Below, in pieces: positions 1-64,000 of a DNA stretch of 64,000 nucleotides. The notes beneath the pieces are model-generated. The model saw nothing but the letters and a program-made list of their open reading frames with translations, was not told the DNA's origin and did no database searches. The DNA comes from a virus, in IMG/VR virus record IMGVR_UViG_3300022843_000001, positions 1 to 64,000 of that record. The stretch is one strand, 5' to 3'. Every line of letters begins with the position of its first letter. Within the stretch, counting starts at the first letter, position 1. The position numbers were made by a program, and so were the translations under genes.

Positions 1-124
1 GTCTTTCTTCAGCGGTCTCATCGACCATTCTTACTCCTGCAATAACATCGTTGATGAGTGCTATTGAGTGACCCATTGCTGTAAAGTCTTGTAGTAATTC
101 TACTTCAGTTCTTTTTTCGTTCAT
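1..124 (-). CDS. Partial CDS, hypothetical protein (N-terminal 41 codons)
   Basis: The gene begins with ATG at 124 and runs off the left edge of the window, so only about 41 residues are seen (MNEKRTEVELLQDFTAMG...). The start overlaps the stop of the upstream fibre gene as ATGA, the usual sign of translational coupling, so it is probably expressed with the tail fibre. The visible part is acidic and helical-looking. I do not recognise it; by position it could be a fibre-associated or structural protein. Confidence 0.7.
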   Translation of the reverse strand, partial: MNEKRTEVELLQDFTAMGHSIALINDVIAGVRMVDETAEER

Positions 125-3100
125 TTTGTCTGTCCTTCTAAGGTTAAAATACGGGCTTCTAAATCATCGTTCTTGGTTGATAGTTCTTGTAACGCTTTGA
201 CAAGCACTGGGATTAATGCTGTATCCACCATGCGAAGTTTGTCTTCGTCTTCATTGTCTACAATGACGGGGCTATCACCCTCAAGCGCCAATACGTCTTG
301 AGCTTTGAAGCCATAGCGCACACCGCCATTGGTTTCTTCAGAGTCCCGCGCAGTGCGGAACTGATACGCCGTGGGCTGCAACGCTTTGACAAACTCAAGG
401 CCGTGGGGAACAGGCGCGAAGTTAATCTTGTCCCGCGCATCTGACACAACTGTCCATGCCACTTGAATGTAGGCATTGGTAACACCCGTCGAACCCATGC
501 AAAAACGGTTATTTTCGGTCGTTGGGTTGAAGACTGGTGCGTTAGAGCCTGCTGAATTGCGCGGATTGATTGCTGTGTTTCCGCTACCCGTGGTGTTGCT
601 ATAGAGCGCGTCTGCTCCACTAGCTGTGTTGTCACTACCCGTGGTGTTGTTATAAAGGGATGTGTATCCACTAGCTGTGTTATTAACGCCTGTCGTGTTG
701 CTATAAAGTGCGCTTCGTCCACTAGCCGTATTATTAACGCCCGTGGTGTTGCTATAGAGCGCGTTAAGTCCACTAGCTGTGTTGCTATGACCTGTGGTGT
801 TGTTATAGAGTGCGTTTACTCCACTAGCTGTGTTGCTATATCCAGTAGTGTTGTTATAAAGGGATGTGTATCCACTAGCTGTGTTATTATATCCTGTCGT
901 GTTGCTATAAAGTGCGCTTTGTCCACTAGCCACGTTATTAACGCCAGTAGTGTTGCTAAAGAGTGCGTTTTGTCCACTAGCTGTGTTGTTACTACCAGTG
1001 GTGTTGCTATAGAGTGCGCTTCGTCCACTAGCTGTGTTGCCACTACCAGTAGTGTTGTTATAGAGTGCGTTTACTCCACAGGCCGCGTTGTTATATCCAG
1101 TAGTGTTTAGATAAAGCGCCCGAAACCCACTAGCAATGTTGTTATATCCTGTGGTGTTGCTATAGAGTGCGTCCCTCCCACTAGCCGTGTTGCTAGTACC
1201 AGTAGTGTTGCTATAAAGTGCGTTTTGTCCACTAGCCGTGTTATTAGCGGCCGTGGTGTTGCTATAGAGTGCGTTCAACCCGATGGCGGTGTTGCTACTA
1301 CCCGTGGTGTTGCTATGGAGCGATTGTAACCCACTAGCCGTGTTATTATTACCAGTAGTGTTGGTTTGAAGTGCGTCTTGTCCACTAGCCGTGTTATTAA
1401 CGCCTGTAGTGTTGCTATAAAGTGCGCTTTTTCCACTTGCAATGTTGTTATATCCAGTCGTGTTGCTATAAAGTGCCTCTGTTCCACTAGCTGTGTTGCT
1501 ATATCCAGTGGTGTTGCTATAGAGTGCGCTTTGTCCACTAGCTGTGTTGTTATATCCAGTCGTGTTGCTATAAAGTGCCTCTGCTCCACTAGCTGTGTTG
1601 CTATATCCAGTGGTGTTGCTATAGAGTGCGCTTTGTCCACTAGCTGTATTATTATATCCTGTCGTGTTAGAACCTATTGAACTTGTTCCGACAGCAGTAT
1701 TATGAAAACCAGTTGTGGTGGCATATAAAGATTGGAAGCCTATAGCTACGTTATTATTTGAGGTGGTGCCCGAGGCTAACGCACTTTCCCCTATTGCAGT
1801 ATTTTGTGTTCCAGTAGTAAGAAGTCCACCAGATTCACTGCCAATAAAAGTGTTTCTTGCACCAGTAGTAATAGCATCACCTGCGTTATAACCAACTGCC
1901 GTGTTGTTACTACCTGTAGTGTTGGTATAGAGCGCCCGAAACCCACTTGCTGTGTTATTATCGCCTGTGGTAATCGCAGTTCCTGCACCATCTCCAATCA
2001 GCGTGTTATTATTACCACCTGCAACGATTGAGTCGCCAGCGCCAGCGCCTGCCACAAAATTGCCTGTTCCTGCTGTGACCGATGATATTCCTGCCGTTGT
2101 AATGTTGCCTGCCATAGTACCACCAGCTTTAGGAAGTGCTGCATTGGCTACATTAGATACAAGCGTATCTTTAGCATCAATCTGAGCTTGGGTGTAAGTA
2201 TCTGAAGATTCAAATACACTATAGGATGAAACTTCAAATACATCATTTAATGTAGCACCAGTAGTTAATGTAATACTATCAGCAGCAGCGTCACTAGTAA
2301 AGTCAGTTGTCTTTGATAATTTTACACCATTTAAAAACACCTGAATAGAGGTCGAGCTTGAAAATTGTAACAGCAAAGAATTGTCATCGTTTCCTACAAA
2401 AACCGTTTGTCCGGCCGTGGCAGTGTAGACAAAATTTTGCACAAGCCCAGGTGTTGCACTTGGGAATGGAAGTACTGTACTAACCAAAGCAAGTATTTCT
2501 ACACCATTTATTGGTGGGTTGTTAAACGTAACTGAAGTATCCGAGCTAAGTATATATTCAGATCGAGGTCTTAGCACACCATCATAATAAATAGTCAGTG
2601 CATCATTAACACCACCATAATTAAACCCTGCCGCAGGTGCAAAGTCAGATGCAGAAAATGTAGTCTTAACACCATTACCGGTCGCTATAAATTCTGTTGA
2701 AGTTGTCTGCGCGGAAAGTATAACAACTTCAAATACTTCTATTTTAATAGAACCAGAAGCAGGAGGAGATGTAAAAGTGACTACATCCGAAGACGTTTCT
2801 GTAAAATCTGAATCATCTGCCCGCATACCGTTAACATATATCTTAATGGTGCGAGTAGCAATATTATAATTGAAATTAGAAGGAGTAAAGTCAGACGCAG
2901 AAAATACGGTCTTTACGCCGTCACTTGTTGCTATAAACTCTTTTCCGCCATAACCTGCGACTTGATTTTGCCATGATGCACTAGTTCCATCAATCGCGGT
3001 AAGTACCTGATTTGCGGTAGGTGCAGCAGAAGCAGATATAACAACCGCGGTTGTTGCCGTTGTGAGTGCGTCTATTCCACCTGTTGCTGTGACTGCGCCA

Positions 3101-3594
3101 CTAATCGTTGTGTCGCCATTGCCGTTGACTGTAAACTTGTTAGCACCATCACCAGCCTGAATAGCCAACACCAAATCCGTATCTAAAGCACTGCCTCGTC
3201 TTATAGAAAGAGCACCCTTCGAAGCATTAGTTGTTATTTCGGGTGATGCTGTGGATGCCTCATATGTATCTTGTAAATTACCCGCTGTGTCTTCTGACTG
3301 CCATCCATTAGTTGCGTCATATGTTAATACTTGGCCTTCCGTAGGAGACATAGATGTAAAAACATCCGTCAGACTCGCTAAAGTAGAAGTAGGTGGCGGC
3401 AGTATGGAAGCTGGTAGAAGATTGTCGGCACCTATTATAGGGATGCTTCCATCAACCGTTCCTGTATCTAATGCCGCGGCAGTACCAACAGCAGACGTCT
3501 CGACTTTGTCAGTGTTTAGATTGACAAAATTGGCATCGATCTCATTGTTAGTTAATAATGCCCCTTTACCGCTTCTGGTAGTTATAGTAGACAT
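121..3594 (-). CDS. Tail fibre with 17-residue repeats and C-terminal S74 chaperone domain
   Basis: A 1157-residue fibre. The N-terminal half has short beta-rich modules; residues about 540-1020 are some 28 units of 17 residues of the form TGxNNTASGxxALYSNT, which should stack as a trimeric beta-structure. The C-terminal about 107 residues match the Peptidase_S74 intramolecular chaperone: S1051-D-A-R-D-K1056 fits the Ser/Lys cleavage dyad, followed by a heptad-like tail. In this family the chaperone drives trimerisation and then cuts itself off. The gene lies at the end of the tail-fibre cluster, coupled to the next gene by ATGA. Likely a host-recognition fibre. Sure of the S74 call; receptor unknown. 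Confidence 0.88.
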   Translation of the reverse strand: MSTITTRSGKGALLTNNEIDANFVNLNTDKVETSAVGTAAALDTGTVDGSIPIIGADNLLPASILPPPTSTLASLTDVFTSMSPTEGQVLTYDATNGWQSEDTAGNLQDTYEASTASPEITTNASKGALSIRRGSALDTDLVLAIQAGDGANKFTVNGNGDTTISGAVTATGGIDALTTATTAVVISASAAPTANQVLTAIDGTSASWQNQVAGYGGKEFIATSDGVKTVFSASDFTPSNFNYNIATRTIKIYVNGMRADDSDFTETSSDVVTFTSPPASGSIKIEVFEVVILSAQTTSTEFIATGNGVKTTFSASDFAPAAGFNYGGVNDALTIYYDGVLRPRSEYILSSDTSVTFNNPPINGVEILALVSTVLPFPSATPGLVQNFVYTATAGQTVFVGNDDNSLLLQFSSSTSIQVFLNGVKLSKTTDFTSDAAADSITLTTGATLNDVFEVSSYSVFESSDTYTQAQIDAKDTLVSNVANAALPKAGGTMAGNITTAGISSVTAGTGNFVAGAGAGDSIVAGGNNNTLIGDGAGTAITTGDNNTASGFRALYTNTTGSNNTAVGYNAGDAITTGARNTFIGSESGGLLTTGTQNTAIGESALASGTTSNNNVAIGFQSLYATTTGFHNTAVGTSSIGSNTTGYNNTASGQSALYSNTTGYSNTASGAEALYSNTTGYNNTASGQSALYSNTTGYSNTASGTEALYSNTTGYNNIASGKSALYSNTTGVNNTASGQDALQTNTTGNNNTASGLQSLHSNTTGSSNTAIGLNALYSNTTAANNTASGQNALYSNTTGTSNTASGRDALYSNTTGYNNIASGFRALYLNTTGYNNAACGVNALYNNTTGSGNTASGRSALYSNTTGSNNTASGQNALFSNTTGVNNVASGQSALYSNTTGYNNTASGYTSLYNNTTGYSNTASGVNALYNNTTGHSNTASGLNALYSNTTGVNNTASGRSALYSNTTGVNNTASGYTSLYNNTTGSDNTASGADALYSNTTGSGNTAINPRNSAGSNAPVFNPTTENNRFCMGSTGVTNAYIQVAWTVVSDARDKINFAPVPHGLEFVKALQPTAYQFRTARDSEETNGGVRYGFKAQDVLALEGDSPVIVDNEDEDKLRMVDTALIPVLVKALQELSTKNDDLEARILTLEGQTK
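560..1966 (-). repeat. 51-bp tandem repeat array inside the tail fibre gene
   Basis: About 28 head-to-tail copies of a 51-bp unit (17 codons) encode the NTASG..ALYSNTTG repeats of the fibre. Units differ mainly at the two or three residues after TG and after SG. Several units are near-identical in DNA, so copy number could change by recombination or slippage. Because of the repeat composition long open frames also appear on the opposite strand; these are shadows. Confidence 0.9.
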
Positions 3595-3600
3595 AGTTTA

Positions 3601-4047
3601 TTATGTAATTGTAATTTTCCAAGTAATCGCCAAGCTGTCGTCCGAACCTTTGTTGACAACACTAAAAACAGTTCTACATGCCATAGTACCACCAGAAGCG
3701 GCATTAAAAATTGCGGCTTCTACAATAGCACCAGTAGAAACACCAGGGCCGAAAGTTGCGGTATATGTAACTTCTGCATCAGAAACTGCATCAGCAAGAG
3801 CAACTCGTGATCCTGTTTCTGTTGACAAAGTACTTTGCCCGACAACAGCAACAGTGTTGTCAGTACCTAACGCCATATGAGACATAATTGGAGTACTGCC
3901 TTGATCATTGATCATACGAGAAGCAATAAATTCCTTACCTGTAGTTACAACTAAATTGTTGACAGTTTTGTCTGCCTTGATCTTTCCATCAGGACCAGTT
4001 AAAACCATTTGTAAACGGCCTGTCGCGATAATGTTTTCTTTAATCAT
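3601..4047 (-). CDS. Putative virion structural protein
   Basis: 148 residues, beta-rich, with small and hydroxylated residues (MIKENIIATGRLQMVLTGPDG...TWKITIT). Small proteins of this look are common in the fibre region of marine T4-like phages, where they are annotated as structural. It follows the 621-residue repeat protein and has its own late-type TATAAATA box just upstream. The leader is an unusual CAAACAAACCAACC-type unstructured run before an AAAGAGAT Shine-Dalgarno. Exact role not known. Confidence 0.7.
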   Translation of the reverse strand: MIKENIIATGRLQMVLTGPDGKIKADKTVNNLVVTTGKEFIASRMINDQGSTPIMSHMALGTDNTVAVVGQSTLSTETGSRVALADAVSDAEVTYTATFGPGVSTGAIVEAAIFNAASGGTMACRTVFSVVNKGSDDSLAITWKITIT

Positions 4048-4091
4048 TTTTAAAATCTCTTTGGTTGGTTGGTTTGTTTGTTATGTAAGGT

Positions 4092-4099
4092 TATTTATA
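4092..4099 (-). promoter_or_regulatory. T4-type late promoter box TATAAATA
   Basis: TATAAATA on the minus strand directly after the upstream stop codon, 44 nt before the ATG at 4047, so the leader would be about 38 nt with AAAGAGAT near the start codon. In T4 this octamer is the whole late promoter, read with the gp55/gp33/gp45 machinery. Confidence 0.6.
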
Positions 4100-5965
4100 T
4101 CAAAACGATCTTGTGTCTCCAACATAATCTTCGGCAAAATAATCACTTGCATAACCTTGATTATGTAAAGAACCTTCGTCTGAAGCAATCACATCTTCAA
4201 TATAAAGATTACCGGCTGTAATAGATACATTTTCAAATGCTGCCGTTGAATCTGAAAATTCTGTTGTAAATGATATAGATAAATTATCCGAGACAGGTTC
4301 GTCTTCATTTAAAGCAGTGGCATAATCCAAGAATAAAGTGTCTGTGGTGTTTGGTGTTTCGACAAACGATCTATTCGCGGCAAAAACGAATGTAGGTGTA
4401 TCAGCAACCGAAGAGTCGTCCAAAAATGATTTGCCAATATTCCAATTAAACTCTTCTGTTGGTTGCGAGGAATCGATTATTGATCTGTATGCATTAAATG
4501 TGACGTTAAAATTCTCGGATGCGTTCACACTTTCATTCGATGTTTTGTAATATTCCCAAGTAATGCCGTCAGGTACACCTATCAAATCTTCGACGCTAGC
4601 TTCGTCTTCTATTGATTTAAATATATCAAATTTCTGATCATCACTTGAAGAAAAAATGTCGGTAAATTGCTTTGTAGGCATCATGGACAATTGATCACTT
4701 GAAGAAAAAATGTCGGTAAATTGCTTTGTAGGCATCATGGACAATTGATCACTTGAAGAAAAAATGTCGGTAAATTGCTTTGTAGGCATCATGGACAATT
4801 GATCATCACTTGAAGAAAAAGAATCTGTTATTGATTTAAATATATCAAATTTCTGATCATCAGTTGAAGAAAAAATGTCGGTAAATTGCTTTGTAGGCAT
4901 CATGGACAATTGATCATCAGTTGTATAAAAAGAATCTGTTATTGATTTAAATATATCAAATTTCTGATCATCAGTTGTAGAAAAAGAATCTGTTATTGAT
5001 TTAAATATATCAAATTTCTGATCATCAGTTGAAGAAAAAATGTCGGTAAATTGCTTTGTAGGCATCATGGACAATTGATCACTTGAAGAAAAAGAATCTG
5101 TAAATGTTGTCCCATACGCCAAGGAAAGAAAATCCTCTAATCCATAACTATCATTAAACTCTCTTCTGAAATCTACAACCCGTTCAAAAACTTCAGAAGA
5201 AATTAAAGTGTCGCTTAATGCTTTTATAGAATCTACAATTATCAAATCAGATAAAGATTGGTAATCAATAAAAGGTTTTGTGGAAAGTATATGAACTACG
5301 CTTGCCGTAGAAACGTTGTCTATAAACGCAGTTTTATCTAAATATTTTGATATTAATTCTTCGGGTGCAATATAATCATTAAATATTCTATTAAAATCAA
5401 TTGACAGAGCAATTAAATCTTCGTTTGTTGTAAAATCCACAACAGGTTTGCTTAACAGAAGATCTGTGTTGTCCAACGATTCTAATGCGTCATTAAGATC
5501 TCTATTGAAATCCGCAACCAGAGTTATGTTGTCCGTGGCTTGTTGCGTCTCCGCAACAGACTTGATAAATTCAATTAATGATGAATCTTCGTTATTTGTC
5601 GAATCATTAAAGGACATGTTAAATGATAACGATAGAAGATCTGCCAAAGATACGGTATCAACTGGGGCCGACAATGACACATCAAATGATATAAACTCGG
5701 CCGTTAATATTGTTTCGTTAGGAGATCTTGCAAAGTCCGATATGTAACTAAATTCATCGGTAGGAGAACTTAATATATCTGTAAAGGCCTTTGTTGGTGT
5801 AAGACTAAATTTTTCATTAACAAATGTATCTTCGTCGATCAGATGAAAAGATCTTAGTACAGTACCGAGTACTGCAACACCCATAAAAGGTGTAAGATAA
5901 TCTACCTTTGATTTACCTACAAAGTTATCATAGGTGATCTTAATATCTGAAAACTTTTTAGTCAT
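4100..5965 (-). CDS. Repeat-rich Asp/Ser/Phe surface protein
   Basis: 621 residues, strongly acidic, no cysteine-rich or catalytic motif. It is built from degenerate units of about 18-25 residues ending in F(T/N)D.(F/L)SSxD, with a central block of near-identical copies such as DQLSMMPTKQFTDIFSSS and DDQKFDIFKSITDSFS. The extreme C-terminus YFAEDYVGDTRSF looks like a conserved tail tag. It sits among fibre genes, so it is probably a virion surface or fibre-associated protein. I know no assigned function for it. Confidence 0.7.
   Translation of the reverse strand: MTKKFSDIKITYDNFVGKSKVDYLTPFMGVAVLGTVLRSFHLIDEDTFVNEKFSLTPTKAFTDILSSPTDEFSYISDFARSPNETILTAEFISFDVSLSAPVDTVSLADLLSLSFNMSFNDSTNNEDSSLIEFIKSVAETQQATDNITLVADFNRDLNDALESLDNTDLLLSKPVVDFTTNEDLIALSIDFNRIFNDYIAPEELISKYLDKTAFIDNVSTASVVHILSTKPFIDYQSLSDLIIVDSIKALSDTLISSEVFERVVDFRREFNDSYGLEDFLSLAYGTTFTDSFSSSDQLSMMPTKQFTDIFSSTDDQKFDIFKSITDSFSTTDDQKFDIFKSITDSFYTTDDQLSMMPTKQFTDIFSSTDDQKFDIFKSITDSFSSSDDQLSMMPTKQFTDIFSSSDQLSMMPTKQFTDIFSSSDQLSMMPTKQFTDIFSSSDDQKFDIFKSIEDEASVEDLIGVPDGITWEYYKTSNESVNASENFNVTFNAYRSIIDSSQPTEEFNWNIGKSFLDDSSVADTPTFVFAANRSFVETPNTTDTLFLDYATALNEDEPVSDNLSISFTTEFSDSTAAFENVSITAGNLYIEDVIASDEGSLHNQGYASDYFAEDYVGDTRSF
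4620..5095 (-). repeat. 54-bp direct repeats within the acidic repeat protein
   Basis: At least five near-perfect copies of an 18-codon unit (DQLSMMPTKQFTDIFSSS) are interleaved with copies of a second unit (DDQKFDIFKSITDSFS). Identity at DNA level is almost complete, unlike the degenerate units in the rest of the gene, which suggests recent expansion by unequal recombination. Confidence 0.85.
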
Positions 5966-5974
5966 CGGAGATTG

Positions 5975-6319
5975 TTATCTCGTAACGCCAGCAGTGACTG
6001 TTATAATTCCTTCAACAGCTCTGTATTTTTCTCCTTCTCCACTGATAACAACAAGATCATACATATATCGCCCAGGTTTTATTAATGCGGTCTGTTCGTC
6101 AGTCAACATCATATACACCTCACCTAACATAGGTTGAGGAACACTACAAGTCATCGCCGCGGTTACTGTGCTTGAAGATGCAGTCTTTCTAATTTGTGCA
6201 GTTGGCTCGCCATAACCTGTAAGATTATATGCCTCATAATTATTTCCGGCCGCGACAAGCGTAATCTTTACAGAAAATGTAGAGCCTTGATCGATTGTTA
6301 AGTTTTTTACAATTGCCAT
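5975..6319 (-). CDS. Putative structural protein with Ig-like beta fold
   Basis: 114 residues (MAIVKNLTIDQGSTFSVKITL...VRTITVTAG type). The alternation of strands with DQGSTF near the start and a C-terminal EGIITVTAGVTR resembles small Ig-like or BppU-N-like domains found beside fibre genes in T4-like marine phages. It sits 2 nt after the upstream gene and 9 nt before the repeat protein, so it is part of one fibre-region operon. Function inferred only from position. Confidence 0.65.
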   Translation of the reverse strand: MAIVKNLTIDQGSTFSVKITLVAAGNNYEAYNLTGYGEPTAQIRKTASSSTVTAAMTCSVPQPMLGEVYMMLTDEQTALIKPGRYMYDLVVISGEGEKYRAVEGIITVTAGVTR

Positions 6320-6321
6320 AG

Positions 6322-6681
6322 TTACATATCTTTAAATAGCCATGATACGGAATTTAGTTCATTGGCTGAAAGTTTAATGTCATTACTTAAAGATTCAACA
6401 TCAAGAGTTTTAACGTCTATATCGATATCTGAAAATAACATTTCGTTTAATTCCTTTTGAAACGTGTCCATATTCTCTTCTTTGATATTGGTATTACCTG
6501 TATCTTCATCTGCTTCACCATACGCGACGAACAATGCTTGTCGCTTTTCCTCGAACATCTTAAACACTTCATTGACTTCGACTACATTCTTCGACAACTT
6601 GATGGCTGCAGGCAATGGTAAATCCATCGCGGACAGTTTTTCTAATGTACCCTTTGCGTTAATTATATCATACGTTTTCAT
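6322..6681 (-). CDS. Small acidic phage protein, DUF1617-like
   Basis: 119 residues, largely helical: an N-terminal LPLPAAIKLSKNV segment, then EVFKMFEEKRQALFVAYGE and an acidic tail. The pattern resembles DUF1617-type small phage proteins, some encoded near tail genes, but the match is by memory only. A TATAAATA late box 39 nt upstream suggests late expression with the fibre genes downstream. Confidence 0.6.
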   Translation of the reverse strand: MKTYDIINAKGTLEKLSAMDLPLPAAIKLSKNVVEVNEVFKMFEEKRQALFVAYGEADEDTGNTNIKEENMDTFQKELNEMLFSDIDIDVKTLDVESLSNDIKLSANELNSVSWLFKDM

Positions 6682-6719
6682 TTAGTTCACTTTAGTTAAG
6701 TTATATTATTATACCTATT

Positions 6720-6727
6720 TATTTATA
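6720..6727 (-). promoter_or_regulatory. T4-type late promoter box TATAAATA
   Basis: TATAAATA on the minus strand about 38 nt before the ATG at 6681, in the only sizeable gap between the GNAT gene and the downstream structural genes. A fitting start for the fibre operon segment. Confidence 0.6.
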
Positions 6728-6731
6728 TTGA

Positions 6732-7178
6732 TTAGATGTTCTTATAAAGAAATAATTCATTATAACCATTATAACCCGCCTGCCCGGTATAATCACCAAG
6801 CGGTTTAAAATCAAGTTTGTTAAACATTTCTCTATTAGAAGGACTGCTGATAACAGTCACAAGTAAAGGATTCTGTTCAAGCACGTAGGACATTCTAGCA
6901 TCAAACAATTTTCTATAAATGCCTTGCCGTCTATGTACTTTAGGTACAAGTGAACTTCTTAAATACCATATGTGGGGTTCCAAATACTCGGCGGCACAAC
7001 AACCCACAAAGTTGTCGTCATCATCGTATGCTAACCACCATGTAATATTCTCAGGGTTATCCATGTGGAATCGAGTTCGGCCAACCCCAAAAAATGACTG
7101 TTCCGATTCCTCAAAATAGTCATACATGAAGTCAGCACCTGCGTTGTCCATCTTAATTCGTTTTATTGATATGTTCAT
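6732..7178 (-). CDS. GNAT-family N-acetyltransferase
   Basis: 148 residues with the GNAT layout: central beta4 with VGCCAAEYLEPHIWYLRSSLV, then the acetyl-CoA pyrophosphate loop (motif A) VHRRQGIYRKLFD, and a C-terminal ISSPSNREMFNKLDFKPLG that fits motif B. It transfers an acyl group from acyl-CoA to an amine; the substrate is unknown. Its start overlaps the amidoligase stop (ATGA), so the two enzymes are made together. Amidoligase and GNAT genes are known to co-occur in predicted peptide-modification operons. Here the pair lies inside the fibre cluster, which suggests a virion protein or cell-surface substrate (inference). Confidence 0.85.
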   Translation of the reverse strand: MNISIKRIKMDNAGADFMYDYFEESEQSFFGVGRTRFHMDNPENITWWLAYDDDDNFVGCCAAEYLEPHIWYLRSSLVPKVHRRQGIYRKLFDARMSYVLEQNPLLVTVISSPSNREMFNKLDFKPLGDYTGQAGYNGYNELFLYKNI

Positions 7179-8215
7179 TCAAATCCCTTATCTGTAAAAA
7201 ACTTAGGATAGTTCAAATCCTTCATAGTTATGTTATTACTTATAATCTGTATGATCATGTACCTTTGTATCTCATCAGGTCTATCACGCAGCTCAGACTG
7301 TCTTAGATGCATATTAGGGTCTGTTGCCGACCGGCGCTGTATCTGTTCTACGGTAGTGAAGGGGTCAACATCATCATGTATACCACTTATGAAATCCAAT
7401 CCCTGAATGATTCTGAGAGGATTGCTTTCTTCGGCAAACATCGACCTAAGATATCTTAACGGAAAATCAATCATATTTTTAAGCACGATAGGATTTTCAG
7501 TTGAAGAAAACAACCTAAACTCAATAGTTTCTTCCTTTGCCGCCATATGACCATAGTTAAACATCGGCCGGACAATCTTACTCTTATCTGTAGTGCAAGT
7601 TGGGGGTTTACTTAAAGGCGCTCCATTATGTAGAGTGTGTATTATTTCAGATACAGTTGCCTTGCTATCAAGATTTCTCATGTTCTCGATAACCCATTCG
7701 GGGTATATGGTCATCTTCTGTTTGGCCACATAACGAGCCCAATATATTAAATGTGCTTTCAATTCGTCGGAAAGTGCATTTAAATTAGGCAGCTCACGTT
7801 TTTTGGTCATATTGACCAAAAACTGAGATTCCCATTGACGACTCCATAGTATCATTCGTTTCAATAAATCAGGTCGTTCTAACAACTTAGGTATTCTTAC
7901 ATGCATGTGAAGGCCGTTAGTACCTGCCACCTTATCCTTTAAGTGCTCGGGTATTAGATACTCTAATAAACTCGTTATTGAACTTAATAGTTCCGCTTCT
8001 GAATTTTCAGGTTTTAGTTGTAATTCACCACCAAACATATTTAACTTTAGAGTTCTATCACAAAACAAACCCGATGGAGTTATCGGGTAGTCTTCTCTTT
8101 TGCAATATACCGTACCTTCAGGTAAGGGAAGATGCCTATCCAAAGCACCGCTTTCATATTCCATACCAAAAGTTGTACCTTCAAATAAGTCGTCTATTTC
8201 AGACGGAGACATCAT
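7175..8215 (-). CDS. Putative amidoligase (COOH-NH2 ligase family)
   Basis: 346 residues with the signatures of the amidoligase family, a glutamine-synthetase-like ATP-dependent carboxylate-amine ligase: FGMEYE near residue 17-21, NGLHMHVRIP in the middle and ETIEFRLFSSTENP later, which supply the metal and ATP ligands. Family members join amino groups to carboxylates in peptides or proteins. It is followed by a GNAT gene with a 4-bp overlap and preceded by a short unknown gene 3 nt away. Placed between adhesin and fibre genes, it may modify a tail protein or host envelope component; the substrate is not visible from sequence. Confidence 0.82.
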   Translation of the reverse strand: MMSPSEIDDLFEGTTFGMEYESGALDRHLPLPEGTVYCKREDYPITPSGLFCDRTLKLNMFGGELQLKPENSEAELLSSITSLLEYLIPEHLKDKVAGTNGLHMHVRIPKLLERPDLLKRMILWSRQWESQFLVNMTKKRELPNLNALSDELKAHLIYWARYVAKQKMTIYPEWVIENMRNLDSKATVSEIIHTLHNGAPLSKPPTCTTDKSKIVRPMFNYGHMAAKEETIEFRLFSSTENPIVLKNMIDFPLRYLRSMFAEESNPLRIIQGLDFISGIHDDVDPFTTVEQIQRRSATDPNMHLRQSELRDRPDEIQRYMIIQIISNNITMKDLNYPKFFTDKGFE

Positions 8216-8217
8216 AT

Positions 8218-8481
8218 CTAAAGAGGCAGACCTTTTCGAGCTATCAGTTCAGCCGTTACTTCTTCTGTTGCCCATTCAGGAACTGAGGGTACGTCTGGAA
8301 CTTCGGTTAAGAAATATTTTCTGTATTGTTCTTCCGTCCACTCATTCTGTTCAGCTTCAAGTGGTATAGCATGGTTTCTTAAAAGTGTAACTTCTGCATT
8401 CGTCGACGAATGCCATTCTAAAAGCATAGTTGCGGTACTTGCATCGGTTCCTACAACTTTAAAACTGTCATATTGTATCAT
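8218..8481 (-). CDS. Hypothetical protein in the amidoligase cassette
   Basis: 87 residues (MIQYDSFKVVGTDASTATMLLEWHSS...). It has an AAAGAGAG ribosome site lying in the 3' end of the upstream gene and a 4-bp start/stop overlap with it, and ends 3 nt before the amidoligase. The C-terminal half has W-T-E-E-Q-Y-R-K-Y-F, a pattern sometimes seen in small tail-fibre assembly proteins, but this is weak. Unknown function. Confidence 0.65.
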   Translation of the reverse strand: MIQYDSFKVVGTDASTATMLLEWHSSTNAEVTLLRNHAIPLEAEQNEWTEEQYRKYFLTEVPDVPSVPEWATEEVTAELIARKGLPL

Positions 8482-8918
8482 GATTTTCTCTCTTTGTTAA
8501 ATTTGTCGTATATTGTCATAGCCAATGCCTGATCTCCATACATAGGGTAATTTGGATTAGGCACGGTTATATGTACTCTATGTGTGACTTCAGGAAAATA
8601 GTCACTGGGTTGACCATATCTAGAACACCCAACTATATATACCGCATCTCCGGGATGCTCAAAATTTCCAAGTTCTACCGACTCAACACCTTCGTCATAT
8701 TCTTGAATCGCTACTACCGGTCGATTGCCGTATATTTGCGCTTCTTCGGGTTCAAAAATAAGTTGGCCGCTCAATCCATATATAGCACACAACTGCACAT
8801 AATGATCTTCGAATCTTGCCCTATCTTTTTCAGCTTCAGACTCAGGCATTGGATAAAACCCCACAACCGTTATATTAGGTTGGCAATTTTTAGTTAGATT
8901 GGTATTTATTTTATACAT
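8478..8918 (-). CDS. Tandem paralogue 2, unknown enzyme-like protein
   Basis: With ATG at 8918 the protein is 146 residues, exactly the length of its upstream paralogue; a longer frame from 8945 lacks the AAAGAGAG ribosome site that sits 6 nt before 8918. The two share GFYPxPE at the start, IYGNRPVVAIQE, FEHPxDAVYIVG near the middle, HRVHI(T/P), and YGDQ.LA.(T/A)(I/L)YDKFxKER at the end. The HPxDAVYIVG and C-terminal pattern faintly recall SPOUT (SpoU/TrmH) methyltransferase motifs, but the knot-forming residues are not convincing. Function open. Confidence 0.75.
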   Translation of the reverse strand: MYKINTNLTKNCQPNITVVGFYPMPESEAEKDRARFEDHYVQLCAIYGLSGQLIFEPEEAQIYGNRPVVAIQEYDEGVESVELGNFEHPGDAVYIVGCSRYGQPSDYFPEVTHRVHITVPNPNYPMYGDQALAMTIYDKFNKERKS

Positions 8919-9351
8919 TGAATCTCTCTTTACTAAATTTATCATATAACGCGATAGCTAGTACCTGATCTCCGTATATAGGGTGTTCAGGATTTCCAGT
9001 TGGTATGTGAACTTTGTGTGTAATTTGAGAAAAATGTTCACTGGGCCAACGATATTGTGAATTACCTACTATATATACCGCATCCCTAGGATGTTCAAAA
9101 TCAATTAGGGATACAGATTCGTCGCCTTCAACGACTTCTTGTATTGCCACCACAGGCCGATTGCCGTATATTCTCGCTTCGTCAGGATGATTTATTAACT
9201 GTCCTGAAACTCCATAACCTAAGGTCAGTGACAAATAGTGAGAGGTAAATCTGCGTTTAACCTCCTCATGATTACATTCTGGAGTTGGATAAAATCCTAT
9301 GATCTTCACATTAATGTCGGCTACTTTTTTTATAATTTGATCGTGAATCAT
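8911..9351 (-). CDS. Tandem paralogue 1, unknown enzyme-like protein
   Basis: 146 residues, about half identical to the gene directly downstream, so a tandem duplication. Conserved blocks: GFYPTPE, RIYGNRPVVAIQE, DFEHPRDAVYIVGNS and YGDQVLAIALYDKFSKER. Its 3' end carries the ribosome site of the next copy, an arrangement repeated at the next junction. It sits between the glycine-rich adhesin and the amidoligase. SPOUT-like methylase is one possibility; no clear catalytic motif. Confidence 0.75.
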   Translation of the reverse strand: MIHDQIIKKVADINVKIIGFYPTPECNHEEVKRRFTSHYLSLTLGYGVSGQLINHPDEARIYGNRPVVAIQEVVEGDESVSLIDFEHPRDAVYIVGNSQYRWPSEHFSQITHKVHIPTGNPEHPIYGDQVLAIALYDKFSKERFNV

Positions 9352-9354
9352 TAT

Positions 9355-10275
9355 TTATACAAGACCGCCGTAATATGTTCCCAACCCAGAAGGAAATGAA
9401 ACATTACCTGTTCGATATATTGCATTATTGCTGGCACCACCGCTGCCTCCGGACCAGGTCGCTGATGCGCCTGAAGAACCCCCGACACCGAGTGCACCGC
9501 CATTTCCACCAGCACCACCGTATCTGCCAGTTGTTGTAGCACACGAATCTTCTAGCACATATCCGACAGCACCACCTGATGTTGATAGAGCCATGTTACC
9601 TCCATTTCCGTATCCGCCACGGCCGCCATTAGCGTATCCGTATGCCCCATTAGCGCAAGGTACACCATATCCTCCCGAGAAAGCGCCACTACTTGGGTTT
9701 TTGGTTCTAGGTACATAGTAGGCATTTGTATGTGCAGCGATAACTCTGATTCTTCCACCACCGCCACCGCCACCGCCACCCGCGGCGATATAGTTGTTAT
9801 TATACACAAAAAGATTATTTCGAGTTGTAGACCCTCTAAAGATTGCGCCAGGACCACCTGGCCCGCCGTTGCCTCCTGATGATGATGTACCGCCTGCGCC
9901 TTGTGCGCCTTGTGCTCCTCGAACGTTACCATTAAGTTGAATTGTAACTTTCCAATGATTGGCGAGATTACCCGTGTCAAATGCCCAATTGCTCGATGAT
10001 GTACCGTATGCATCACTAGTCAAGGTCACAACAATCTCTCCAGTAGAATCCAGTGCGGCAAAAGCGGCATTGGCGGCTAGATTAAAATTTGGACCCATCG
10101 ATATCGTTAGTGTTTGTGGACCCTGAGCACTATAGAATTGATTAGCACTAATTACACCCGATGTAGGTATCTGAGAATCTTTTCCATAATATTCAGATAT
10201 AGAAATAGGGTTTGTGCCGCCCATTTCCGTTTGTATGTCTGTAAAAGACAATGTACCAGACGAAGCAATAGGCAT
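9355..10275 (-). CDS. Glycine-rich tail fibre tip adhesin candidate
   Basis: 306 residues. The N-terminus ASSGTLSFTDIQTEMGGTNPISISEYY is a module common at the start of phage structural proteins. After about residue 150 come glycine-rich loops (GAQGAQGAGG, GGNGGPGGPG, GGGGGGGGG, GGRGGYGNGG, GGAGGNGG, SGGSGGASN) separated by short variable stretches. This resembles gp38-type adhesins of T2-like phages, whose polyglycine sandwich presents variable loops to receptors. It directly follows an S74 fibre gene with start/stop contact, as expected for a tip protein of that fibre. Assignment as adhesin is inference. Confidence 0.7.
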   Translation of the reverse strand: MPIASSGTLSFTDIQTEMGGTNPISISEYYGKDSQIPTSGVISANQFYSAQGPQTLTISMGPNFNLAANAAFAALDSTGEIVVTLTSDAYGTSSSNWAFDTGNLANHWKVTIQLNGNVRGAQGAQGAGGTSSSGGNGGPGGPGAIFRGSTTRNNLFVYNNNYIAAGGGGGGGGGRIRVIAAHTNAYYVPRTKNPSSGAFSGGYGVPCANGAYGYANGGRGGYGNGGNMALSTSGGAVGYVLEDSCATTTGRYGGAGGNGGALGVGGSSGASATWSGGSGGASNNAIYRTGNVSFPSGLGTYYGGLV

Positions 10276-12995
10276 TACTTATTCTCCAATATCTTAATTT
10301 TAGAGTTAAGTTCTTTTACGGCTTCTATCAACACGGCCACTAGTTTATCATATGATACCGTTTTATATGAATCGCCATCGATTTCAATCGACTCAGAAAC
10401 TATTTCAGGAAACACAGCTTCAACTTGATCAGCAAGAACACCAATGTCCTTAGTACCTGCTTTACATTCCGTATGAGCAATGCCAGATTTCCATGTGAAA
10501 TCAACACCATCTAGTTGCATTAGTTTTTCGATAGGACTTTCTATTTTACCTATAACATCTTTTAATCTTGGGTCTGAATAAGCAGTAAGATTACCTGCGG
10601 CAACCATATCTCCATTTGCACTACTATACCACGACCATGCAGCTCGACTCCATCCACCTAAACCAAAAGTTCCGTCATTACGCACACCCAATTTAATACC
10701 GTAGGAATTATTATGAAAAGATAATCCTGCTAGTTCACTATCACCGGTGCCATTCGATTTACATGTGAAACTTCCATTAGCGATGGTATTATTAAGAGCA
10801 ACATTCAAGCCGGAAGTTATTCCCGTTATATGATTGTTCTGGTTGTTACTAGATAAGTATGTAGCATTGGTTGATTGACTTACAGATGCAGTCAGGGTAA
10901 CATCACCCGAACCGTCTATAGAAACCGTACCCGTTGCATTTCCACCCAAAGAAATAGATCGTGCAGTTGCCCATGCAGATGCAGTTGATGCATTACCTAC
11001 AAGTGCAGCAGTAACCGTGGTGCCCGTCATTGAAGTAAATCCTACAGTACCCGTGAAGGTAGGAGACGCGGATTTTACTAAACTTGATGTACCTGTAACC
11101 GAGGTCGTTCCTGTTCCACCACGGGTTGTTGGTAAAGTGCCCGAAGATATTGCAGTAGCGGCAAGGCCTGAAATTGTTCCACCTGAGTGATTATGCGAAT
11201 TGTCAGCAACAACCAACGACACATCACTCACATCTGCACTTCCATCGATTGTAAAGTTACCGGTGACATCACCTGTGGCAAAAGTTACAGTTCGTGCAGT
11301 TGTCCATTTAAGAGCGGTGTTTGCTTGATCACCAAGTTGCATATATCGATTATCAAGATCGGCCGATGCTATCGTGGAGATATGACCAAACGTGTCAAGG
11401 GTTATATCTTGTATAACATTACCAGCCGAATTATTGACTGAACCTTGTGAACTTGTATCTGCGTGAGCAATTTCCAATACAAACGCGGGTTCTGTTGAAT
11501 CGGTATAATTAACTACGATACCAGAACCGCTAGATATTTGTAATGTATCATTACTATCCAAGGCAACAGAAGTTGTGTCACCGTCGGTTAGAGTTAATAC
11601 TGTGTCGATGCCCTCGCGCATTACATTATGCACAATTCCTGCAATAGCATCATCTACAGGAGTTACAGTAGTCCAGCGATTGCCCGTTTCATCCCACAAT
11701 AAAGAAGCATTTGTGTAAATGCCACGTTCTAATTCAATTCCACCTGACTCTGTAGGTACGCCAACTACGTCATTATTCAATACAATAGTATTGTCTGCTA
11801 CATTGATTGTGTTGCTATTTACAGTAGTTGTAGTACCGTTAACAGTAAGATTTCCGCCTACAACCAAATGACTGCTAATGTCTAATATACCAGTGATATC
11901 GGTATTACCGACAATGTTTGTCGCGGCATTAATATCGACAATGTTTGTCGCGGCATCAATTACTAGATTGCCAGTTGTTGTGGTTAATGTATTATCTGTG
12001 GTAACACCTGTAGTGATATTACCTGCAGTAAGACCAGAAACAATTGGATTTGCAACTAGGCCGATTGTTACATCAGATGTCTCAACATTATTTGATGATA
12101 CGGTAGTTTGATTAGCTGTTGCAATTATTTGTTTAACATAAGCGCCAGTTGATTGTGTTCCAAGAGCGACAGCATTGGCCTGAATGGCTGTATCGAAAGT
12201 CTGTGTAACCGAATCCCATACTACATCAACACCAGTTTCTGTGTTGTTGGCAAACAATTCAAAAGCGTTAAGTCGTGTAACCATTTTACTTGTGGTAGCG
12301 ACTTCTGCCGCGTCAACACCATTAACTACTTTGACGTACCAATCTCGAAGCGTCTCGTCCCATTCGAGGCCACTGGTTAATCTAGGAGTTCCGTAAGTAC
12401 CACGAGAAATAAGAACACCACCAGAAATTGCAGTAGCTGCCGTAATGTCACCAAGTCGAATGTAACTCGTGTTTATAGCAAGAGTCCCCGTGGCCGAAGG
12501 TACTTTCAAAGTACCGTTCGTCATATCGAGTGTTCCATTGAATGTGACTGTTTTTGTTGATGGATAAACTAAATCACTATTTAAAGTCTGTGAAGTAGTT
12601 GATAATAATTCTAATTTACCTACCAAAGAAGCATTGACTACGTTTACAATATCGTCAACCGCAGTACCAGCATCAGAAAGAGTAACTGTATTACCCGCAG
12701 ATACCTGAACAACTTCCCCTGATTGAAATGTTCCGACAATATCTGTGATGCATATTTCCGCAACTTGGGTAACAGTAACAACACCTGCCACAACACCAGT
12801 TGCGCCAGAAGTCAAACCAGTCACTACATTTCCATGAACTATTGCACCTGCCAAAGAAGCAACCGTATGAGTAAAAACCTTTGCATTCTCGGGATGTTTC
12901 ATGGATGATAGATCACCCATTCCAATAGAAATATTGTTGGAATTGATTCTCAATTCATCAAGAGAGTTAGTCTTTGCTGTGGATATTACGGTCAT
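10275..12995 (-). CDS. Tail fibre with C-terminal S74 chaperone domain
   Basis: 906 residues, threonine/valine/asparagine-rich beta repeats through most of the length, with patterns such as GNLTVNGTTTTVNSNT (about residue 390) typical of long beta-helical fibres. The last 100 residues are a Peptidase_S74 domain: S807-D-P-R-L-K812 supplies the self-cleavage Ser/Lys pair and the end is a coiled coil (VAVLIEAVKELNSKIKILENK). Followed immediately by the glycine-rich adhesin gene. A late TATAAATA box lies 38 nt upstream, inside the preceding gene. Confidence 0.88.
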   Translation of the reverse strand: MTVISTAKTNSLDELRINSNNISIGMGDLSSMKHPENAKVFTHTVASLAGAIVHGNVVTGLTSGATGVVAGVVTVTQVAEICITDIVGTFQSGEVVQVSAGNTVTLSDAGTAVDDIVNVVNASLVGKLELLSTTSQTLNSDLVYPSTKTVTFNGTLDMTNGTLKVPSATGTLAINTSYIRLGDITAATAISGGVLISRGTYGTPRLTSGLEWDETLRDWYVKVVNGVDAAEVATTSKMVTRLNAFELFANNTETGVDVVWDSVTQTFDTAIQANAVALGTQSTGAYVKQIIATANQTTVSSNNVETSDVTIGLVANPIVSGLTAGNITTGVTTDNTLTTTTGNLVIDAATNIVDINAATNIVGNTDITGILDISSHLVVGGNLTVNGTTTTVNSNTINVADNTIVLNNDVVGVPTESGGIELERGIYTNASLLWDETGNRWTTVTPVDDAIAGIVHNVMREGIDTVLTLTDGDTTSVALDSNDTLQISSGSGIVVNYTDSTEPAFVLEIAHADTSSQGSVNNSAGNVIQDITLDTFGHISTIASADLDNRYMQLGDQANTALKWTTARTVTFATGDVTGNFTIDGSADVSDVSLVVADNSHNHSGGTISGLAATAISSGTLPTTRGGTGTTSVTGTSSLVKSASPTFTGTVGFTSMTGTTVTAALVGNASTASAWATARSISLGGNATGTVSIDGSGDVTLTASVSQSTNATYLSSNNQNNHITGITSGLNVALNNTIANGSFTCKSNGTGDSELAGLSFHNNSYGIKLGVRNDGTFGLGGWSRAAWSWYSSANGDMVAAGNLTAYSDPRLKDVIGKIESPIEKLMQLDGVDFTWKSGIAHTECKAGTKDIGVLADQVEAVFPEIVSESIEIDGDSYKTVSYDKLVAVLIEAVKELNSKIKILENK

Positions 12996-13231
12996 TATTT
13001 AGCACTCTTCTGCGTTTTTGGTTTATTTGAACTATTTATAATGCTTTCGATCATACCTCGCAATTCATCAACTTCGGCTCGAAGTGATAACAATTCATTA
13101 TCCTTTGCCTTAATGGCAGCTTTCCTTTGTTGGAATTGAGCAAAGGATTTCTGATTTGTGTTGACAATAGCGCCAGTGCTAGCATCTCTTTCGAGATCAG
13201 ATTCTCCTTGTACCTTTAATTTCTTACTCAT
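12995..13231 (-). CDS. Small coiled-coil structural-region protein
   Basis: 78 residues from ATG at 13231 (MSKKLKVQGESDLERDAS...). An upstream TTG at 13243 extends the frame but overlaps the previous stop; ATG at 13231 just past that stop is preferred. Residues 30-65 form a clear coiled coil (KAKDNELLSLRAEVDELRGMIE pattern), the tail is basic. The KVQGESDLERD motif is shared with small proteins beside fibre and baseplate genes of marine T4-like phages. Its stop codon touches the start of the fibre gene. Possibly a fibre connector; not proven. Confidence 0.7.
   Translation of the reverse strand: MSKKLKVQGESDLERDASTGAIVNTNQKSFAQFQQRKAAIKAKDNELLSLRAEVDELRGMIESIINSSNKPKTQKSAK
13033..13040 (-). 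promoter_or_regulatory. T4-type late promoter box TATAAATA
   Basis: Minus-strand TATAAATA within the 3' end of the small coiled-coil gene, 37 nt before the fibre ATG at 12995, giving a leader of about 30 nt. Confidence 0.5.
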
Positions 13232-13235
13232 TTTA

Positions 13236-16200
13236 TTACCCAAATAATGCGATTGTTCGGAATTCCTTAATTTGAGGAACCTTAGCAGAATTGTTACTTG
13301 TCAAGACGATCTTTAATTGTATCGCGCTGAATACGGAAGCAAAGGAATCACCTGCCGCAAGGCCTGAAACATCCTGTGCAGCAACTCCATTTTCGAAATC
13401 ATATTCAATTTCAGTAAAGAGAGAAGCATCATCATTGGCCAAGGGAGCTCCACCAAGAGGATAAGCTCGAATCCATGGTTGTTCATTGAAGATCAAAGTG
13501 TCTTCTTCATCAACTCTATAATACAAATCGATGTTAGTTCCTAATGGACGATTAACTACCATCCAAGCCTTAAAACCATTAGCACTTTGTTCGAAAGTTA
13601 TCTTTCTTGTCATGTATCGACTTAATGCTGAGTTATCTGTAGGGTTTAATTCGTCAATGTATCTAGAAGTTGTACCATCAAGCTCTTTGTAAACTCGATC
13701 ATTGACACCTACAGTATACGAGTCTTCATCGACTGGTTGATTAATTCGGTTGTTGACTGTAATTACAGACATACGTTCTTTGTCCAATACTGGAGACAAG
13801 TTAGAATTAACAGAAGTCATGACACCTTTAAGATAAAAACTTCTTGCATTTCCTACGGGTTGATTATTAGTATGAGGTATAACCTGTGGAGTTGTTTCTA
13901 CTAAACTGGTATTTTCTAATAATCCTATATACGATGTAGCAGGATTATAAGGTTTTGCAGATTCACTAGAAGATTTCTTCTCCCAAGCAATAGCCGTGTT
14001 AGGCAAAATAATTGACTGTATTTGTGTCTGCATCAATTCGAATTTTCTATTCTCTGTTGCATTCACAACAATGCCGCCACCTGTTGCGGTAGAAGTTGCA
14101 GCACTGCCTGGTACGATAACATAAAAATCAGGTTCAACTTTTGATATTACATGATCACCATTTATTGTTAATCCACCCGTTGCAGTCGCCCCTGTTATAG
14201 AAACAGTATCGCCGATATTCATTCCGTGGTTTCTGTGTGATACTCTAACATCGGTTTTTGTGTTAACTGCTTCGATAGGGTCTTTGCCCAACAATTTAGC
14301 AGGTACTTCCTTGTTTACCAAAGTAACAAGTCCGGTTGCCGAAGTGTCGAATGCAGCACGATATATCGTGAATTTTAAATCCTTAAATTGATCTGAATGC
14401 CATGCGGTCCCGTTGGCAGATTTAAATAATACACCAAGGGCAGGTTGCTTTGCAATACGGTAATTAGCATTCGTAACGTCAAATTTACCTAGTTCTGATA
14501 CCCATGCTTCATATTCTGTATTGTCTGCTTTCAGTACAAGGGCGTATTCAATACCGTCCTTTAAATAAACAGGGTCATTAAAGGTAAAAGTTGTTGGAGT
14601 TACTGCCGTTTCAGAAACACTAACGTCTGCAGAAGTCAATGAAGCTTCGGCAATTATTTCTGCTGTAGGATAACCATTCACAACTGTTCTAATTTGCGCC
14701 AACACAACACTAGTAGTTGTTGCCGATTTAGTTTTAAAGAAGGCGTCGATCATCGTAACAAAAGCACCTCCAACTTCATTTATTATAAATGTTTGTGCCA
14801 ATGGATCTCTACCACCGCCACCGCCACCGCCACCGAAAGTTTGTATATTCTGACTACTAATAGATCTGTTGACTGTAACAATAGTTCGATTTTGAGAAAT
14901 TTCAGTTTCTTCGAATGTTGGCACCTTAGTACTTATTACAGTACCTTCAACCGCCTTTAATAATCCTTGTGCAGCATAAGAATTACTTGCCGTAGAAGAT
15001 TCAAACTCATCGTTGTTGTCAGCTTCGTCTGTTAATTTAACTTCGCGCTGGCCTGTTTTAAAAGTATGTGTCGTATTTGAAGGTACGATAAATGAACCCC
15101 AAATTTCGCCATCAGCACTTGTAATTAACTCTGTTGTAGTCTCTGGATGGCTTGTAAATCCTTTATACGAAGTATCGATATTAGAACCATTTGCCTGACC
15201 TGCATTCCAAGTAGCATAAGTAGAAGAAGATTCATTTTTTGCATAGTCAGTAAGATCAATGCCGTCAAAATACAAATACATAGTTGTGCTAGGTTTTAGT
15301 CGGTTAGCATAAAAGAAAACCTTTCTTGATCTCATAAAAGGAATAAAGTTTATATTAACAACTTTATCACCAAGATCTTTTTCAACCGTTTCATGACTAA
15401 TATTAGTCCGAATACCTGTATTGGTTTGTCGACTGGTTGTTGTGTTAGTAGTCGTAGTTGTAAGTGCATTTTGGTTACGAGTTGTTCGACTATTAGAATC
15501 AGTACCCGCCCAAGTTGTTTGCCAAGCATTCCATTCTGTACCAAGCACACCTGCTTTATCAGCAAGAAATTTCATAGCATCATAAACACCAGTCTCATTA
15601 ATAACTACCTGAGGTCTAGTTTCTGTGTCTATCCAATCATCTGTTGCTGGTGATAATTTTAGATTACCTGCATAATCAAATACCAAATAAGGCATCAGAT
15701 TTTCTACACCAGAAGCGTATGGTTGTGTAATTGAAGCAACCATACCAGTTAAATCTGCTCTGCCTGATGTAGTAATAGTATTATCGTAAGGCAGTGTTAT
15801 AATAGTCTCATGTTGCTTGATACCTGCAATATTGCTTGATACATCAACCTTCAACGAAATTGCATCTTGGTGAAAGTGAGGACGAAGTATTCCTTCTTGA
15901 ATGTCCATTGCAATTTTATAATCTGTGCTGGTAACGTCTCCTACACTATGACCGTTGAAGTTATCTACAACAAAGCCATTTTTAAATCGTTCCACACCGG
16001 AAGCATCCAGAGTAGAAGCAGACAATACACTCTGCTCTAATAATGACAAGGTTGTGTAATACTCTAGATTTTTTACGCGTTTGTCCAATTTGCCAATATC
16101 ACTCATAGTGTATCGACGATTGTTAATGATTCGTGGACGAACATCAGATAAAGCGCCTGTGTATGGAGCAATGTCTAATTCGTATAGAGTCATTGAATCT

Positions 16201-18446
16201 TCATTTGATTGTGGCGATTTTGGATCAATTGCTGATTCACCACGAACCACACCAAATTCTCCATTATCCTTGAGAAACAACTTATCTTTTCGTGCAAGAT
16301 AGATGTTGAAATCCATGATAGTAATTTGCCCAGGTGCAGCAACACTGCCTGGACTAACAAACGCTGTTCCAGCTTCGTTGATCGTAGGACGAAAGTCTAT
16401 AACGTCATGTAATGAGAAAAGACCCTTCGAAGATTCATATGATGGAATCTCGTCCCAAGTAATTTCCGATATACCTGCGTATGATGCAACAGTGAAGAAA
16501 TCACCCGCGCCATGAGAGAAGTAATCAAAAACGATTGTGATGCCTGCCGTGGGTGCAGGTGCACCATATTTTAATCGAATACGACCAACATCATAGAAGT
16601 TATCTCTTTGTCCATTATCAAGACTGTAACGTTCAGTAATATCTTGACCACCCATTGTAACACTCTTCAATTGATAAATGTCTGTTTTTGAGAGCGAATC
16701 ATGTGAACCTGCCACAAGATTAGGAGAAGCGATAGTTAATGACGAATCTACAACCATAGACTTAGTCTTAGGAGTTGCGACCGCGGCTTGTACTGCAACA
16801 TCGATGTATAGAATATAAGTTTCTGCTGCAACACTGCCATCCGTAAATGTAATGCCTTGATTTCCGCCAGTAAAAGCAGAAGTATAATTAACAATATCAC
16901 CTGTTGCTGTGTTACATAACACCGCCGCGGCTTTGTTAGTAAACAATTCGTTTGCACCCGATGTGCTGAATGAAACACTTGTTCCAGCAGAACCAGTTCC
17001 TGTAAACGTTTTGCTTAGGTAAGTAGTTGTTGTATTAACATCAATTGATTCAATATTACTATACGCTAATGGAAACAAAGCAATATTATTTCCGCTGTCA
17101 TTAAGAATACCTGCATTCGCACCTAAAGTAGCAAGGAATGGAAATGTGCCAGAATGTTTAATAAACCCTATGTCACTTTTAAGTTGACCCGCATTCATTT
17201 TAATATCGAAAAGATAAAGATTGTATACACCAGAGACACCTGTGTATTCCATATTTCGAATTCGTGCAGAGCCGATGTTTGCGTTATTTGCCGCGTTATG
17301 TAATTCGACAGGAACAAGACTTAAAACGTGATTAATGTTACCGCTCATTGCAGTGGTGGTAACATAATTACCGTATAGAATTGGCGTTGCGGAGTTTCCT
17401 ACAGCAGATATATCTGCCGCTGATCTTGATCTATCGATATCAATATAAGTTGGAGAAATTGTTTCAATGCGAGTACCGTTAACATATGCAACCGAAGGTT
17501 CAAGTACAGTCTGTAGTTTAGCCGCGTCAGATGGATGATCTCTCATTGATATTTGAAAAGGTCGTAATGTATAATTACCAGATTCTTCAAATGTTCGCGT
17601 TGCAAGAATTTTTAGTAATTCGTTATATTCTGTGCCACGAGCTTCCAAGAGCAATGCTCCGTTTTCTATGTGCGCCAATTGAATGAATTTGTTTTCGGTA
17701 CGACTCGCCTCATCTACTGGTTGGGTTTTTAATACCAAAGTTATGTTGTATCTGTGAGCACCAGGTGCTGCTTGATTGGGAGAATTTGTAGCGTTATCTC
17801 CAAGAGTTGCATCTTCAGCAATAGTAATAACCGCTTCTGTTATAGCAAGAACAACTTTGATTGTTGGTACGTTTGAATATTTACCCACGACAACTGTTTG
17901 AGCACCCGAGTGTACAAAGTTACCATTGACAAAATATATTCCAGGTAATATATCATAGGTCGAAGCTTTACCAATTGGCGTTGTCGCGGCAGCACCAATC
18001 GTTGCTGCAACTCCACCTGTGATTGCAAGAACTTCATCTGCAATGAATAATTTTGCACCAGCAGAACCTGAAGTTGTATATTGAATATAGATTGTGTCTG
18101 GGTCAGAACCTGCAGCAGCAGTAGTTGTGATAACTTTCGCGGTAACACCAGTTCCAGCACCAGTAACTACGCTTCCTGCAACAATTGTTGCAAATGCGCC
18201 AGTTGTTACGGTGATTTTTGCGTAGTGGACATTTGTATCGAAAGTCGGGTCACCCCCTATTACTCTAGTTCCGTCTTTAAATACATGCTCTCCAAATCGA
18301 GCGACTTGATTTTGAAGTACGGTTTGTAATTGCGTTAACTCTCGGCCCTGCACAGCATGACCTGGGCGAAACAACATCCGAAGATAATTTTTAGTTTCGT
18401 CAAAATCATCATTATAAGGTGCTTGCGTATAGGTTCTTAATGTCAT
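13236..18446 (-). CDS. Large baseplate/tail structural protein (DUF4815-type)
   Basis: 1736 residues, the longest gene here. The N-terminus (TYTQAPYNDDFDETKNYLRMLF then GRELTQLQTVLQNQVARFGEH) matches the DUF4815 region of large virion proteins in marine T4-like phages. Later parts are beta-rich with a GGGGGGGG linker near residue 1210 before DPLAQTF, as in those proteins. It lies directly downstream of gp8 where T4 has gp9-gp11, so a peripheral baseplate or fibre-attachment role is likely. No enzymatic motif seen. Confidence 0.82.
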   Translation of the reverse strand: MTLRTYTQAPYNDDFDETKNYLRMLFRPGHAVQGRELTQLQTVLQNQVARFGEHVFKDGTRVIGGDPTFDTNVHYAKITVTTGAFATIVAGSVVTGAGTGVTAKVITTTAAAGSDPDTIYIQYTTSGSAGAKLFIADEVLAITGGVAATIGAAATTPIGKASTYDILPGIYFVNGNFVHSGAQTVVVGKYSNVPTIKVVLAITEAVITIAEDATLGDNATNSPNQAAPGAHRYNITLVLKTQPVDEASRTENKFIQLAHIENGALLLEARGTEYNELLKILATRTFEESGNYTLRPFQISMRDHPSDAAKLQTVLEPSVAYVNGTRIETISPTYIDIDRSRSAADISAVGNSATPILYGNYVTTTAMSGNINHVLSLVPVELHNAANNANIGSARIRNMEYTGVSGVYNLYLFDIKMNAGQLKSDIGFIKHSGTFPFLATLGANAGILNDSGNNIALFPLAYSNIESIDVNTTTTYLSKTFTGTGSAGTSVSFSTSGANELFTNKAAAVLCNTATGDIVNYTSAFTGGNQGITFTDGSVAAETYILYIDVAVQAAVATPKTKSMVVDSSLTIASPNLVAGSHDSLSKTDIYQLKSVTMGGQDITERYSLDNGQRDNFYDVGRIRLKYGAPAPTAGITIVFDYFSHGAGDFFTVASYAGISEITWDEIPSYESSKGLFSLHDVIDFRPTINEAGTAFVSPGSVAAPGQITIMDFNIYLARKDKLFLKDNGEFGVVRGESAIDPKSPQSNEDSMTLYELDIAPYTGALSDVRPRIINNRRYTMSDIGKLDKRVKNLEYYTTLSLLEQSVLSASTLDASGVERFKNGFVVDNFNGHSVGDVTSTDYKIAMDIQEGILRPHFHQDAISLKVDVSSNIAGIKQHETIITLPYDNTITTSGRADLTGMVASITQPYASGVENLMPYLVFDYAGNLKLSPATDDWIDTETRPQVVINETGVYDAMKFLADKAGVLGTEWNAWQTTWAGTDSNSRTTRNQNALTTTTTNTTTSRQTNTGIRTNISHETVEKDLGDKVVNINFIPFMRSRKVFFYANRLKPSTTMYLYFDGIDLTDYAKNESSSTYATWNAGQANGSNIDTSYKGFTSHPETTTELITSADGEIWGSFIVPSNTTHTFKTGQREVKLTDEADNNDEFESSTASNSYAAQGLLKAVEGTVISTKVPTFEETEISQNRTIVTVNRSISSQNIQTFGGGGGGGGRDPLAQTFIINEVGGAFVTMIDAFFKTKSATTTSVVLAQIRTVVNGYPTAEIIAEASLTSADVSVSETAVTPTTFTFNDPVYLKDGIEYALVLKADNTEYEAWVSELGKFDVTNANYRIAKQPALGVLFKSANGTAWHSDQFKDLKFTIYRAAFDTSATGLVTLVNKEVPAKLLGKDPIEAVNTKTDVRVSHRNHGMNIGDTVSITGATATGGLTINGDHVISKVEPDFYVIVPGSAATSTATGGGIVVNATENRKFELMQTQIQSIILPNTAIAWEKKSSSESAKPYNPATSYIGLLENTSLVETTPQVIPHTNNQPVGNARSFYLKGVMTSVNSNLSPVLDKERMSVITVNNRINQPVDEDSYTVGVNDRVYKELDGTTSRYIDELNPTDNSALSRYMTRKITFEQSANGFKAWMVVNRPLGTNIDLYYRVDEEDTLIFNEQPWIRAYPLGGAPLANDDASLFTEIEYDFENGVAAQDVSGLAAGDSFASVFSAIQLKIVLTSNNSAKVPQIKEFRTIALFG

Positions 18447-18458
18447 TTTGGAATATTC

Positions 18459-19868
18459 CTAGAATTCAATTATGATTTTTACATCTTCAATTTGGGTAGT
18501 CGATCTGTTGACTGGGTCTCGATTTTCGATAAACAGAATATCTCCTGTGAATCTTTCATATTCTTCTGCCACAAGACTATTTATCGTGCCTGCGCCAGCA
18601 CCGGCAGTACCAGTACCTACCAACTTGGTAGTTGTCTCTGCTTGAAATGGTACCCAACCTGTCTTAAAGTTTTGGTGATACTTAATAACATTGGTTGCTG
18701 TGTTTACCGAATCGATAAACGCAATAGCTCCACTTGTATCACCTGTTATAACGTCACCCTTCACATAAACACTTGCATCTGCAACGTTTAGTGATTTAAG
18801 GCCAGAAAGTGTAGTGTCTGTTGCAATAACATCTGTCCCTTGATTCAATGGATTCTGAATTATTCCGACCTGACGAAAAGCATTGTCAGTGATAAAGTCA
18901 CCCGAGCCGTCACCGTATGTTAACTGTACATTAGTTGACATATAGAAAGCACCTAGATTTGCAACAGGATCTGAACCATGACCTTTACCTGGACTTAATA
19001 CTGCTCTTGCCGTAGCAACGGTGCCTGTATGTCCTGTATGAGTTATAGCAACATTTGCCTGTTCGTAATTGGCGCCGCGATTAGCAACTTGAACTTGAAT
19101 TTCTGTAATGACACCTGCAGTAATTGTAACATCGTCTGTAGCAACGGCCGAAACTACACTTGCCCCTGACCCGTTGCCCGTGATTGTAACTGCCAATCCT
19201 GTAAAATCGTAATCTGTTCCACCATCAACTACTACGATTCTATAAATCGACCCGTTGTTATTAGTTTCTGCCGCTTCTTGTGCATCCCATTGAGTTTTAT
19301 CATCGGGAACACCTGCCAAATCAACACCGTTGTTAGCACTAACGACCGTTTTTACAGGCATATAGTTTGTTGTGAGGAATTTATTTGCATCCGAGGCTTG
19401 TAGTGTATACATATACTTCCAAGTATAACCATCAGATTCTTTTACAGCATATGAAGTCTGAACATGAACTGGTTTAGTAACAACACCGGCCGACGCAGCT
19501 GTTACATTAACACAAGCATAGACTTTGAATTGATCTGTGACGCAATACCATGCTTTATCATAAATGTCAGCATCTTGGTCATCATAAGGAACAAATATTC
19601 CGCCAGATACCCAATTGTGTCGTGCATTAACGTGAGATATGTCACCAGTGATGATCTTTTTCATTGCGATCATGTTATCATGCACATCAGACTCTTCGTT
19701 GAGCGTGTCTAACGGCGTTGCAGGGTCGGCGACATCGGTTGTGTCGGTATAAGTATCCGACCATGCGTCTGACTTACCTATGTAGATGTAAGTTTTTCCA
19801 AGGTCGACCTGAGTTTTAAAATTGGCAGCGTTAGCAATTCTAAATTTGTTGGTTACTATAGCTGGCAT
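18459..19868 (-). CDS. gp8: Baseplate wedge protein gp8
   Basis: 469 residues. Shares T4 gp8 landmarks in order: IVTNKFR at the N-terminus, YIGKSDAWSD, DGYTWKYMYTL, FRQVGIIQNPL and the C-terminal IENRDPV...DVKIIIEF. T4 gp8 is 334 residues; the extra length here is an inserted beta-rich segment with GGTDYDFTGLAVTITGNG-type repeats around residues 215-300. Follows the gp7-position gene, as in T4. gp8 is part of the wedge that links gp7 to gp10. Confidence 0.85.
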   Translation of the reverse strand: MPAIVTNKFRIANAANFKTQVDLGKTYIYIGKSDAWSDTYTDTTDVADPATPLDTLNEESDVHDNMIAMKKIITGDISHVNARHNWVSGGIFVPYDDQDADIYDKAWYCVTDQFKVYACVNVTAASAGVVTKPVHVQTSYAVKESDGYTWKYMYTLQASDANKFLTTNYMPVKTVVSANNGVDLAGVPDDKTQWDAQEAAETNNNGSIYRIVVVDGGTDYDFTGLAVTITGNGSGASVVSAVATDDVTITAGVITEIQVQVANRGANYEQANVAITHTGHTGTVATARAVLSPGKGHGSDPVANLGAFYMSTNVQLTYGDGSGDFITDNAFRQVGIIQNPLNQGTDVIATDTTLSGLKSLNVADASVYVKGDVITGDTSGAIAFIDSVNTATNVIKYHQNFKTGWVPFQAETTTKLVGTGTAGAGAGTINSLVAEEYERFTGDILFIENRDPVNRSTTQIEDVKIIIEF

Positions 19869-19877
19869 TGTGTTCCT

Positions 19878-21776
19878 CTATAATTCATTAGTTAATTTAA
19901 GTTCTATGTCTGACAACAATGTGCCGTCGTATGTGTGTCCAAAAAATGCATTAGTTCCCGAATCATAACTAAACAATTCCGTACTAACATTCGATTTTAT
20001 TACAGTATCTTCGTTAGTTTCTAATTCTTCAAAGGTCAAATCTTCGTAAGCATGAAGAGCGGTTGTATCGTAAAAGTGCAACAAATCAACCCAATTTTCA
20101 CTTCTTCTCTCTTTGTAACTTCTACTATTTTTGATCTCTAACTCTAGTTCAAAAAAGAATTCGGCGACCCTGTCTACCCTACCAGTTATAGTTATAATTG
20201 GGTCAAGAACCCTTGTATAACCACTTCCCCCGTTTGTAATATTTATACCAGATAGTCGACGGGATGAGTCTAAAACTGCATTACCTGTTGCAAGAGTTGC
20301 ACCAGTAATACCAGAAGGAGAAAATGTTATAGTAGGTGTTACATTACTTGGATATTTATAACCCGAAGAAACGTCTACTGATTTTATCTGGCCTGTCAGA
20401 GCATTTGTAGTTATAGAAGTTGTGGTGTTCGTGGTTGTGTAACCAGCACCAGCCGTTGCCATACTAATATATGCAACACCTGCCGCTGTAACACCCGAGG
20501 GTATAATCTGACCTCTACTGTTGAGTGTGACAACTGCTGCTGCACCTGTTCCATCACCCGTAACTGCTATTATTGGTGCAACTGTATAACCTAATCCTAG
20601 ATCTTCTATTTCAATATATGATACATTAGTACCAGAAAGAATAGTCGTGCCCACCTGTGCCGATCTATGTATTTGTATCGCAAAATTCGCATTGCTTAAA
20701 CTTATAAACTTGTGAATTTTATGTACTAAATCTTCCGCCCCTATCAATCCAGGCTGAAGTAGTGGCATCATAGAGTTTCGTTGTTGAAGATATATCAGTA
20801 TTAATATCTCACCAAAGAACTTAAATCCTGCAGGGTGAATCAATTTGTTGAATGCATTTTCCCAGTACGATACGTTAGTACCTGTCCGGATTAGATATGA
20901 AAACTTCTGATAAAAGAAAGAATCTTGAAGTTTCTTATAATCAGACAAGAATCCACTATTGTCGATGAATTTACCCGAGGTAAACTCCGACCCATCTACA
21001 ACACCCTCGGCATTAAACGTTTCTTTATACGAAGATGCATCTTGGTCCCAGCGGCCGTCGGATGGTATAAGCATATCGTTGGCGGGATACTTAATTTCTA
21101 CGTTGTCTCCAATAAGAATCTTGAAGAACACCGCGATTGATTCCTCAGAACCACGTTCTCTATAGAATTGAGTTATATTCTTATATAACAACTTCTTATC
21201 TGTTTGAAGTTCGCGAGGTATAGTTGCTGCAATTTCTTTTTGAATAAACTTAAGATAAGAATTTTGAATAGTATCAATATCTCGTTCTTCAAGTAGGGTA
21301 TCAATTGCGTGGGTGGGATTGTCACCAACGTATCTAATAACATTGGTAACTAGCTTCAATTGTTTTAATTCGTATCCAATAAGATCGTCGTGGTTAATAT
21401 TAAACAGAACACCATATGTTACTAAAGGCGTTGTTAAGGCATCGGGTAAATCATCCGTACCGCCAACGTAATTTGTAGCTGGCATTGATATTTCAACACC
21501 ATTATTATCATATAAAGTAAATGTATTGTTTGTGCTATAGAAGTAATCGTTGGCGTCTGCTTTAAATATGACATGGTTATTAACAACTGTTGCATAATAA
21601 GTCTGTGCCGCAAGATTATACGAATGGCCAAACAGATTCATGAAATCGTAATATGCATCCATCATTGTTATCAGCAATGCAGAGTCTTCTCTCAACTCTA
21701 ATGGAATCATTCCTTCTATACGAACACTTTCCTTGGTTTTACGTCTAGCAGAAGCTACTGTTTCGATTACACTCAT
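19878..21776 (-). CDS. Baseplate wedge protein at the gp7 position
   Basis: 632 residues between gp6 and gp8, exactly the place of gp7 in T4 (1032 residues there). The N-terminal half is helical (LKFIQKEIAATIPRELQTDKK, FYRERGSEESIAVFFKIL), followed by YWENAFNKLIHPAGFKFFGE. Residues about 385-540 contain repeated GxGYTxxPxIxxxG beta turns, related in style to the insert in gp8. Sequence identity to T4 gp7 is not obvious, so the wedge-core role rests on gene order. Confidence 0.75.
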   Translation of the reverse strand: MSVIETVASARRKTKESVRIEGMIPLELREDSALLITMMDAYYDFMNLFGHSYNLAAQTYYATVVNNHVIFKADANDYFYSTNNTFTLYDNNGVEISMPATNYVGGTDDLPDALTTPLVTYGVLFNINHDDLIGYELKQLKLVTNVIRYVGDNPTHAIDTLLEERDIDTIQNSYLKFIQKEIAATIPRELQTDKKLLYKNITQFYRERGSEESIAVFFKILIGDNVEIKYPANDMLIPSDGRWDQDASSYKETFNAEGVVDGSEFTSGKFIDNSGFLSDYKKLQDSFFYQKFSYLIRTGTNVSYWENAFNKLIHPAGFKFFGEILILIYLQQRNSMMPLLQPGLIGAEDLVHKIHKFISLSNANFAIQIHRSAQVGTTILSGTNVSYIEIEDLGLGYTVAPIIAVTGDGTGAAAVVTLNSRGQIIPSGVTAAGVAYISMATAGAGYTTTNTTTSITTNALTGQIKSVDVSSGYKYPSNVTPTITFSPSGITGATLATGNAVLDSSRRLSGINITNGGSGYTRVLDPIITITGRVDRVAEFFFELELEIKNSRSYKERRSENWVDLLHFYDTTALHAYEDLTFEELETNEDTVIKSNVSTELFSYDSGTNAFFGHTYDGTLLSDIELKLTNEL

Positions 21777-21778
21777 TA

Positions 21779-23638
21779 TTAATGTCTCGAAGTTGTCTCG
21801 TAATTAATGGCACCGGCAGAACCAGCAGTCGCAATTGTATCTACTTCGCCGTTAACTGAAACACTCAATAAATCAATTTCAATTAGTTGATTGCGTTTTG
21901 GCGCAATATCATACGAGTTAGGAGTTACTGTTACTTTAATTACGGTTGCATTGTCTGGAGTAAAATTACTTAATAACACCACTCCAGTTACAGGGTTCAT
22001 GTTACCCGCCTCTGCTATAACCGTGATTTTCTCGTTGCTTCCACCCAATTTGTAGACGTATACTGTTCGGCTTGTGGAATCGGTAATCGGCTTGTCTCCA
22101 AAATAATGATTGACACCATCTATTAGAAAGGCACTTGACGACAAAGTTTGTTCGGCCGAATCAGAAACATAAGTAGGAGCGGAATAATTCAACGTAATAG
22201 AATTGGTAACACCAGCATTTGGAGTAACATTTTTGTACATAAATACGCGAACATTAGAATTCAATATGCCGCTATCACTTGTGTCAATGTTATTGAGAAG
22301 TTTGGAGTGTCTTAGCACGCCATCAAAACGTCTTAACTCTGTGAGATTATATTCAGTTATCTTTTGTATAGCCAAGGCCTGCAATTCTGCTTGTGTTCTG
22401 TCCGTCAGATTGGGATTATACTTAAAGAATACTTCAAGTGATATGTAGGTATATTCAGGGTCGAGAAATACAGGAGTTATTGATACAACATTCTTACCCT
22501 TCAATATCGAGGTAACATCGAGCTTTGCCTGGGCAGATAAGAAACTGCCTGACTTTGGTTTGATTGATATGTAGACTTTGCCATAATCTGGAGGATCACT
22601 ATTTTCACCGCCCCAGGTTGATATAGCTTCAATGTCGCCATATTCCTTAACAAGAATTGCACGATAATCGTCTGCAGTTACAGCACGATTCTGTGTAATG
22701 AAAGTCAAAGGTGCGTTGAATCTAATCGAATCCAAATCTTCCCTATCGTCACCGCCAATAGATAAAGCGCCTACCGTAGAAGTGGTCACTACTACATTTG
22801 TGTTACCTTCGATATTTGATGTGAAGGTATAGGGTGCGGTTGCGTCTTTGCCAGCGCCATTTCCTGCTACACCAGAGGAGTGTATATATTCAATTTCTAC
22901 GATATTATTCGACACCAATTTATTACCGATAATACCGTCACCAAAATAGATTTCGTAATAACCACTATTGTTTTCTTGTAGAAAGAATATGTTAGAATTT
23001 CCGTCTGGACTTACAAATGACGTAAACTGTTTGTATATCTTATAACTTTCCGCTTCTTGATTTTCTCGTACTCGAACTATCATTGTGGTAGTGTCGATGT
23101 TATTATCTGGAATATCGAATCTTTGATTGCTTGTGCTATTATCAACACGGTCCTTAACGGTTTTAAATACACCCTGTTTTATCACAACATCGCTGAAGGT
23201 GAATGTATTTGTAGAAGATAGAGTTACTGTTTTAGAATCCGTGACAATGAATGGATATTCAACACCGTCAATTATTGAGGATAAAGCAGAGCCGCGAGAC
23301 AAAGTTAAGGTAGTTGGTGGTGCGCCAATCGGGGTAGGAACACTTATGTCAACAACAGCAGTAGCGCCCAGGGTTGACCTAGGAATATATCCCAATAGTT
23401 TACCATGAGATACCACGTTGCCCCGAATCTGTGCAGAATCAAGGAATGCTTCGTTAACCGTGAAGTGAGCATTCAATGCGTTGTAGTGTGTATTATAAGC
23501 AAGTAGATCTAAAAAGATACTCATGCCCGAACCATCAAAGTTATAGTCGTTAAACTTTGATTGACTCTCTAGATACGATTTTAAGTTGGTGCGTATCTTG
23601 TCAAAATCTAATTCTGTGGCGTTTAATTGTGTTGCCAT
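21779..23638 (-). CDS. gp6: Baseplate wedge protein gp6
   Basis: 619 residues. The N-terminus FDKIRTNLKSYLESQSKFNDYNFDGSGMS followed by LLAYNTHYNALNAHFTVNEAFLDSAQ and LGYIPRS is the typical gp6/gpJ-type baseplate pattern; the mid part AVTADDYRAILVKEYGDIEAISTWGGE is the Baseplate_J core. gp6 forms the dimer ring that joins the wedges around the hub. Adjacent to gp25 with no gap. Confidence 0.93.
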   Translation of the reverse strand: MATQLNATELDFDKIRTNLKSYLESQSKFNDYNFDGSGMSIFLDLLAYNTHYNALNAHFTVNEAFLDSAQIRGNVVSHGKLLGYIPRSTLGATAVVDISVPTPIGAPPTTLTLSRGSALSSIIDGVEYPFIVTDSKTVTLSSTNTFTFSDVVIKQGVFKTVKDRVDNSTSNQRFDIPDNNIDTTTMIVRVRENQEAESYKIYKQFTSFVSPDGNSNIFFLQENNSGYYEIYFGDGIIGNKLVSNNIVEIEYIHSSGVAGNGAGKDATAPYTFTSNIEGNTNVVVTTSTVGALSIGGDDREDLDSIRFNAPLTFITQNRAVTADDYRAILVKEYGDIEAISTWGGENSDPPDYGKVYISIKPKSGSFLSAQAKLDVTSILKGKNVVSITPVFLDPEYTYISLEVFFKYNPNLTDRTQAELQALAIQKITEYNLTELRRFDGVLRHSKLLNNIDTSDSGILNSNVRVFMYKNVTPNAGVTNSITLNYSAPTYVSDSAEQTLSSSAFLIDGVNHYFGDKPITDSTSRTVYVYKLGGSNEKITVIAEAGNMNPVTGVVLLSNFTPDNATVIKVTVTPNSYDIAPKRNQLIEIDLLSVSVNGEVDTIATAGSAGAINYETTSRH

Positions 23639-24082
23639 TTATCTTACCCTGTCCAAATAAAAGTCTATGCTAACGTCTTCTTCTAGGTTAACAACTGAGA
23701 AATTGAGAGAAACAAACAGTGAATTATTTTCTTCTTGATTTGTTATCTGTATATAGTTAACGCTTACTCGAGGTTCGTATTTTGTGAGTACTCTCATCAT
23801 TTCTTGTTTTATAGAACCTATAGTTACGTTGTCTGCAGGTTCAAATAAGAGATCACGAACACCCGAACCTAACCATGGCTGAAACAATCGTTCTTGCTTT
23901 GAGGTTAATATCAAATTCTTTACTGATTGTTTAACCGCGTCTAAATCCAACAATGGGAGTATATCACCATGGGCCGGATTCTGTTTCAGACTTAAGTCTA
24001 GATCGGAATAACCCTTTGATCGTGATACGATACGGGATTTTTCGCCGAGTATACTCTTGTCGCTTAATATTTCTGTAGACAT
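23639..24082 (-). CDS. gp25: Baseplate wedge protein gp25
   Basis: 147 residues of the GPW/gp25 family: ILTSKQERLFQPWLGSGVRDLLFEP is the signature helix-turn region, followed by IKQEMMRVLTKYEPRVSVNYIQI. gp25 sits at the sheath-baseplate junction. The ATG lies exactly 5 nt after a TATAAATA late box and no Shine-Dalgarno fits in between, so a transcript from that box would be leaderless. Confidence 0.93.
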   Translation of the reverse strand: MSTEILSDKSILGEKSRIVSRSKGYSDLDLSLKQNPAHGDILPLLDLDAVKQSVKNLILTSKQERLFQPWLGSGVRDLLFEPADNVTIGSIKQEMMRVLTKYEPRVSVNYIQITNQEENNSLFVSLNFSVVNLEEDVSIDFYLDRVR

Positions 24083-24087
24083 ATGTT

Positions 24088-24095
24088 TATTTATA
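24088..24095 (-). promoter_or_regulatory. T4-type late promoter box TATAAATA, 5 nt before gp25 ATG
   Basis: GGGTATAAATAAACATATG on the minus strand. With T4 geometry (start about 6 nt after the box) the first transcribed base would be the A of the start codon. Confidence 0.5.
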
Positions 24096-24126
24096 CCCTA
24101 TCTATGAAAGAATATCAGTATTTGTT

Positions 24127-25017
24127 TTATTCATGTGAATGGGTGTCAAGAGAGACATTAGATGAATCTATAGTTGCTCCTGTTATACCACCTACAGCAG
24201 ATATGGTTGACCCAGCGGAGATTGCAGTACCTGCCGTGATCGATGTACCTGCAATGATGCTTCCACCAACACTCAAGTTGCCTGTAATCGTGGTGGAGGC
24301 ACACGTTAATATAGTACTTCCCCCGACAGTTATGTTAGCATCAGAATCAATATTGACTTGCATTGCACCCGTGATATGCACCTTGTCATTGCCCGTGGTT
24401 ACAGACCATTTGTTTCCATTTCGGGTGACCATATCTCCGTTGGGGTGTATTTCAACGAGTGTGCCGCTTTTGTGCTTTATTCTTATACGTTCAGCACTAG
24501 GAGTATCATCCATTTCTATGATATGGCCTGCAGGACTCTCAATTACTTTATTGTTTGGATATACAGCAGCATAGGGTGAAGCGGGCTCATTTATTATAGA
24601 ATCGGGTGTGTATGATATTGTATCCGTGCCGGTAGCAAGTTTATTAACGTCACTTCTATTTAAATAATCGCTCTTGGGATAATTACCTGTCACATCCGAG
24701 AATCCTTTCGATGTGTCGGGCATTCCGCCCTGTAACGCCATCATTGTTCCTATAATAACTGGGTCTTGGTGCGAATCTCCATCTTTGAAAAACCCAAACA
24801 CCCAACTACCTGCATATAATCCATGAGGGGATGCTCCAAGGCCGGACATTCCAGACGAGGTACAGGGCATCATAACAGTTGCCCATGGTAAATCCTTGGT
24901 GGGTATTAATGTTTTGTCGTCGGTGTGAAAACCAAAACACCTTGCACGAACTCTATTTAACATGCTCGGGTCTTGTATGTCTTCAATTACACCTGAAAAC
25001 CACATAAAATTATTCAT
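24127..25017 (-). CDS. gp5: Baseplate hub/spike protein gp5 (no lysozyme domain)
   Basis: 296 residues. Residues 1-100 are the gp5/VgrG OB-fold (FSGVIEDIQDPSMLNRVRARCFGFH, GSWVFGFFKDGDSHQDPVIIG). T4 gp5 then has a lysozyme domain; here it is missing and the chain passes to a spike beta-helix with repeated I.AG(T/S).I.AG turns. The C-terminus ends DTHSHE, and an HxH at the very tip is the metal-binding apex seen in P2 gpV-type spikes. Start overlaps the upstream hub gene. So it is the cell-puncturing needle without its own lysozyme. Confidence 0.87.
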   Translation of the reverse strand: MNNFMWFSGVIEDIQDPSMLNRVRARCFGFHTDDKTLIPTKDLPWATVMMPCTSSGMSGLGASPHGLYAGSWVFGFFKDGDSHQDPVIIGTMMALQGGMPDTSKGFSDVTGNYPKSDYLNRSDVNKLATGTDTISYTPDSIINEPASPYAAVYPNNKVIESPAGHIIEMDDTPSAERIRIKHKSGTLVEIHPNGDMVTRNGNKWSVTTGNDKVHITGAMQVNIDSDANITVGGSTILTCASTTITGNLSVGGSIIAGTSITAGTAISAGSTISAVGGITGATIDSSNVSLDTHSHE

Positions 25018-26342
25018 TATGTTTTACTCGGTACATTTTCATTTAAACTTACGTCTGTACTGTCTCTAACTATTCTTACTATACATTTATACACGCCCTT
25101 TTCGAAAGAATGAACGTTGTTTATTACCAAGTATTTACCTGACATAAACCGATCAATGTTATGTTCGGCATCAATAGCGCTTAGATCATCGAGCGCGGGG
25201 TCGATAGGTTTCGGTAATAGAATATCAACAATAGAACCGCTACTTAGCTCGGGATTGCCAGGGACGGTCATGCTATGAACCATTGCCTGTATATTCTCCT
25301 CTATTGAATTGGTTATACCAAACATAGGAGCTATGGTTGAATTATAATTTTGTTCATTATCAAACAATAATGAGCTCTTGTTGATAATACTAAAATATGT
25401 ATCACCAAACTCCGAGAGTTCGAGATTCTTGAACTTTATACCCGAGGAATAAAGAGACTGGGTATTGATAATGTTTTTGTTGTTGTATTTGAATAAGTGA
25501 TTTTTATAAGTTTTCTTCGATGTATCGACTTCAAGAGTATTGGACGAATACACACCATTATTCTGTGCTGCCAACTTAGAGAATCCCAATTCGGACGACA
25601 AGTCAATAATATTATATTTGTCTTCATTAAACCCTGCGGCAGCATGTGGGTCACCAGCATTGTCATTACTTGCTTCTTTGTTTTTAAGTGCGTTCTTTTT
25701 ATACACGCCTCGTACCTTTCGTTCAAGCATCGGTTTAAATGATTCTATTCTAATGCCATCAAACAATGTTTCATAAACAAAAAACTTATAGCCCAATTCA
25801 TCGTATGCACGCTCAAGCAATGTGTCGATTGCTTCGTTTATGTTCATGTTAGGAATAATACCCTTGATATTACCGGCAGACGTTAAACTGACGTTTGCGA
25901 CCGGCGTATCTAAATCTCCTTCTATTAGATTTTTAATAATACTTACAACAGATCCGTTTATCTTTTTTGATACTCTTACTATACTTGCGAGATATCCATG
26001 TTTTGATATGCATGATAATTTATATATCTGAGTATTGTTACCTTGGCGAGAATACAATGGTATATCAACGACATAGCACTCCTTTTCGAAAATCTCAAGT
26101 TCTTCTCCATTATGTTTTGCCAATACAAAATTGATCTTTTCGTTTCCAGATATCTTAACTAGATTGAAAAAATCCGCGGCATCAACTATAGAGAATTCAT
26201 ACGTTAGCGTCGATGTGTATACACTTTCCACAATTTCCACGCTCTGAATCAAGTCGCCTATATCCCAGGTAATACCGGCATGGTTGGTAAGTTCTATCTT
26301 CTTAAATTGATACGATGTAGCCGATATATTAGACTGACCCAT
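25017..26342 (-). CDS. Baseplate hub protein, gp27/gpD-like
   Basis: 441 residues. The N-terminal ISATSYQFKKIELTN...DIGDLIQSVEIVESVYTSTLTYEFSIVDA and the later IYKLSCISKHGYLASIVRVSKKI have the look of the gp27/gpD hub fold that binds gp5 and adapts sixfold to threefold symmetry. The 1-bp contact with the gp5 gene supports a gp27 role. T4 gp27 is 391 residues. Assignment by pattern and order. Confidence 0.78.
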   Translation of the reverse strand: MGQSNISATSYQFKKIELTNHAGITWDIGDLIQSVEIVESVYTSTLTYEFSIVDAADFFNLVKISGNEKINFVLAKHNGEELEIFEKECYVVDIPLYSRQGNNTQIYKLSCISKHGYLASIVRVSKKINGSVVSIIKNLIEGDLDTPVANVSLTSAGNIKGIIPNMNINEAIDTLLERAYDELGYKFFVYETLFDGIRIESFKPMLERKVRGVYKKNALKNKEASNDNAGDPHAAAGFNEDKYNIIDLSSELGFSKLAAQNNGVYSSNTLEVDTSKKTYKNHLFKYNNKNIINTQSLYSSGIKFKNLELSEFGDTYFSIINKSSLLFDNEQNYNSTIAPMFGITNSIEENIQAMVHSMTVPGNPELSSGSIVDILLPKPIDPALDDLSAIDAEHNIDRFMSGKYLVINNVHSFEKGVYKCIVRIVRDSTDVSLNENVPSKT

Positions 26343-27132
26343 TTAACAACCTTTTGAATTTTAAAGCAAAATCTTGAATTAATTCAGGACGGATTGCTCT
26401 TATTGCAGATCGTTTATCATTCAATTCAGTTTCCCATTCTCTATTACTGACATAGGTTAAGGTATTATTCCCAGCACCGCCAGGGATGAATAAACTATTG
26501 TCAGTAATAAGACCATTAGCATCGGTGTAATATTTTGGAGCAATCTTTCGTTGGAATACCTGCCATGACGATATAAAATCTAATGAAGTTTCCCCTTGTA
26601 CGTTCTCAGGATCCCCTGTTGCTCCCCCAGGTTTAAATGACCCTGTGACGTTCTCTAATGTGATATGATTATATCGAGAGTTCTTGGCCACGATTTTTCC
26701 TGTAGCGCCAGACAAACTACCCGTTATTGTTTCTCCAATGGTGAAACGACCTGCCACACTATCCAGATAGTTAGTAATCAATTGATCGGAATTTCTTTGT
26801 ATTGTAGGCAAAGCGCTTATCACAACACCGGCATACTCTTCATCCATATATTTTTCAAATTCCTGTGAAGACAATGGCCAACCAGACAATCCTCCATGTA
26901 GCGTGTCATTAACGATAAAGAAAGTCCAGTAATAGTCAGGAGTTCCATATAACTTATATGATACAACATCAGGTCTCTCGCCATCGTGTATCTGATAATA
27001 TTTGTAACCATTGGCATCATCGATTATATTTTCACGAACATGTATATATCGGAAAATGTCCTTGATGTTAGTCTTAACACTATCGGTACCGAATTCATAT
27101 TTGGTGTATGGAAATGGTTTAAAAAATGACAT
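26329..27132 (-). CDS. gp53: Baseplate wedge protein gp53
   Basis: 267 residues. Starts FFKPFPYTKYEFG and contains YYQIHDGERPDVVSYKLYGTPDYYWTFFIVNDTLHGGLSGWPLS, the strongly conserved gp53 block with a LysM-like N-terminal part. gp53 clamps neighbouring wedges when the baseplate assembles round the hub. Overlaps the hub gene by 14 bp. Confidence 0.92.
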   Translation of the reverse strand: MSFFKPFPYTKYEFGTDSVKTNIKDIFRYIHVRENIIDDANGYKYYQIHDGERPDVVSYKLYGTPDYYWTFFIVNDTLHGGLSGWPLSSQEFEKYMDEEYAGVVISALPTIQRNSDQLITNYLDSVAGRFTIGETITGSLSGATGKIVAKNSRYNHITLENVTGSFKPGGATGDPENVQGETSLDFISSWQVFQRKIAPKYYTDANGLITDNSLFIPGGAGNNTLTYVSNREWETELNDKRSAIRAIRPELIQDFALKFKRLLNGSV

Positions 27133-27135
27133 TAT

Positions 27136-27930
27136 TTAACTCCTTTTAGCGCCATAAGAACGAACCTTATATTTTTCAAGATTATCAATGTCTTTTTGTG
27201 ATAATGATCTAGTCTCTTGAAATGAAATTGCAACATCAACTTCGCTTGGCTCACCATTTTCGAAGAACACACTAGACGTTGGATTATATGAAACATTCAT
27301 AGAAGTCATGTAGGTTTCATAAATTTTCGAAATGTGTTCCATTTCGTCTTCGCCGTTGAAGAATGATATTTCGAACTTAGAAGGATATTTAAGTATAAAA
27401 GCGTCTTGTTCTTTCGGGTACATATTACGTCTAAACGCATTAATAATAGAGGTAATCACTTTTGATTCGTCTGCATTAACTGCAATCAATTTAAATGCAA
27501 AAGAATAAGATCTAGGTGTGATGCCTGTAAATGTAACATTGGTATAAGAATTCATTACCTTTTTGTTAGCAAAGGAGAAAACTTCTCTTGCAGAAGAAAA
27601 TGAAGCGCCAGGGACCACATTAGCAAGAACAGTTGCCGCAATGGCAGATCCCCAATTACCACCCGAGGATTGTTTTAGATTTCTCATTGCGCCAGAAATT
27701 GCACTACCAGTTGCCTTGGCAAAATCTCCAATACCGCCACCTGCAAGCACAGCACTACCTATTGCGCCAAGATTCATTGTACCATAACCAGCGCCATCTG
27801 CAAATGCAATACCTATAGGCATGTGAAAGTTTATTTCTTCTACCTTATCTGCATCGATAATCTTGAACTTAATAAAGGGATGAATCTTTCCTAAGTCCGA
27901 AGGAAATCTGTGTATTGTGGTTTCTGCCAT
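27136..27930 (-). CDS. gp48: Tail tube-associated baseplate protein gp48
   Basis: 264 residues; T4 gp48 is 364. The C-terminal YPSKFEISFFNGEDEM...YETYMTSMNVSYNP...FFENGEPSEVDVAISFQETRSLSQKDI is the conserved gp48/gp54 tube-adaptor pattern (ends with the E-x-R/LT-x-x-DI motif). The middle has a small-residue, hydrophobic segment (AIGSAVLAGGGIGDFAKATGSAI). It caps the hub and starts the tube with gp54. First gene of the baseplate operon, with a late box facing it and GAGGTG before the ATG. Confidence 0.82.
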   Translation of the reverse strand: MAETTIHRFPSDLGKIHPFIKFKIIDADKVEEINFHMPIGIAFADGAGYGTMNLGAIGSAVLAGGGIGDFAKATGSAISGAMRNLKQSSGGNWGSAIAATVLANVVPGASFSSAREVFSFANKKVMNSYTNVTFTGITPRSYSFAFKLIAVNADESKVITSIINAFRRNMYPKEQDAFILKYPSKFEISFFNGEDEMEHISKIYETYMTSMNVSYNPTSSVFFENGEPSEVDVAISFQETRSLSQKDIDNLEKYKVRSYGAKRS

Positions 27931-27943
27931 GAGGTGGTTACCT

Positions 27944-27951
27944 TATAAATA
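27944..27951 (+). promoter_or_regulatory. T4-type late promoter box TATAAATA (to gp4)
   Basis: TATAAATA on the plus strand 26 nt before the gp4 ATG at 27978. Forms a divergent pair with the minus-strand box just to its right. Confidence 0.6.
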
Positions 27952-27968
27952 ACTTTTTTGTATGTGTT

Positions 27969-27976
27969 TATTTATA
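27969..27976 (-). promoter_or_regulatory. T4-type late promoter box TATAAATA (to gp48 and baseplate operon)
   Basis: TATAAATA on the minus strand 38 nt before the gp48 ATG. With the plus-strand box it makes a compact divergent late promoter pair whose transcripts overlap by about 15 nt. Confidence 0.65.
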
Positions 27977-27977
27977 T

Positions 27978-28418
27978 ATGGCTTATAGCGGAAAGTTTGT
28001 ACCTATTAATAAAAATAAATATAAGGGTGACTGGAACAAGATAGTATACCGATCAACTTGGGAGAATGCTGCGTTCAAATGGTTGGATATGAATCCAGAC
28101 ATTAAGTTTTGGAATTCAGAAGAAGTGGTAATTCCTTATACATGTGCTACCGACCGGCGCAGGCATAGATATTTTGTCGATCTTTGGTTCGAGACCACGA
28201 AAGGAAAGAAGTATCTAATAGAAATTAAACCAAACAAAGAAACTAAACCACCCAAAAAAGGGGTAAGACGTACTAAAAAATATATACGAGAATCAATGAC
28301 GTATGCAAAGAATATGTCTAAATGGAATGCTGCCTCTGAATTTGCGTTAGACAATGACTGTGTATTCTTTATATGGACAGAGATCGAACTTAAGTCTCTT
28401 GGCATTAAAATTATGTAG
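27978..28418 (+). CDS. gp4: Head completion protein gp4
   Basis: 146 residues. MAYSGKFVPINKNKYKGDWNKIVYRSTWENAAFKWLD is the classic gp4 start. It has a PD-(D/E)xK nuclease-like arrangement: FVDLWFE, then YLIEIKPNKE (Asp...Glu-x-Lys). gp4 is needed to complete DNA-filled heads before tail joining. First of the plus-strand block, divergent from the baseplate operon. Confidence 0.93.
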   Translation: MAYSGKFVPINKNKYKGDWNKIVYRSTWENAAFKWLDMNPDIKFWNSEEVVIPYTCATDRRRHRYFVDLWFETTKGKKYLIEIKPNKETKPPKKGVRRTKKYIRESMTYAKNMSKWNAASEFALDNDCVFFIWTEIELKSLGIKIM

Positions 28419-28446
28419 CACATACCAACCTGCCTCGGCAGAACTT
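28419..28446 (-). promoter_or_regulatory. Conserved leader of an antisense transcript (copy A)
   Basis: Directly downstream of a perfect sigma70-type promoter on the minus strand. It reads TAAGTTCTGCCGAGG then GCAGGTTGGTATGTGCTA and runs into gp4 antisense. The same sequence with few changes follows a promoter at 52.8 kb. It can fold as CTGCC/GGCAG. A 5' regulatory or processing element is possible. Confidence 0.5.
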
Positions 28447-28450
28447 AATT

Positions 28451-28479
28451 ATTATAACACAATAACTAACATTTGTCAA
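28451..28479 (-). promoter_or_regulatory. Consensus sigma70-type promoter, antisense to gp4
   Basis: TTGACA, 17-nt spacer, TATAAT, reading leftwards across the end of gp4. It could make an antisense RNA over gp4 or feed the baseplate operon early. Confidence 0.7.
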
Positions 28480-28499
28480 CCATTATCTGAAGCAAATTT

Positions 28500-29327
28500 C
28501 TATAGTTTTAATGTCCAACCAGATCTGGTTTTATAATTAGGCCTGTTTAAAATTCTGCTAATCTGCCATTCCGATAGATTTAAATCTGCTACCATCTTCG
28601 CTCTAGTGCCAGAAAATGAGGCACCCGATATATTGATTAATGTGTATATCTCTTCTGCTCTGCGCGCTATATACGCGATTCTGGCCATTGACATCTTTTG
28701 TCTGGTTTCCTCTGATGCTTTTTTACCTTTCGATGCTATTGACATATTGCGCTTGGCTTCCTCAGAATGTCTTTTACCAGTTCTCGTTATCGACATTTTC
28801 CGTTTAGTTTCGTCTGACATATTTAACGCAGCAGTCCTCATACGAGCTTTTGTTTCGTCTGACTTGGCGTGGTGTAAACGCGCTTTTGTTTCGTCGGACA
28901 TATTTAACTTAGCAATTCTCATACGAGCTTTTGTTTCGTCTGATCGCTTTCTACCTGTCCTTGATAATGACAGCTTTCTTTTATGTTCCACGGACTGAGG
29001 TGTGCCCAAGGTATTAAACCCCGATGCAGTTGCTTTAGATCTATTATAAAATAAAGGATTTCTTGATACATTATGATCATTATGAAGATCTATTTCATTC
29101 TGGGAAGCTTCGTCTCTCGTATCAAATATTGAAATGATGATCTTTTCGAAAGATAACATACCTTGTATTGATATGGACTCATCAAGATATTTTGAAGAAC
29201 CCATATATGGATCATCTTCAGGTAAACATTTACAAGATCTGACACCGATGTAATATCGACATCTATCTGTGGGATGCAAATTAGTTATTAGATAGGTGTA
29301 GTGATAGGTATAAATAGAATTATGCAT
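28500..29327 (-). CDS. GIY-YIG homing endonuclease with NUMOD3 repeats
   Basis: 275 residues. N-terminal GIY-YIG-type nuclease: TYLITN...YYIGVRSC, then DPYMGSSKYLDESI. From about residue 110 there are six or more NUMOD3 units (SDETKARMRIAKLNM, SEEAKRNMSIASKGK and similar) and a C-terminal helix-turn-helix-like part (ISGASFSGTRAKMVADLNLSEWQISRILN). Such enzymes cut intronless or related alleles and spread their own gene. It is inserted on the opposite strand between plus-strand late genes. No intron is visible around it, so it is free-standing. Confidence 0.9.
   Translation of the reverse strand: MHNSIYTYHYTYLITNLHPTDRCRYYIGVRSCKCLPEDDPYMGSSKYLDESISIQGMLSFEKIIISIFDTRDEASQNEIDLHNDHNVSRNPLFYNRSKATASGFNTLGTPQSVEHKRKLSLSRTGRKRSDETKARMRIAKLNMSDETKARLHHAKSDETKARMRTAALNMSDETKRKMSITRTGKRHSEEAKRNMSIASKGKKASEETRQKMSMARIAYIARRAEEIYTLINISGASFSGTRAKMVADLNLSEWQISRILNRPNYKTRSGWTLKL
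29309..29316 (+). promoter_or_regulatory. Possible late promoter box TATAAATA
   Basis: Plus-strand TATAAATA inside the first codons of the opposite-strand endonuclease, 132 nt upstream of the next plus gene, with a strong hairpin in between. Weak candidate. Confidence 0.3.
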
Positions 29328-29354
29328 TTCAATATCTCAGTTATTGTGATGATA

Positions 29355-29387
29355 GAATCGGAAGGTTCTTCAACCACCTTCCGATTC
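29355..29387. terminator. 12-bp perfect hairpin between divergent genes
   Basis: GAATCGGAAGGT and ACCTTCCGATTC with a 9-nt loop; on the plus strand it is followed by GTTTCTATTATTT. Could be a weak rho-independent terminator or an mRNA stabilising stem in front of the plus-strand gene. Confidence 0.55.
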
Positions 29388-29395
29388 GTTTCTAT

Positions 29396-29403
29396 TATTT
29401 ATA
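29396..29403 (-). promoter_or_regulatory. Late promoter box TATAAATA upstream of the homing endonuclease
   Basis: Minus-strand TATAAATA 69 nt before the endonuclease ATG; the transcript would include the hairpin in its leader. In T4, late start sites are also used for homing endonuclease genes. Confidence 0.45.
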
Positions 29404-29448
29404 ACAAACCCATTTTGTGGACGATTACAATGGCAATAAAATAACAAT

Positions 29449-30036
29449 ATGAGTTCATTATTCGACAAACTACAATCCGCGGCCTTTAGAAAAGGAATCA
29501 CAGCGCGCACCAAAGAATCCAATGAGTGGTTTCGTGATCGTATCAAAGATATGGGCACGATTAATCGAAATCAATTGCTTAAGGATGAAAGATTGCAGAA
29601 ACGACAAAGATTTGGTGTAGGCAATCTTTATATGTTTTTCTATAATCCCAAACATCGTAAAACACTTCCTTATTATGATGCATTTCCTCTAGCAATTATG
29701 GTAGGGCCCGCACCAGACGGCTTCTACGGGCTTAATCTGCATTATCTACCACCTACGTTGCGTGCCAAATTGTTTGATGAGTTATTGACTATAGCCTCAA
29801 ATAAGAGATTCGACGAAACGACTAAGTTTAAGTTGACGTATGAATTATTGGCAGGAGTACAAAGGTTCAAATTATTCAAACCTTGTTTAAAGCATTATCT
29901 TACAAGTCAAGTACAGAAACCTGTGGCGTTGGTCGAGGCCAGTGAATGGGAATTAAGTATTTTCCTACCGACAGAAAGTTTCAAGAAAGCCAAGAATAGT
30001 AGAGTTTGGTCCGATTCGAGGAAAGCAGCAAAATGA
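29449..30036 (+). CDS. Conserved T4-like phage protein, structural region
   Basis: 195 residues. LYMFFYNPKHRKTLPYYDAFPLAIMVG followed by GFYGLNLHYLPPTLRAKLFDELL is a block I associate with a conserved protein of marine T4-like phages, but I cannot tie it to a T4 gene with certainty. Basic at both ends. It lies between gp4 and the tube-initiator gene and overlaps the latter by 4 bp (ATGA), so a head-completion or tail-assembly role is plausible. Confidence 0.72.
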   Translation: MSSLFDKLQSAAFRKGITARTKESNEWFRDRIKDMGTINRNQLLKDERLQKRQRFGVGNLYMFFYNPKHRKTLPYYDAFPLAIMVGPAPDGFYGLNLHYLPPTLRAKLFDELLTIASNKRFDETTKFKLTYELLAGVQRFKLFKPCLKHYLTSQVQKPVALVEASEWELSIFLPTESFKKAKNSRVWSDSRKAAK

Positions 30037-30740
30037 GTATATTTAATCAGGTAAGAGATTATACAGGAGATGCAACAGGTCATTCAATCGATGCACTGAA
30101 ATCTGCTATAAGTAGGAAAGGTGGAGTTGCTCAGGCCAACATGTTTGGTATTTACATGAGTCAACCTTTTATCAATAGAGATCTTAACGCTATTGGGGCA
30201 AGTGTGCTTGCAGGTAATACAGACATAACACAAGTCTATAACGATCCACGGGATGTCTCATTTCTTTGTGAGTCGTGTTCTCTTCCTGGCAGAAGCATTG
30301 CAACTAACGATTATTCTACTTGGAATTCAAATGCAAAGAAAGTACCATACGGATTCATTAATGAAGATGTTACATTTACTTTTATTCTAACACAAGATTA
30401 TAGCATGAAGCGCTTCTTCGATAATTGGATGTCTAATATAATTGATTTTGATACAAGCAGAGCAAAATATCTTAATGATTTTGTAGAAGATGTTAATATT
30501 ATTCAAATGAGCAAGAATGGAACACCTATATACAATGTTCGTCTTATAGATGCTTATCCTATAACTGTGAATGCCATAGAATTAAGCACCGCATCAGAGA
30601 ACACGGTACAGAAATTGACCGTAACTTTAACTTACAAAAATTTTAAAGAGGAAGGATTGACAGACCTTGTTACCAACATTGGCAAATCATTAACCGATAA
30701 CACAAAAACATTGACTAACAGTGTGAAAGATTTATTTTAA
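30033..30740 (+). CDS. Tail tube-fold protein, gp54/gp19-like
   Basis: 235 residues from the ATG at 30033, which overlaps the previous stop (a longer frame starts at 30006). LCESCSLPGRSIATNDY..., KVPYGFINEDVTFTFILTQDYSMKRFFDNWMSNIID and the C-terminal YPITVNAIELSTASENTVQKLTVTLTYKNF follow the tail tube/tube-initiator pattern. Its place beside the gp26 and tape-measure genes and the presence of gp48 elsewhere argue for gp54, the baseplate tube initiator, rather than the main tube gp19. Confidence 0.75.
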   Translation: MSIFNQVRDYTGDATGHSIDALKSAISRKGGVAQANMFGIYMSQPFINRDLNAIGASVLAGNTDITQVYNDPRDVSFLCESCSLPGRSIATNDYSTWNSNAKKVPYGFINEDVTFTFILTQDYSMKRFFDNWMSNIIDFDTSRAKYLNDFVEDVNIIQMSKNGTPIYNVRLIDAYPITVNAIELSTASENTVQKLTVTLTYKNFKEEGLTDLVTNIGKSLTDNTKTLTNSVKDLF

Positions 30741-30764
30741 ATAACTATATTTTGAGGATATATC

Positions 30765-31472
30765 ATGGCTTTACCAGTAATTACAGCACCAAAATACCAA
30801 TTGACAATACCGTCTACAGGTAAGAATATTGAATACAGACCATATTTGGTAAAAGAAGAAAAGATTTTAGTTCTGGCTCTTGAGTCTGAGAATTCTAATC
30901 AAATGATTAGAGCAATACGGGACATTATTAATATTTGCACCTTTAAAAATGTAGATGCAAACACACTCACAATATTTGATCTTGAATTTGTGTTTTTAAA
31001 ATTAAGAGCAGTGTCGGTAGGTGGTAGTACTTCTCTAAAGATAAAATGTGTTGACTGTGAATCATACACTGAAATAGATCTCAACCTCGATCATGTTAAA
31101 ATAAAAGGCGAAATGAAATCTGATGTAAAAATTCAACTCAACGATGATGTTGGCGTTATCATGAGATATCCAACAGTAAAAGGCACACTACTTGGTGCTA
31201 ATACCGCAGACACAGATGATTACTCTACAGCAATATCAACTATAGCCTCATGCATAGAGACCATTTATGATGCCGAGAATACTCACAGTGCGGATGCATC
31301 AACAAAAGAAGAACTTATTGATTTTATAGAATCGTTAAGTCAAGAACAATTTGCAAAAATTAACACATTTTTTAATGATATGCCTACATTGTCTCATGAT
31401 GTAGATTTTGATTGTAAATCATGTGGTACAAATAAGACAACTACGATTAAAGGCCTTCAGAGTTTTTTCTGA
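30765..31472 (+). CDS. gp26: Baseplate hub assembly protein gp26 (zero frame)
   Basis: 235 residues of the T4 gp26-type baseplate family: MALPVITAPKYQLTIPSTGKNIEYRPYLVKEEKILVLALES is the diagnostic start. Two CxxC pairs (C95/C98 and C217/C220) suggest a zinc site. It ends ...GLQSFF then TGA. The last codons form the heptamer T TTT TTC in the correct phase for -1 slippage, and the -1 frame continues straight into a gp51-like sequence. GAGGATAT ribosome site before the ATG. Confidence 0.9.
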   Translation: MALPVITAPKYQLTIPSTGKNIEYRPYLVKEEKILVLALESENSNQMIRAIRDIINICTFKNVDANTLTIFDLEFVFLKLRAVSVGGSTSLKIKCVDCESYTEIDLNLDHVKIKGEMKSDVKIQLNDDVGVIMRYPTVKGTLLGANTADTDDYSTAISTIASCIETIYDAENTHSADASTKEELIDFIESLSQEQFAKINTFFNDMPTLSHDVDFDCKSCGTNKTTTIKGLQSFF

Positions 31473-31657
31473 TAGCCCTTTCTCATGAATCGTTAGTATC
31501 TTTATATAAAACAAATTTTGCTTTAATGCAACACCACAATTATGCATTAAGTGATCTAGATAATATGATACCATGGGAAAGGGAGATATATGTCACAATG
31601 CTTGCGGCACATATCGAAGCAGAAAATGAACGAATCGAAAAGGAAAATAGAAAATAA
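31463..31657 (+). CDS. gp51: gp51-like extension made by a likely -1 frameshift from gp26
   Basis: The slippery sequence TTTTTTC (31463-31469) ends one base before the gp26 stop. After a -1 shift, translation continues from 31469 for 62 codons: LIALSHESLVSLYKTNF, then ALMQHHNYALSDLDNMIPWE, REIYVTML and an acidic-basic end, closing at TAA 31655-31657, which overlaps the next ATG (TAATG). This C-terminal sequence is gp51-like. There is no good in-frame ATG with a ribosome site at the start, which favours frameshifting over independent initiation. The fusion would be about 297 residues, parallel to the G/GT tail chaperones upstream of tape-measure genes in other phages. Confidence 0.75.
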   Translation, partial: FFLIALSHESLVSLYKTNFALMQHHNYALSDLDNMIPWEREIYVTMLAAHIEAENERIEKENRK

Positions 31658-31944
31658 TGTCAATGCAAGATATGGACAATGACGGTAAAATTTCAAGCAA
31701 TGATCTTGAGTTAAATAAGATCATGCAAGAATTGGATAGAGCTGAAGAAAAAGCAAACGCGCAGATGATGATGGCGTGGATTGCTTTGATCATGACTGTG
31801 TTCTTCACGGGTATGCTTTTTACTCCTATTATATCAACTGACCGCATTGCCGCATTATCAAATGTTCTTGATTGGTTTTATATAACTCAGGCATCCATCG
31901 TGTGTGGATTTATGGGCGTTACTGCCTATGCAAATAGGAAATAG
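31657..31944 (+). CDS. Small membrane protein with EF-hand-like loop
   Basis: 95 residues. The N-terminus has DMDNDGKISSND, which fits the 12-residue EF-hand/dockerin calcium loop (D1, D3, D5, G6, I8, D12). Then a helical segment and two transmembrane stretches (WIALIMTVFFTGMLFTPII and ASIVCGFMGVTAY). It starts on the stop of the gp51 frame (TAATG) and ends 2 nt before the tape measure. A membrane protein in the tail chaperone/tape-measure cassette is unusual; it might act in infection or assembly at the membrane. Function unknown. Confidence 0.8.
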   Translation: MSMQDMDNDGKISSNDLELNKIMQELDRAEEKANAQMMMAWIALIMTVFFTGMLFTPIISTDRIAALSNVLDWFYITQASIVCGFMGVTAYANRK

Positions 31945-31946
31945 AC

Positions 31947-33707
31947 ATGGCAGAATCAACATTAAAAGACATTTCAAAACAACTTGCTGAAGAAGGATCT
32001 CATAACAGAGAATCTTTAGAGTCCGTTAAAGAAGTAATTATGAAAAGCGCGGCCGCTACGTCTTTGGGCCCGTCCGCAAGTTCTCGCGCTATAAATGCAT
32101 TTATTACGGGTATGAAGCAGGACAACCTTGCCAACATCGAAAGAGCAAATGAATCTGCCAGAAGAGCAGAAGCTGTAGAAGATGCAGTTAAGGAGAACAC
32201 AAAAACATTATCTGAGGAAATTTCAAACATTGACACATCTTTTGATTTGGGGTTTGCCATTCCTACATTAATTGCAGGTATACTTGGTACACTAGTCGGC
32301 GTGTTGTCTGGCGCTCTTATAGGTGGAATATTAGGTGCATTTAAGGAAGCAAAGCTTTGGGGCAAACTTATAGACAAATTAACGGGTGGTGTTATTTCAA
32401 GAATGCTCGCTGCTTTTAAGATTCAAAACATTCGAATGGTGTTTATGGGTCAGATGGGCAAAATATCTACGGCACTTGGAAACGTTGGCGCTACTCTTAC
32501 TTCCATTGTAGATAAATTTAAAACCTTTGGTGCTAGCATAAAAGCATCTATAGGTAATAGCAAAATTGCAAAGTTTATTATGGGTGTCGGTGATTTTATA
32601 ACAAAACAAGCAACTGAAATTAAAAACACATTTGTAATAGCCAAGACTGCTATTACTGGATTATTTTCTGGCATTGGTGGCGGTGGTGGTGGCGGTATTT
32701 TCTCCACGATAAGCAAAGGCTTTGGTGTAGTAACAAAATTTCTTGGTGGTTTTGCCTCTTTGTTCAGTGGCATAGGAACAGTTGCAGGAAAAGTTGCAGG
32801 TTTTGTAGGCAAGATATTTTTACCTTTACGTGCTGTTATGGTATTATTTGATACAGTAATGGGTGCCTGGGATGGGTTTCAAAAAGAAGGTATACTTGGA
32901 GGCATCAAAGGAGCAATAAAAGGTTTGTTTAAAGGTTTAATTGGAAGTGTATTAGACTTAGTAAAAGACGGCATTTCTTGGGTTGCTGAAAAGTTTGGAT
33001 TTGGTGAGATTTCCGCAAGCTTGGATAGTTTTAGTTTTAGCGAGGAATTCGATAAAATTATAGACGCGGTTTTTGCCGTTGTTGGAGATGCTTTTAAATG
33101 GATATCTGGTATATTTAGCGGAGTTAGTAAATCCTTTATGGGTGCCGTTGATTCCTTTGTTGCATTTGATACAACAAAATTTCTGGCAGATATGGGTGCC
33201 AGTATTATGTCTGTTGTTAATAAACTTGTGGATAATGTTATTGGATTATTTAAAGGGTCGGGTAGCGCAATAATGGATGCAGTTGGTAACATCGGTGATA
33301 TGTATAGAAATTTTTATGCATCTATACTTAGATTTATATTACCAACCCCTAACGCAAATGCAGAATGGTACGACATTGGCAATCTTATATCAAAGGTAAT
33401 ACCAGAAAGTGTTTATAAGTTTGCAGGTCTAGACAAAACTACGGGAGAAAGAGTACCGATGGAAAGTATTATGGATATGGTACTTCCTAATACAGACATG
33501 GTACCTTCTCAGATTGCTGGAGATACAGTATCAACATTGTCAAGAAGCATGGCAAGCCAACAAGCACCGATTGTTGTCATAGAAGGATCTAAGGGTGCTA
33601 AGGCAGGCGATAATAATAGTGATAACAGCATCAACTCTTTTTATGGTTCTAGTGCTGCTTCGACAGGTAAGAATTTTACAGGGCGATCTTTAAACAGAAA
33701 ATACTAA
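31947..33707 (+). CDS. gp29: Tape measure / baseplate hub protein, gp29-like
   Basis: 586 residues, nearly the length of T4 gp29 (590). Helical N-terminus with charged heptads, then long small-residue hydrophobic segments (TLIAGILGTLVGVLSGALIGGILGA; VTKFLGGFASLFSGIGTVAGKV region) typical of tape-measure proteins. It follows the gp26/gp51 chaperone pair as expected. It sets tail length and enters the cell with DNA. Its stop overlaps the stop of the convergent endolysin gene. Confidence 0.82.
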   Translation: MAESTLKDISKQLAEEGSHNRESLESVKEVIMKSAAATSLGPSASSRAINAFITGMKQDNLANIERANESARRAEAVEDAVKENTKTLSEEISNIDTSFDLGFAIPTLIAGILGTLVGVLSGALIGGILGAFKEAKLWGKLIDKLTGGVISRMLAAFKIQNIRMVFMGQMGKISTALGNVGATLTSIVDKFKTFGASIKASIGNSKIAKFIMGVGDFITKQATEIKNTFVIAKTAITGLFSGIGGGGGGGIFSTISKGFGVVTKFLGGFASLFSGIGTVAGKVAGFVGKIFLPLRAVMVLFDTVMGAWDGFQKEGILGGIKGAIKGLFKGLIGSVLDLVKDGISWVAEKFGFGEISASLDSFSFSEEFDKIIDAVFAVVGDAFKWISGIFSGVSKSFMGAVDSFVAFDTTKFLADMGASIMSVVNKLVDNVIGLFKGSGSAIMDAVGNIGDMYRNFYASILRFILPTPNANAEWYDIGNLISKVIPESVYKFAGLDKTTGERVPMESIMDMVLPNTDMVPSQIAGDTVSTLSRSMASQQAPIVVIEGSKGAKAGDNNSDNSINSFYGSSAASTGKNFTGRSLNRKY

Positions 33708-34162
33708 GTAGATTTTGCTTTTTCAAAATGAGGGCCGTCTATAAATGGGCGGCGTCCTTGAGATACTCTTAATGAAATATACGCGAAGTGTTCATCTTCC
33801 ATCGAATTCGGAGATTTTGTGATATCGGGTAAATGCCAAGCACCGCCCCATCGTAATGGTTTCTTTGCCTTGATAGCCGCAGTTTTCATCGCTTCTGCTA
33901 TAGTCCAATAGGTGGACATCTCCCAAGAGACTTCTCCACCAATGTACCCGACAACATCAAATGCTTCGCCAACGATGTGTTTTGATTTCATGGTGGTTGA
34001 CGCACCACGCGCTACTAATTCCTTTTGACGTTGCTTCGTGCGAAGTCCTTCCGTGACCCCAAAATCTAATTCAGTAATCTTTATTGCATTCTTTACAACT
34101 TCTATTAGATCATCATCAACACCCTTAAGTTTGTCAAGTGATCGCTTCGATAGTTTAAACAT
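33704..34162 (-). CDS. Endolysin, M15-type L-alanyl-D-glutamate peptidase
   Basis: 152 residues of the Peptidase_M15_4/VanY-like group. SKH62IVGEAFD69V and D142GPH145FE give the zinc ligands H62, D69, H145 and the catalytic D142; spacings equal those of the T5 endolysin (His-x6-Asp, Asp-x2-His). WGGAW precedes the second part as usual. It cuts peptide stems of the cell wall for lysis. No signal peptide, so it needs a holin. Strong AGGAGA ribosome site. Converges on the tape-measure gene with overlapping stops. Confidence 0.9.
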   Translation of the reverse strand: MFKLSKRSLDKLKGVDDDLIEVVKNAIKITELDFGVTEGLRTKQRQKELVARGASTTMKSKHIVGEAFDVVGYIGGEVSWEMSTYWTIAEAMKTAAIKAKKPLRWGGAWHLPDITKSPNSMEDEHFAYISLRVSQGRRPFIDGPHFEKAKST

Positions 34163-34181
34163 AATTGTCTCCTATAAAAAT

Positions 34182-34201
34182 GGGCCCCGTTTCCGAGGCC
34201 C
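34182..34201 (-). terminator. Rho-independent terminator after gp32
   Basis: On the minus strand GGGCCTCG...CGGGGCCC stem with a tiny loop, followed by ATTTTTAT, just after the gp32 stop and before the endolysin start. Confidence 0.8.
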
Positions 34202-34207
34202 TAGCAT

Positions 34208-35116
34208 TTAACTATTTGCTAATTTTGCAAAATAGTCCATTGTATCGTCATCATCGGCAGGATCATTATTGCTTGCCTCTGGTTTCGATTTTTGCTCTGC
34301 AGCTTCCTTTGATTTAGGCTCTGGAGCATCCATTTGATCTTCCGTTGAAATCGCTTCTGCGGTAGACATTGGAGCTGTTGCACCAAGAACACGAGCCAGT
34401 TTTGCCTTCAACTCAGCATATGGCTTGAAATTCGATGGGTCGGTGTATTTTGCCAACGGTTCAAGTTTACCATAAAACTCTTCAAGTTTTGCATCATCAC
34501 CCTTTAGAAAAGGTGACGCAGCAGCAAATTCTGACTTATCATAATTTACCCAACCTTCGACCTTTCGGATTTTGACTTTAAAATCCGCACCACCCCAGAA
34601 ATCAAATGGGTTAACCGCTTCTTCGTCATCAAATTCTGGTTGCATAGAATCCATGATCTTATCAAAGATTTTCTTGCCGAACTTGTATTGCATAATTTTG
34701 CCTTCGTTGGCAGGATTAGCAGCATCAGCAACTACGAAGATGTTTGCAACATAATGCAACCTACGTTTTTGCTTACGAGCAAGTTCTTTGTCGTCGTCAG
34801 CACCAGTTGCCCACAATCTAGAGTTGTGTTCGGAGACAGGGTCGTCTTCACCTAGTGTTGTACGAGAGTTTTCGATATACCATTGACCTGTAGGTCCTTG
34901 AAATCCGTGGTCCCAAAAACGCACCCATGGCAATTCTTCGCCTTCGGCAGCAGGGAGGAAACGAATAACCGCGTAACCATTGCCCGACTTATCTCGAGTT
35001 GGTTTCCAAATGTTATCATCTCCATAAGACTTCTTTCCACCACCAACATTTTCAGCGGCGGCGGTCATGGCTTTAAGTGCATCAGCACGAGACTTTTTCA
35101 TATTACTAAACGACAT
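34208..35116 (-). CDS. gp32: Single-stranded DNA-binding protein gp32
   Basis: 302 residues. Basic N-terminus (LAST-like cooperativity region), OB core with VIRFLPAAEGEELPWVRFWDHGFQGPTGQWYIENSRTTLGE, and a long acidic C-terminal tail ending DDDDTMDYFAKLANS that recruits replication partners. T4 gp32 has a zinc knuckle (His and three Cys) after WYIEN; here the Cys positions are Ser/Asp/Glu, so no zinc site, as in marine relatives. Own promoter upstream, terminator downstream, and a long AT-rich unstructured leader suited to autogenous repression. Confidence 0.93.
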   Translation of the reverse strand: MSFSNMKKSRADALKAMTAAAENVGGGKKSYGDDNIWKPTRDKSGNGYAVIRFLPAAEGEELPWVRFWDHGFQGPTGQWYIENSRTTLGEDDPVSEHNSRLWATGADDDKELARKQKRRLHYVANIFVVADAANPANEGKIMQYKFGKKIFDKIMDSMQPEFDDEEAVNPFDFWGGADFKVKIRKVEGWVNYDKSEFAAASPFLKGDDAKLEEFYGKLEPLAKYTDPSNFKPYAELKAKLARVLGATAPMSTAEAISTEDQMDAPEPKSKEAAEQKSKPEASNNDPADDDDTMDYFAKLANS

Positions 35117-35213
35117 TTAATTTACCTTTATTTTATTATTGCAGTGTATTACAGTGTATTATTCAATGTATCATTATATAGTGTATTATATATACAAATT
35201 GAGTAACAGTACT

Positions 35214-35242
35214 ATTATAACATAAACAGCACCGTTTGTCAA
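35214..35242 (-). promoter_or_regulatory. Consensus promoter of gp32
   Basis: TTGACA-17-TATAAT. The resulting leader of about 80-90 nt is AT-rich with repeated AATACACT and no stable fold, ending with TAAAGGTAAATTAA before the ATG; in T4 gp32 represses its own mRNA by binding such a leader. Confidence 0.75.
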
Positions 35243-35254
35243 CATATAGTTAAG

Positions 35255-35839
35255 TCAAAAAATTTGAATAATATCTTTTTTTATCTTTTCAGATAATGTT
35301 TTGCTCATAATGAATGGAGTATAGTTCTTTATCTTTGCAGACAATTCTGGCCAGAGTATAGTATCAACCACTTTTTTGTTTGCGTGATCGACAAAGCCAG
35401 TCAGACTGTTTAAAACAACTACCGTCTCTAACAGCACTTCTTTCGACAAATATTCATGTATAATAGAAGGATAAGTTTTACCTTCCATACTTAAAACCGT
35501 GTCGAAGTTGGTGTATTTAGATTCCATCTTATATAAGTCTTGCTTGATATTATAACTCAATGACTCATTAACTTTTAACCAATTTTGATATTCCTCCTCG
35601 TTATTTAACATATCACCAACCCACTTGCAATCATTTACAAAGTGGGCCACATAGTATTTGATTAACTCTTCCTTATCATCAAAGCGCTTCGCAACCTTTG
35701 CAAAGAAATATTTGTCTTTTCTTTTCCAAAAAGACTGTTGTGTTGCACTAGTTTTAAATCGATACTTGATAGCATCGTATTTAGATGTAAAATGCAACTT
35801 CAGCGCGTTATGATAAGAATAAGCATCAAATGATTCCAT
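35255..35839 (-). CDS. gp59: gp59, loader of the gp41 replicative helicase
   Basis: 194 residues. YDAIKYRFKTS...FWKRKDKYFFAKVAKRFDDKEEL aligns with the T4 gp59 block YDVIKYNW...RRDKYFFQKLSEKY; further on there is WVGDM (T4 WIGDI). gp59 binds fork DNA and gp32 and loads the gp41 helicase. Overlaps gp33 by 1 bp; the order gp33-gp59-gp32 is close to T4. Confidence 0.88.
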   Translation of the reverse strand: MESFDAYSYHNALKLHFTSKYDAIKYRFKTSATQQSFWKRKDKYFFAKVAKRFDDKEELIKYYVAHFVNDCKWVGDMLNNEEEYQNWLKVNESLSYNIKQDLYKMESKYTNFDTVLSMEGKTYPSIIHEYLSKEVLLETVVVLNSLTGFVDHANKKVVDTILWPELSAKIKNYTPFIMSKTLSEKIKKDIIQIF

Positions 35840-36051
35840 TAGACAGGTAATGTGTTACCGCCCTTGATGTAATTTAAACGCACCGCCTCACCTTCAAGTT
35901 TATCTTTAACAATATCAGATAAGAACTTGTTAGCATCCTCGGGATACAGTTCATGCTTTTCACATAACATTAGGATAGCATCCATATATCCCATTTTGTT
36001 TTTTGTGACCTCGTGTTCGACCATAGAAGAAAATTTCTTCTTGGTGATCAT
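35839..36051 (-). CDS. gp33: Late transcription co-activator gp33
   Basis: 70 residues from ATG at 36051, which has GAGG 6 nt upstream; a further ATG at 36075 lacks a good site. MITKKKFSSMVEHEVTKNKMGYMDAILMLCEKHELYPEDANKFLSDIVKDKLE is the compact helical gp33 pattern of marine T4-like phages. gp33 bridges RNA polymerase to the gp45 clamp at late promoters, agreeing with the TATAAATA boxes in this window. Confidence 0.8.
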   Translation of the reverse strand: MITKKKFSSMVEHEVTKNKMGYMDAILMLCEKHELYPEDANKFLSDIVKDKLEGEAVRLNYIKGGNTLPV

Positions 36052-36071
36052 TTTTTCCTCTACGGCGGCTA

Positions 36072-36341
36072 TCATTCAGGTAACATCGTAGAAAATTCAG
36101 TTACATTGTCAACCCTAAAGGATCTCCAATCTTCCGCTACAACGTCATAGACTGCAAGAACTTTATCGGTGCGCGCCGCCTTTTCCTTTTGTGGAGCTAT
36201 ATTGGGAGTTGGCGCAGGTGGAATTGAATCCGAGTTTAAGGTACATTCCATAACCCGAAGATCCCCATTAACTTTGGTGAATGTTACTTTGCAGTTTGAA
36301 CTTCTCAGTTCAGACACCATTTCTTCTCTTGTCATTATCAT
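36072..36341 (-). CDS. DUF2693-like small phage protein
   Basis: 89 residues. KVTFTKVNGDLRVMECTLNSDSIPPAP and the C-terminal LAVYDVVAEDWRSFRVDNV resemble the DUF2693/WYL-like small beta proteins found beside replication genes of T4-like phages. First gene of the gp33-gp59 operon, just after a consensus promoter; its stop overlaps the longer gp33 frame. Role unknown. Confidence 0.75.
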   Translation of the reverse strand: MIMTREEMVSELRSSNCKVTFTKVNGDLRVMECTLNSDSIPPAPTPNIAPQKEKAARTDKVLAVYDVVAEDWRSFRVDNVTEFSTMLPE

Positions 36342-36370
36342 TATATTGCCTATTTGTTTGTAGTGTAACT

Positions 36371-36399
36371 ATTATAACACAGATAGCATCAATTGTCAA
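36371..36399 (-). promoter_or_regulatory. Consensus promoter of the DUF2693-gp33-gp59 operon
   Basis: TTGACA-17-TATAAT, transcription starting about 25 nt before the ATG at 36341. Confidence 0.75.
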
Positions 36400-36402
36400 T
36401 CT

Positions 36403-36540
36403 TTATTTGAAATGTCTATTCAGATACGGCACTTTGCCATCTATTGTTATTATTTTTGTCACTTCGTTTGTGTGATTGTTGGGATGTTCTCTCAATGCAG
36501 GTATTCGGTCTTTGGATAATCGAATCTTTACATTACCCAT
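36403..36540 (-). CDS. Small basic hypothetical protein (45 aa)
   Basis: MGNVKIRLSKDRIPALRE... with GGAG 9 nt upstream. It starts 8 nt inside the end of the upstream gene, so the two are coupled. The open frame extends further upstream but that part overlaps the other gene and has no ribosome site. Unknown. Confidence 0.6.
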   Translation of the reverse strand: MGNVKIRLSKDRIPALREHPNNHTNEVTKIITIDGKVPYLNRHFK

Positions 36541-36763
36541 TATGTTTAACTCCTGTATTGAATTCTTGAGGGCCTTCGGTGGTGAATTCCATACCAGCAA
36601 TATTGCCGACATAAGTTTTACCATTCCACCGCATATGAATTTTGTTATGTGCAATGAATGCATTTAATGATTCACCCACCTTTACATTATCCACCTCTGC
36701 CTCAACCGCTTTATCATTGCGAGTGTTTATGATTATTGCTGTCTTTGCAAAATATGTGCTCAT
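36533..36763 (-). CDS. Hypothetical protein (76 aa)
   Basis: Start chosen at ATG 36763 because it overlaps the upstream stop as ATGA. MSTYFAKTAIIINTRNDKAVEAEVDNVKVGES... then HMRWNGKTYVGNIAGMEFTTEGP: beta-rich, small, no known motif. Part of a four-gene overlapping block. Confidence 0.6.
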   Translation of the reverse strand: MSTYFAKTAIIINTRNDKAVEAEVDNVKVGESLNAFIAHNKIHMRWNGKTYVGNIAGMEFTTEGPQEFNTGVKHNG

Positions 36764-36954
36764 AGAGAATTCATCGCTGTGTAACATAATGCAGTTGCAA
36801 ATGCACCTAACCAATGATAAATGTTAAGTTTATACCCACGGTCGTGAATAATCGATCTGATCAAAGTGGCGATAATTACAGGCACCAGTGAAAAGAAAAC
36901 CAACAGAACAACAATGTTGATAATATACGGAAGCAAAATTTCTAATAAACTCAT
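36760..36954 (-). CDS. Small membrane protein (64 aa)
   Basis: One long hydrophobic segment (LLPYIINIVVLLVFFSLVPVIIATL pattern) followed by a basic stretch and a weaker second hydrophobic part. Overlaps neighbours on both sides by 4 bp. Unknown. Confidence 0.6.
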   Translation of the reverse strand: MSLLEILLPYIINIVVLLVFFSLVPVIIATLIRSIIHDRGYKLNIYHWLGAFATALCYTAMNSL

Positions 36955-37187
36955 AATTTAATCTCTTTAGTGGATATATCTTTTATTCGTCGAATTCTAA
37001 GATTGATATAATGATTATATTCAAGACCGATCATGTCTCCAATCTCAAGATGCGTCATAAATTTTCTAACACCTTCAGATGTTGTCATAACAAAATCGTC
37101 GGGATACATATCAAAGAACTCTTGGAGAGTTAGTATTTCATAATCTCCTTGATAATCAATGTCATATTTACGGACCTTGAATAACAT
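36951..37187 (-). CDS. Hypothetical protein (78 aa)
   Basis: MLFKVRKYDIDYQGDYEILTLQEFFDMYPDDF...; mixed alpha/beta, Tyr/Asp-rich. Starts 1 nt after the upstream stop. No family recognised. Confidence 0.6.
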   Translation of the reverse strand: MLFKVRKYDIDYQGDYEILTLQEFFDMYPDDFVMTTSEGVRKFMTHLEIGDMIGLEYNHYINLRIRRIKDISTKEIKL

Positions 37188-37188
37188 A

Positions 37189-37500
37189 TTATACGACTAC
37201 GATAGCGTTTTTCTTTTCGCGATATTCAACACCGCGAGCACGAATACATTTAAAACCATCGGCACCGCCAAATTCGATTTCTTCATTCGGATCAAGATCT
37301 AGATCATTCATCATCTCGTTTGTTACAAGAGAGTAACGACCCTTAAGCAAGGTATGAACCTTTGCAAATTTATATTCAACAGTGATTTCTTTAGAGTGTG
37401 ATATCAATGAACCTAGTCCACCTGACTTCAGGTTGTCCATACAGAATTCAGAGTAACGGCCGCCGTTTGAGTCAGTAGTTTGGAAAGCAGGATTGTACAT
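37189..37500 (-). CDS. Hypothetical protein (103 aa)
   Basis: Start taken at ATG 37500, which follows the conserved early leader with GAAGAGAC; a frame from 37530 would add MYKLIEETKN, which is the leader itself. Contains FCMDNLKSGGLGSLISHSKEITVEYKF and a C-terminal EIEFGGADGFKCIRARGV. First gene after its own promoter. Unknown. Confidence 0.65.
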   Translation of the reverse strand: MYNPAFQTTDSNGGRYSEFCMDNLKSGGLGSLISHSKEITVEYKFAKVHTLLKGRYSLVTNEMMNDLDLDPNEEIEFGGADGFKCIRARGVEYREKKNAIVVV

Positions 37501-37532
37501 ATTTTTAGTCTCTTCAATTAATTTATACATAT

Positions 37533-37561
37533 ATTATACCATGGTTGGGGTATAATGTCAA
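37533..37561 (-). promoter_or_regulatory. Consensus early-type promoter
   Basis: TTGACA-17-TATAAT followed by the common leader ATAAATTAATTGAAGAGAC. Upstream lies an AT-rich TTATATCG-containing half-palindrome. Confidence 0.75.
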
Positions 37562-37613
37562 CAACTAATTTCAGTTTAGTTATAATTAGTTGTTATATCG
37601 TTAGAATTAGTTG

Positions 37614-37928
37614 TTATACGATTGCATAATCAGCAGGAGAATTGTCTACTAATTGTCTCGCGGCTTCTTTCATGATACAAACCAAACCAGACAATGTCGG
37701 GCCGTCACCAGCTAATCTTAACAAGGCTACAGTAGAAGAAGAAGGATAGGCTATCGCATCCCAATGTTTGACCGATGTTATATCATTAAAATATTGGTCA
37801 TCACTTTTAAGCAACAATTCGATGGAAAATCGTTGCAGCACACGATTTCGAGTTTCCTCTGTGACAAATTGAGCATAATATTCGCGGTGATTGCATTTTC
37901 TGTTTAGATAATCATTTCTTGATAACAT
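37614..37928 (-). CDS. Hypothetical protein (104 aa)
   Basis: MLSRNDYLNRKCNHREYYAQFVTEETRNRVLQRFSIELLLKSDD...; helical, no known motif. Single-gene unit with its own consensus promoter and conserved leader, ends before the next promoter module. Confidence 0.65.
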   Translation of the reverse strand: MLSRNDYLNRKCNHREYYAQFVTEETRNRVLQRFSIELLLKSDDQYFNDITSVKHWDAIAYPSSSTVALLRLAGDGPTLSGLVCIMKEAARQLVDNSPADYAIV

Positions 37929-37959
37929 AATTTAGTCTCTTCAATTAATTTATAGATGT

Positions 37960-37988
37960 ATTATATCATAGACTTATTATAATGTCAA
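37960..37988 (-). promoter_or_regulatory. Consensus early-type promoter
   Basis: TTGACA-17-TATAAT with the conserved leader (AATTAATTGAAGAGACTAAATTATG); the TTATATCGATATAA palindrome lies 21 bp upstream of the -35. Confidence 0.75.
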
Positions 37989-38009
37989 CAACTTTGTTAT
38001 AATTAGTTG

Positions 38010-38023
38010 TTATATCGATATAA
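38010..38023. promoter_or_regulatory. Palindrome TTATATCGATATAA upstream of a -35
   Basis: Perfect 14-bp palindrome, one of at least five copies placed about 9-30 bp upstream of early promoters. Candidate binding site for a regulator or polymerase alpha subunits. Confidence 0.5.
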
Positions 38024-38075
38024 GAAGTTCGTCAAGTGCAGTTATATAACTTTTTGCCTCGTTTCTTCGTTCTGC

Positions 38076-38633
38076 TTATGACACACCTTCTTTAAAGTCT
38101 ATGGCCATTTGTTTGGCATCTTCCATAGTTTTTGCTACCCATTCACCTCGCCCTAGATCTGATATACGATGCAAACAACCGCCAATAGTGTTATGAAGAC
38201 TTAAGTTTGGAGTAGTGTTCGTATACTCCCACTTGATATCGTAACATTTTTCGCCTTGCTCTTCAACGATGCCATCGCATCTGACGTTAATGTGGTATTC
38301 ATCCTTCCAAAAATCAATAGCGGCTTGTTTGTCGTCCTCTGGATTATTTGCTATATAATGACAATCACCTTTTACGCAAGTAGACCCAACTTTAAAGCCG
38401 TTCAGTGCACGATGACTCCAACCAAACCATTCTTTTTGTAGAGGACTATACCCAACACCATGTGTCAATTGTTCTGTGATTTCAAGCTTTGCAAGAATCT
38501 CAACCTGATCTTCCATACCAACGTGAGTAATATAAGACTCGTCAAAATTGCTAAAGTAGCAATCCATGTCTTCATCGCAAATATTATAGGGTTTGATATA
38601 CGCTACTTGTGCTAACCATTCTTTTGTATTCAT
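38076..38633 (-). CDS. Hypothetical protein with GWSHRA motif (185 aa)
   Basis: Contains VGYSPLQKEWFGWSHRALNGFKVGSTC, a pattern I have seen in unassigned phage proteins, then a region rich in Asp/Glu and a C-terminal YDIKWEYTN...EWVAKTMEDAKQMAIDFKEG. Six cysteines, no clear metal motif. No function assigned. Confidence 0.65.
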   Translation of the reverse strand: MNTKEWLAQVAYIKPYNICDEDMDCYFSNFDESYITHVGMEDQVEILAKLEITEQLTHGVGYSPLQKEWFGWSHRALNGFKVGSTCVKGDCHYIANNPEDDKQAAIDFWKDEYHINVRCDGIVEEQGEKCYDIKWEYTNTTPNLSLHNTIGGCLHRISDLGRGEWVAKTMEDAKQMAIDFKEGVS

Positions 38634-38649
38634 AATTTAATCCTGTGTA

Positions 38650-38817
38650 TTATCCACCAAGAACCAGAGTGTTTTCTTCTGAGTTGTCGGCAATTAATAT
38701 ATGTTTTGGTTCAAAGTCTACATAACAACAAGCATCGGCGTCGAATGTTGACGCCTTTAAATCTCCATATAAAAGCAAGTCGGTTTCTAATTTGGCAATA
38801 ATTTCTGAAATCATCAT
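38650..38817 (-). CDS. Small acidic hypothetical protein (55 aa)
   Basis: MMISEIIAKLETDLLLYGDLK... with CC and a C-terminal NTLVLGG. Follows a consensus promoter and the conserved leader (GAAGAGACTAAATT then ATG). Unknown, but the leader supports expression. Confidence 0.6.
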   Translation of the reverse strand: MMISEIIAKLETDLLLYGDLKASTFDADACCYVDFEPKHILIADNSEENTLVLGG

Positions 38818-38848
38818 AATTTAGTCTCTTCAATTAATTTATAGATGT

Positions 38849-38877
38849 ATTATACCACAACTATGATGTAATGTCAA
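38849..38877 (-). promoter_or_regulatory. Consensus early-type promoter
   Basis: TTGACA-17-TATAAT with the common leader in front of the 55-aa gene. Confidence 0.75.
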
Positions 38878-38919
38878 CAACATATTTAGAACTTGTAGTT
38901 ATATTGTTATAATTTTTAA

Positions 38920-39183
38920 TTATATCGCAAAATGCGCGCCGACACCCTCAGACCACACAAGCAATTTGTTTAACGCTTCTTTTGGTGTACCGCACGAATC
39001 AGCCGTACCTAGATGAGATATAACTAACGCCTCGTCAACCACATATTTCCATTCTTCAAGCTCTGCAACCTTTGCCCGTAGAATGTAAATTTCAGGATCT
39101 GTCCAATCAACGTTGCAACAACACTCACTGCTACTATATGCAAAGCATTTACATCCTTTTCCTGCGTAATAATCTTCATTCAT
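38920..39183 (-). CDS. Cysteine-rich hypothetical protein (87 aa)
   Basis: N-terminal GKGCKCFAYSSSECCCNVDW (six Cys) may bind metal; residues 30-60 are helical (ILRAKVAELEEWKYVVDEAL). No family recognised. Confidence 0.6.
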   Translation of the reverse strand: MNEDYYAGKGCKCFAYSSSECCCNVDWTDPEIYILRAKVAELEEWKYVVDEALVISHLGTADSCGTPKEALNKLLVWSEGVGAHFAI

Positions 39184-39249
39184 AATAAAATACCAAACTT
39201 GATTTAATAAAAACTTTTAAAAATTGGGTCTGCACCTCGACTAGGTAAC

Positions 39250-39351
39250 TCAGAATCCACGGTTCTTTTTGTCTCGCCACAAAACGTTGTTGGATGTCGC
39301 ACCAGAGTGAATTTTCATCACATAGGATATTTCTATTAGTTCATCATCCAT
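39250..39351 (-). CDS. Possible 33-aa protein
   Basis: MDDELIEISYVMKIHSGATS... begins inside the last codons of the SWIM-domain gene and runs to TGA. Coupled translation is plausible but there is no independent support. Confidence 0.35.
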   Translation of the reverse strand: MDDELIEISYVMKIHSGATSNNVLWRDKKNRGF

Positions 39352-39691
39352 TATTTTTCTCTATATGTTTGCATTTGCGCCGAAATTTAAATCCAGGGCA
39401 AGTGCATGATAATTTTCCTTCAACATCAGACACAACATAATTAGTGCCTTTGCTGCCTTGGACAACCCAAGTGATACCTTCTGGTACAGCAGGGGCAGAA
39501 GCATCATTTCGACTACACAAAGTTCTGAACTTACGGCGGGACTTGCTGAATCTCTTCATCGGATTGATGAACTCTTTATATTCACCATTTGGCGGCTGGT
39601 ACCCTACAAGAGCACCGCTATCATTGACATGATACATACCGCCTGGGTATTCCCAATCAGTGATTTCTTCTAATACCGTAATTGATGCCAT
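39344..39691 (-). CDS. SWIM zinc-finger protein
   Basis: 115 residues. The C-terminus YVVSDVEGKLSCTCPGFKFRRKCKH is a SWIM domain (CxC-x7-CxH), a zinc fold that binds DNA or protein. The N-terminal part carries DWEYPGGMYHVNDSG. Found sporadically in phages as a stand-alone SWIM protein. Own promoter upstream (-10 TACAAT). Confidence 0.85.
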   Translation of the reverse strand: MASITVLEEITDWEYPGGMYHVNDSGALVGYQPPNGEYKEFINPMKRFSKSRRKFRTLCSRNDASAPAVPEGITWVVQGSKGTNYVVSDVEGKLSCTCPGFKFRRKCKHIEKNNG

Positions 39692-39723
39692 AATATAGTC
39701 AACCTTAATTTCTTATATAACTA

Positions 39724-39752
39724 TTGTATCATAATCTTTGTGTAATGTCAAC
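39724..39752 (-). promoter_or_regulatory. Near-consensus promoter of the SWIM gene
   Basis: TTGACA-17-TACAAT. Confidence 0.65.
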
Positions 39753-40017
39753 CAATAACTTCAAATAAATGAAGTACTAGGCCGCTATCGATATATGCTG
39801 TGGTCATGTATTTGTGTTCAACACCCATAATGTAGGGTATTTCCTCTCCTGTAAATATCACATCAAAATGTCTTATCTCTGTATATGCACTGGTATCGAT
39901 CTTGGCCCATAACACAAAACGATCATTTTCTATAGAAGCTGTCAATATCTCAGCACCGATGGGCAATTTTAATTCAGTTTTGCGATTTGTTAACTCATAT
40001 TTAAAAATTTTAATCAT
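39748..40017 (-). CDS. Small phage protein, DUF7352-like
   Basis: 89 residues: IFKYELTNRKTELKLPIGAEILTASIENDRFVLWAKID...EIRHFDVIFTGEEI...GLVLHLFE. This order of short beta motifs fits a common small phage protein family I recall as DUF7352. Function not known. Confidence 0.7.
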   Translation of the reverse strand: MIKIFKYELTNRKTELKLPIGAEILTASIENDRFVLWAKIDTSAYTEIRHFDVIFTGEEIPYIMGVEHKYMTTAYIDSGLVLHLFEVIG

Positions 40018-40031
40018 CTAATTTGTCTCTT

Positions 40032-40220
40032 TTAATTGAAAACGTCTAATATAATATCTGTTATTACGATAGAACAAATGTCCTCGTAATCTTCTCCACA
40101 CAAGTCTTCTGCTAAATCCAACATATCCTCGATGGATGCATCCCCACTTGCTCTGGTTCCGTATTGTCGACCCGTTCCGTCTAATTTACGGGTTCTGAAT
40201 GTTATTTCATACGTTCCCAT
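40032..40220 (-). CDS. Hypothetical protein (62 aa)
   Basis: MGTYEITFRTRKLDGTGRQYG...EDMLDLAEDLCGEDYEDICSIVITDII: beta hairpin then acidic helix. Lies 4 nt downstream of rtcB in the same direction. Unknown. Confidence 0.6.
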   Translation of the reverse strand: MGTYEITFRTRKLDGTGRQYGTRASGDASIEDMLDLAEDLCGEDYEDICSIVITDIILDVFN

Positions 40221-40224
40221 AGTA

Positions 40225-41412
40225 TTAACCCTTTACACAAAGCACTTGTTTAATTTCATGTACAATCTCTACCAAATCGGCCTGAGCTGCCATTACATCA
40301 TCGATAGGTTTATACGCACTTGGAGTCTCGTCTATAATACCTTCGTCTATTCTACACTCCACACCACGAACTGCTTCTTCGTGTTGCTGCATAGTTACTA
40401 ATTTCTTCGCTTGGGTTCTGGACATAACCCGACCGGCGCCATGACTACAACTGTGGAAAGATTCCTTGTTTCCCAAGCCTTTAACTATGAATGATCTCTG
40501 TCCCATGCTACTTGGAATGATACCATATTGCCCTTTCTTAGCAGAAACCGCACCCTTTCGAGTAACCCACACATTTTCGTTGTAATGGTTTTCTTTCTGT
40601 ACATAGTTATGATGACAGTCAACAGTCAACTCATCTACCGTAAAAGGTTGTGTATGTTTTTCAAGCACTTCTAAAACATTTTTCATCATCAAAGCACGAT
40701 TCATCTTCGCGAATTCTTGTGCCCAGTCAACGGCTTCGATATATTGATCGAAGTAGGTCGAGTTTTCTGGTAAATATGCCAAGTCCTCGTCTGGCAAAGA
40801 AATAAAATACTTCTCCATTTCCAACTTTGCTTTCTCAATAAAGTATCTGCCAATAGCATTACCCACACCACGACTACCTGAATGTAGCATTACCCACACC
40901 GAATTGTCTGCTTTCTCGATACACACTTCGATGAAATGATTTCCACCACCCAAGGTGCCTAGATGAGCAATATTGTTTGTCTTCTCGACAGGGGCAAATT
41001 CACGCAAATTATCAAAGCCTGAACTTAAATGTTTATTCCAAGTATCGATAACTTCCTTGGGTAATTTCTGGACGTTATGTTTCCCTTGTCCTACAGGAAT
41101 CACCGCTTCAATGTCTAATCTCATCGATTTTAGGTTAAAAGGCAAGTCAGACGCAGTTAAAGACGTTTTAACGGCTTGCATGCCGCAGCCAAGGTCAACG
41201 CCAACTGCAGACGGGATAATCGCTTTTTTGGTGGCCAGAACTGTTCCTATAGCGCAACCTTTACCTAAGTGGGCATCAGGCATAGACGCAATCCATTTGT
41301 GTATGAATGGCATATCAGCAAGGTTCATTAATTGTTCTTTTGTGTTTTCCGCAAAATCAACACCATCACACCAAGCCTTTACTACATGGCCGCGGCCAGT
41401 TAAAACTTTCAT
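40225..41412 (-). CDS. rtcB: RtcB family RNA ligase
   Basis: 395 residues. All RtcB landmarks are present: GVD73LGC76GM (Mn ligands Asp and Cys), LGGGNH159F, LH177SGSRGVGN, and SCSH324GAGR, whose His is the guanylation site. RtcB joins 2',3'-cyclic-phosphate and 5'-OH RNA ends with GTP and is used for tRNA splicing and repair. It is translated with the upstream gene (ATGA overlap) from a consensus promoter and lies directly downstream of a large tRNA array, which suggests repair of cleaved tRNAs or maturation of odd tRNA genes (inference). Confidence 0.94.
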   Translation of the reverse strand: MKVLTGRGHVVKAWCDGVDFAENTKEQLMNLADMPFIHKWIASMPDAHLGKGCAIGTVLATKKAIIPSAVGVDLGCGMQAVKTSLTASDLPFNLKSMRLDIEAVIPVGQGKHNVQKLPKEVIDTWNKHLSSGFDNLREFAPVEKTNNIAHLGTLGGGNHFIEVCIEKADNSVWVMLHSGSRGVGNAIGRYFIEKAKLEMEKYFISLPDEDLAYLPENSTYFDQYIEAVDWAQEFAKMNRALMMKNVLEVLEKHTQPFTVDELTVDCHHNYVQKENHYNENVWVTRKGAVSAKKGQYGIIPSSMGQRSFIVKGLGNKESFHSCSHGAGRVMSRTQAKKLVTMQQHEEAVRGVECRIDEGIIDETPSAYKPIDDVMAAQADLVEIVHEIKQVLCVKG

Positions 41413-41930
41413 TATTGTAACTCCTTTCCTATATTATTTTTGTTGAGACCTGCCGTATACCAAACAGGCACTGTATTAAATTTCCATGCAGCGAAGTAAC
41501 TTTTTTCTTCGACATAATACTTACGGTATGCATCGACAGCAGAAGTACCTTTGCAGTAATCTGGCATACACTGTGGCGGTTCGCGCCAACCTGCATCTGG
41601 AATACCTTTCGGTAATTTTCCAAGCAAGGTACCTAATTTTCTCCAAGACAAATGTACCTTGCCGTAACGTGCCGTGTATTGCTCCGAAAGGGATTGAAAC
41701 AAGTTATACATGTACATATATTGTTGCTTGTTTTCTCGCACCCATATAGTTGATGGGTGGTTTTTATGAGCGATTTTATATAGATCAGTTGATAATTCTG
41801 TACCTTCGTCGAGTATACGATGGGCAGTTGATAACATCTGTGCATATTCAAGAATCATTTTAACACAATGTTTGTCACAATGCATTGCTGCAGCAATCTC
41901 GTAATCATTGCTAAGATAAAATATATTCAT
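41412..41930 (-). CDS. Conserved phage protein coupled to rtcB (172 aa)
   Basis: MNIFYLSNDYEIAAAMHCDKHCVKMILEYAQMLSTAHRILD, then KNHPSTIWVRENKQQYMYMYNLFQSLSEQYTARYGKVH and EPPQCMPDYCKG, followed by YRKYYVEEKSYFAAWKF. This set of motifs is widespread in phages; the N-terminal half is faintly like pyrimidine-dimer glycosylase-type families, but I would not assign that. Coupled to rtcB by ATGA, so a link to nucleic-acid repair is possible. Confidence 0.72.
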   Translation of the reverse strand: MNIFYLSNDYEIAAAMHCDKHCVKMILEYAQMLSTAHRILDEGTELSTDLYKIAHKNHPSTIWVRENKQQYMYMYNLFQSLSEQYTARYGKVHLSWRKLGTLLGKLPKGIPDAGWREPPQCMPDYCKGTSAVDAYRKYYVEEKSYFAAWKFNTVPVWYTAGLNKNNIGKELQ

Positions 41931-41962
41931 AATTTAATTTGTTTCTCAATTTCAATACGTGT

Positions 41963-41991
41963 ATTATATCATAAGGTGGGGGTTGTGTCAA
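41963..41991 (-). promoter_or_regulatory. Consensus promoter of the rtcB operon
   Basis: TTGACA-17-TATAAT, with the GTTATATCGATATAAC palindrome starting 10 bp upstream of the -35. Confidence 0.75.
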
Positions 41992-42001
41992 CAACTTAGT
42001 T

Positions 42002-42017
42002 GTTATATCGATATAAC
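42002..42017. promoter_or_regulatory. Palindrome GTTATATCGATATAAC
   Basis: Perfect 16-bp palindrome between the end of the tRNA array and the rtcB operon promoter. Confidence 0.5.
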
Positions 42018-42037
42018 TGATAGTTATATGGGGGAAT

Positions 42038-42112
42038 TGGTGGGCATGCTAGGGTTCGAACCTAGGATAGCAGATTCAAAATCTGCCGTGTTTCCTACTA
42101 CACTACACGCCT
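42038..42112 (-). tRNA. tRNA-Gln(UUG)
   Basis: Anticodon arm GCAGA-TTTTGAA-TCTGC, T-arm CTAGG-TTCGAAC-CCTAG, encoded CCA. Acceptor pairs at 2-7 with an A:C mismatch at 1:72. First (3'-most) gene of the array. Confidence 0.85.
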
Positions 42113-42131
42113 ATAATTAGAATATACAATT

Positions 42132-42204
42132 TGGCGCTCCCGATAGGACTCGAACCTATAAATTCCCAGCTTCGTAGGCCGAGTTGCATCCAGTTGCCGA
42201 GAGC
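42132..42204 (-). tRNA. tRNA-Arg(ACG)
   Basis: Acceptor GCTCTCG/CGGGAGC, loop CTACGAA, T-arm ATAGG-TTCGAGT-CCTAT, discriminator G and encoded CCA. The D-arm is short. Confidence 0.8.
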
Positions 42205-42209
42205 ATAAT

Positions 42210-42374
42210 TTAATAATTTTCGAATTTGCATTTATTGCAGTGGACGTGATGCCTATGGTCTTCTTTGTTTTTCTGGTCACAATTGGTTAGATTACCGGAC
42301 AAGCAATGAGGGCATATTTTACCTGCCTTCAATTTGTCTCGGAACTTTCTATGTTTACCGCTTCTATTAGACAT
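42210..42374 (-). CDS. 54-aa zinc-ribbon protein inside the tRNA array
   Basis: MSNRSGKHRKFRDKLKAGK then CPHC (C21, C24), NC, a His-rich stretch DHRHHVHC and CNKC (C46, C49). Two CxxC pairs 22 residues apart form a likely zinc ribbon; the N-terminus is basic. No family assigned. May bind nucleic acid. Confidence 0.65.
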   Translation of the reverse strand: MSNRSGKHRKFRDKLKAGKICPHCLSGNLTNCDQKNKEDHRHHVHCNKCKFENY

Positions 42375-42390
42375 TTCGTTTCCTATAAAT

Positions 42391-42480
42391 TGGCGGAAAG
42401 ATGAGGAGTCGAACCCCTAACGCTACTAACGTCACCACGGTATTCAACACCGTTTGCCGGCCTACCCAGCGGATCAATCC
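42391..42480 (-). tRNA. tRNA-Ser(UGA)
   Basis: Loop GTTGAAT in stem ACGGT/ACCGT, long variable arm as in class II tRNAs, T-loop TTCGACT, encoded CCA. Acceptor has two internal mismatches. Confidence 0.75.
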
Positions 42481-42490
42481 ATAATTTAAA

Positions 42491-42588
42491 ACTGTCTCAG
42501 GATCGTGCCTGATTAACTGGGTTAAGGACCCATTGCATTATTGCTGTGTCATAGTGCACTAATCACAGAAATTATTATGCTAAACAGT
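42491..42588 (-). ncRNA. tRNA-like or degenerate tRNA element
   Basis: Flanked by the same AATT spacers as the tRNA genes. Ends ACTGT/ACAGT pair; a TCAGG-CACGATC-CCTGA arm resembles a T-arm; a TGGGT/ACCCA hairpin lies where the anticodon arm would be but its loop is not a normal anticodon loop. Decayed tRNA or other structured RNA. Confidence 0.35.
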
Positions 42589-42630
42589 GTGTTATAACAA
42601 GATTTTCTACTATATTCAGTAGATGTAATT

Positions 42631-42717
42631 TGGAAGAAGGTAGAGGTAACGATCCCCGAACGCTATAAACGATCCCTTGGGGTTCAAACCCAATTTGTGC
42701 CCAGCACGGTACCTTCC
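42631..42717 (-). tRNA. tRNA-Ser-like (UGA), unusual T-loop
   Basis: Acceptor GGAAGGT/ACCTTCT, anticodon arm TTGGG-TTTGAAC-CCCAA, long variable arm, T-loop ATCGTTA instead of TTCGANN, encoded CCA. Second UGA reader if functional. Confidence 0.6.
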
Positions 42718-42722
42718 ATTTT

Positions 42723-42796
42723 TGGTAGTCAATGTTGGAATTGAACCAACGTCTCAGGCATGTAAAACCTGTGCTAATCCCCTCAGCTAATCGACT
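42723..42796 (-). tRNA. tRNA-Val(UAC)
   Basis: Acceptor AGTCGAT/ATTGACT, loop TTTACAT, T-loop TTCAATT, A73 and encoded CCA. Confidence 0.88.
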
Positions 42797-42801
42797 TTAA
42801 T

Positions 42802-42879
42802 TGGTGGGCCGAGAGGGTCACGATCCCTCTCTCTCCAAATTATGAGTTTGTTGCTTTCCCAGTTAAGCTGTACCAGCCG
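42802..42879 (-). tRNA. tRNA(CAU), Met or Ile2
   Basis: Loop CTCATAA; T-arm GAGGG-ATCGTGA-CCCTC with non-canonical loop; acceptor pairs 2-7 with C:C at 1:72; encoded CCA. 5' end overlaps the 3' end of the neighbouring Asp-like gene. Confidence 0.7.
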
Positions 42880-42951
42880 AGGGATTGAACCTCGTATTGG
42901 ATATCAAAGTGACGCCTTGACAATAATATCCTAGCAAACCATGCGCTGGCA
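42870..42951 (-). tRNA. tRNA-Asp-like (GUC) with C33
   Basis: Acceptor TGCCAGC/GCTGGTA, anticodon stem TCAAG/TTTGA with loop GCGTCAC (C at 33 instead of U), T-arm CGAGG-TTCAATC-CCTCG, no encoded CCA. Shares about 10 nt with the next tRNA. May be decayed; a better tRNA-Asp lies at 44.5 kb. Confidence 0.45.
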
Positions 42952-42955
42952 TTGA

Positions 42956-43026
42956 TGGTGGTGAGCCTAGGTATCGAACCTAACTGATCTGAGATATGAA
43001 CTCTGATTGGTCCCTGACCGCCCACC
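42956..43026 (-). tRNA. tRNA(CAU), Met or Ile2
   Basis: Acceptor GGTGGGC/GCTCACC fully paired, loop TTCATAT, T-loop TTCGATA, A73, encoded CCA; short D-arm. Confidence 0.75.
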
Positions 43027-43033
43027 ATAAAAG

Positions 43034-43123
43034 TGGAGGAAGACGCTGAAATTGAATCAGACACACATTTCTGGTGCGATTTGTTTAGCAAACAATCCTA
43101 GTCACCAGACTAGATCATCTTCC
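43034..43123 (-). tRNA. tRNA-Ser(GCU)
   Basis: Acceptor GGAAGAT/GTCTTCC, loop TTGCTAA, long variable arm, T-loop TTCAATT, encoded CCA. Confidence 0.82.
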
Positions 43124-43128
43124 GAAAA

Positions 43129-43199
43129 TGGCGACCCGATAAGGAATTGAACCTTACAAGACAACGTTTGGAGTGTCGTCACCGCCCAGCGGCCGAGCC
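43129..43199 (-). tRNA. tRNA-Trp(CCA)
   Basis: Loop CTCCAAA, T-arm TAAGG-TTCAATT-CCTTA, G73 and encoded CCA; acceptor has several G:U pairs. A second tRNA-Trp is at 60.6 kb. Confidence 0.75.
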
Positions 43200-43204
43200 A
43201 ATAT

Positions 43205-43280
43205 TGGAGGCAAATAAGAGAATCAAACTCTTCAATAACGAATTTGCAATTCGCACCCGTCATCAGCTGGGTCATCTGCC
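43205..43280 (-). tRNA. tRNA-Cys(GCA)
   Basis: Acceptor GGCAGAT/ATTTGCC, loop TTGCAAA, T-arm AAGAG-TTTGATT-CTCTT, U73 as usual for Cys, encoded CCA. Confidence 0.88.
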
Positions 43281-43287
43281 GTAAAAT

Positions 43288-43359
43288 TGGTGGAGAATAT
43301 CGGTAACGATCCGATCCATCGACATTGCAAATGTCAAGTCTATCCCATACAGATTCCCC
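43288..43359 (-). tRNA. tRNA-Ala(UGC), unusual T-loop
   Basis: Acceptor GGGGAAT/ATTCTCC, loop TTTGCAA, T-arm ATCGG-ATCGTTA-CCGAT, encoded CCA. Confidence 0.8.
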
Positions 43360-43364
43360 AAATT

Positions 43365-43430
43365 TGGTGGACCTTTTAAGAAGGTAGCCGAACCTTTATT
43401 CTATCGCGTGTTCCATATTACACCACATGC
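43365..43430 (-). tRNA. Degenerate tRNA-like element
   Basis: Has an encoded ACCA end and a D-arm like that of tRNA-Gln (GTGTAATATGGAACAC), but the anticodon and T arms do not fold normally. A separate T-arm-like CCGG-TTCGAGT-CCGG lies directly 5' of it. Decayed or rearranged tRNA. Confidence 0.35.
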
Positions 43431-43457
43431 CGGACTCGAACCGGATCTCTAAGAATT

Positions 43458-43543
43458 TGGTGGTAGTGGAAGGATTCGAACCCTCAATGACTAGCATACC
43501 TGCGGGTTACAGCCGCGTACCCTTCCTAATGGGTGTCACTACC
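43458..43543 (-). tRNA. tRNA-Tyr(GUA)
   Basis: Acceptor GGTAGTG/CACTACC, loop CTGTAAC, long variable arm, T-arm GAGGG-TTCGAAT-CCTTC, encoded CCA. Its 5' 18 nt are also the last codons of the homing endonuclease gene. Confidence 0.9.
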
Positions 43544-44077
43544 TTTGTTTCTTTTCAATGTTCTAGTTGCATTGGTCACCGTTGCGGCACAACTAGAACT
43601 ACAATATTTGTTCTTTCGTTTTTTATAAGATATAGCATCATGACAATATTCACATATCTTAGGAGATTCTTTATATATAGCTTGAGTCTTATAATGTCGG
43701 GCATTAGCTTTTTCTGATGCCCCATTTTCATTAGCTATGCGCATTGCCTTTTGATTTTTAAGTTTTCTCAATTTCTCATTAGAGTTGATATAGTCCCATC
43801 CACCAGAACCACCTAATTTTAGGTTATAGGTATTAGATTCAGCAATGAAATCAAGATTAACAATTTCAGATTCCTTGTTAAACATTTCCTCTGGGTTGTC
43901 ATAAACGAATAAGATTTCTTTTGTGAATTTGTCTAATCCATGTTTGTCCTGAGCGTATTTTAAGTATTTTCCAGAACCCATATAATTGTCGTTCAAATTT
44001 TTGGTCTTATGTGTTCCAATATAGAACTTGCCATTGATTTGATTTGAAATCTTATAAACAGTGTATTTTATTTCCAT
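43526..44077 (-). CDS. GIY-YIG homing endonuclease in the tRNA array
   Basis: 183 residues. N-terminal [20 protein letters not shown] is the GIY-YIG core, followed by [13 protein letters not shown] and [10 protein letters not shown]-terminal [22 protein letters not shown] is a zinc finger used for DNA binding. The stop codon lies in the D-loop region of tRNA-Tyr, so the element is fused tightly to that gene. ATG is exactly 5 nt after a TATAAATA box. Free-standing mobile nuclease. Confidence 0.9.
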
Positions 44078-44082
44078 ACATC

Positions 44083-44090
44083 TATTTATA
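44083..44090 (-). promoter_or_regulatory. Late box TATAAATA, 5 nt before the endonuclease ATG
   Basis: TATAAATAGATGTATG on the minus strand; a transcript would start at or next to the start codon. Confidence 0.5.
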
Positions 44091-44120
44091 ATATTTCGAG
44101 TCTTGACTTCGACTCAAGGG

Positions 44121-44191
44121 AGCAGGTAGGGATAATCGAAATCCACTCAGCACGGCTTGGAAGGCCGGCGACTCACCTCGAGCTTACCTGC
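44121..44191 (-). tRNA. tRNA-Gly(UCC)
   Basis: Acceptor GCAGGTA/TACCTGC perfectly paired, loop CTTCCAA, T-loop TTCGATT, U73. CCC follows instead of CCA, so the tail would be added after transcription. Confidence 0.8.
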
Positions 44192-44203
44192 AAAAATAAA
44201 ACA

Positions 44204-44299
44204 CACGACAGACAGAGGGCGATAACAAATGGGCTTTAACGATATATCAGCATCATCCCTGCCGCACCTCGACGGCTTTTCTCTACTTCATCTGTCGTG
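44204..44299 (-). ncRNA. Structured RNA closed by a 9-bp helix within the tRNA array
   Basis: CACGACAGA and TCTGTCGTG pair perfectly and enclose about 78 nt with an internal GCCG/CGGC hairpin. No tRNA arms or anticodon recognised. Could be a non-tRNA phage RNA processed with the array. Confidence 0.45.
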
Positions 44300-44305
44300 C
44301 ATATT

Positions 44306-44377
44306 TGGTAGCGGAAAGAGGACTTGAACCTCTGCTTCACAGGTTATGAGCCTGGAATGCAACCGTTGCGTTCCGCG
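44306..44377 (-). tRNA. tRNA(CAU), third copy
   Basis: D-arm GCAA/TTGC, anticodon arm CAGG-CTCATAA-CCTG, T-loop TTCAAGT, encoded CCA. Acceptor pairs 2-7 but 1:72 is C:U, recalling the unpaired end of initiator tRNA. Confidence 0.75.
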
Positions 44378-44387
44378 TTAAAAAGGT

Positions 44388-44448
44388 CGAGAGCGCAGGA
44401 CTTGAACCTGACTATGATTCCCGTATAGGGACTTAACATTGTACTCTC
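44388..44448 (-). tRNA. Truncated tRNA-like element
   Basis: Acceptor GAGAG/CTCTC and T-arm TCAGG-TTCAAGT-CCTGC are good, but the D-arm is mostly missing (about 61 nt in all) and the TCCC/GGGA hairpin has no standard anticodon loop. No CCA. Probably decayed. Confidence 0.35.
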
Positions 44449-44517
44449 TATAAATTGGCGGCAAACTTTCCATTCGCCTTGCTGATCACCTTGTACAAAG
44501 TGGTAGCATCTACATGT

Positions 44518-44593
44518 TGGCGACCCTTACGAGTTTTGATCTCGTTGCCTCCACCTTGACAGGGTGGCGCTCTCCCGATTGAGCTAAAGGGTC
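44518..44593 (-). tRNA. tRNA-Asp(GUC)
   Basis: Acceptor GACCCTT/AAGGGTC perfect, loop CTGTCAA, G73 and encoded CCA. T-arm ACGAG-ATCAAAA-CTCGT has a non-canonical loop. Confidence 0.85.
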
Positions 44594-44609
44594 TTAATTT
44601 AAAATATTC

Positions 44610-44774
44610 TGTCAGGATGGTTGGACTCGAACCATCCATCTAAAGCATTTAGTCAGGACGGCTGGATTCGAACCAGCGTCTCCGCGTTCCAAACGCGGTA
44701 CTAAACCAAGCTCAGCTACGCCCGGACTAAATGCTCTATAAACGTGACTTACCAAGCTAACCTACACCCTGACA
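44610..44774 (-). tRNA. Outer tRNA-like element enclosing tRNA-Pro
   Basis: The ends TGTCAGGGTG and CATCCTGACA form a 10-bp helix; inside are TA, a D-arm-like GGTT..AGTC with GG loop on the 5' side and a T-arm with TTCGAGT on the 3' side. Where the anticodon arm should be, a 9-bp stem AGCATTTAG/CTAAATGCT carries a complete tRNA-Pro. Looks like a tRNA whose anticodon arm was replaced by another tRNA. Confidence 0.5.
44653..44725 (-). tRNA. tRNA-Pro(UGG), nested
   Basis: Anticodon arm CCGCG-TTTGGAA-CGCGG, T-arm GCTGG-TTCGAAT-CCAGC, acceptor CCGGGCG/CGTCCTG with one mismatch, A73; CTA follows instead of CCA. Lies entirely inside the outer tRNA-like element. Confidence 0.85.
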
Positions 44775-44788
44775 CAATATTCTAAATT

Positions 44789-44864
44789 TGGTGCGTCCTC
44801 GAGGAATCGAACCTCGTTATCTGGTTCTTCAAACCAGCGCATTGACCACAACTGCCTAAGACGC
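44789..44864 (-). tRNA. tRNA-Phe(GAA)
   Basis: Acceptor GCGTCTT/AGGACGC, anticodon arm CTGGT-TTGAAGA-ACCAG, T-loop TTCGATT, A73, encoded CCA. Confidence 0.9.
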
Positions 44865-44869
44865 GTAAT

Positions 44870-44944
44870 TGGAGCCCCTAGTCGGAATCGAACCAACTTA
44901 TCCGGATTACAAAACCGGTGCATCACCTTTTATGCTTTAGGGGC
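44870..44944 (-). tRNA. tRNA-Thr(UGU)
   Basis: Acceptor GCCCCTA/TAGGGGC, loop TTTGTAA, T-loop TTCGATT, encoded CCA. Confidence 0.9.
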
Positions 44945-44948
44945 GTTT

Positions 44949-45103
44949 TGGCATTCCCGATAGGACTCGAACCCTGAACTTGACTTTAGAAGAATCGTGT
45001 GATTTCCAGTTTTACCATACACGCATTATTTGTTATCATGTAATATACACGTTACCTTATATCGACTTATTGCAACGTGCCTATCCAATTAGACTACGGG
45101 AAC
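44949..45103 (-). tRNA. tRNA-Arg(UCU), apparently interrupted
   Basis: 5' part GTTCCCG-TA and D-arm GTCTAATTGGATAGGC pair with the distant 3' acceptor CGGGAAT and encoded CCA; anticodon loop CTTCTAA. Between D-arm and anticodon arm there are about 80 extra nt, including hairpins CACGTT/AACGTG and CGTGT/ACACG. The 3' half closely resembles tRNA-Arg(ACG) of the same array. Either an insertion/intron-like segment or two decayed genes. Confidence 0.5.
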
Positions 45104-45113
45104 ATTAAATTGC

Positions 45114-45138
45114 ACAGTAACATTGCTGTTGTTACTGT
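45114..45138. repeat. 8-bp hairpin between tRNA genes
   Basis: ACAGTAAC/GTTACTGT followed on the plus strand by TTTTAAAA. May be an RNase III-type processing site or weak terminator. Confidence 0.45.
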
Positions 45139-45147
45139 TTTAAAAAT

Positions 45148-45224
45148 TGGCTCCAAACCTAGGCTACGATCCTAGCACGCTTGCATTAACAGTGCAATGC
45201 CCCCACCTAGAGGGCCCGTTTGGA
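45148..45224 (-). tRNA. tRNA-Asn(GUU), unusual T-loop
   Basis: Acceptor TCCAAAC/GTTTGGA perfect, loop CTGTTAA, T-arm CTAGG-ATCGTAG-CCTAG, G73 and encoded CCA. Confidence 0.85.
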
Positions 45225-45300
45225 ATAAATTGGCTCAACCGTATTTTTTTATAAGGCAGCTGAGTTCCTCCTTAGATGATTTACAATTTTTTTTCTACGA

Positions 45301-45546
45301 TCAAGAGTTCGAACTCAAAGAAAGTTTATAAAAATTGTTGCTGCAGCACTGACATCTCAGTTGAATCGTAAGAATACTTTTTGATGGTGATCTGCAAACC
45401 ATATGCAGCGTTATTACCATTAAAAAGTAATCTTTGATTGTTTTCTTAAAATTTGACTTACCCTTTCGAGTATAATCTTTTTTCTTGTCACGCATTACAA
45501 CAGACTTGTTATAAGTACGAGCATGTTTTGCCACTGGATTTTTCAT
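45301..45546 (-). CDS. Small basic phage protein starting MKNPVAKHARTYNKS
   Basis: 81 residues from ATG 45546, chosen for its AGGAGG ribosome site; the frame upstream has none. The first 40 residues (KNPVAKH...YNKSVVMRDKKKDYTRKGK) match a very common short phage protein of unknown role. The tail after about residue 40 is less typical and may be a run-on into non-coding DNA. Between its stop and the tRNA-Asn there are T-tracts and a stray T-arm-like GAGTTCGAACTC. Confidence 0.65.
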   Translation of the reverse strand: MKNPVAKHARTYNKSVVMRDKKKDYTRKGKSNFKKTIKDYFLMVITLHMVCRSPSKSILTIQLRCQCCSNNFYKLSLSSNS

Positions 45547-45625
45547 CCCGTTCCTCCTATGAAAGATTAATAAAGGCATCTGATTGGCTGCCCAGCAACT
45601 GAGCACTCGCACCAATCATATCCTC

Positions 45626-45663
45626 GCGGTGATTCTATCATCAAATAGTTAGCGAATCACCGC
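45626..45663. repeat. 10-bp inverted repeat GCGGTGATTC/GAATCACCGC
   Basis: Perfect stem with an 18-nt loop in the leader of the MKNPVAKH gene. Possible regulatory or stabilising hairpin. Confidence 0.55.
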
Positions 45664-45737
45664 TTTGTATATTCTAATTTATTGAAGATCATTCATCAGA
45701 GGAACACCCCGATGTATTTCTTATTTCTTATACATGT

Positions 45738-45766
45738 ATTATAACATGGTTTTTCGAACTTGTCAA
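45738..45766 (-). promoter_or_regulatory. Consensus promoter for the tRNA array
   Basis: TTGACA-17-TATAAT, the last promoter before the long tRNA block read leftwards; it probably transcribes the MKNPVAKH gene and the 42-45 kb tRNAs. Confidence 0.75.
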
Positions 45767-45775
45767 TCTTTTTTC

Positions 45776-45828
45776 TTAATTTTCTTTATAATTAATTGTT
45801 ATATCGTTATAATTATAAAGAAAATTAA
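45776..45828. repeat. 19-bp perfect inverted repeat around TTATATCGTTATAA
   Basis: TTAATTTTCTTTATAATTA and its complement flank a 15-nt centre that holds a variant of the palindrome found at early promoters. Lies just upstream of the tRNA-array promoter and overlaps the T-tract of a terminator. Confidence 0.6.
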
Positions 45829-45847
45829 GGCCTGATTTGCAGGCCTT
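45827..45847 (-). terminator. Rho-independent terminator
   Basis: AAGGCCTG/CAGGCCTT stem with 5-nt loop, followed on the minus strand by TTAATTTTCTTT. Ends transcripts from the promoter at 45.97 kb. Confidence 0.75.
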
Positions 45848-45952
45848 AACCATATCTTATGTCGTCTTCTTCTATATTTTTCTATTTTTCAACTAAAGGA
45901 ATTCTTAATTCTTGATTCTTGATCAGCATTTACAAATTCCCAATTTCCTATA
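45827..45952 (-). ncRNA. Candidate small RNA of about 125 nt
   Basis: Bounded by its own consensus promoter and a strong terminator, with no convincing gene inside; only a 15-codon ORF (MLIKNQELRIPLVEK) without a good ribosome site. Could be a regulatory sRNA or encode a very small peptide. Confidence 0.45.
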
Positions 45953-45957
45953 CATTC

Positions 45958-45986
45958 ATTATAACAGGATTTAGTACCTGTGTCAA
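45958..45986 (-). promoter_or_regulatory. Consensus promoter of the candidate sRNA
   Basis: TTGACA-17-TATAAT in the gap after the 55-aa gene. Confidence 0.75.
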
Positions 45987-46023
45987 CAACTAATTGCAAT
46001 ATTCTTATAATTAGATTCAGTAC

Positions 46024-46191
46024 TTATCGTAGTGAACTAATGATATCAGCGATGGAAGCGGGTTTAGCTTGACTGTACGTCTTTACAGCATATTCATAAT
46101 TATTATCAAGCATTTTTGCTACATCATTCTCATTGTTTCCCCATTTTAATAACAATTTAGTTACCTTGGATTTGAATTTATTCTGTATCAT
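46024..46191 (-). CDS. Small hypothetical protein (55 aa)
   Basis: MIQNKFKSKVTKLLLKWGNNENDVAKMLDNNYEYAVKTYSQ...; helical, basic N-terminus, with NENDVAKML suggestive of a small helix-turn-helix. Own consensus promoter about 30 nt upstream. Unknown. Confidence 0.6.
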   Translation of the reverse strand: MIQNKFKSKVTKLLLKWGNNENDVAKMLDNNYEYAVKTYSQAKPASIADIISSLR

Positions 46192-46216
46192 AATATTTCT
46201 CAATTTCTATACATGT

Positions 46217-46245
46217 ATTATACCATAGTCCCGGCAATATGTCAA
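46217..46245 (-). promoter_or_regulatory. Consensus promoter of the 55-aa gene
   Basis: TTGACA-17-TATAAT; TTATATCGATATAA palindrome 31 bp upstream of the -35. Confidence 0.75.
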
Positions 46246-46276
46246 CAACTAATTTCAGTTTAGTTAGAACTTATGG

Positions 46277-46290
46277 TTATATCGATATAA
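46277..46290. promoter_or_regulatory. Palindrome TTATATCGATATAA
   Basis: Copy of the repeated palindrome, between tRNA-Ile and the next promoter. Confidence 0.5.
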
Positions 46291-46292
46291 TT

Positions 46293-46366
46293 TGGTTCTC
46301 AATGATGGTAACGATCCACCGTCGTTCGGTTATCAGCCGAATGCTCTACCTTTGAGCTAATCGAGA
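46293..46366 (-). tRNA. tRNA-Ile(GAU), unusual T-loop
   Basis: Acceptor TCTCGAT/ATTGAGA, anticodon arm TTCGG-CTGATAA-CCGAA, T-arm GGTGG-ATCGTTA-CCATC, A73 and encoded CCA. Has its own promoter. Confidence 0.85.
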
Positions 46367-46391
46367 ATAATTTCTCATTTCCTATACATTT

Positions 46392-46420
46392 ATTATAACA
46401 GGATTTTGTGCCTATGTCAA
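46392..46420 (-). promoter_or_regulatory. Consensus promoter of tRNA-Ile
   Basis: TTGACA-17-TATAAT about 20 nt before the tRNA. Confidence 0.75.
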
Positions 46421-46445
46421 CCTTTATTTTTAATTTATTCAGTCC

Positions 46446-46479
46446 AAAAAAAACCCCAATCTGTGAAGAGTTGGGGTTT
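46446..46479 (-). terminator. Rho-independent terminator after the IscA region
   Basis: AAACCCCAA/TTGGGGTTT stem and a run of eight T on the minus strand. Confidence 0.85.
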
Positions 46480-46509
46480 GGTATTCTTGAATATGGTTTT
46501 TATATCAAG

Positions 46510-46620
46510 TTATACTTTCCCCAAGCCAATATCGGCCATGCTCGCCCAATTGCCGCGATCATTGATCGTCGGATATTGAATCGATATAAACTGTTGTCTT
46601 AGGGAAGTCATTTTGCTCAT
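46510..46620 (-). CDS. Possible 36-aa protein
   Basis: MSKMTSLRQQFISIQYPTIN... with NWASMADIGLGKV, between the IscA homologue and the terminator. No clear ribosome site, so uncertain. Confidence 0.35.
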   Translation of the reverse strand: MSKMTSLRQQFISIQYPTINDRGNWASMADIGLGKV

Positions 46621-46668
46621 TAATTTTGGTTATGTATTATATATACAAGTTTTGTGCTTAATCTAAAT

Positions 46669-47112
46669 TTATTTTAAACTAAATGATTCACCACATCCAC
46701 ATGCCTGTCCTGCCAGTGGATTGTTAAATGTCAAGCCAGACTCGAATAGTTTCTTAACGTAGTCAACTTCCATTCCATCGATAAACAATATAGATTTCTT
46801 ATCAACAAATATAGACACGCCGTCATGAGCATCCGTGAACTTGTAATCATATTCATCAGGCGTCTCCACGAATTCAACCAGATATTGATAACCACCACAA
46901 CCAGCACCTTCTACACCAAATCGAACTCCTATAGTCTCGATTCCACGGTTATCAATCTCCCATTTGATAAATTGTGATGCATCTTTGGTTAATGTCAAAC
47001 CCACAACCTCAAGTTTTTGTGCAGGTATATTGAAATTTATGTCTGGCTCGATATTCACGATATCTCTGCTTGCTTTGCGGACTGCAGCATAGTAATGTGC
47101 TTTCTGATCCAC
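46669..47112 (-). CDS. HesB/IscA-type iron-sulphur cluster carrier
   Basis: 147 residues. The A-type carrier core spans about residues 38-147: LTLTKDASQFIKW, GVRFGVEGAGC72GGYQYLVEF and C138GC140GESF, giving the three cluster-binding cysteines. The N-terminal about 35 residues are extra, or the true start is a later non-ATG codon, because this part overlaps the upstream gene by 58 bp. Such genes occur in several marine phages and may support Fe-S proteins during infection. Confidence 0.88.
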   Translation of the reverse strand: MDQKAHYYAAVRKASRDIVNIEPDINFNIPAQKLEVVGLTLTKDASQFIKWEIDNRGIETIGVRFGVEGAGCGGYQYLVEFVETPDEYDYKFTDAHDGVSIFVDKKSILFIDGMEVDYVKKLFESGLTFNNPLAGQACGCGESFSLK

Positions 47113-47276
47113 CTCATAAACATAATGGCCCGATCTGAGGCCATTAATGAAGCGCCGCCCACATCAGCAATAGGTACTGGGAAATTAAAACCACAAGCAG
47201 TAGAGTACCACAATTCCCCTTCTCTGTAATATTGGAAGGTTACTTGCTTGTTCTTGACCATGTCTTTGATATTCAT
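47055..47276 (-). CDS. Conserved small phage protein (73 aa)
   Basis: MNIKDMVKNKQVTFQYYREGELWYSTACGFNFPVPIADVGGASLMASDRAIMFMRWIRKHI... Start at 47276; the frame upstream runs through a tRNA gene. The pattern FxFPVPI..A...A.D.A..FMRWIRK recurs in T4-like marine phages without assigned function. Confidence 0.75.
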   Translation of the reverse strand: MNIKDMVKNKQVTFQYYREGELWYSTACGFNFPVPIADVGGASLMASDRAIMFMRWIRKHITMLQSAKQAEIS

Positions 47277-47301
47277 AATATTTCCTGTTTCCTGTTTAAA
47301 A

Positions 47302-47378
47302 TGGTACGTCGAGCGGGAGTCGAACCCGCAACATCTGGATTTTAAGTCCAGCGCCTCTGCCAATTGGACCACCGACGC
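47302..47378 (-). tRNA. tRNA-Leu(UAA) with short variable loop
   Basis: Acceptor GCGTCGG/TCGACGT, anticodon arm CTGGA-CTTAAAA-TCCAG, five-nt variable loop ATGTT, T-arm GCGGG-TTCGACT-CCCGC, A73, encoded CCA. Bacterial tRNA-Leu normally has a long variable arm. Confidence 0.82.
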
Positions 47379-47384
47379 ATAATT

Positions 47385-47462
47385 TGGTACCACCACTCGG
47401 ATTCGAACCGAGACATTAACTACTTTTGAAACAGTCCCCTCTGCCAATTGGGGTATGGTGGT
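47385..47462 (-). tRNA. tRNA-Leu(CAA) with short variable loop
   Basis: Acceptor ACCACCA/TGGTGGT, D-arm CCC(C)..GGGG with the same AATTGGCAGA loop as the neighbouring Leu gene, anticodon stem ACTGT/GTAGT with loop TTCAAAA, T-arm CTCGG-TTCGAAT-CCGAG, encoded CCA. The anticodon stem has G:U pairs, so the register is less certain. Confidence 0.68.
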
Positions 47463-47489
47463 ATTATTCTAACCTAAGTCAGATTAATT

Positions 47490-47564
47490 TGGTGTCTCTA
47501 GGGGGAATCGAACCCCCTACTCTTGGGTGAAAGCCAAGTGATCTAACCGGTAATCCATAGAGAC
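47490..47564 (-). tRNA. tRNA-Glu(UUC)
   Basis: Acceptor GTCTCTA/TAGAGAC, loop CTTTCAC, T-loop TTCGATT, encoded CCA. Confidence 0.9.
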
Positions 47565-47570
47565 GTAAAA

Positions 47571-47646
47571 TGGTGGGTCCACAGAGATTCGAACTCTGAT
47601 AACCGGATTAAAAGTCCGGGATAATTGCCCTTTATATTATGGACCC
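47571..47646 (-). tRNA. tRNA-Lys(UUU)
   Basis: Acceptor GGGTCCA/TGGACCC, loop CTTTTAA, T-arm CAGAG-TTCGAAT-CTCTG, encoded CCA. Confidence 0.9.
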
Positions 47647-47682
47647 AGGTCCGCTTTGTTATCGTGTAGCGTTCACGCATTT

Positions 47683-47765
47683 TGGTACGAGGAGAGGGAC
47701 TCGAACCCTCAAAGGCCTGGTTTCTAAAACCAGTAGATCTGCCAATTCTCATTAGCCACCCTCGC
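47683..47765 (-). tRNA. tRNA-Leu(UAG) with short variable loop
   Basis: Acceptor GCGAGGG/TCCTCGT, anticodon arm CTGGT-TTTAGAA-ACCAG, six-nt variable loop, T-arm GAGGG-TTCGAGT-CCCTC, encoded CCA. About 8 extra nt before the D-arm; D-loop again contains AATTGGCAGA. Confidence 0.8.
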
Positions 47766-47782
47766 ATTAAATCCTCAACTTA

Positions 47783-48010
47783 TTAAGTTGTTTTTCTTTT
47801 TCTATATCGTAGACGGTTGCGGCAAGCGTAAGCAGTCCCGCGGTTATTATCAACTCCCATCATCAAATTAGTGATCTCATTAAATACAGCAACTGGCACC
47901 TCGCCATTATCCATAATATGACTATTGGCAAGTTTACCTTTACCCATCTTACGAAGATGTTGCATTTTGACCTTAATCATAACGGGCATTGTTTTCCATA
48001 TAACCATCAT
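47783..48010 (-). CDS. Basic hypothetical protein between tRNA genes (75 aa)
   Basis: MMVIWKTMPVMIKVKMQHLRKMGKGKLANSHIMDNGEVPVAVFNEITNLMMGVDNNRGTAYACRNRLRYRKRK. A helix rich in Lys/Arg followed by VPVAVFNEITNLMMG and a basic C-terminus, suggesting nucleic-acid binding. Start could be any of several early Met. Unknown. Confidence 0.6.
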   Translation of the reverse strand: MMVIWKTMPVMIKVKMQHLRKMGKGKLANSHIMDNGEVPVAVFNEITNLMMGVDNNRGTAYACRNRLRYRKRKTT

Positions 48011-48024
48011 ACTATTCTCTTATT

Positions 48025-48102
48025 TGGTACATCTGACGGGGATCGAACCCGCATTTCCCTGATTGAAAGTCAAGTTGCCTATTCCAGTTAGCAGACAGAT
48101 GT
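48025..48102 (-). tRNA. tRNA-Glu(UUC), second copy
   Basis: Acceptor ACATCTG/CAGATGT, anticodon arm CTTGA-CTTTCAA-TCAGG, T-loop TTCGATC, encoded CCA. Different body from the first tRNA-Glu. Confidence 0.82.
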
Positions 48103-48113
48103 ATAATTCTTTT

Positions 48114-48210
48114 AATATATTTTGGGGTGTAATCTGGGTTTCGAACCCAACCCTCATGAGTCACAGTCATGCATGCTTCCAATTACACCTATCACACCCC
48201 AAAATATATT
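48114..48210. repeat. 17-bp inverted repeat flanking tRNA-His
   Basis: AATATATTTTGGGGTGT and its complement extend the acceptor stem of tRNA-His far beyond the mature ends, so the precursor would carry one long hairpin. Confidence 0.7.
48123..48198 (-). tRNA. tRNA-His(GUG) with encoded G-1
   Basis: Acceptor GTGTGAT/ATTACAC, G-1 opposite C73, anticodon arm CATGA-CTGTGAC-TCATG, T-loop TTCGAAA, encoded CCA. Confidence 0.9.
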
Positions 48211-48217
48211 CTACCCA

Positions 48218-48249
48218 TAAAAAAACCCGCGATATTTCTATGGCGGGTT
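48218..48249 (-). terminator. Rho-independent terminator upstream of the tRNA-His segment
   Basis: AACCCGC/GCGGGTT stem and seven T on the minus strand; ends the short unit started at 48.4 kb. The tRNAs beyond it may be read by leak-through, as no promoter is seen directly before tRNA-His. Confidence 0.8.
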
Positions 48250-48283
48250 AACGTTGTCTCTTATTATAAGTTTGTTACTTTCT

Positions 48284-48358
48284 TTAAGACAATGCATCCC
48301 CGCTACACAATTTCTCGTGTTTTAAGAGTTGTTCTAGTTTTAAAATTAATGTTTTCAT
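48284..48358 (-). CDS. Possible 24-aa peptide
   Basis: MKTLILKLEQLLKHEKLCSG... ATG is exactly 5 nt after a TATAAATA late box and about 40 nt after a consensus early promoter; terminator follows. No recognisable function. Confidence 0.4.
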   Translation of the reverse strand: MKTLILKLEQLLKHEKLCSGDALS

Positions 48359-48363
48359 ATGTT

Positions 48364-48371
48364 TATTTATA
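48364..48371 (-). promoter_or_regulatory. Late box TATAAATA, 5 nt before an ATG
   Basis: TATAAATAAACATATG, the same 16 nt as in front of gp25. Confidence 0.5.
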
Positions 48372-48395
48372 CGTTTTATTATTTAATATATAGTT

Positions 48396-48424
48396 ATTAT
48401 AACAGGTTTTTACACCTTTGTCAA
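48396..48424 (-). promoter_or_regulatory. Consensus promoter
   Basis: TTGACA-17-TATAAT, upstream of the 24-codon ORF and terminator. Confidence 0.75.
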
Positions 48425-48427
48425 CCT

Positions 48428-48664
48428 TTATTTTGGTGCTTCGTGAGACCAACCCATATCTTTCATTTTTAGATGATCTGCTTTAACCTTTGCCATTTTG
48501 CTTTTTCCTGTCTTAGGGTCATACATCATGTGCGGCTCAAAATCATCTTCTTTGACACATTTATTAACCATCTTACCTTTGTTCTTTCCAGTACCGTCCT
48601 GCTTACCGTCTTTCTTATAGCCGTCCCAGCAATCTTGTTCTCTAAAAAATTTAAATGTTTTCAT
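48428..48664 (-). CDS. Conserved small protein with CWDGYKKDGKQ motif
   Basis: 78 residues. MKTFKFFREQ is similar to capsid-targeting N-termini of T4-like phages; then CWDGYKKDGKQDGTGKNKGKMVNKCVKED, a Lys/Gly-rich motif seen in head-associated proteins of marine T4-like phages. Possibly packaged in the prohead. Adjacent to another MKSF-type protein. Confidence 0.7.
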   Translation of the reverse strand: MKTFKFFREQDCWDGYKKDGKQDGTGKNKGKMVNKCVKEDDFEPHMMYDPKTGKSKMAKVKADHLKMKDMGWSHEAPK

Positions 48665-48665
48665 A

Positions 48666-49046
48666 TCATACCTTAATTTTAGGGTCGTTAGACTTAAAGT
48701 CTTTCTTTCTCATGATAGTCTTTGTGACCATCTCTTTATCTTTTGGACGTGCGTTTATGACAAACGGTATGTTTACATCGTTTGCAACATCATTAATAAC
48801 TGCCTCGAAATTGTCTGGAAAGTCTGCCATAGATTTTCCCATTTTTTTCCAAGCTTTTCTGAACAGACTTATTAACTCTGCAGCAGTAATGGGTTTTCCA
48901 TTTCTCTCATCATTCATTCTGTCGGCGAAATGTCGTGTAAAAGATACATCGATGTTTGCCTTTTTAAACAACTTGTCGGCAAACTTCTCTACCTGATTAA
49001 GTTGATCTTGAGTTATTTCTTCGTTAAAGTTTTTAAAGGATTTCAT
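48666..49046 (-). CDS. Conserved phage protein with possible capsid-targeting N-terminus
   Basis: 126 residues. MKSFKNFNEE then a helical part and FTRHFADRMNDERNGKPITAAELISLFRKAWKKMG, VNIPFVINARPKDKEMVTKTIMRKKDF. The HFxDRxNDxRNGKPIT...TVMRKKDF layout is frequent in T4-like marine phages without known activity; it looks like a small RelE/BrnT-like domain. ATG is 5 nt after a TATAAATA box, so it is likely late. Confidence 0.75.
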   Translation of the reverse strand: MKSFKNFNEEITQDQLNQVEKFADKLFKKANIDVSFTRHFADRMNDERNGKPITAAELISLFRKAWKKMGKSMADFPDNFEAVINDVANDVNIPFVINARPKDKEMVTKTIMRKKDFKSNDPKIKV

Positions 49047-49051
49047 TTAGC

Positions 49052-49059
49052 TATTTATA
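49052..49059 (-). promoter_or_regulatory. Late box TATAAATA, 5 nt before an ATG
   Basis: TATAAATAGCTAAATG on the minus strand. Confidence 0.5.
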
Positions 49060-49063
49060 ACTT

Positions 49064-49333
49064 TTAAGATTCCCAATAACTAAAGAATTGTATCTTGTAG
49101 TATTCCAACCTTGTTGCCACGTAGTTTAAATGATTATTGAACCATCGTCTAACAATATAACCACGAGCAATACTGATTACAGTAAAAAATGTAACAATGG
49201 CCCAATGTTGATTAGATGTAAAGTTCATGCCTGTTATTGACGCAATCACAGGCCATGAGATAAACCCTATTACAAATCCAATGATCGTATTTAGACAAGT
49301 TTCCACCAACGATACAAATTTGCTCTGTATCAA
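49064..49333 (-). CDS. DUF7220-like membrane protein
   Basis: 89 residues. FVSLVETCLNTIIGFVIGFISWPVI then WAIVTFFTVISIARGYIVRRWFN: two transmembrane helices with the VSIAR.Y..RR motif of a small phage membrane family. Overlaps the upstream gene by 4 bp. Unknown role. Confidence 0.75.
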   Translation of the reverse strand: MIQSKFVSLVETCLNTIIGFVIGFISWPVIASITGMNFTSNQHWAIVTFFTVISIARGYIVRRWFNNHLNYVATRLEYYKIQFFSYWES

Positions 49334-49587
49334 GATTTATTTCTCATTTTTTGGTATTCATGGTGCAATACGGATATCCACACACCAGACAAAATGAATG
49401 CAGCCAGAAAAACATAGTCCCAACTGTGTTGAAATGGCGCACCCCATATTAGGATTTCGATCATTCCCTCTATTGCATTAAAGATCATAAACATCATAAA
49501 GATGCCATACCAAATAGAACAATAAGGATGCTTATGAAACTTGACTGTATCCACCACACAAAATGCATATCTGTTTAATATATTCAT
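49330..49587 (-). CDS. Small membrane protein (85 aa)
   Basis: Two hydrophobic segments (IWYGIFMMFMIFNAIEGMIEILIWG and YVFLAAFILSGVWISVL), tail basic. In an overlapping block of small genes. Unknown. Confidence 0.65.
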   Translation of the reverse strand: MNILNRYAFCVVDTVKFHKHPYCSIWYGIFMMFMIFNAIEGMIEILIWGAPFQHSWDYVFLAAFILSGVWISVLHHEYQKMRNKS

Positions 49588-49802
49588 CTATAATCCTCGC
49601 TGTCATAATGACCTCTAGACAGTATTTCATAAATGTCTTCGGGTTCAGGCTCGGGGTTGTTTACAAGATCCATCTTGGACATTTCCTCTTGGTGCCAGTA
49701 GTCCCATTCCATGGCGCTTTCGTACATATGTTCTGAATACCACGAATCATTTTCTTCTTCCATAATAAGATATTGTTCGTCTGTATAATTTTCTGTTGAC
49801 AT
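49584..49802 (-). CDS. Acidic hypothetical protein (72 aa)
   Basis: MSTENYTDEQYLIMEEENDSWYSEHMYESAMEWDYWHQEE..., very rich in Glu/Asp/Tyr/Trp. Start at 49802 overlaps the end of the upstream frame; 4-bp overlap downstream. Could be a DNA-mimic-like acidic protein, but this is speculation. Confidence 0.6.
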   Translation of the reverse strand: MSTENYTDEQYLIMEEENDSWYSEHMYESAMEWDYWHQEEMSKMDLVNNPEPEPEDIYEILSRGHYDSEDYR

Positions 49803-50055
49803 AAATTTTTTTCTCAATCTTCTTATAATTAGCACCAATAAACTCACGCAGGTTCGCACTTTCTATTTCTGATTCAGTTTTCCAGATATCGAAGTAACGT
49901 ATATATGAAATATCTACATGACAGCGCAAACATCTACTGTACCGTTCACTGTGGTAATTTGATTTTATGTCAAAGAAAGTGTAAGTGCCTCGTACCCGAC
50001 GATGAACGTTTTTTCGATCAACTTTATGGCCAAACCACGAACACATCATACCCAT
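49747..50055 (-). CDS. Basic zinc-ribbon-like protein (102 aa)
   Basis: MGMMCSWFGHKVDRKNVHRR... and YSRCLRCHVDISYIRYFDIWK: a C..GHK and CxxC pattern reminiscent of DUF1660-type prophage proteins. C-terminus basic. AGGAAG ribosome site before the ATG, consensus promoter 40 nt upstream. Confidence 0.65.
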   Translation of the reverse strand: MGMMCSWFGHKVDRKNVHRRVRGTYTFFDIKSNYHSERYSRCLRCHVDISYIRYFDIWKTESEIESANLREFIGANYKKIEKKIYVNRKLYRRTISYYGRRK

Positions 50056-50089
50056 TTAATGACTTCCTACTTAATTATTTAGTACGTGT

Positions 50090-50118
50090 ATTATACCACA
50101 ACTATGGTGTAATGTCAA
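50090..50118 (-). promoter_or_regulatory. Consensus promoter
   Basis: TTGACA-17-TATAAT, inside the 3' end of the nucleotidyltransferase gene, serving the block of small genes at 49-50 kb. Confidence 0.75.
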
Positions 50119-50539
50119 CAACATCGCCAATATATCGTTCAACTACGCGTTCTCTCAAATTAGTAGTGCTAAAAGAGTGCTTTCGTTGGTTGTACACGAT
50201 TTCGATGTCTCTCTTACCACAAATCGACTTACCTGTGAAATTTGTCATTTTATACTCTTCGCCAATAAATCTCTTGTGTATATCATATGTGAGCATTATA
50301 TCTTCAAGATCGGTCTCACGTGTGTACGGCACGATCTCATCAACGTACCGACACCCTTTTAATTGCACATATCTTTCAAACAAAGACTGAATAGGTGCAT
50401 TCTTTTGAGGCCTGTCGATAGTCGGGTCTGACTGTAATCCTACAATTAGATAATCACATTTTTGTTTTGCTTCGTGTAACATGGAAACGTGACCTGCATG
50501 AAAAAGATCAAAGGTGCTAAAAGTTATGCCTATGATCAT
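50102..50539 (-). CDS. Cytidylyltransferase-like nucleotidyltransferase
   Basis: 145 residues from ATG 50539, which overlaps the upstream stop. GITFSTFDLFH14AGH17VSMLHEAKQKCDYLIVGLQSDP is the HxGH nucleotidyltransferase signature of the TagD (glycerol-3-phosphate cytidylyltransferase) group; NLRERVVERY at the C-terminus is in the place of the RTxGISTT motif. It should activate a small phosphorylated substrate with CTP; substrate unknown. May serve nucleotide or envelope-sugar chemistry with the dehydrogenase at 61 kb. Confidence 0.85.
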   Translation of the reverse strand: MIIGITFSTFDLFHAGHVSMLHEAKQKCDYLIVGLQSDPTIDRPQKNAPIQSLFERYVQLKGCRYVDEIVPYTRETDLEDIMLTYDIHKRFIGEEYKMTNFTGKSICGKRDIEIVYNQRKHSFSTTNLRERVVERYIGDVVDITP

Positions 50540-50808
50540 TGCGATACACCACCTTGTCTTTCTTCGCCATGTTTGATTTCCCACATATTCAAGTTTCTTG
50601 TCAGATAATCAAAAAACAAGTCGCTTTTAGTAACACTCCAAGCTACACATTCGTCTTTCATCACAAAGATAGTATCTTCCTTAGGACTATCATCATCATC
50701 ATCATCCTGGGCTACATATATAGCGTTGATACCCCTTGACATTTTTCCATGTACAACCTCGAACATATGTAGCATTTTTTCTTCAATTGTTAAATCTTGT
50801 TTATTCAT
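50536..50808 (-). CDS. Hypothetical protein (90 aa)
   Basis: MNKQDLTIEEKMLHMFEVVHGKMSRG..., with an Asp run (QDDDDDDS) and IFVMKDECVAWSVTKSDLFFDYLTRNLN. Sits between ligase and nucleotidyltransferase with overlapping ends. Unknown. Confidence 0.6.
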   Translation of the reverse strand: MNKQDLTIEEKMLHMFEVVHGKMSRGINAIYVAQDDDDDDSPKEDTIFVMKDECVAWSVTKSDLFFDYLTRNLNMWEIKHGEERQGGVSQ

Positions 50809-52127
50809 TACATTTTCTCCTGTTCATCAAAGCCGCGGAATCGGACGAATCGCGGAAATCTTAAACTATAAGTGTCTTTATCTCTAGACTGAGTGATGGC
50901 GTCTGCTTTTATCTCTACGACACCAACAGGGTTATCGCTATTCCATATAAGATCGCGAGTCTCGTCAGTCAACCCTGACCCAACACTAACCAAGATCTCT
51001 TTACCATCTTCAACACCACTGCATACAAGTGCACCAAGGGTGCCTTTATATTTTCCTTCGCCTTCTTCTAGCTTTATCACCTTCAAGTCAAGCGTTATGA
51101 ATGGTTTTAATTTCAACCAACTTGAAGACCGTTTACATTCATAAAATGATTCTGGGTCTTTAAGCATGATTCCTTCATATCCACCCTCGATTGCTTGTTT
51201 ATTAATTTCTTTATATCTTGCCCGACCTGCGTCAGTATCAAGATCAACCACTTCACTAGATAAAAATCTAATGTGTTTGAATAGATATGATTTGTTATAT
51301 GATTCTACAACAACGGAGCGTTCGGCTTGTTTTAATAGACTTTTTCCAGCAAGAAATTCATCCAAGGGCAATATATCAAATACGTGAAGCACAGCATCAC
51401 CAGCATCCACATCACTTTGTCTATTGACTTGAGTCATCAGGTCTTGAAAGTTGCTCGACATAATTTCACCGTCAAGTACCATATCAACAGGAAAATCTAG
51501 TGCCGACAATTCCGTCTTCGTGTGGCCAAAATTAAGCAATTCACGGCCATTGCGAGTGGTTTGGATGATACCACCTTTGTTGGCCTTGATTACAGTCAGA
51601 ACTCTAACTCCATCGAGCTTGATTTCTATTTGCTTTTTACCTACAACTTTCTTTTCGTGTTTTGCACTATCATGAGCAAGCATACAAGCAAAAACAGGAA
51701 TACCATATTCTGTTAGCATACCCGCCTCTTTTACTGCCTTGTTGACTGTGGATTCAGTAAATCCTGATCTCATATCCTGAATAAGAATATGGCGATACCA
51801 GAAGTCCCATTGATCTTTGCCAGACTTTTGCATAACTTCGATTATCGCATCTCTTGCTGCATGTCCCGTCAACCTTCTAGATTCGAGGTCATCTGTTAAA
51901 TTAGTAAAGTCATCCCATGGTAACGTAGGTGAATCAAATGATTGTGTAGACCAAGGAATTTTTTTAACTCCAAACGTGATAAGAGGATTCATTGCTAAAT
52001 TAAACCCTGCAAACAATTCGTCATTTCCTGCTTCAGCTTCGACGCGGATGGCATTCTGTTTAAAAGTTTTACCATTGTCGCTCTGAAGATGTACTATGAA
52101 ATCCCAAGGATTTGTTTTAAATGTCAT
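50808..52127 (-). CDS. gp30: ATP-dependent DNA ligase, gp30-like
   Basis: 439 residues. Motif I is EIK170LDGVR with K170 as the adenylated lysine; RNGRELLNFGHT is the next motif; VLDGEIM, YEGIMLKDP and WLKLKP are motifs III, IV and V. The C-terminal OB domain follows (SLRFPRFVRFRGFD). The length is slightly below that of T4 ligase (487). Seals nicks in replication. Confidence 0.94.
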   Translation of the reverse strand: MTFKTNPWDFIVHLQSDNGKTFKQNAIRVEAEAGNDELFAGFNLAMNPLITFGVKKIPWSTQSFDSPTLPWDDFTNLTDDLESRRLTGHAARDAIIEVMQKSGKDQWDFWYRHILIQDMRSGFTESTVNKAVKEAGMLTEYGIPVFACMLAHDSAKHEKKVVGKKQIEIKLDGVRVLTVIKANKGGIIQTTRNGRELLNFGHTKTELSALDFPVDMVLDGEIMSSNFQDLMTQVNRQSDVDAGDAVLHVFDILPLDEFLAGKSLLKQAERSVVVESYNKSYLFKHIRFLSSEVVDLDTDAGRARYKEINKQAIEGGYEGIMLKDPESFYECKRSSSWLKLKPFITLDLKVIKLEEGEGKYKGTLGALVCSGVEDGKEILVSVGSGLTDETRDLIWNSDNPVGVVEIKADAITQSRDKDTYSLRFPRFVRFRGFDEQEKM

Positions 52128-52137
52128 TATTAATTTC

Positions 52138-52239
52138 TCATTTCAATTTTATACAGTAGTGCAAAATGCCGATTAACACCAAGAAGGTCACAACCAACAC
52201 CAGCTTAAACTTTAATACAGTTATCTTGTGTTTGTTCAT
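52138..52239 (-). CDS. Small membrane peptide (33 aa)
   Basis: MNKHKITVLKFKLVLVVTFLVLIGILHY...: basic start then one transmembrane helix. Fills the gap between the HD gene and the ligase. Plausible but small. Confidence 0.45.
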   Translation of the reverse strand: MNKHKITVLKFKLVLVVTFLVLIGILHYCIKLK

Positions 52240-52247
52240 ATCATAAA

Positions 52248-52715
52248 TTACGCAAAAGTTAAAGTTGCCAAATAAGCAAAGGCATGATGATATTTTTCAA
52301 TCCGAGCAAAGTCTTTTCCACGCAAACCTTTCATACGAGTTGGGTCCATGTTATGTTTCAGATCAATTAATTTTACCATTACCGCGTCCTCATTTACGGC
52401 GATTCTATTAATGTATTGATCATAATCTTCGTCTGGTAAATGAGTCATCGACTCAATTCCAGCAATAACTCTGTCACTAAAACCCGTGCGCTGCAATCTA
52501 TCAAATGTCCATTCGGGTTTGTCTTCGATCAAGTCATGCATGATGGCGATTTGCATCATTTCAGGGTCGTTTTTTGTTTTCTTTCCAATGTTGTTCATTA
52601 CATGAATACAGTGAAGAATATATGGTCGACCGCCTTTATCTAGATCATAAGAGAAAGCAGCAGCAGTAATTTCGATTGCAATTGAAAGCATTCGGTTTTC
52701 GTGATCTGTTTTCAT
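52248..52715 (-). CDS. SpoT-like HD-domain hydrolase (paralogue 1)
   Basis: 155 residues from ATG 52715, which has GAAGAG upstream. GGRPYILH35 , IAIMH60DLIED65 and KLIDLKHNMD are the HD residues of the (p)ppGpp hydrolase/MESH1 group; no synthetase domain. It may cut alarmone-like nucleotides. Two further members lie at 56 and 58 kb. Has its own promoter arranged back to back with an opposite promoter. Confidence 0.85.
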   Translation of the reverse strand: MKTDHENRMLSIAIEITAAAFSYDLDKGGRPYILHCIHVMNNIGKKTKNDPEMMQIAIMHDLIEDKPEWTFDRLQRTGFSDRVIAGIESMTHLPDEDYDQYINRIAVNEDAVMVKLIDLKHNMDPTRMKGLRGKDFARIEKYHHAFAYLATLTFA

Positions 52716-52746
52716 AATATACACTCTTCAATTAATTTATACAACC

Positions 52747-52775
52747 ATTATATCATTAATAATGGTACTTGTCAA
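52747..52775 (-). promoter_or_regulatory. Consensus promoter of the HD gene
   Basis: TTGACA-17-TATAAT; its -35 and that of the plus-strand promoter form an inverted repeat CTTGTCAACAC/GTGTTGACAAG. Confidence 0.75.
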
Positions 52776-52799
52776 CACTTATTTTTAATTAATTAGGTG

Positions 52800-52828
52800 T
52801 TGACAAGTGAATAGAAGTGTGTTATAAT
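52800..52828 (+). promoter_or_regulatory. Consensus promoter, antisense to the split-intein C-half gene
   Basis: TTGACA-17-TATAAT on the plus strand, where no plus-strand gene follows. The transcript enters the 3' end of the intein-C gene in antisense. Confidence 0.7.
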
Positions 52829-52834
52829 AACTAA

Positions 52835-52866
52835 GTCGTGCCGGGGCAGGTTGGTATGTACTAATC
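52835..52866 (+). promoter_or_regulatory. Conserved leader of an antisense transcript (copy B)
   Basis: TAAGTCGTGCCGGG then GCAGGTTGGTATGTACTA, about 85 percent identical to copy A near gp4, both right after a promoter and both covering the stop codon of a convergent gene. Confidence 0.5.
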
Positions 52867-53793
52867 GAACTTCCTTGCCATAAGGGTATCAATTGGTATA
52901 TTTGCAGATATCCAACCCCACAATTGAGTTTTAATATCAATCATTTTGTTTACGGGTTTGGATGGCATTTTGAGGGTCAGGTATTTAAAATCTTTTATTG
53001 TACCAAATATATCACCTTTCTGCTTCTTGCCACCGAAAGGTTTATCTAATCCTGTACGACCACGCGCTTGGGTACCACGAATAGAGTCTGTAGGTTTATC
53101 ACCATTTGATCTATAATCTTTTCCATCAGAAGTCTTGAAGAATATAGTATTCTTTTGGTTGTTTAATACAACGTGAATGCCGCCATTCAGACCAACGGGT
53201 ATCTTATTTTTATCTACAATATCCCACATAGTCTTGGCCGCGCCTTCATGAGTTTCGAACATAATATCTGAAGGTACTACTCTTTCTCTGGATGCATTCT
53301 GTTTAATCGCTATCTTATAATCTGTTAATATCCAAACCAAATGTACATTGTTAGGATTATATCCCGCATCATACATTCTAGGTAAAGTTTTATCAATTTG
53401 CTTTAGATCTTTTAGAGTAACGTCAAACATGATGTTTGGCAATATTTCTTTATTCTGCATGGCGCCAATCATATTAGACAGAGTTTTATCTTTGATTCCT
53501 TTTTCGTCTACAAACTTGTGTAGTTTAAAAACGTCTTCAGGTTTCTTTAAATTGAGGCCACGTATCTCTGGATATTTCTTTTTTAACTTATCGATTTTAA
53601 GGAACGTCATTTTCCATTCATCAACATCACGAACTTTATAATCCTGAGAGTTAATAAAATTCTTTGCGGCAAACCCTTTACCAGAGTTATGAACTAACAT
53701 ATTTTGCTTTGTGACATGATAGTTGTGATTGCCCGATATGCTCAGATCGTGAACTACTTCCTTAGTTATTTCACTTCTTCTTATTAATTTCAT
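52861..53793 (-). CDS. Split gene, C-half: intein C-fragment plus P-loop protein C-extein
   Basis: 310 residues. Residues 1-36 are an intein C-part: VVHDLSISGNHNYHV (block F) and MLVHN36 (block G, terminal Asn), followed by Ser as +1 residue. The extein continues SGKGFAAKNFINSQDYKVRDVDEWK..., i.e. the second half of a Walker A motif and the body of a P-loop protein found in T4-like phages (DVFKLHKFV...). The N-half is encoded about 320 bp upstream as a separate gene. After trans-splicing the two exteins would form one kinase-like protein. C-terminal region: RGTQARGRTGLDKPFGGKK. Confidence 0.92.
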   Translation of the reverse strand: MKLIRRSEITKEVVHDLSISGNHNYHVTKQNMLVHNSGKGFAAKNFINSQDYKVRDVDEWKMTFLKIDKLKKKYPEIRGLNLKKPEDVFKLHKFVDEKGIKDKTLSNMIGAMQNKEILPNIMFDVTLKDLKQIDKTLPRMYDAGYNPNNVHLVWILTDYKIAIKQNASRERVVPSDIMFETHEGAAKTMWDIVDKNKIPVGLNGGIHVVLNNQKNTIFFKTSDGKDYRSNGDKPTDSIRGTQARGRTGLDKPFGGKKQKGDIFGTIKDFKYLTLKMPSKPVNKMIDIKTQLWGWISANIPIDTLMARKFD

Positions 53794-53910
53794 CTGTTTT
53801 TTCCAATTTCTCGGTAAGTTCGGTAAGGGTCAATTCTGGAAAATGACCTCGGTCTTTTAAATATTCAGCCTTTTCTAAAAATCTTAACCATTTTTTGTGT
53901 CGTCATTCAT
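53771..53910 (-). pseudogene. Frameshifted small gene between the intein halves
   Basis: ATG at 53910 overlaps the previous stop (ATGA). It reads MNDDTK, then a run of six A; one more A would continue into KKWLRFLEKAEYLKDRG and HFPELTLTELTEKLEK, ending at 53771. Without it the frame closes at once. The second part resembles a common short phage protein. Either a frameshift mutation, or slippage on the A-run restores it. Confidence 0.5.
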
Positions 53911-54005
53911 ACTCGATGGGCCTTGCCTGTGTCTATAACAACATTTCCCAATCGTATATCTTCCACCATCATTGCTTTATCTATATTTAGTTCCATTTCC
54001 GTCAT
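53907..54005 (-). CDS. Small ORF between the intein halves (32 aa)
   Basis: MTEMELNIDKAMMVEDIR LGNVVIDTGKAHRV. The open frame continues upstream without stop to the double TAA that ends the intein N-half and is in the same frame as it, so the true start or origin is unclear. Not a recognised endonuclease. Confidence 0.45.
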   Translation of the reverse strand: MTEMELNIDKAMMVEDIRLGNVVIDTGKAHRV

Positions 54006-54113
54006 ATATTTATATTTATATTGCGGAAATTGTGATTCACATGCTAAACGTTTGTCTAAATTTATTCCAAAATCAACTAAACCTTTTGGCAGGTGGTGTT
54101 GGTATTGCGTTTA

Positions 54114-54494
54114 TTATGCTATTGGTATATCCTTTGCTTGTACCCATTCACCTTCAATAAAGAACTCGTGATTTGCAGTGCACTTAACTATTTCGCCATT
54201 ATCGAACTCTAATTCTAACATAGGCTCTGGATTAGCTTCGAAAGAGTGGGTGTCTTCAACTTCTTTAAGTTCTTCGTTTCCTGTATCTTCATTTGTAGTC
54301 CAAACCAAATCACCTTCTTTTATATCTGAAATTGGTGTATGGCCCGATTCAGTATGTACCAGAGTATCTGCCGAGAAACAACCGGCGCCACCGGCAAGTA
54401 TAACAATCTGACCGTATCGAGCGCCTTTGTTGATTAGCAGAAGTTTTTCTTGGAGTTCTTGTTGCTCCACTATATGATTTTTAAAGGATAACAT
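54114..54494 (-). CDS. Split gene, N-half: P-loop protein N-extein plus intein N-fragment
   Basis: 126 residues. The extein MLSFKNHIVEQQELQEKLL...GQIVILAGGAG stops in the middle of a Walker A motif. The intein starts at C39 (CFSADTLVHT, block A) and shows DIKEGDLVWT, CTANHEFF (block B TxxH) and ends after 88 residues with two TAA codons. 88 residues is the size of the gp41-1-type split-intein N-part. Joined to the C-half it would recreate GGAG-SGKG. N-terminus also resembles capsid-targeting sequences. Confidence 0.92.
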   Translation of the reverse strand: MLSFKNHIVEQQELQEKLLLINKGARYGQIVILAGGAGCFSADTLVHTESGHTPISDIKEGDLVWTTNEDTGNEELKEVEDTHSFEANPEPMLELEFDNGEIVKCTANHEFFIEGEWVQAKDIPIA

Positions 54495-54495
54495 A

Positions 54496-54978
54496 TTAAT
54501 TTACATACATGTTTAGTTCGAATGTTTTGCTTTTGCTTTCTCTGTTGTAGATTTGTATGTGTAGTTTTTTCTTTGATTCCTTGCCATTTTTATCAACAAG
54601 AGTTAAGGTGTATCTATTTGTCTTTCCACGGCCTGGCTTTGCAGGACCTGTTGCAACATCATTCCATCGAGATTCATCTTCGATAGCAAAGCCGGTTTTC
54701 TTTAATTCCTTTTCGACTTCTGTAAATGCATTGCTCATAGAGTCATGATATATCTCATAGGAAGTCTTGGCTTCTTTCAAAAGATCTTTTGCATCAACAC
54801 TCATAGAACCGTTTTTGACACTTACATTAATTGTGCCGTTAGGGTTAACCATATCTACAACACCTTTCAGTGTTTTTGGAGACAAAGAGTCGTATTTATT
54901 TGCATTTTTTACAGTTACAACATCACCCTTGCTAAATTTGGACTTTGTTGCTTCGTCAAACTCTTTAAATGATTTCAT
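54496..54978 (-). CDS. Conserved phage protein with capsid-targeting-like N-terminus
   Basis: 160 residues. MKSFKEFDEATKSKFSKGDVVTVKN starts with a CTS-like helix and then an SH3/KOW-like segment (GDVVTVKNANKYDSL...LKGVVDMVN). The second half SYEIYHDSMSNAFTEVEKELKKTGFAIEDESRWNDVATGPAKPGRGKTNRY is a domain common in marine T4-like phages. Late box 34 nt upstream; the intein N-half follows 1 nt after, so the split gene is probably co-transcribed late. Confidence 0.75.
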   Translation of the reverse strand: MKSFKEFDEATKSKFSKGDVVTVKNANKYDSLSPKTLKGVVDMVNPNGTINVSVKNGSMSVDAKDLLKEAKTSYEIYHDSMSNAFTEVEKELKKTGFAIEDESRWNDVATGPAKPGRGKTNRYTLTLVDKNGKESKKKLHIQIYNRESKSKTFELNMYVN

Positions 54979-55012
54979 GATCTCTCTGATAATTTGTAAG
55001 TTAGGATAATAT

Positions 55013-55020
55013 TATTTATA
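55013..55020 (-). promoter_or_regulatory. T4-type late promoter box TATAAATA
   Basis: On the minus strand, just after a terminator and 34 nt before the ATG at 54978; leader contains AGAGAG. Confidence 0.6.
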
Positions 55021-55022
55021 AC

Positions 55023-55043
55023 AAAAAGGCGCCGCGCCCTTAA
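55023..55043 (-). terminator. GC-rich rho-independent terminator
   Basis: AAGGGCGC..GCGCCTT stem and five T on the minus strand, directly before the late box. Confidence 0.75.
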
Positions 55044-55047
55044 TTTA

Positions 55048-55179
55048 TTATGTACCACAGCGACCAGCAGGCCACGACTTGAGACCTTTTTGGCCGTGGT
55101 TCCCGATATGATCAGGTCCTTTTTGACAATTTGACCGCCAGTGCGGTATAACTTTGCTTCTGCTTTTATAATTATTCAT
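55048..55179 (-). CDS. Small basic protein (43 aa)
   Basis: MNNYKSRSKVIPHWRSNC then QKGPDHIGNHGQKGLKSW and PAGRCGT. Starts directly after the upstream stop (TAAATG) and ends before a terminator. Rich in Gly/Lys/His. Unknown. Confidence 0.55.
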   Translation of the reverse strand: MNNYKSRSKVIPHWRSNCQKGPDHIGNHGQKGLKSWPAGRCGT

Positions 55180-55800
55180 TTAATCCCAAAGTGATTGATA
55201 GTGTTTTCCAAACAAATCAAATCCTTCTTGCATCTGTTCATGATGTTTTTTCAGACCGACATGATCACAAACACTGGTATGATTCGGCCCTTTTACTAAT
55301 TCAGAAAGATCTTCATCTGATGTGTCCTCCCATCTATAATCAAATTCTCCTGTATAATATTGACTCTCCCAGCCATCATCAATGGTCTGTTCGAATGCCC
55401 AGATCATTTTGTCCAGGACTTTATCCCATTCCTTTGCGCCAGAATTTTCTTCTAGTTGAAATCCTTCCCCCACAAATGAGTGCTGTGGTGAGTACTCTTG
55501 TTCGTCGCAAAATTCGGAAGGATAACCATGCTGCTCTTTTTTAAGTTGCTTAAGTAATGGAACTATGATATAAGAGAGAGTTGAATAGACAGACCAAGTA
55601 TCGTATTGATCAAGCTTTACTATCACTTTTCGCTTTCGTTTATCATATACCCATTGACATACATCACTAACGCATTCAGGCAGCTTTCCACCAAGTTCAA
55701 AACACTTGTCCTCACTTACACCTATATGCTGAAGTAAATCTGTAAACTGATACGGTCCCCAATAGGTTAAGTATGGCCCTATCTCAACTTTCATCGTCAT
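55180..55800 (-). CDS. Conserved T4-like phage protein (206 aa)
   Basis: VEIGPYLTYWGPYQFTDLL, VIVKLDQYDTWSVYSTLSYIIVPLLKQLKKEQHGYP and WDKVLDKMIWAFEQTIDDGWE form a pattern widespread in large phages. Function unknown, though always a single soluble domain. Confidence 0.78.
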   Translation of the reverse strand: MTMKVEIGPYLTYWGPYQFTDLLQHIGVSEDKCFELGGKLPECVSDVCQWVYDKRKRKVIVKLDQYDTWSVYSTLSYIIVPLLKQLKKEQHGYPSEFCDEQEYSPQHSFVGEGFQLEENSGAKEWDKVLDKMIWAFEQTIDDGWESQYYTGEFDYRWEDTSDEDLSELVKGPNHTSVCDHVGLKKHHEQMQEGFDLFGKHYQSLWD

Positions 55801-55909
55801 TATCCTTATTGTGTATTATATTGCTTAGTTCACACATTACAGAAAACATCAACAAACCAAGAATTATAATAGAAGCGGTGACTATGATCAACGAAAAAAG
55901 ATCATTCAT
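55784..55909 (-). CDS. Small membrane protein (41 aa)
   Basis: MNDLFSLIIVTASIIILGLLMFSVMCELSN...; one transmembrane helix, acidic C-terminus. Start overlaps the upstream stop and the end overlaps the next start, so it is embedded in a coupled block. Confidence 0.55.
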   Translation of the reverse strand: MNDLFSLIIVTASIIILGLLMFSVMCELSNIIHNKDNDDES

Positions 55910-55923
55910 CATAGTCACCGCTT
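55873..55923. repeat. 16-bp perfect inverted repeat AAGCGGTGACTATGAT
   Basis: The arms lie in the last codons of one gene and the first codons of the next, with the stop and start codons in or next to the loop. A strong hairpin in the mRNA could control coupling or protect the upstream 3' end. Confidence 0.75.
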
Positions 55924-56072
55924 ATTAATTCCTGTGATAGATAATGTGGATTTAATGCCCAGATACCGCATAGATCGACGTATTCGTTTTCAGGTTGAAC
56001 AAGACCTATTATTTCTGCCCATTCTTCCAATTCGTCTTTGGTCAATTCAACTGTCTGTTGTCTTTTATTCAT
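55902..56072 (-). CDS. Small acidic protein (56 aa)
   Basis: MNKRQQTVELTKDELEEWAEIIGLVQPENEYVDLCG... Start chosen at 56072 where ATG overlaps the upstream stop. Helical N-terminus. Unknown. Confidence 0.55.
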   Translation of the reverse strand: MNKRQQTVELTKDELEEWAEIIGLVQPENEYVDLCGIWALNPHYLSQELISGDYDE

Positions 56073-56220
56073 CACCAAAAAATCTTCCAGCTTTAGGATA
56101 ATTACTTTTCGTTTGTCCATAATCATTAGAAAATGATATGTATATCACATCATGATTGATACCGACGTTTATAATATTTCCTAATATAACTATTACAACA
56201 ACAAGAATTAGTTTTGGCAT
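56065..56220 (-). CDS. Small membrane-anchored protein (51 aa)
   Basis: MPKLILVVVIVILGNIINVGINHDVIY...: N-terminal signal-anchor-like helix. ATG lies 4 nt after a TATAAATA box. Unknown. Confidence 0.55.
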   Translation of the reverse strand: MPKLILVVVIVILGNIINVGINHDVIYISFSNDYGQTKSNYPKAGRFFGDE

Positions 56221-56224
56221 GGGG

Positions 56225-56232
56225 TATTTATA
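56225..56232 (-). promoter_or_regulatory. Late box TATAAATA, 4 nt before an ATG
   Basis: TATAAATACCCCATG on the minus strand. Confidence 0.45.
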
Positions 56233-56233
56233 A

Positions 56234-56710
56234 TCATTCAGGATCAATGGAACTTAACTCCTCTTTAAGCACTTCGATCCAAAATTCATATTTTGCTTGA
56301 CGCGTCAAGTCAGCATTTTCAATTCTTTTCATTCGCCTTAAATCCATATTATGAGTCATATCACAAATCTTGACTCGCATTGCGATAGGATTTAACATAA
56401 CTCGATCCATGTAGACATTATAATCTTCATAGATAGGTGATTTAATTTTGGTTAGTGCTACAACAGCATCAACAACTTTTCTGTTGAATCCTAACTGACC
56501 TAGTCGAACAGCCGTCATATCGGTATCTTCAACAATGTCGTGCAATAATGCAGCCATAATGTCATTGTCTGTGATTAGTAAAGGATAAGTTTTTTGAAGT
56601 ATCTTTGCAACTTCTCTTGGGTGATTGATGTATATCTCACCGCCTTTATCAAATTGGCCTTCGTGCATTATTGCTGCAATTTGATCTGCATATTCTATAG
56701 TATTAATCAT
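56234..56710 (-). CDS. SpoT-like HD-domain hydrolase (paralogue 2)
   Basis: 158 residues from ATG 56710. GGEIYINH30P, AALLH57DIVED62 and KICDMTHNMDLRRMKR carry the HD metal residues in the same order as the other two copies. Consensus promoter and palindrome upstream. Confidence 0.87.
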   Translation of the reverse strand: MINTIEYADQIAAIMHEGQFDKGGEIYINHPREVAKILQKTYPLLITDNDIMAALLHDIVEDTDMTAVRLGQLGFNRKVVDAVVALTKIKSPIYEDYNVYMDRVMLNPIAMRVKICDMTHNMDLRRMKRIENADLTRQAKYEFWIEVLKEELSSIDPE

Positions 56711-56741
56711 ATAATTTTTTTTTCTCAATTTCCATACATGT

Positions 56742-56770
56742 ATTATACCATGGTTGGGGTATAATGTCAA
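56742..56770 (-). promoter_or_regulatory. Consensus promoter of HD paralogue 2
   Basis: TTGACA-17-TATAAT; palindrome 30 bp upstream of the -35. Confidence 0.75.
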
Positions 56771-56800
56771 TAACTAATTTTAGTTTAGTTATAATTAGTT

Positions 56801-56816
56801 GTTATATCGATATAAC
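56801..56816. promoter_or_regulatory. Palindrome GTTATATCGATATAAC
   Basis: Perfect copy upstream of the promoter of HD paralogue 2, just after the dCMP deaminase gene. Confidence 0.5.
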
Positions 56817-56834
56817 TAATAGATAGGTCAATAT

Positions 56835-57272
56835 TCATCGCAAATGTAATAGGTTGAAATCAGGGCCGCAGAATTTATAGTCTAATGCCATCTGATCATC
56901 ACTCGTTCTTTTGTAGCGTTCGGCATAGTATAATATTTGTATACCTGCCTGACTTAAATGTTTCAGGCATTGTCTGCAAGGAGATAGAGTTGTATACATA
57001 GTGCCGCCTTCAATTGATAAGCCAGCCCGTGCGGCAAATATGATAGCATTCATTTCTGCATGAATTTCGTGATCTGCACTCCATGCAGAATGTGCCTCCC
57101 CTGATTCAGTCCATACATCACAACAGTTGGTATACCCTTTTGGTGTGCCGTTATAACCGGTTGATATAATGCGATCATCTTTGACTATAATCGCACCAAC
57201 TTGAACAGAGACGCACTTAGAACTGCGTGCAACTTCCCTTGCTATATTCATGTATTGGTGATTGCCTATCAC
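56835..57272 (-). CDS. cd: dCMP deaminase
   Basis: 145 residues. Zinc site H71AE73MN and PC99RQC102, NGTPKGYTNCCDVW near the N-terminus as in phage dCMP deaminases. Makes dUMP for thymidylate synthesis. Shares 4 bp with the upstream gene. Confidence 0.93.
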   Translation of the reverse strand: MIGNHQYMNIAREVARSSKCVSVQVGAIIVKDDRIISTGYNGTPKGYTNCCDVWTESGEAHSAWSADHEIHAEMNAIIFAARAGLSIEGGTMYTTLSPCRQCLKHLSQAGIQILYYAERYKRTSDDQMALDYKFCGPDFNLLHLR

Positions 57273-57484
57273 CAGAAGCCTCCTTCAAAATTATCAATGT
57301 CATCATTATTGTCATCAAAATTGTCTGAGGATAGATAATTGATCTCTGACTCTTTAACTACAACAGTTCGTTTAGATAACGCCCTGACCTTTGCTTTTAT
57401 GGCAAGCCGTTTCATTGTCAATTTAAATTCATCGCTTTTTTGTGTCTTGGCGACTGCGTCTGCAATGAGATCAATTCTAGTCAT
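57269..57484 (-). CDS. Hypothetical protein (71 aa)
   Basis: MTRIDLIADAVAKTQKSDEFKLTMKRLAIKAKVRALSKR..., basic helical first half, acidic Asp/Asn-rich end (DDNNDDIDNFEGGFW). Start at 57484 sits on the upstream stop. Unknown. Confidence 0.6.
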   Translation of the reverse strand: MTRIDLIADAVAKTQKSDEFKLTMKRLAIKAKVRALSKRTVVVKESEINYLSSDNFDDNNDDIDNFEGGFW

Positions 57485-57650
57485 CAAAAACTCCATCTTT
57501 CTTTAACTTCAATGTTCCAAAAATTACAGACACAACACCGACAATGGCAAAAGCCAAGATATACGCCAAATTTAGTTCTGGGTTATCAAGCATGGCAGAC
57601 GCCAATAATAAGGTAATTATTCCAAACACGAATCTAATCATTTTCTTCAT
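57477..57650 (-). CDS. Small membrane protein (57 aa)
   Basis: MKKMIRFVFGIITLLLASAMLD..., AYILAFAIVGVVSVIFG: two transmembrane helices. Overlaps neighbours at both ends. Unknown. Confidence 0.6.
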   Translation of the reverse strand: MKKMIRFVFGIITLLLASAMLDNPELNLAYILAFAIVGVVSVIFGTLKLKKDGVFDD

Positions 57651-57801
57651 ACCCTGGTTCGATTGACAATAACCCTTGTTTAGATTTAGGCACCTTAAGT
57701 TCTTTGATAGCGAAGATTTTGGCGGCGTATAGATCGCCGACGGATAAAGGTATCTCTATTTTCTTAGAGTTATAATATGCAATGTATCCAGTTTGTTTCA
57801 T
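57634..57801 (-). CDS. Small conserved phage protein (55 aa)
   Basis: MKQTGYIAYYNSKKIEIPLSVGDLYAAKIFAIKELKVPKSKQGLLSIEPGYEEND. The TGYIAYYxxKKxEI...LYAAKxxAI...KVPKSK pattern is frequent in T4-like phages. Follows the conserved early leader; within that leader a ten-codon ORF (MYKLIKETKL) ends on the ATG. Confidence 0.65.
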   Translation of the reverse strand: MKQTGYIAYYNSKKIEIPLSVGDLYAAKIFAIKELKVPKSKQGLLSIEPGYEEND

Positions 57802-57832
57802 AATTTAGTCTCTTTAATTAATTTATACATGT

Positions 57833-57861
57833 ATTATACCATGGTTCGGGTATAATGTCAA
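57833..57861 (-). promoter_or_regulatory. Consensus early-type promoter
   Basis: TTGACA-17-TATAAT with the common leader; drives the small gene block and dCMP deaminase. Confidence 0.75.
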
Positions 57862-57890
57862 CAACTTTCTTATAACTTGTAGTTATAACC

Positions 57891-58409
57891 TTATAACATT
57901 TCTCTAGCTTGAGCGAGCAAAACAGAATCTGCCTTGGTCAATACATCCAGAAGCAATGCTTTTTCTTTCAAATAAACCTTTGCAAACTTGGGATCGTGTT
58001 CGATAATAGAAACACTGTTGTCTATCAAATCTGCGACCTTGATGTTATGTACATCAGCACTTGCGGCACCTAATCTTTCTCGGTCCATCTTCTTTCTAGC
58101 CGCCCTGTTAGGACTCACACCTTCGATAAATGGGTCATCAGACAATGCTTTGATCATATCATGTACCCTAGTACCAAATTCTTCTTGAATCATATCCAAG
58201 GTGACCTCAGTATCTTCAACTGTGTCGTGCAAGAAAGCAGCAGCGATTACATGTTCATCCGTGATACCTACCGAACGTAATGTCAGCGCTACATTAACCG
58301 GATGAAAGATATAAGGCTCTCCTGTGTATTTTCTTTTATGATATATGTCGCCGTGATATTTCCACGCGAACCAATATGCTTTTTCTGTTAGTGCAGTAGT
58401 AGTTGTCAT
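57891..58409 (-). CDS. SpoT-like HD-domain hydrolase (paralogue 3)
   Basis: 172 residues. GEPYIFH36PVNVALTL, AAFLH61DTVED66TEVTLDMIQEEFG and KVADLIDN are the closest of the three to bacterial SpoT/MESH1 hydrolases. Own promoter. Expected to hydrolyse (p)ppGpp or a related nucleotide. Confidence 0.9.
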   Translation of the reverse strand: MTTTTALTEKAYWFAWKYHGDIYHKRKYTGEPYIFHPVNVALTLRSVGITDEHVIAAAFLHDTVEDTEVTLDMIQEEFGTRVHDMIKALSDDPFIEGVSPNRAARKKMDRERLGAASADVHNIKVADLIDNSVSIIEHDPKFAKVYLKEKALLLDVLTKADSVLLAQAREML

Positions 58410-58436
58410 AATTTAAACTCTTTAATTTATATATGT

Positions 58437-58464
58437 ATTATATCATAACCACGGGCTATGTCAA
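58437..58464 (-). promoter_or_regulatory. Consensus-type promoter (16-nt spacer)
   Basis: TTGACA-16-TATAAT for HD paralogue 3; palindrome 11 bp upstream of the -35. Confidence 0.7.
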
Positions 58465-58475
58465 CAACTTATTAG

Positions 58476-58489
58476 TTATATCGATATAA
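58476..58489. promoter_or_regulatory. Palindrome TTATATCGATATAA
   Basis: Perfect copy next to the promoter of HD paralogue 3. Confidence 0.5.
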
Positions 58490-58496
58490 TTAATAG

Positions 58497-58685
58497 TTAT
58501 AAAAATATATAACCATTGTAGTAACCCCAACCTAACCACAAAATGGCGCCAGTTACAATATATATTAAGATGTTGGGCATCATATATAAAAGTCTGACTA
58601 TCAAGACACAAATAAATATAATAAAAGCAATTTCGATAAATGGCGCAGCAATCTCTGGCCAAGTTAGATAACCATGTCTATTCAT
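58497..58685 (-). CDS. Small membrane protein (62 aa)
   Basis: Two hydrophobic helices (FIEIAFIIFICVLIVRLLYMM and ILIYIVTGAILWLGWGYYNGYIF). Overlaps the upstream gene. Holin-like size but no supporting context. Confidence 0.6.
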   Translation of the reverse strand: MNRHGYLTWPEIAAPFIEIAFIIFICVLIVRLLYMMPNILIYIVTGAILWLGWGYYNGYIFL

Positions 58686-59046
58686 TGTTCATTCTCTGCC
58701 AACGGTTGGCTCTTTCAAAAAATTCTTTAGCGAACTTTTGTGGGTTTTTCAAATGTTCATCCGTGCCCATTTCGTCATCATATATTGTAGCAGTGCCGCT
58801 GTCGTTATAATATTCAACGTCAACTTTGAATGCAAAATGCATTTTGCCTTCTTCATCGGTAATTCTGGTAACAGGATGAATTCCAAGATATCCCACCTTC
58901 AAACTGCTTCGAGCATCGACAAGTGCCTCCACGATTGGTTGCAAGACAATCTCACCGACAGTATCTATCTCGAATGTTGTGTCTTCATATTTGCCTTCAT
59001 ATTTGCCTTCGTATTCGACAAGCAACGTTTTTGGATCTTTAATCAT
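58678..59046 (-). CDS. Hypothetical protein (122 aa)
   Basis: Contains the short repeat EYEGKYEGKYED near the N-terminus and a beta-rich body (KVGYLGIHPVTRITDEEGKMHFAFKVDVEYYNDSG). C-terminus helical with FERANRWQRM. Unknown. Confidence 0.62.
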   Translation of the reverse strand: MIKDPKTLLVEYEGKYEGKYEDTTFEIDTVGEIVLQPIVEALVDARSSLKVGYLGIHPVTRITDEEGKMHFAFKVDVEYYNDSGTATIYDDEMGTDEHLKNPQKFAKEFFERANRWQRMNNE

Positions 59047-59363
59047 AAGTATCTAGCTCCATATACGTCCCAAGCAGTAACACAACCTTCATTTTCGTCA
59101 AAGACGTTTCCACGAACACCTTTAGCAGGGGCTTTCCAAGACGCGGCTTTAAGTATATCTCCATTCTCCAAATTCACAAAAGAGTGCACAGATTCGGGAT
59201 TAAATGTGTTGGGTTTACATTTGATAATCTTCGCGTATTTTTTGCCGTAAGATACATCAATATTAAAAACACCTATATCATATTTCATATTCACATAATG
59301 TTCAGCGGTGTGTTTTTCTAAAGTAATTCGCATTTTCTCGATCTGTTCTTTGACTGTATTCAT
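59043..59363 (-). CDS. Conserved phage protein (106 aa)
   Basis: KYAKIIKCKPN...SVHSFVNLENGDILKAASWKAPAKGVRGNVFDENEGCVTAWDVYGARYL. The VHSFV..NGDILKAASWKAPAKxxRGN block recurs in many phages. Function unknown. Conserved early leader in front. Confidence 0.75.
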   Translation of the reverse strand: MNTVKEQIEKMRITLEKHTAEHYVNMKYDIGVFNIDVSYGKKYAKIIKCKPNTFNPESVHSFVNLENGDILKAASWKAPAKGVRGNVFDENEGCVTAWDVYGARYL

Positions 59364-59394
59364 AATTTAGTCTCTTCAATTAATTTATACAACT

Positions 59395-59423
59395 ATTATA
59401 CCATAGGTGTAATACAATGTCAA
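59395..59423 (-). promoter_or_regulatory. Consensus early-type promoter
   Basis: TTGACA-17-TATAAT with common leader; a near-palindrome TTATAACGATATAA lies upstream. Confidence 0.75.
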
Positions 59424-59448
59424 CAACTTATTAGTTATAACGATATAA

Positions 59449-59733
59449 TTAGTAGTAATAACGGCGAGAATCATCGGTGTTTTCGAAATTCCACCGACTT
59501 GTCTCAGGTTGCCACTCGCGAACGCCAACACTCTTCTCGGTGCCAGCAGTAGAATCTTTCATTGATTGTTTGTCAAGATAATTATATCCTGCGTAGTTTC
59601 CTGTAGCGTGTAATATTGTTTCTAGCAAAGCATATTGCCCTATGCGAAAGTCTTTATAGTCGTCACAGCTATTAAGCAACGCATCATTAACTATGTTTTT
59701 AATTTCATCAACACTAAAAGTTTTTCTGGACAT
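59449..59733 (-). CDS. Conserved phage protein (94 aa)
   Basis: MSRKTFSVDEIKNIVNDALLNSCDDYKDFRIGQYALLETILHATGNYAGYNYLDKQSM...WNFENTDDSRRYYY. Start at 59733 rather than 59763, since the longer frame only translates the leader. RxGQYxLLExILHxTGNYxGYxYL is a recognisable phage motif without assigned function. Confidence 0.7.
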   Translation of the reverse strand: MSRKTFSVDEIKNIVNDALLNSCDDYKDFRIGQYALLETILHATGNYAGYNYLDKQSMKDSTAGTEKSVGVREWQPETSRWNFENTDDSRRYYY

Positions 59734-59765
59734 AATATGGGACTCTTCAATTAATTTATACATGT

Positions 59766-59794
59766 ATTATACCATGGTTGGGGTATAATGTCAA
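59766..59794 (-). promoter_or_regulatory. Consensus early-type promoter
   Basis: TTGACA-17-TATAAT with common leader (AATTAATTGAAGAG); imperfect ATATCGATATAA palindrome upstream. Confidence 0.75.
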
Positions 59795-59863
59795 CAACTA
59801 ACTTGGAAATTTTTAGAACTTGGAAATATATCGATATAACTTAGAGTTATATGGTGGAACTTG

Positions 59864-59901
59864 AAAAAACTTGTATAGAGTAGGGTTATCCTACACAAGT
59901 T
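59864..59901 (-). terminator. Rho-independent terminator
   Basis: On the minus strand AACTTGT/ACAAGTT with an inner GTAGG/CCTAC stem, followed by a T run (GTTTTTTC). Confidence 0.8.
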
Positions 59902-59919
59902 ATATTACATGCAGCGTAC

Positions 59920-60228
59920 TCAGTTGTCAACTTTCGCGCCAGCACGCCATTGATAACAGCTCCAATACTTTGCTTTCCACTTTGGTCCTGGGTCCTTATC
60001 ACAGCCGTGTCTTGCTCGGAAAGATTTACGTCTAGCAGGGTCGTCTCTTTTGATTTCCATGTTTGGGTCACCAAAAGTAACCTTAACTACGTTATCTTTA
60101 TCATTTTTAACGTAAACGCCAAATTTTTTGGTAGACCCTGAAGGCAACCTAAAAGGGTCATTTAACTTTACTTTCTTTCCTTGATACTCATTATCTTCGA
60201 GCATTGTGTAATCAAGAAACGATTTCAT
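59920..60228 (-). CDS. Head-associated conserved protein with capsid-targeting-like start
   Basis: 102 residues from ATG 60228, which overlaps the upstream stop (TGATG). MKSFLDYTMLEDNEYQGKKVKLNDPFRLPSGSTKKFGVYVKND..., then RDDPARRKSFRARHGCDKDPGPKWKAKYWSCYQW. The last block is typical of C-termini of prohead core-type proteins in marine T4-like phages; the start resembles a capsid-targeting peptide. Confidence 0.75.
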   Translation of the reverse strand: MKSFLDYTMLEDNEYQGKKVKLNDPFRLPSGSTKKFGVYVKNDKDNVVKVTFGDPNMEIKRDDPARRKSFRARHGCDKDPGPKWKAKYWSCYQWRAGAKVDN

Positions 60229-60332
60229 CAACCTACCCAGACACAGTATTGAGAAGCAGTAGCAACTGCTTGGCATGCCTGCAAAGTTGCGTATTCCGCG
60301 ATTGCTATTCCTTCGTGCATTAAATTATACAT
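60228..60332 (-). CDS. Small protein (34 aa) coupled on both sides
   Basis: MYNLMHEGIAIAEYATLQACQ...ASQYCVWVG. Starts on TAATG and ends on TGATG, which is strong evidence for translation. Unknown. Confidence 0.6.
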   Translation of the reverse strand: MYNLMHEGIAIAEYATLQACQAVATASQYCVWVG

Positions 60333-60568
60333 TATATTTTATCCTTTGCGTCACAAGATGCGCCAGACAACATATTGGCGACTTGTACTTTTAGTACGAT
60401 TATTTCATTCATCTTAGTTTGTTCTGCTCGAAGACCACCTATTTCGAGGTTCATAGTCTGTAGTTCTTGATTCTGTTCGTAGTATCCATACCCAAACAAG
60501 GCAGAGAGTATAATAAATACAGATAGTGGTTTTTTAACCAGTAATTCTATTATAGCATTGTAATTCAT
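60332..60568 (-). CDS. Membrane-anchored coiled-coil protein, spanin/Rz-like size
   Basis: 78 residues from ATG 60568 (AAGG 9 nt upstream). N-terminal transmembrane helix (LSVFIILSALFGYGYY) and then a coiled coil (NQELQTMNLEIGGLRAEQTKMNEIIVLKVQ). This type-II layout fits an inner-membrane spanin or a lysis accessory, but nothing proves it. Late box and terminator upstream. Confidence 0.6.
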   Translation of the reverse strand: MNYNAIIELLVKKPLSVFIILSALFGYGYYEQNQELQTMNLEIGGLRAEQTKMNEIIVLKVQVANMLSGASCDAKDKI

Positions 60569-60590
60569 AGAGAACATCCTTCGTTTTCTA

Positions 60591-60598
60591 TATTTATA
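60591..60598 (-). promoter_or_regulatory. T4-type late promoter box TATAAATA
   Basis: Minus strand, 22 nt before the ATG at 60568, directly after a terminator. Confidence 0.6.
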
Positions 60599-60599
60599 G

Positions 60600-60626
60600 A
60601 AAAAGGACCTTTAGTAGGTCCTTTTT
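60600..60626. terminator. Bidirectional terminator
   Basis: AAAAAGGACC and GGTCCTTTTT, perfect 10-bp repeat with T tracts on both strands, just after tRNA-Trp. Confidence 0.85.
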
Positions 60627-60631
60627 CGATA

Positions 60632-60705
60632 TGGCGAAGAGCTAAGGAATCGAACCCCAAATTTCAGCGTTGGAAACTGATGTGTTACCATTACACCAAC
60701 TCAAC
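60632..60705 (-). tRNA. tRNA-Trp(CCA), second copy
   Basis: Anticodon arm TCAGT-TTCCAAC-GCTGA, T-loop TTCGATT, G73 and encoded CCA; acceptor GTTGAGT/GCTCTTC has two mismatches. Stands alone, 15 kb from the array. Confidence 0.8.
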
Positions 60706-60709
60706 TTAA

Positions 60710-60955
60710 TTATGCAGAGACTATATAATTATCCGGAGAGAACACCTTATCGGCATCGGCTGCATTAACTTGAAATTTATGCGTTCGATTTGATTCACTA
60801 AAACCATGAGCGGCACTTACACGTCCACGAATTTTTGTATAACCATTGAATGAATGAACTCGAGCTACTCGATAGCCGGCGTTAGTTTTAGGTGCAACGT
60901 CTGCGCGACGAAGTTCGCCGTTAGGCATACGGACTGTTATTAATGTTGTAATCAT
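60710..60955 (-). CDS. Small basic beta-rich protein (81 aa)
   Basis: MITTLITVRMPNGELRRADVAPKTNAGYRVARVHSFNGYTKIRGRVSAAHGF... Start at 60955. Looks like a small OB/SH3-type nucleic-acid binder, but no family recognised. Followed directly by tRNA-Trp, so probably co-transcribed. Confidence 0.6.
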   Translation of the reverse strand: MITTLITVRMPNGELRRADVAPKTNAGYRVARVHSFNGYTKIRGRVSAAHGFSESNRTHKFQVNAADADKVFSPDNYIVSA

Positions 60956-60985
60956 ACTATTTTTTCCTTTCATTATTAAGATACC

Positions 60986-61014
60986 ATTATATCACAAACG
61001 AATGTGTTTGTCAA
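60986..61014 (-). promoter_or_regulatory. Consensus promoter
   Basis: TTGACA-17-TATAAT for the 81-aa gene and tRNA-Trp. Confidence 0.75.
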
Positions 61015-61015
61015 T

Positions 61016-61819
61016 CTATTTGTCACGAATCTTGTTATTCTTTTCTACCGCGGAAGTAAGTACACCGAGCTCGGAACCCATGAGCTTTGCATAAGATAAC
61101 AAAGCGGAGGTGTCCTTGGGGAAGCAATGTCCACCAAATCCACGATCACCATCAGGTCCAGGGACTTTCATATGAGAAGCACCGACTCTAGAGTCTCGTG
61201 TCAGCATATCGGTAAACTGGGGCCAAGTGGTTTTAGTGTTAGTCTTTTTATGAAGTTCGTGAAGTTCATTCATGAAGGTCACCTTGGTAGACAACCAACT
61301 ATTAATTGTATACTTCAGAAGACTTGCGGAAGCAATATCTACCTTAAATGTAGGAACGACCTTTACCCTACTATGGTTAAGATATGCTCTTTCGACAACT
61401 TCGCAGAGCTCGAAATATCCACCTAGTACTTGCATTGGTGGATTACAGAAGTCCCAATGGGCATTGGCTTCGGTGAGAAATTCTGGATTGTATACAATTT
61501 TTAAATTGTAGTTTGAGACCATCAGTCGAAGATGGTCTGGAGTGATCGTACTCTTGATAACAACGATGCCTCGATATTCCAATTGTTCGAGCTGGAATAA
61601 TGTCTCATAAGTTATAGATGCATCCACTTCGCCGTCTTCTCTTTGTGGTGTTGGAAGGCATAAAAATATGATTTGGGGTTGTGCAAGAGCACAGTCTTCT
61701 AAGCTGAGAGTGGTGTGTCTAGGGTCAACTATTAGTTGATCGACATTGACATTAAATCCATGGGACACACTACCACCGACAAATCCTTTGCCGACAATAC
61801 CTAAAGTTAGTTGTTTCAT
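61016..61819 (-). CDS. UDP-glucose/GDP-mannose dehydrogenase-type enzyme (short form)
   Basis: 267 residues. Rossmann NAD site GIVG10KG12FVGG15SV, then FLCLPTPQ, STITPDHLR, NPEFLTEANA and the catalytic GFGGHC232FPKD. Cellular enzymes are about 390-450 residues; here the C-terminal UDP-binding domain is missing after the catalytic helix. Such short forms are typical of T4-like marine phages and may oxidise a nucleotide sugar for DNA or surface modification. Substrate unknown. Confidence 0.88.
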   Translation of the reverse strand: MKQLTLGIVGKGFVGGSVSHGFNVNVDQLIVDPRHTTLSLEDCALAQPQIIFLCLPTPQREDGEVDASITYETLFQLEQLEYRGIVVIKSTITPDHLRLMVSNYNLKIVYNPEFLTEANAHWDFCNPPMQVLGGYFELCEVVERAYLNHSRVKVVPTFKVDIASASLLKYTINSWLSTKVTFMNELHELHKKTNTKTTWPQFTDMLTRDSRVGASHMKVPGPDGDRGFGGHCFPKDTSALLSYAKLMGSELGVLTSAVEKNNKIRDK

Positions 61820-61856
61820 AATCTAATCACCTTTGATCTATTAATAATATAAGTTC

Positions 61857-61885
61857 ATTATAACACGGATGGTTCTATTTGTCAA
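61857..61885 (-). promoter_or_regulatory. Consensus promoter of the dehydrogenase
   Basis: TTGACA-17-TATAAT. Confidence 0.75.
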
Positions 61886-61888
61886 TCT

Positions 61889-62017
61889 TTATTTAATAAT
61901 TTTTCTATGTACATTTGTCTTGTTGTGTGATATAATAGTTATATCACCTAATTTTAATATTGCGTATGAAGCTTTTAGAAATACAACGACAATTACAATT
62001 ATCACTAATTCTATCAT
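61889..62017 (-). CDS. Small membrane protein (42 aa)
   Basis: MIELVIIVIVVVFLKASYAILKLGD... one transmembrane helix and a basic tail. Starts just past the stop of the XhlA-like gene; the pair could be a lysis unit. Confidence 0.55.
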   Translation of the reverse strand: MIELVIIVIVVVFLKASYAILKLGDITIISHNKTNVHRKIIK

Positions 62018-62019
62018 TA

Positions 62020-62310
62020 TTATACACCTTTGATGCCGAAAAGATAAGATATCGACAAAATAATTGCCGTACCCGCGATTGATACCCCTAACCATTTTAT
62101 AGCAGAGCCAATTAAAACTTGACTTACCATTTCTAACTCAAGCTTTCTAATTCTATCTAGCACATCTTCTTCTTTAAAGTGTGCTAGATGTATAGATAGT
62201 TTGTCTACTGCTCTTTCTAATTTACTAGCTATGTCAGATGCTCGTTCCTCTTGAATTTCTAGCTGACGAAGTCTATGCAATACATCATTATTATTATTAT
62301 CATCCGACAT
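62020..62310 (-). CDS. Coiled-coil tail-anchored membrane protein, XhlA/holin-like
   Basis: 96 residues. N-terminal charged coiled coil (VLHRLRQLEIQEERASDIASKLERAVDKL, EEDVLDRIRKLELEM) and one C-terminal transmembrane helix (WLGVSIAGTAIILSISYLFG). This is the layout of XhlA-type hemolysin/holin accessories. A late TATAAATA box 30 nt upstream fits a lysis role. Inference. Confidence 0.6.
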   Translation of the reverse strand: MSDDNNNNDVLHRLRQLEIQEERASDIASKLERAVDKLSIHLAHFKEEDVLDRIRKLELEMVSQVLIGSAIKWLGVSIAGTAIILSISYLFGIKGV

Positions 62311-62340
62311 AAAGTGCTCCTTGTCTTATGTAAATGATTA

Positions 62341-62348
62341 TATTTATA
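62341..62348 (-). promoter_or_regulatory. T4-type late promoter box TATAAATA
   Basis: Minus strand between gp52 and the XhlA-like gene, 30 nt before its ATG. Confidence 0.6.
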
Positions 62349-62359
62349 AGACTTAAATT

Positions 62360-63676
62360 CTATTTAAAATTTAAGTCCCAAAGGAATTCATCTTTGGTCG
62401 TGGTGGATTTCCAATATTCACCTTCAGCTTTTATGTTTTCTATCTGGGTTTTCAATTCATCTACCATCTCTTTGGTTAAAGTCATGATATTAAGACGCAG
62501 CAATTTGTCGCAGTCGTCGTCGGATGCCTTCATGAATGATTGAATTTGTTTGACAACCTTTGCTTTAGTGCTACCTTTAAACTTAACCTCGTCGGCAAGC
62601 ACAGCATTTATAAAAGCGCGTTTAATAAGCAACCATCGCATTTGTTCCTGCAATTTTTCAATCTTAGTTTTGATACGCAGATCAAGCACACCCATCTTGA
62701 ATTCAATAAAATCCTTTATTAAATCCCGCTCGTCAGTATATTCTTTAAGATTCCCTTCTGCATCAATCACAGTAATATTCTCTGCATATGATTTTTCAAG
62801 TTTAAACATCTTCTGAATCTTTGCATCAGTGTCTAAAGTTTTGGCAACCTTGTTGCTTAGGTGAATTTCAAACTGAAAACCATGTGTAGAACACTGATCT
62901 GAATATCTAACTATATTGCCATCATCTTCGATCTTATCAAGTATTTTGATATATGTCTCACGATCATAGCCGTATGGAATTTCAGTGATAATAAGTTTGG
63001 TAGAAGATGGGCGTTTGAATATCCCGTAAGATAAGAACCGGTCAGAAATAGGGTCGTATGATGTAGCACCTTCAAAGTCTGGAAATGTAATAGGCAAACG
63101 ATTAGTTATCTTTCCTTTGGAGATATATTCTTTACATGCTTTTATTATGTCTTTCTCGCTGCGCGGTAGTATATTGGTCGCAAATCCTGTCGCAATACCC
63201 TTTATGCCATTGGTCAAGACCAGTGGTATAACTGGAAGGTAATATTGAGGAGGAAGATGCTCTGGGTCTTCATGCTCTGGAGACAAGTCAATATCCTTGA
63301 TGTATTTGTTGAAGTTTGCGTGTAGTCGTGTGTAGACATAGCGAGCTGCGCCTGCCGCCTGTATCTGACGAGTACCAAACGAACCTCTACCTTCGATCAA
63401 ACAAATATTGTTGTTCCAATTGGCAGCCATCAACTGCCCTGCGCCTGCAGCAGAAGTTTCGCCGTGATTATAACCATAATCAGATATGATGCCCGATATA
63501 GCAGAGACCTTTTTGAACTCTTTGGATGAGTTCACAATCGACGAATAGAGATAGAAGCGCTGCACTGGTTTTAAACCATCCACAGCACTTGGAATTGCTC
63601 GATTCTCGATTGTGTACTTTGCAAAGTCTTTCATTTCATTATTTGCAATGTCTGTCAGAGAGTATATATTAATCAT
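62360..63676 (-). CDS. gp52: DNA topoisomerase II medium subunit gp52
   Basis: 438 residues (T4 gp52: 442). Type IIA GyrA-like core: MKDFAKYTIENRAIPSAVDGLKPVQRF, YNHGETSAAGAGQLMAANW, IEGRGSFGTRQIQAAGAAR112Y113VYTRL with Y113 as the DNA-cleaving tyrosine, then GIATGFATNILPRS. Forms the phage topoisomerase with the gp39/gp60 ATPase, which is not in this window. Confidence 0.94.
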   Translation of the reverse strand: MINIYSLTDIANNEMKDFAKYTIENRAIPSAVDGLKPVQRFYLYSSIVNSSKEFKKVSAISGIISDYGYNHGETSAAGAGQLMAANWNNNICLIEGRGSFGTRQIQAAGAARYVYTRLHANFNKYIKDIDLSPEHEDPEHLPPQYYLPVIPLVLTNGIKGIATGFATNILPRSEKDIIKACKEYISKGKITNRLPITFPDFEGATSYDPISDRFLSYGIFKRPSSTKLIITEIPYGYDRETYIKILDKIEDDGNIVRYSDQCSTHGFQFEIHLSNKVAKTLDTDAKIQKMFKLEKSYAENITVIDAEGNLKEYTDERDLIKDFIEFKMGVLDLRIKTKIEKLQEQMRWLLIKRAFINAVLADEVKFKGSTKAKVVKQIQSFMKASDDDCDKLLRLNIMTLTKEMVDELKTQIENIKAEGEYWKSTTTKDEFLWDLNFK

Positions 63677-64000
63677 TTATAGTTCCACCGTAAAAGATGC
63701 ATCAAAATCTGGATTTAAATCAGTAGGATAATATCCTCGAGGATTACATATCACCCGAGTATTTCCAATTTGATAGTCGCTTGTGTTGTGTAAATGCCCA
63801 TGAACCCAGAGCTCTGGTTGTGCTTCTCCCAAATCTATTACATGTTCGAATAGCTCAGTGCAATAGGCACCATTCAAAGAACTATTTTTGTAGTTATCAG
63901 ATACAGATTGAAACGATGGCGCCATATGTGTTACTACCACCACCTTGTTTCCTTTTTCTTTTTCAATCTTTATTAGTTCCATAATATAGATTTTAGAAGA
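63677..64000 (-). CDS. Metallophosphoesterase (C-terminal part, cut by window edge)
   Basis: The frame is open from the window edge; at least 107 codons are seen (a Met at 63982 is probably internal). VVVVTHMAPS, ELWVHGHLHN and GNTRVICNPRGY are the calcineurin-like metal-site motifs (GH, GHxH) of the C-terminal half. The N-terminal D-x-H and GDxx(D/N) motifs must lie beyond the window. Likely a phage phosphodiesterase/phosphatase next to gp52. Confidence 0.85.
   Translation of the reverse strand, partial: SSKIYIMELIKIEKEKGNKVVVVTHMAPSFQSVSDNYKNSSLNGAYCTELFEHVIDLGEAQPELWVHGHLHNTSDYQIGNTRVICNPRGYYPTDLNPDFDASFTVEL

What the first reader, a model, noticed from the sequence alone, without database searches (positions are those of the whole stretch)
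31463..31657. Likely programmed -1 frameshift fusing gp26 and gp51
A phased slippery heptamer T TTT TTC ends one base before the gp26 stop, and the -1 frame reads a 62-residue gp51-like chain directly, with no separate ribosome site. The pair lies just before the tape measure, as the frameshifting G/GT chaperones do in other tailed phages. In T4 gp26 and gp51 are separate genes, so this would link them to the tail-chaperone frameshift family.
Basis: partly seen in the sequence, partly recalled or inferred. Interest (0 to 1): 0.7.

Follow-up and report, generated by a model that had tools for sequence, protein, structure and literature searches.

The report
Frameshift making a phage tail chaperone
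In this T4-related phage the ribosome very probably slips back one base at the end of gene 26, so that a few copies of the tail-assembly chaperone carry the 'gp51' domain as an extra tail; the slip site, and an RNA stem just after it, are conserved across distant relatives, while T4 itself uses two separate genes instead.

Summary
An in-phase T TTT TTC heptamer (31463-31469) abuts the gp26 stop, and the -1 frame reads 62 gp51 residues. Of 155 non-redundant relatives, 153 carry an in-phase T TTT TTN heptamer near the gp26 stop, and gp51, where detected, always lies in the -1 frame. The codon before the Phe pair changes amino acid but always ends in T, and the first Phe is always TTT; synonymous codon use alone would not give this. 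The -1 frame is under purifying selection before the usual first possible gp51 start codon.

Its synonymous third positions covary across the family. Some relatives without it have a local hairpin there, and an SD-like GAGG upstream is enriched.

T4 has lost the heptamer. Its 249-aa gp51 is the whole long form as a separate gene, so cyanophage 'short gp51' is the frameshifted domain. Best reading: -1 programmed frameshifting makes TAC-N (gp26) and TAC-NC (gp26-gp51). Frameshifting in T4-like chaperone genes is already reported, so this is a new member of a known kind; I found no description of the stem. No expression data were available.

The parts
30765..31472 (+). gp26 = short chaperone form (TAC-N), 235 aa, with two CxxC pairs (zinc-ribbon-like)
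   Evidence: PF12322 T4_baseplate E=2.6e-62; phrog_150 E=9.6e-64; AlphaFold2 mean pLDDT 93
31449..31453 (+). AAAGG, the window's weak version of the SD-like GAGG seen 10-14 nt upstream of the heptamer in relatives
   Evidence: GAG over GAA at this codon 48:28 against 24% GAG background, p=8e-13, across the family; the window itself has AAA
31463..31469 (+). slippery heptamer T TTT TTC, in phase
   Evidence: conserved in 153 of 155 non-redundant relatives
31470..31475 (+). tandem zero-frame stops TGA TAG, which are also the 6-nt spacer between heptamer and stem
31469..31657 (+). -1 frame extension, 62 residues, the gp51 C-terminal domain of the long form (TAC-NC, 297 aa in all)
   Evidence: phrog_634 E=3.7e-26; pN/pS 0.20 in the -1 frame before the usual first start codon
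31476..31487 (+). 5' arm of the stimulatory RNA stem (CCCTTTCTCATG)
   Evidence: fold z=-4.3; covariation
31572..31583 (+). 3' arm of the stimulatory RNA stem (CATGGGAAAGGG), inside the codons for PWERE
   Evidence: fold z=-4.3; covariation
31657..31944 (+). 95-aa membrane-like ORF with an EF-hand-like DxDxDG, between chaperone and tape measure; conserved in place in phage Melnitz
   Evidence: E=9e-9 to L022:4911-5237
31947..33707 (+). probable tape measure protein, 586 aa
   Evidence: weak tape-measure profile hits; E=9e-18 to the gene in the same place in Melnitz; position as in Cr30

Best explanation
A programmed -1 ribosomal frameshift. Ribosomes translating gp26 reach T TTT TTC; most terminate at the adjacent TGA and release the 235-aa short chaperone. 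A fraction, paused by the RNA stem 6 nt downstream, slip back one base (both Phe tRNAs re-pair on UUU UUU) and read 62 more residues, giving a 297-aa gp26-gp51 fusion. Shown here: the phased heptamer, its conservation beyond amino-acid constraint, protein-type selection in the -1 frame before the usual first start codon, and a covarying stem. Inferred: the slip itself, its efficiency, and that the two forms act on the tape measure and tail tube as lambda G and GT do.
For: Heptamer in 153 of 155 non-redundant relatives; gp51 in the -1 frame in all 181 loci where it was detected. X-site codon always NNT although the residue is D, S, N, A, F or G (92 of 153 expected from synonymous usage); first Phe always TTT (105 of 153 expected). 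The -1 frame has pN/pS 0.20 over the codons before the usual first ATG; the other frames give 1.6-1.7. Downstream folding energy z=-3.1 on average against synonymous-codon shuffles, control stretch -0.3. Long-range runs of 9 or more pairs: 44 seen, 3.1 expected. Third-position pairs covary (Fisher 6e-13 and 4e-13; crossed pairs 0.39 and 1.0; 11 of 15 and 12 of 15 tree-independent contrasts compensated, 0 opposed). Only one gp26-like gene in the 198,785-bp record. T4 has GAG TTC TTT instead of the heptamer, and its separate gp51 matches both the gp26 and the gp51 profile.
Against: No ribosome profiling, proteomics or reporter data. Two relatives (Serratia 2050H1, Ackermannviridae; Vibrio K474, similar) keep the -1 arrangement without the heptamer. 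The stem is not universal, and the window's stem alone is reached by 0.9% of synonymous shuffles. The record may be a fragment, so a separate long form elsewhere in the virus is not strictly excluded.
Confidence: 0.94

Rival explanations
1. Gp51 is made separately, by re-initiation or coupling from a start codon in the -1 frame (ATG 31526 in the window), as database annotations assume.
For: Annotators call gp51 as a separate CDS in S-ShM2, Cr30, P-SSM2 and others, and about a fifth of relatives have a start codon within the first five -1 codons.
Against: In most relatives the first start codon lies 8 or more codons after the heptamer, most often at codon 18-19, and the codons before it are under purifying selection in the -1 frame. 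Re-initiation would not need the T TTT TTN codons or the stem. The window ATG has no SD.
Confidence: 0.04
2. Transcriptional slippage on the T run produces a mixed mRNA population.
For: A run of six T (up to eight in some relatives).
Against: Six T is short for RNA polymerase slippage (general knowledge). Many relatives end the run at six with C or A as the seventh base. Codon phasing and a stem a few nucleotides downstream are signatures of ribosomal slippage.
Confidence: 0.015
3. A sequencing error or a pseudogene split one fused gene.
For: Relatives such as T4 have a single-frame long form.
Against: The same -1 arrangement occurs in every one of 181 loci, cultured phages included.
Confidence: 0.005

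Closest known systems
Lambda G/GT and P2 E/E+E' tail assembly chaperone frameshifts (TAC-N / TAC-NC)
   Same: First ORF ends near a slippery heptamer, second ORF in the -1 frame gives a minor C-terminally extended chaperone, just upstream of the tape measure.
   Different: No sequence relation shown here; gp26 has zinc-ribbon-like Cys pairs; a weak fold resemblance to the HK97 chaperone 2ob9 is not significant (E=4.4, TM 0.38 to target); a small membrane-like ORF lies between chaperone and tape measure.
T4 gp26 and gp51 (Straboviridae, Tevenvirinae)
   Same: T4 gp26 is homologous to the short form; T4 gp51 is homologous to short form plus C-terminal domain (gp26 profile 2e-9, gp51 profile 1e-10).
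   Different: T4 makes them from two separate, divergent genes and lacks the heptamer (GAG TTC TTT); the window phage has one gene and a frameshift.
T4-like TAC-N genes with poly-T -1 signals (Vladimirov et al. 2022, Virology 566:9-15, cited in PMC12846349 and PMC10885494)
   Same: T4-like chaperone genes and, according to PMC12846349, poly-T frameshift signals.
   Different: Original paper not held here; I could not check whether it covers this clade, the stem, the SD-like element or the short 'gp51' explanation.
Vandenendeviridae/Andersonviridae chaperone frameshift with a GTTTTT motif (phage Adele, PMC12846349)
   Same: Poly-T -1 frameshift at the end of TAC-N before the tape measure.
   Different: Other phage families; motif GTTTTT rather than T TTT TTN; no stem reported in the passages read.

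Membership tests
Programmed -1 ribosomal frameshift signal (X XXY YYZ type) | In-phase X XXY YYZ heptamer in the overlap of two ORFs | tested here: met
Programmed -1 ribosomal frameshift signal (X XXY YYZ type) | Heptamer conserved beyond amino-acid constraint | tested here: met
   NNT and TTT invariant against synonymous expectation
Programmed -1 ribosomal frameshift signal (X XXY YYZ type) | Stimulatory structure about 5-9 nt downstream | tested here: met
   window spacer 6 nt, 12 bp; predicted and covarying, not probed
Programmed -1 ribosomal frameshift signal (X XXY YYZ type) | Measured frameshift product | not testable with these tools
   needs reporter, ribosome profiling or proteomics
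Long-tailed-phage tail assembly chaperones (G/GT type) | Short form plus C-terminally extended form from a frameshift (or its replacement) | tested here: met
   (gene architecture only)
Long-tailed-phage tail assembly chaperones (G/GT type) | Encoded directly upstream of the tape measure | tested here: met
   one 95-aa ORF in between; the tape-measure assignment itself is weak by profile
Long-tailed-phage tail assembly chaperones (G/GT type) | Chaperone fold shared with solved TACs (e.g. HK97, 2ob9) | tested here: inconclusive
   2ob9_B rank 29, E=4.4, TMt 0.38, rmsd 3.2 over 53 columns
Long-tailed-phage tail assembly chaperones (G/GT type) | Binds tape measure and tail tube, absent from the virion | not testable with these tools
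   biochemistry needed
T4 gp26/gp51 protein family (PF12322, phrog_150, phrog_634) | Sequence homology over the domain | tested here: met

The most novel reading that the evidence does not exclude
A previously undescribed stimulatory RNA element, in many relatives a stem whose arms are about 84 nt apart inside the gp51 codons and in others a local hairpin at the same spot, tunes the chaperone ratio across the T4 superfamily; loss of the heptamer and gene duplication replaced this frameshift in the T4 branch.
Probability: 0.55. Interest if true: 0.6.

Novelty: new member of a known kind. Interest (0 to 1): 0.5.

Why it matters
A 2010 comparison of 26 T4-like genomes noted that cyanophage gp51 is only about 20% of the usual length and that gp51 is missing from Aeh1 (PMC3037559). 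Frameshifting explains both: the short gp51 is the C-terminal domain of a gp26-gp51 fusion, and Aeh1 has it unannotated in the -1 frame behind a T TTT TTC site. It joins the 'baseplate hub' proteins gp26/gp51 to the tape-measure chaperones of other long-tailed phages, and T4 offers a natural comparison in which two genes do what a frameshift does elsewhere. It also means that gp51 is mis-annotated or missed in many marine phage genomes.

Tried and rejected
Rfam match for the junction RNA: none above gathering score. Sequence search of solved structures with the gp26 profile: no relative. Foldseek against PDB: nothing significant; HK97 chaperone only as a weak lead. A profile from six very divergent gp26s was too diverse for the search for related loci. 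Direct blastp of the 586-aa ORF against the Cr30 tape measure: not significant. A second in-phase TTTTTTG near a stop at 59238 lies in a spurious ORF antisense to another gene. A local hairpin directly after the heptamer in the window: absent (z near 0 for the first 60-90 nt); the window uses the long-range stem. The original Vladimirov 2022 paper is not held, so its scope is taken second hand.

Full report
Observation. Gp26 (30765-31472) ends AGT TTT TTC TGA TAG; T TTT TTC at 31463-31469 is an in-phase X XXY YYZ heptamer touching the stop. The -1 frame runs on to 31657 and encodes 62 residues with a clear gp51 profile match (phrog_634, 3.7e-26); the gp26 profile phrog_150 itself extends into them, which suggests that some family members are fused. 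The first -1-frame start codon is ATG 31526, 19 codons on, without an SD.

Conservation. I collected 184 gp26 junctions from IMG/VR contigs and cultured phages, 155 of them less than 80% identical. In all 181 with a detectable gp51 the second frame is -1, and 153 of 155 have T TTT TTN in phase, mostly 0-1 codons before the stop. Hosts of the cultured members range from Synechococcus, Prochlorococcus, Pelagibacter and Methylophilales to Caulobacter, Rhizobium, Vibrio, Aeromonas, Cronobacter, Stenotrophomonas and Nitratidesulfovibrio, with G+C of the gene from 25 to 55%. The X-site codon varies in amino acid but is always NNT, and the first Phe is always TTT: log10 P of -37 and -28 under each gene's own synonymous usage if loci were independent; at 40% clustering -6.4 and -6.9. 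An SD-like GAGG about 10 nt upstream is enriched through GAG over GAA (p=8e-13); the window has only AAAGG.

Translation of the -1 frame. Among 24 disjoint pairs of relatives the -1 frame has pN/pS 0.20 over codons 2-17 after the slip site, before the usual first ATG; the other two frames give 1.6-1.7. This stretch is therefore translated as protein, which a gp51 starting at that ATG could not explain.

Stimulatory RNA. The window folds into a 12-bp stem 6 nt after the heptamer, 31476-31487 with 31572-31583 (whole fold z=-4.3). On its own, 0.9% of synonymous shuffles reach 12 pairs, so the family evidence is what counts: mean folding z of -3.1 against synonymous shuffles with 72% below -2, control stretch -0.3; runs of 9 or more pairs in 44 loci against 3.1 expected, and strong local hairpins at the same place in 26 against 7.3 expected. 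Loci with one tend not to have the other (p=0.002). Two pairs of synonymous third positions, about 100 nt apart, covary strongly in the unselected set while crossed pairs do not, and tip pairs on a gp26 tree show 11 of 15 and 12 of 15 compensated and none opposed. The tool count on alignment A5 agrees, but A5 was preselected for loci with the stem. No Rfam family covers it.

T4 as the exception. T4 gene 26 ends GAG TTC TTT GAG TTA CTA TAA: Phe-Phe kept, heptamer gone. T4 gp51 is a separate, divergent gene whose 249 residues match both profiles. The same two-gene state is seen in Tulanevirus, an Acinetobacter phage and Pseudotevenvirus, whereas Aeh1, phage 65, AS-yj, S13 and nt-1, also Straboviridae, keep the frameshift. 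So within Straboviridae the frameshift seems to have been replaced by two genes; the direction is inferred from the wide spread of the frameshift outside. This accounts for the 'short' cyanophage gp51 and the 'missing' Aeh1 gp51 of Sullivan et al. (PMC3037559).

Prior art. PMC10885494 and PMC12846349 cite Vladimirov, Gautam and Davidson 2022 for the tail assembly chaperones of T4-like phages, for some T4-like phages using a separate long gene instead of a frameshift, and for poly-T frameshift signals in T4-like TAC-N genes. That paper was not available. I therefore file the finding as a new member of a known kind. The stem may be new.

Limits. Function as a chaperone pair is inferred from gene order and T4 genetics (T4 gp26 and gp51 are listed as hub assembly chaperones in PMC3004832). 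The fold comparison with solved chaperones was inconclusive. Nothing here measures frameshifting.

Noticed in passing
window 28500-29327 (-): A 275-aa ORF with a GIY-YIG-like start (YTYLITNLHPTDRCRYYIGVRSC) and repeated SDETKARMR motifs, probably a homing endonuclease, sits inside the tail gene cluster between gp4 and gp2.
   Followed up: no
window 31657-31944 (+): A 95-aa membrane-like protein with an EF-hand-like DMDNDGKISSNDLE lies between gp51 and the tape measure; a relative holds the same place in Methylophilales phage Melnitz (E=9e-9).
   Followed up: partly
window 57891-58409 (-): A 172-aa protein that looks like a RelA/SpoT-type HD hydrolase (YHGDIYHKRKYTGEPYIFHPVNVA), a possible ppGpp hydrolase carried by the phage.
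   Followed up: no
L180 around 4750-4762 and L183 around 4705-4722: Serratia 2050H1 and Vibrio K474 keep the -1 gp26/gp51 arrangement but have GTT TTC and CTT TTT instead of the T TTT TTN heptamer, so they may slip on a weaker site.
   Followed up: partly
L017 about 4760-4840: Nitratidesulfovibrio phage SRB7757 has an unusually strong fold (z=-9 against synonymous shuffles) 60-130 nt after its heptamer.
   Followed up: no
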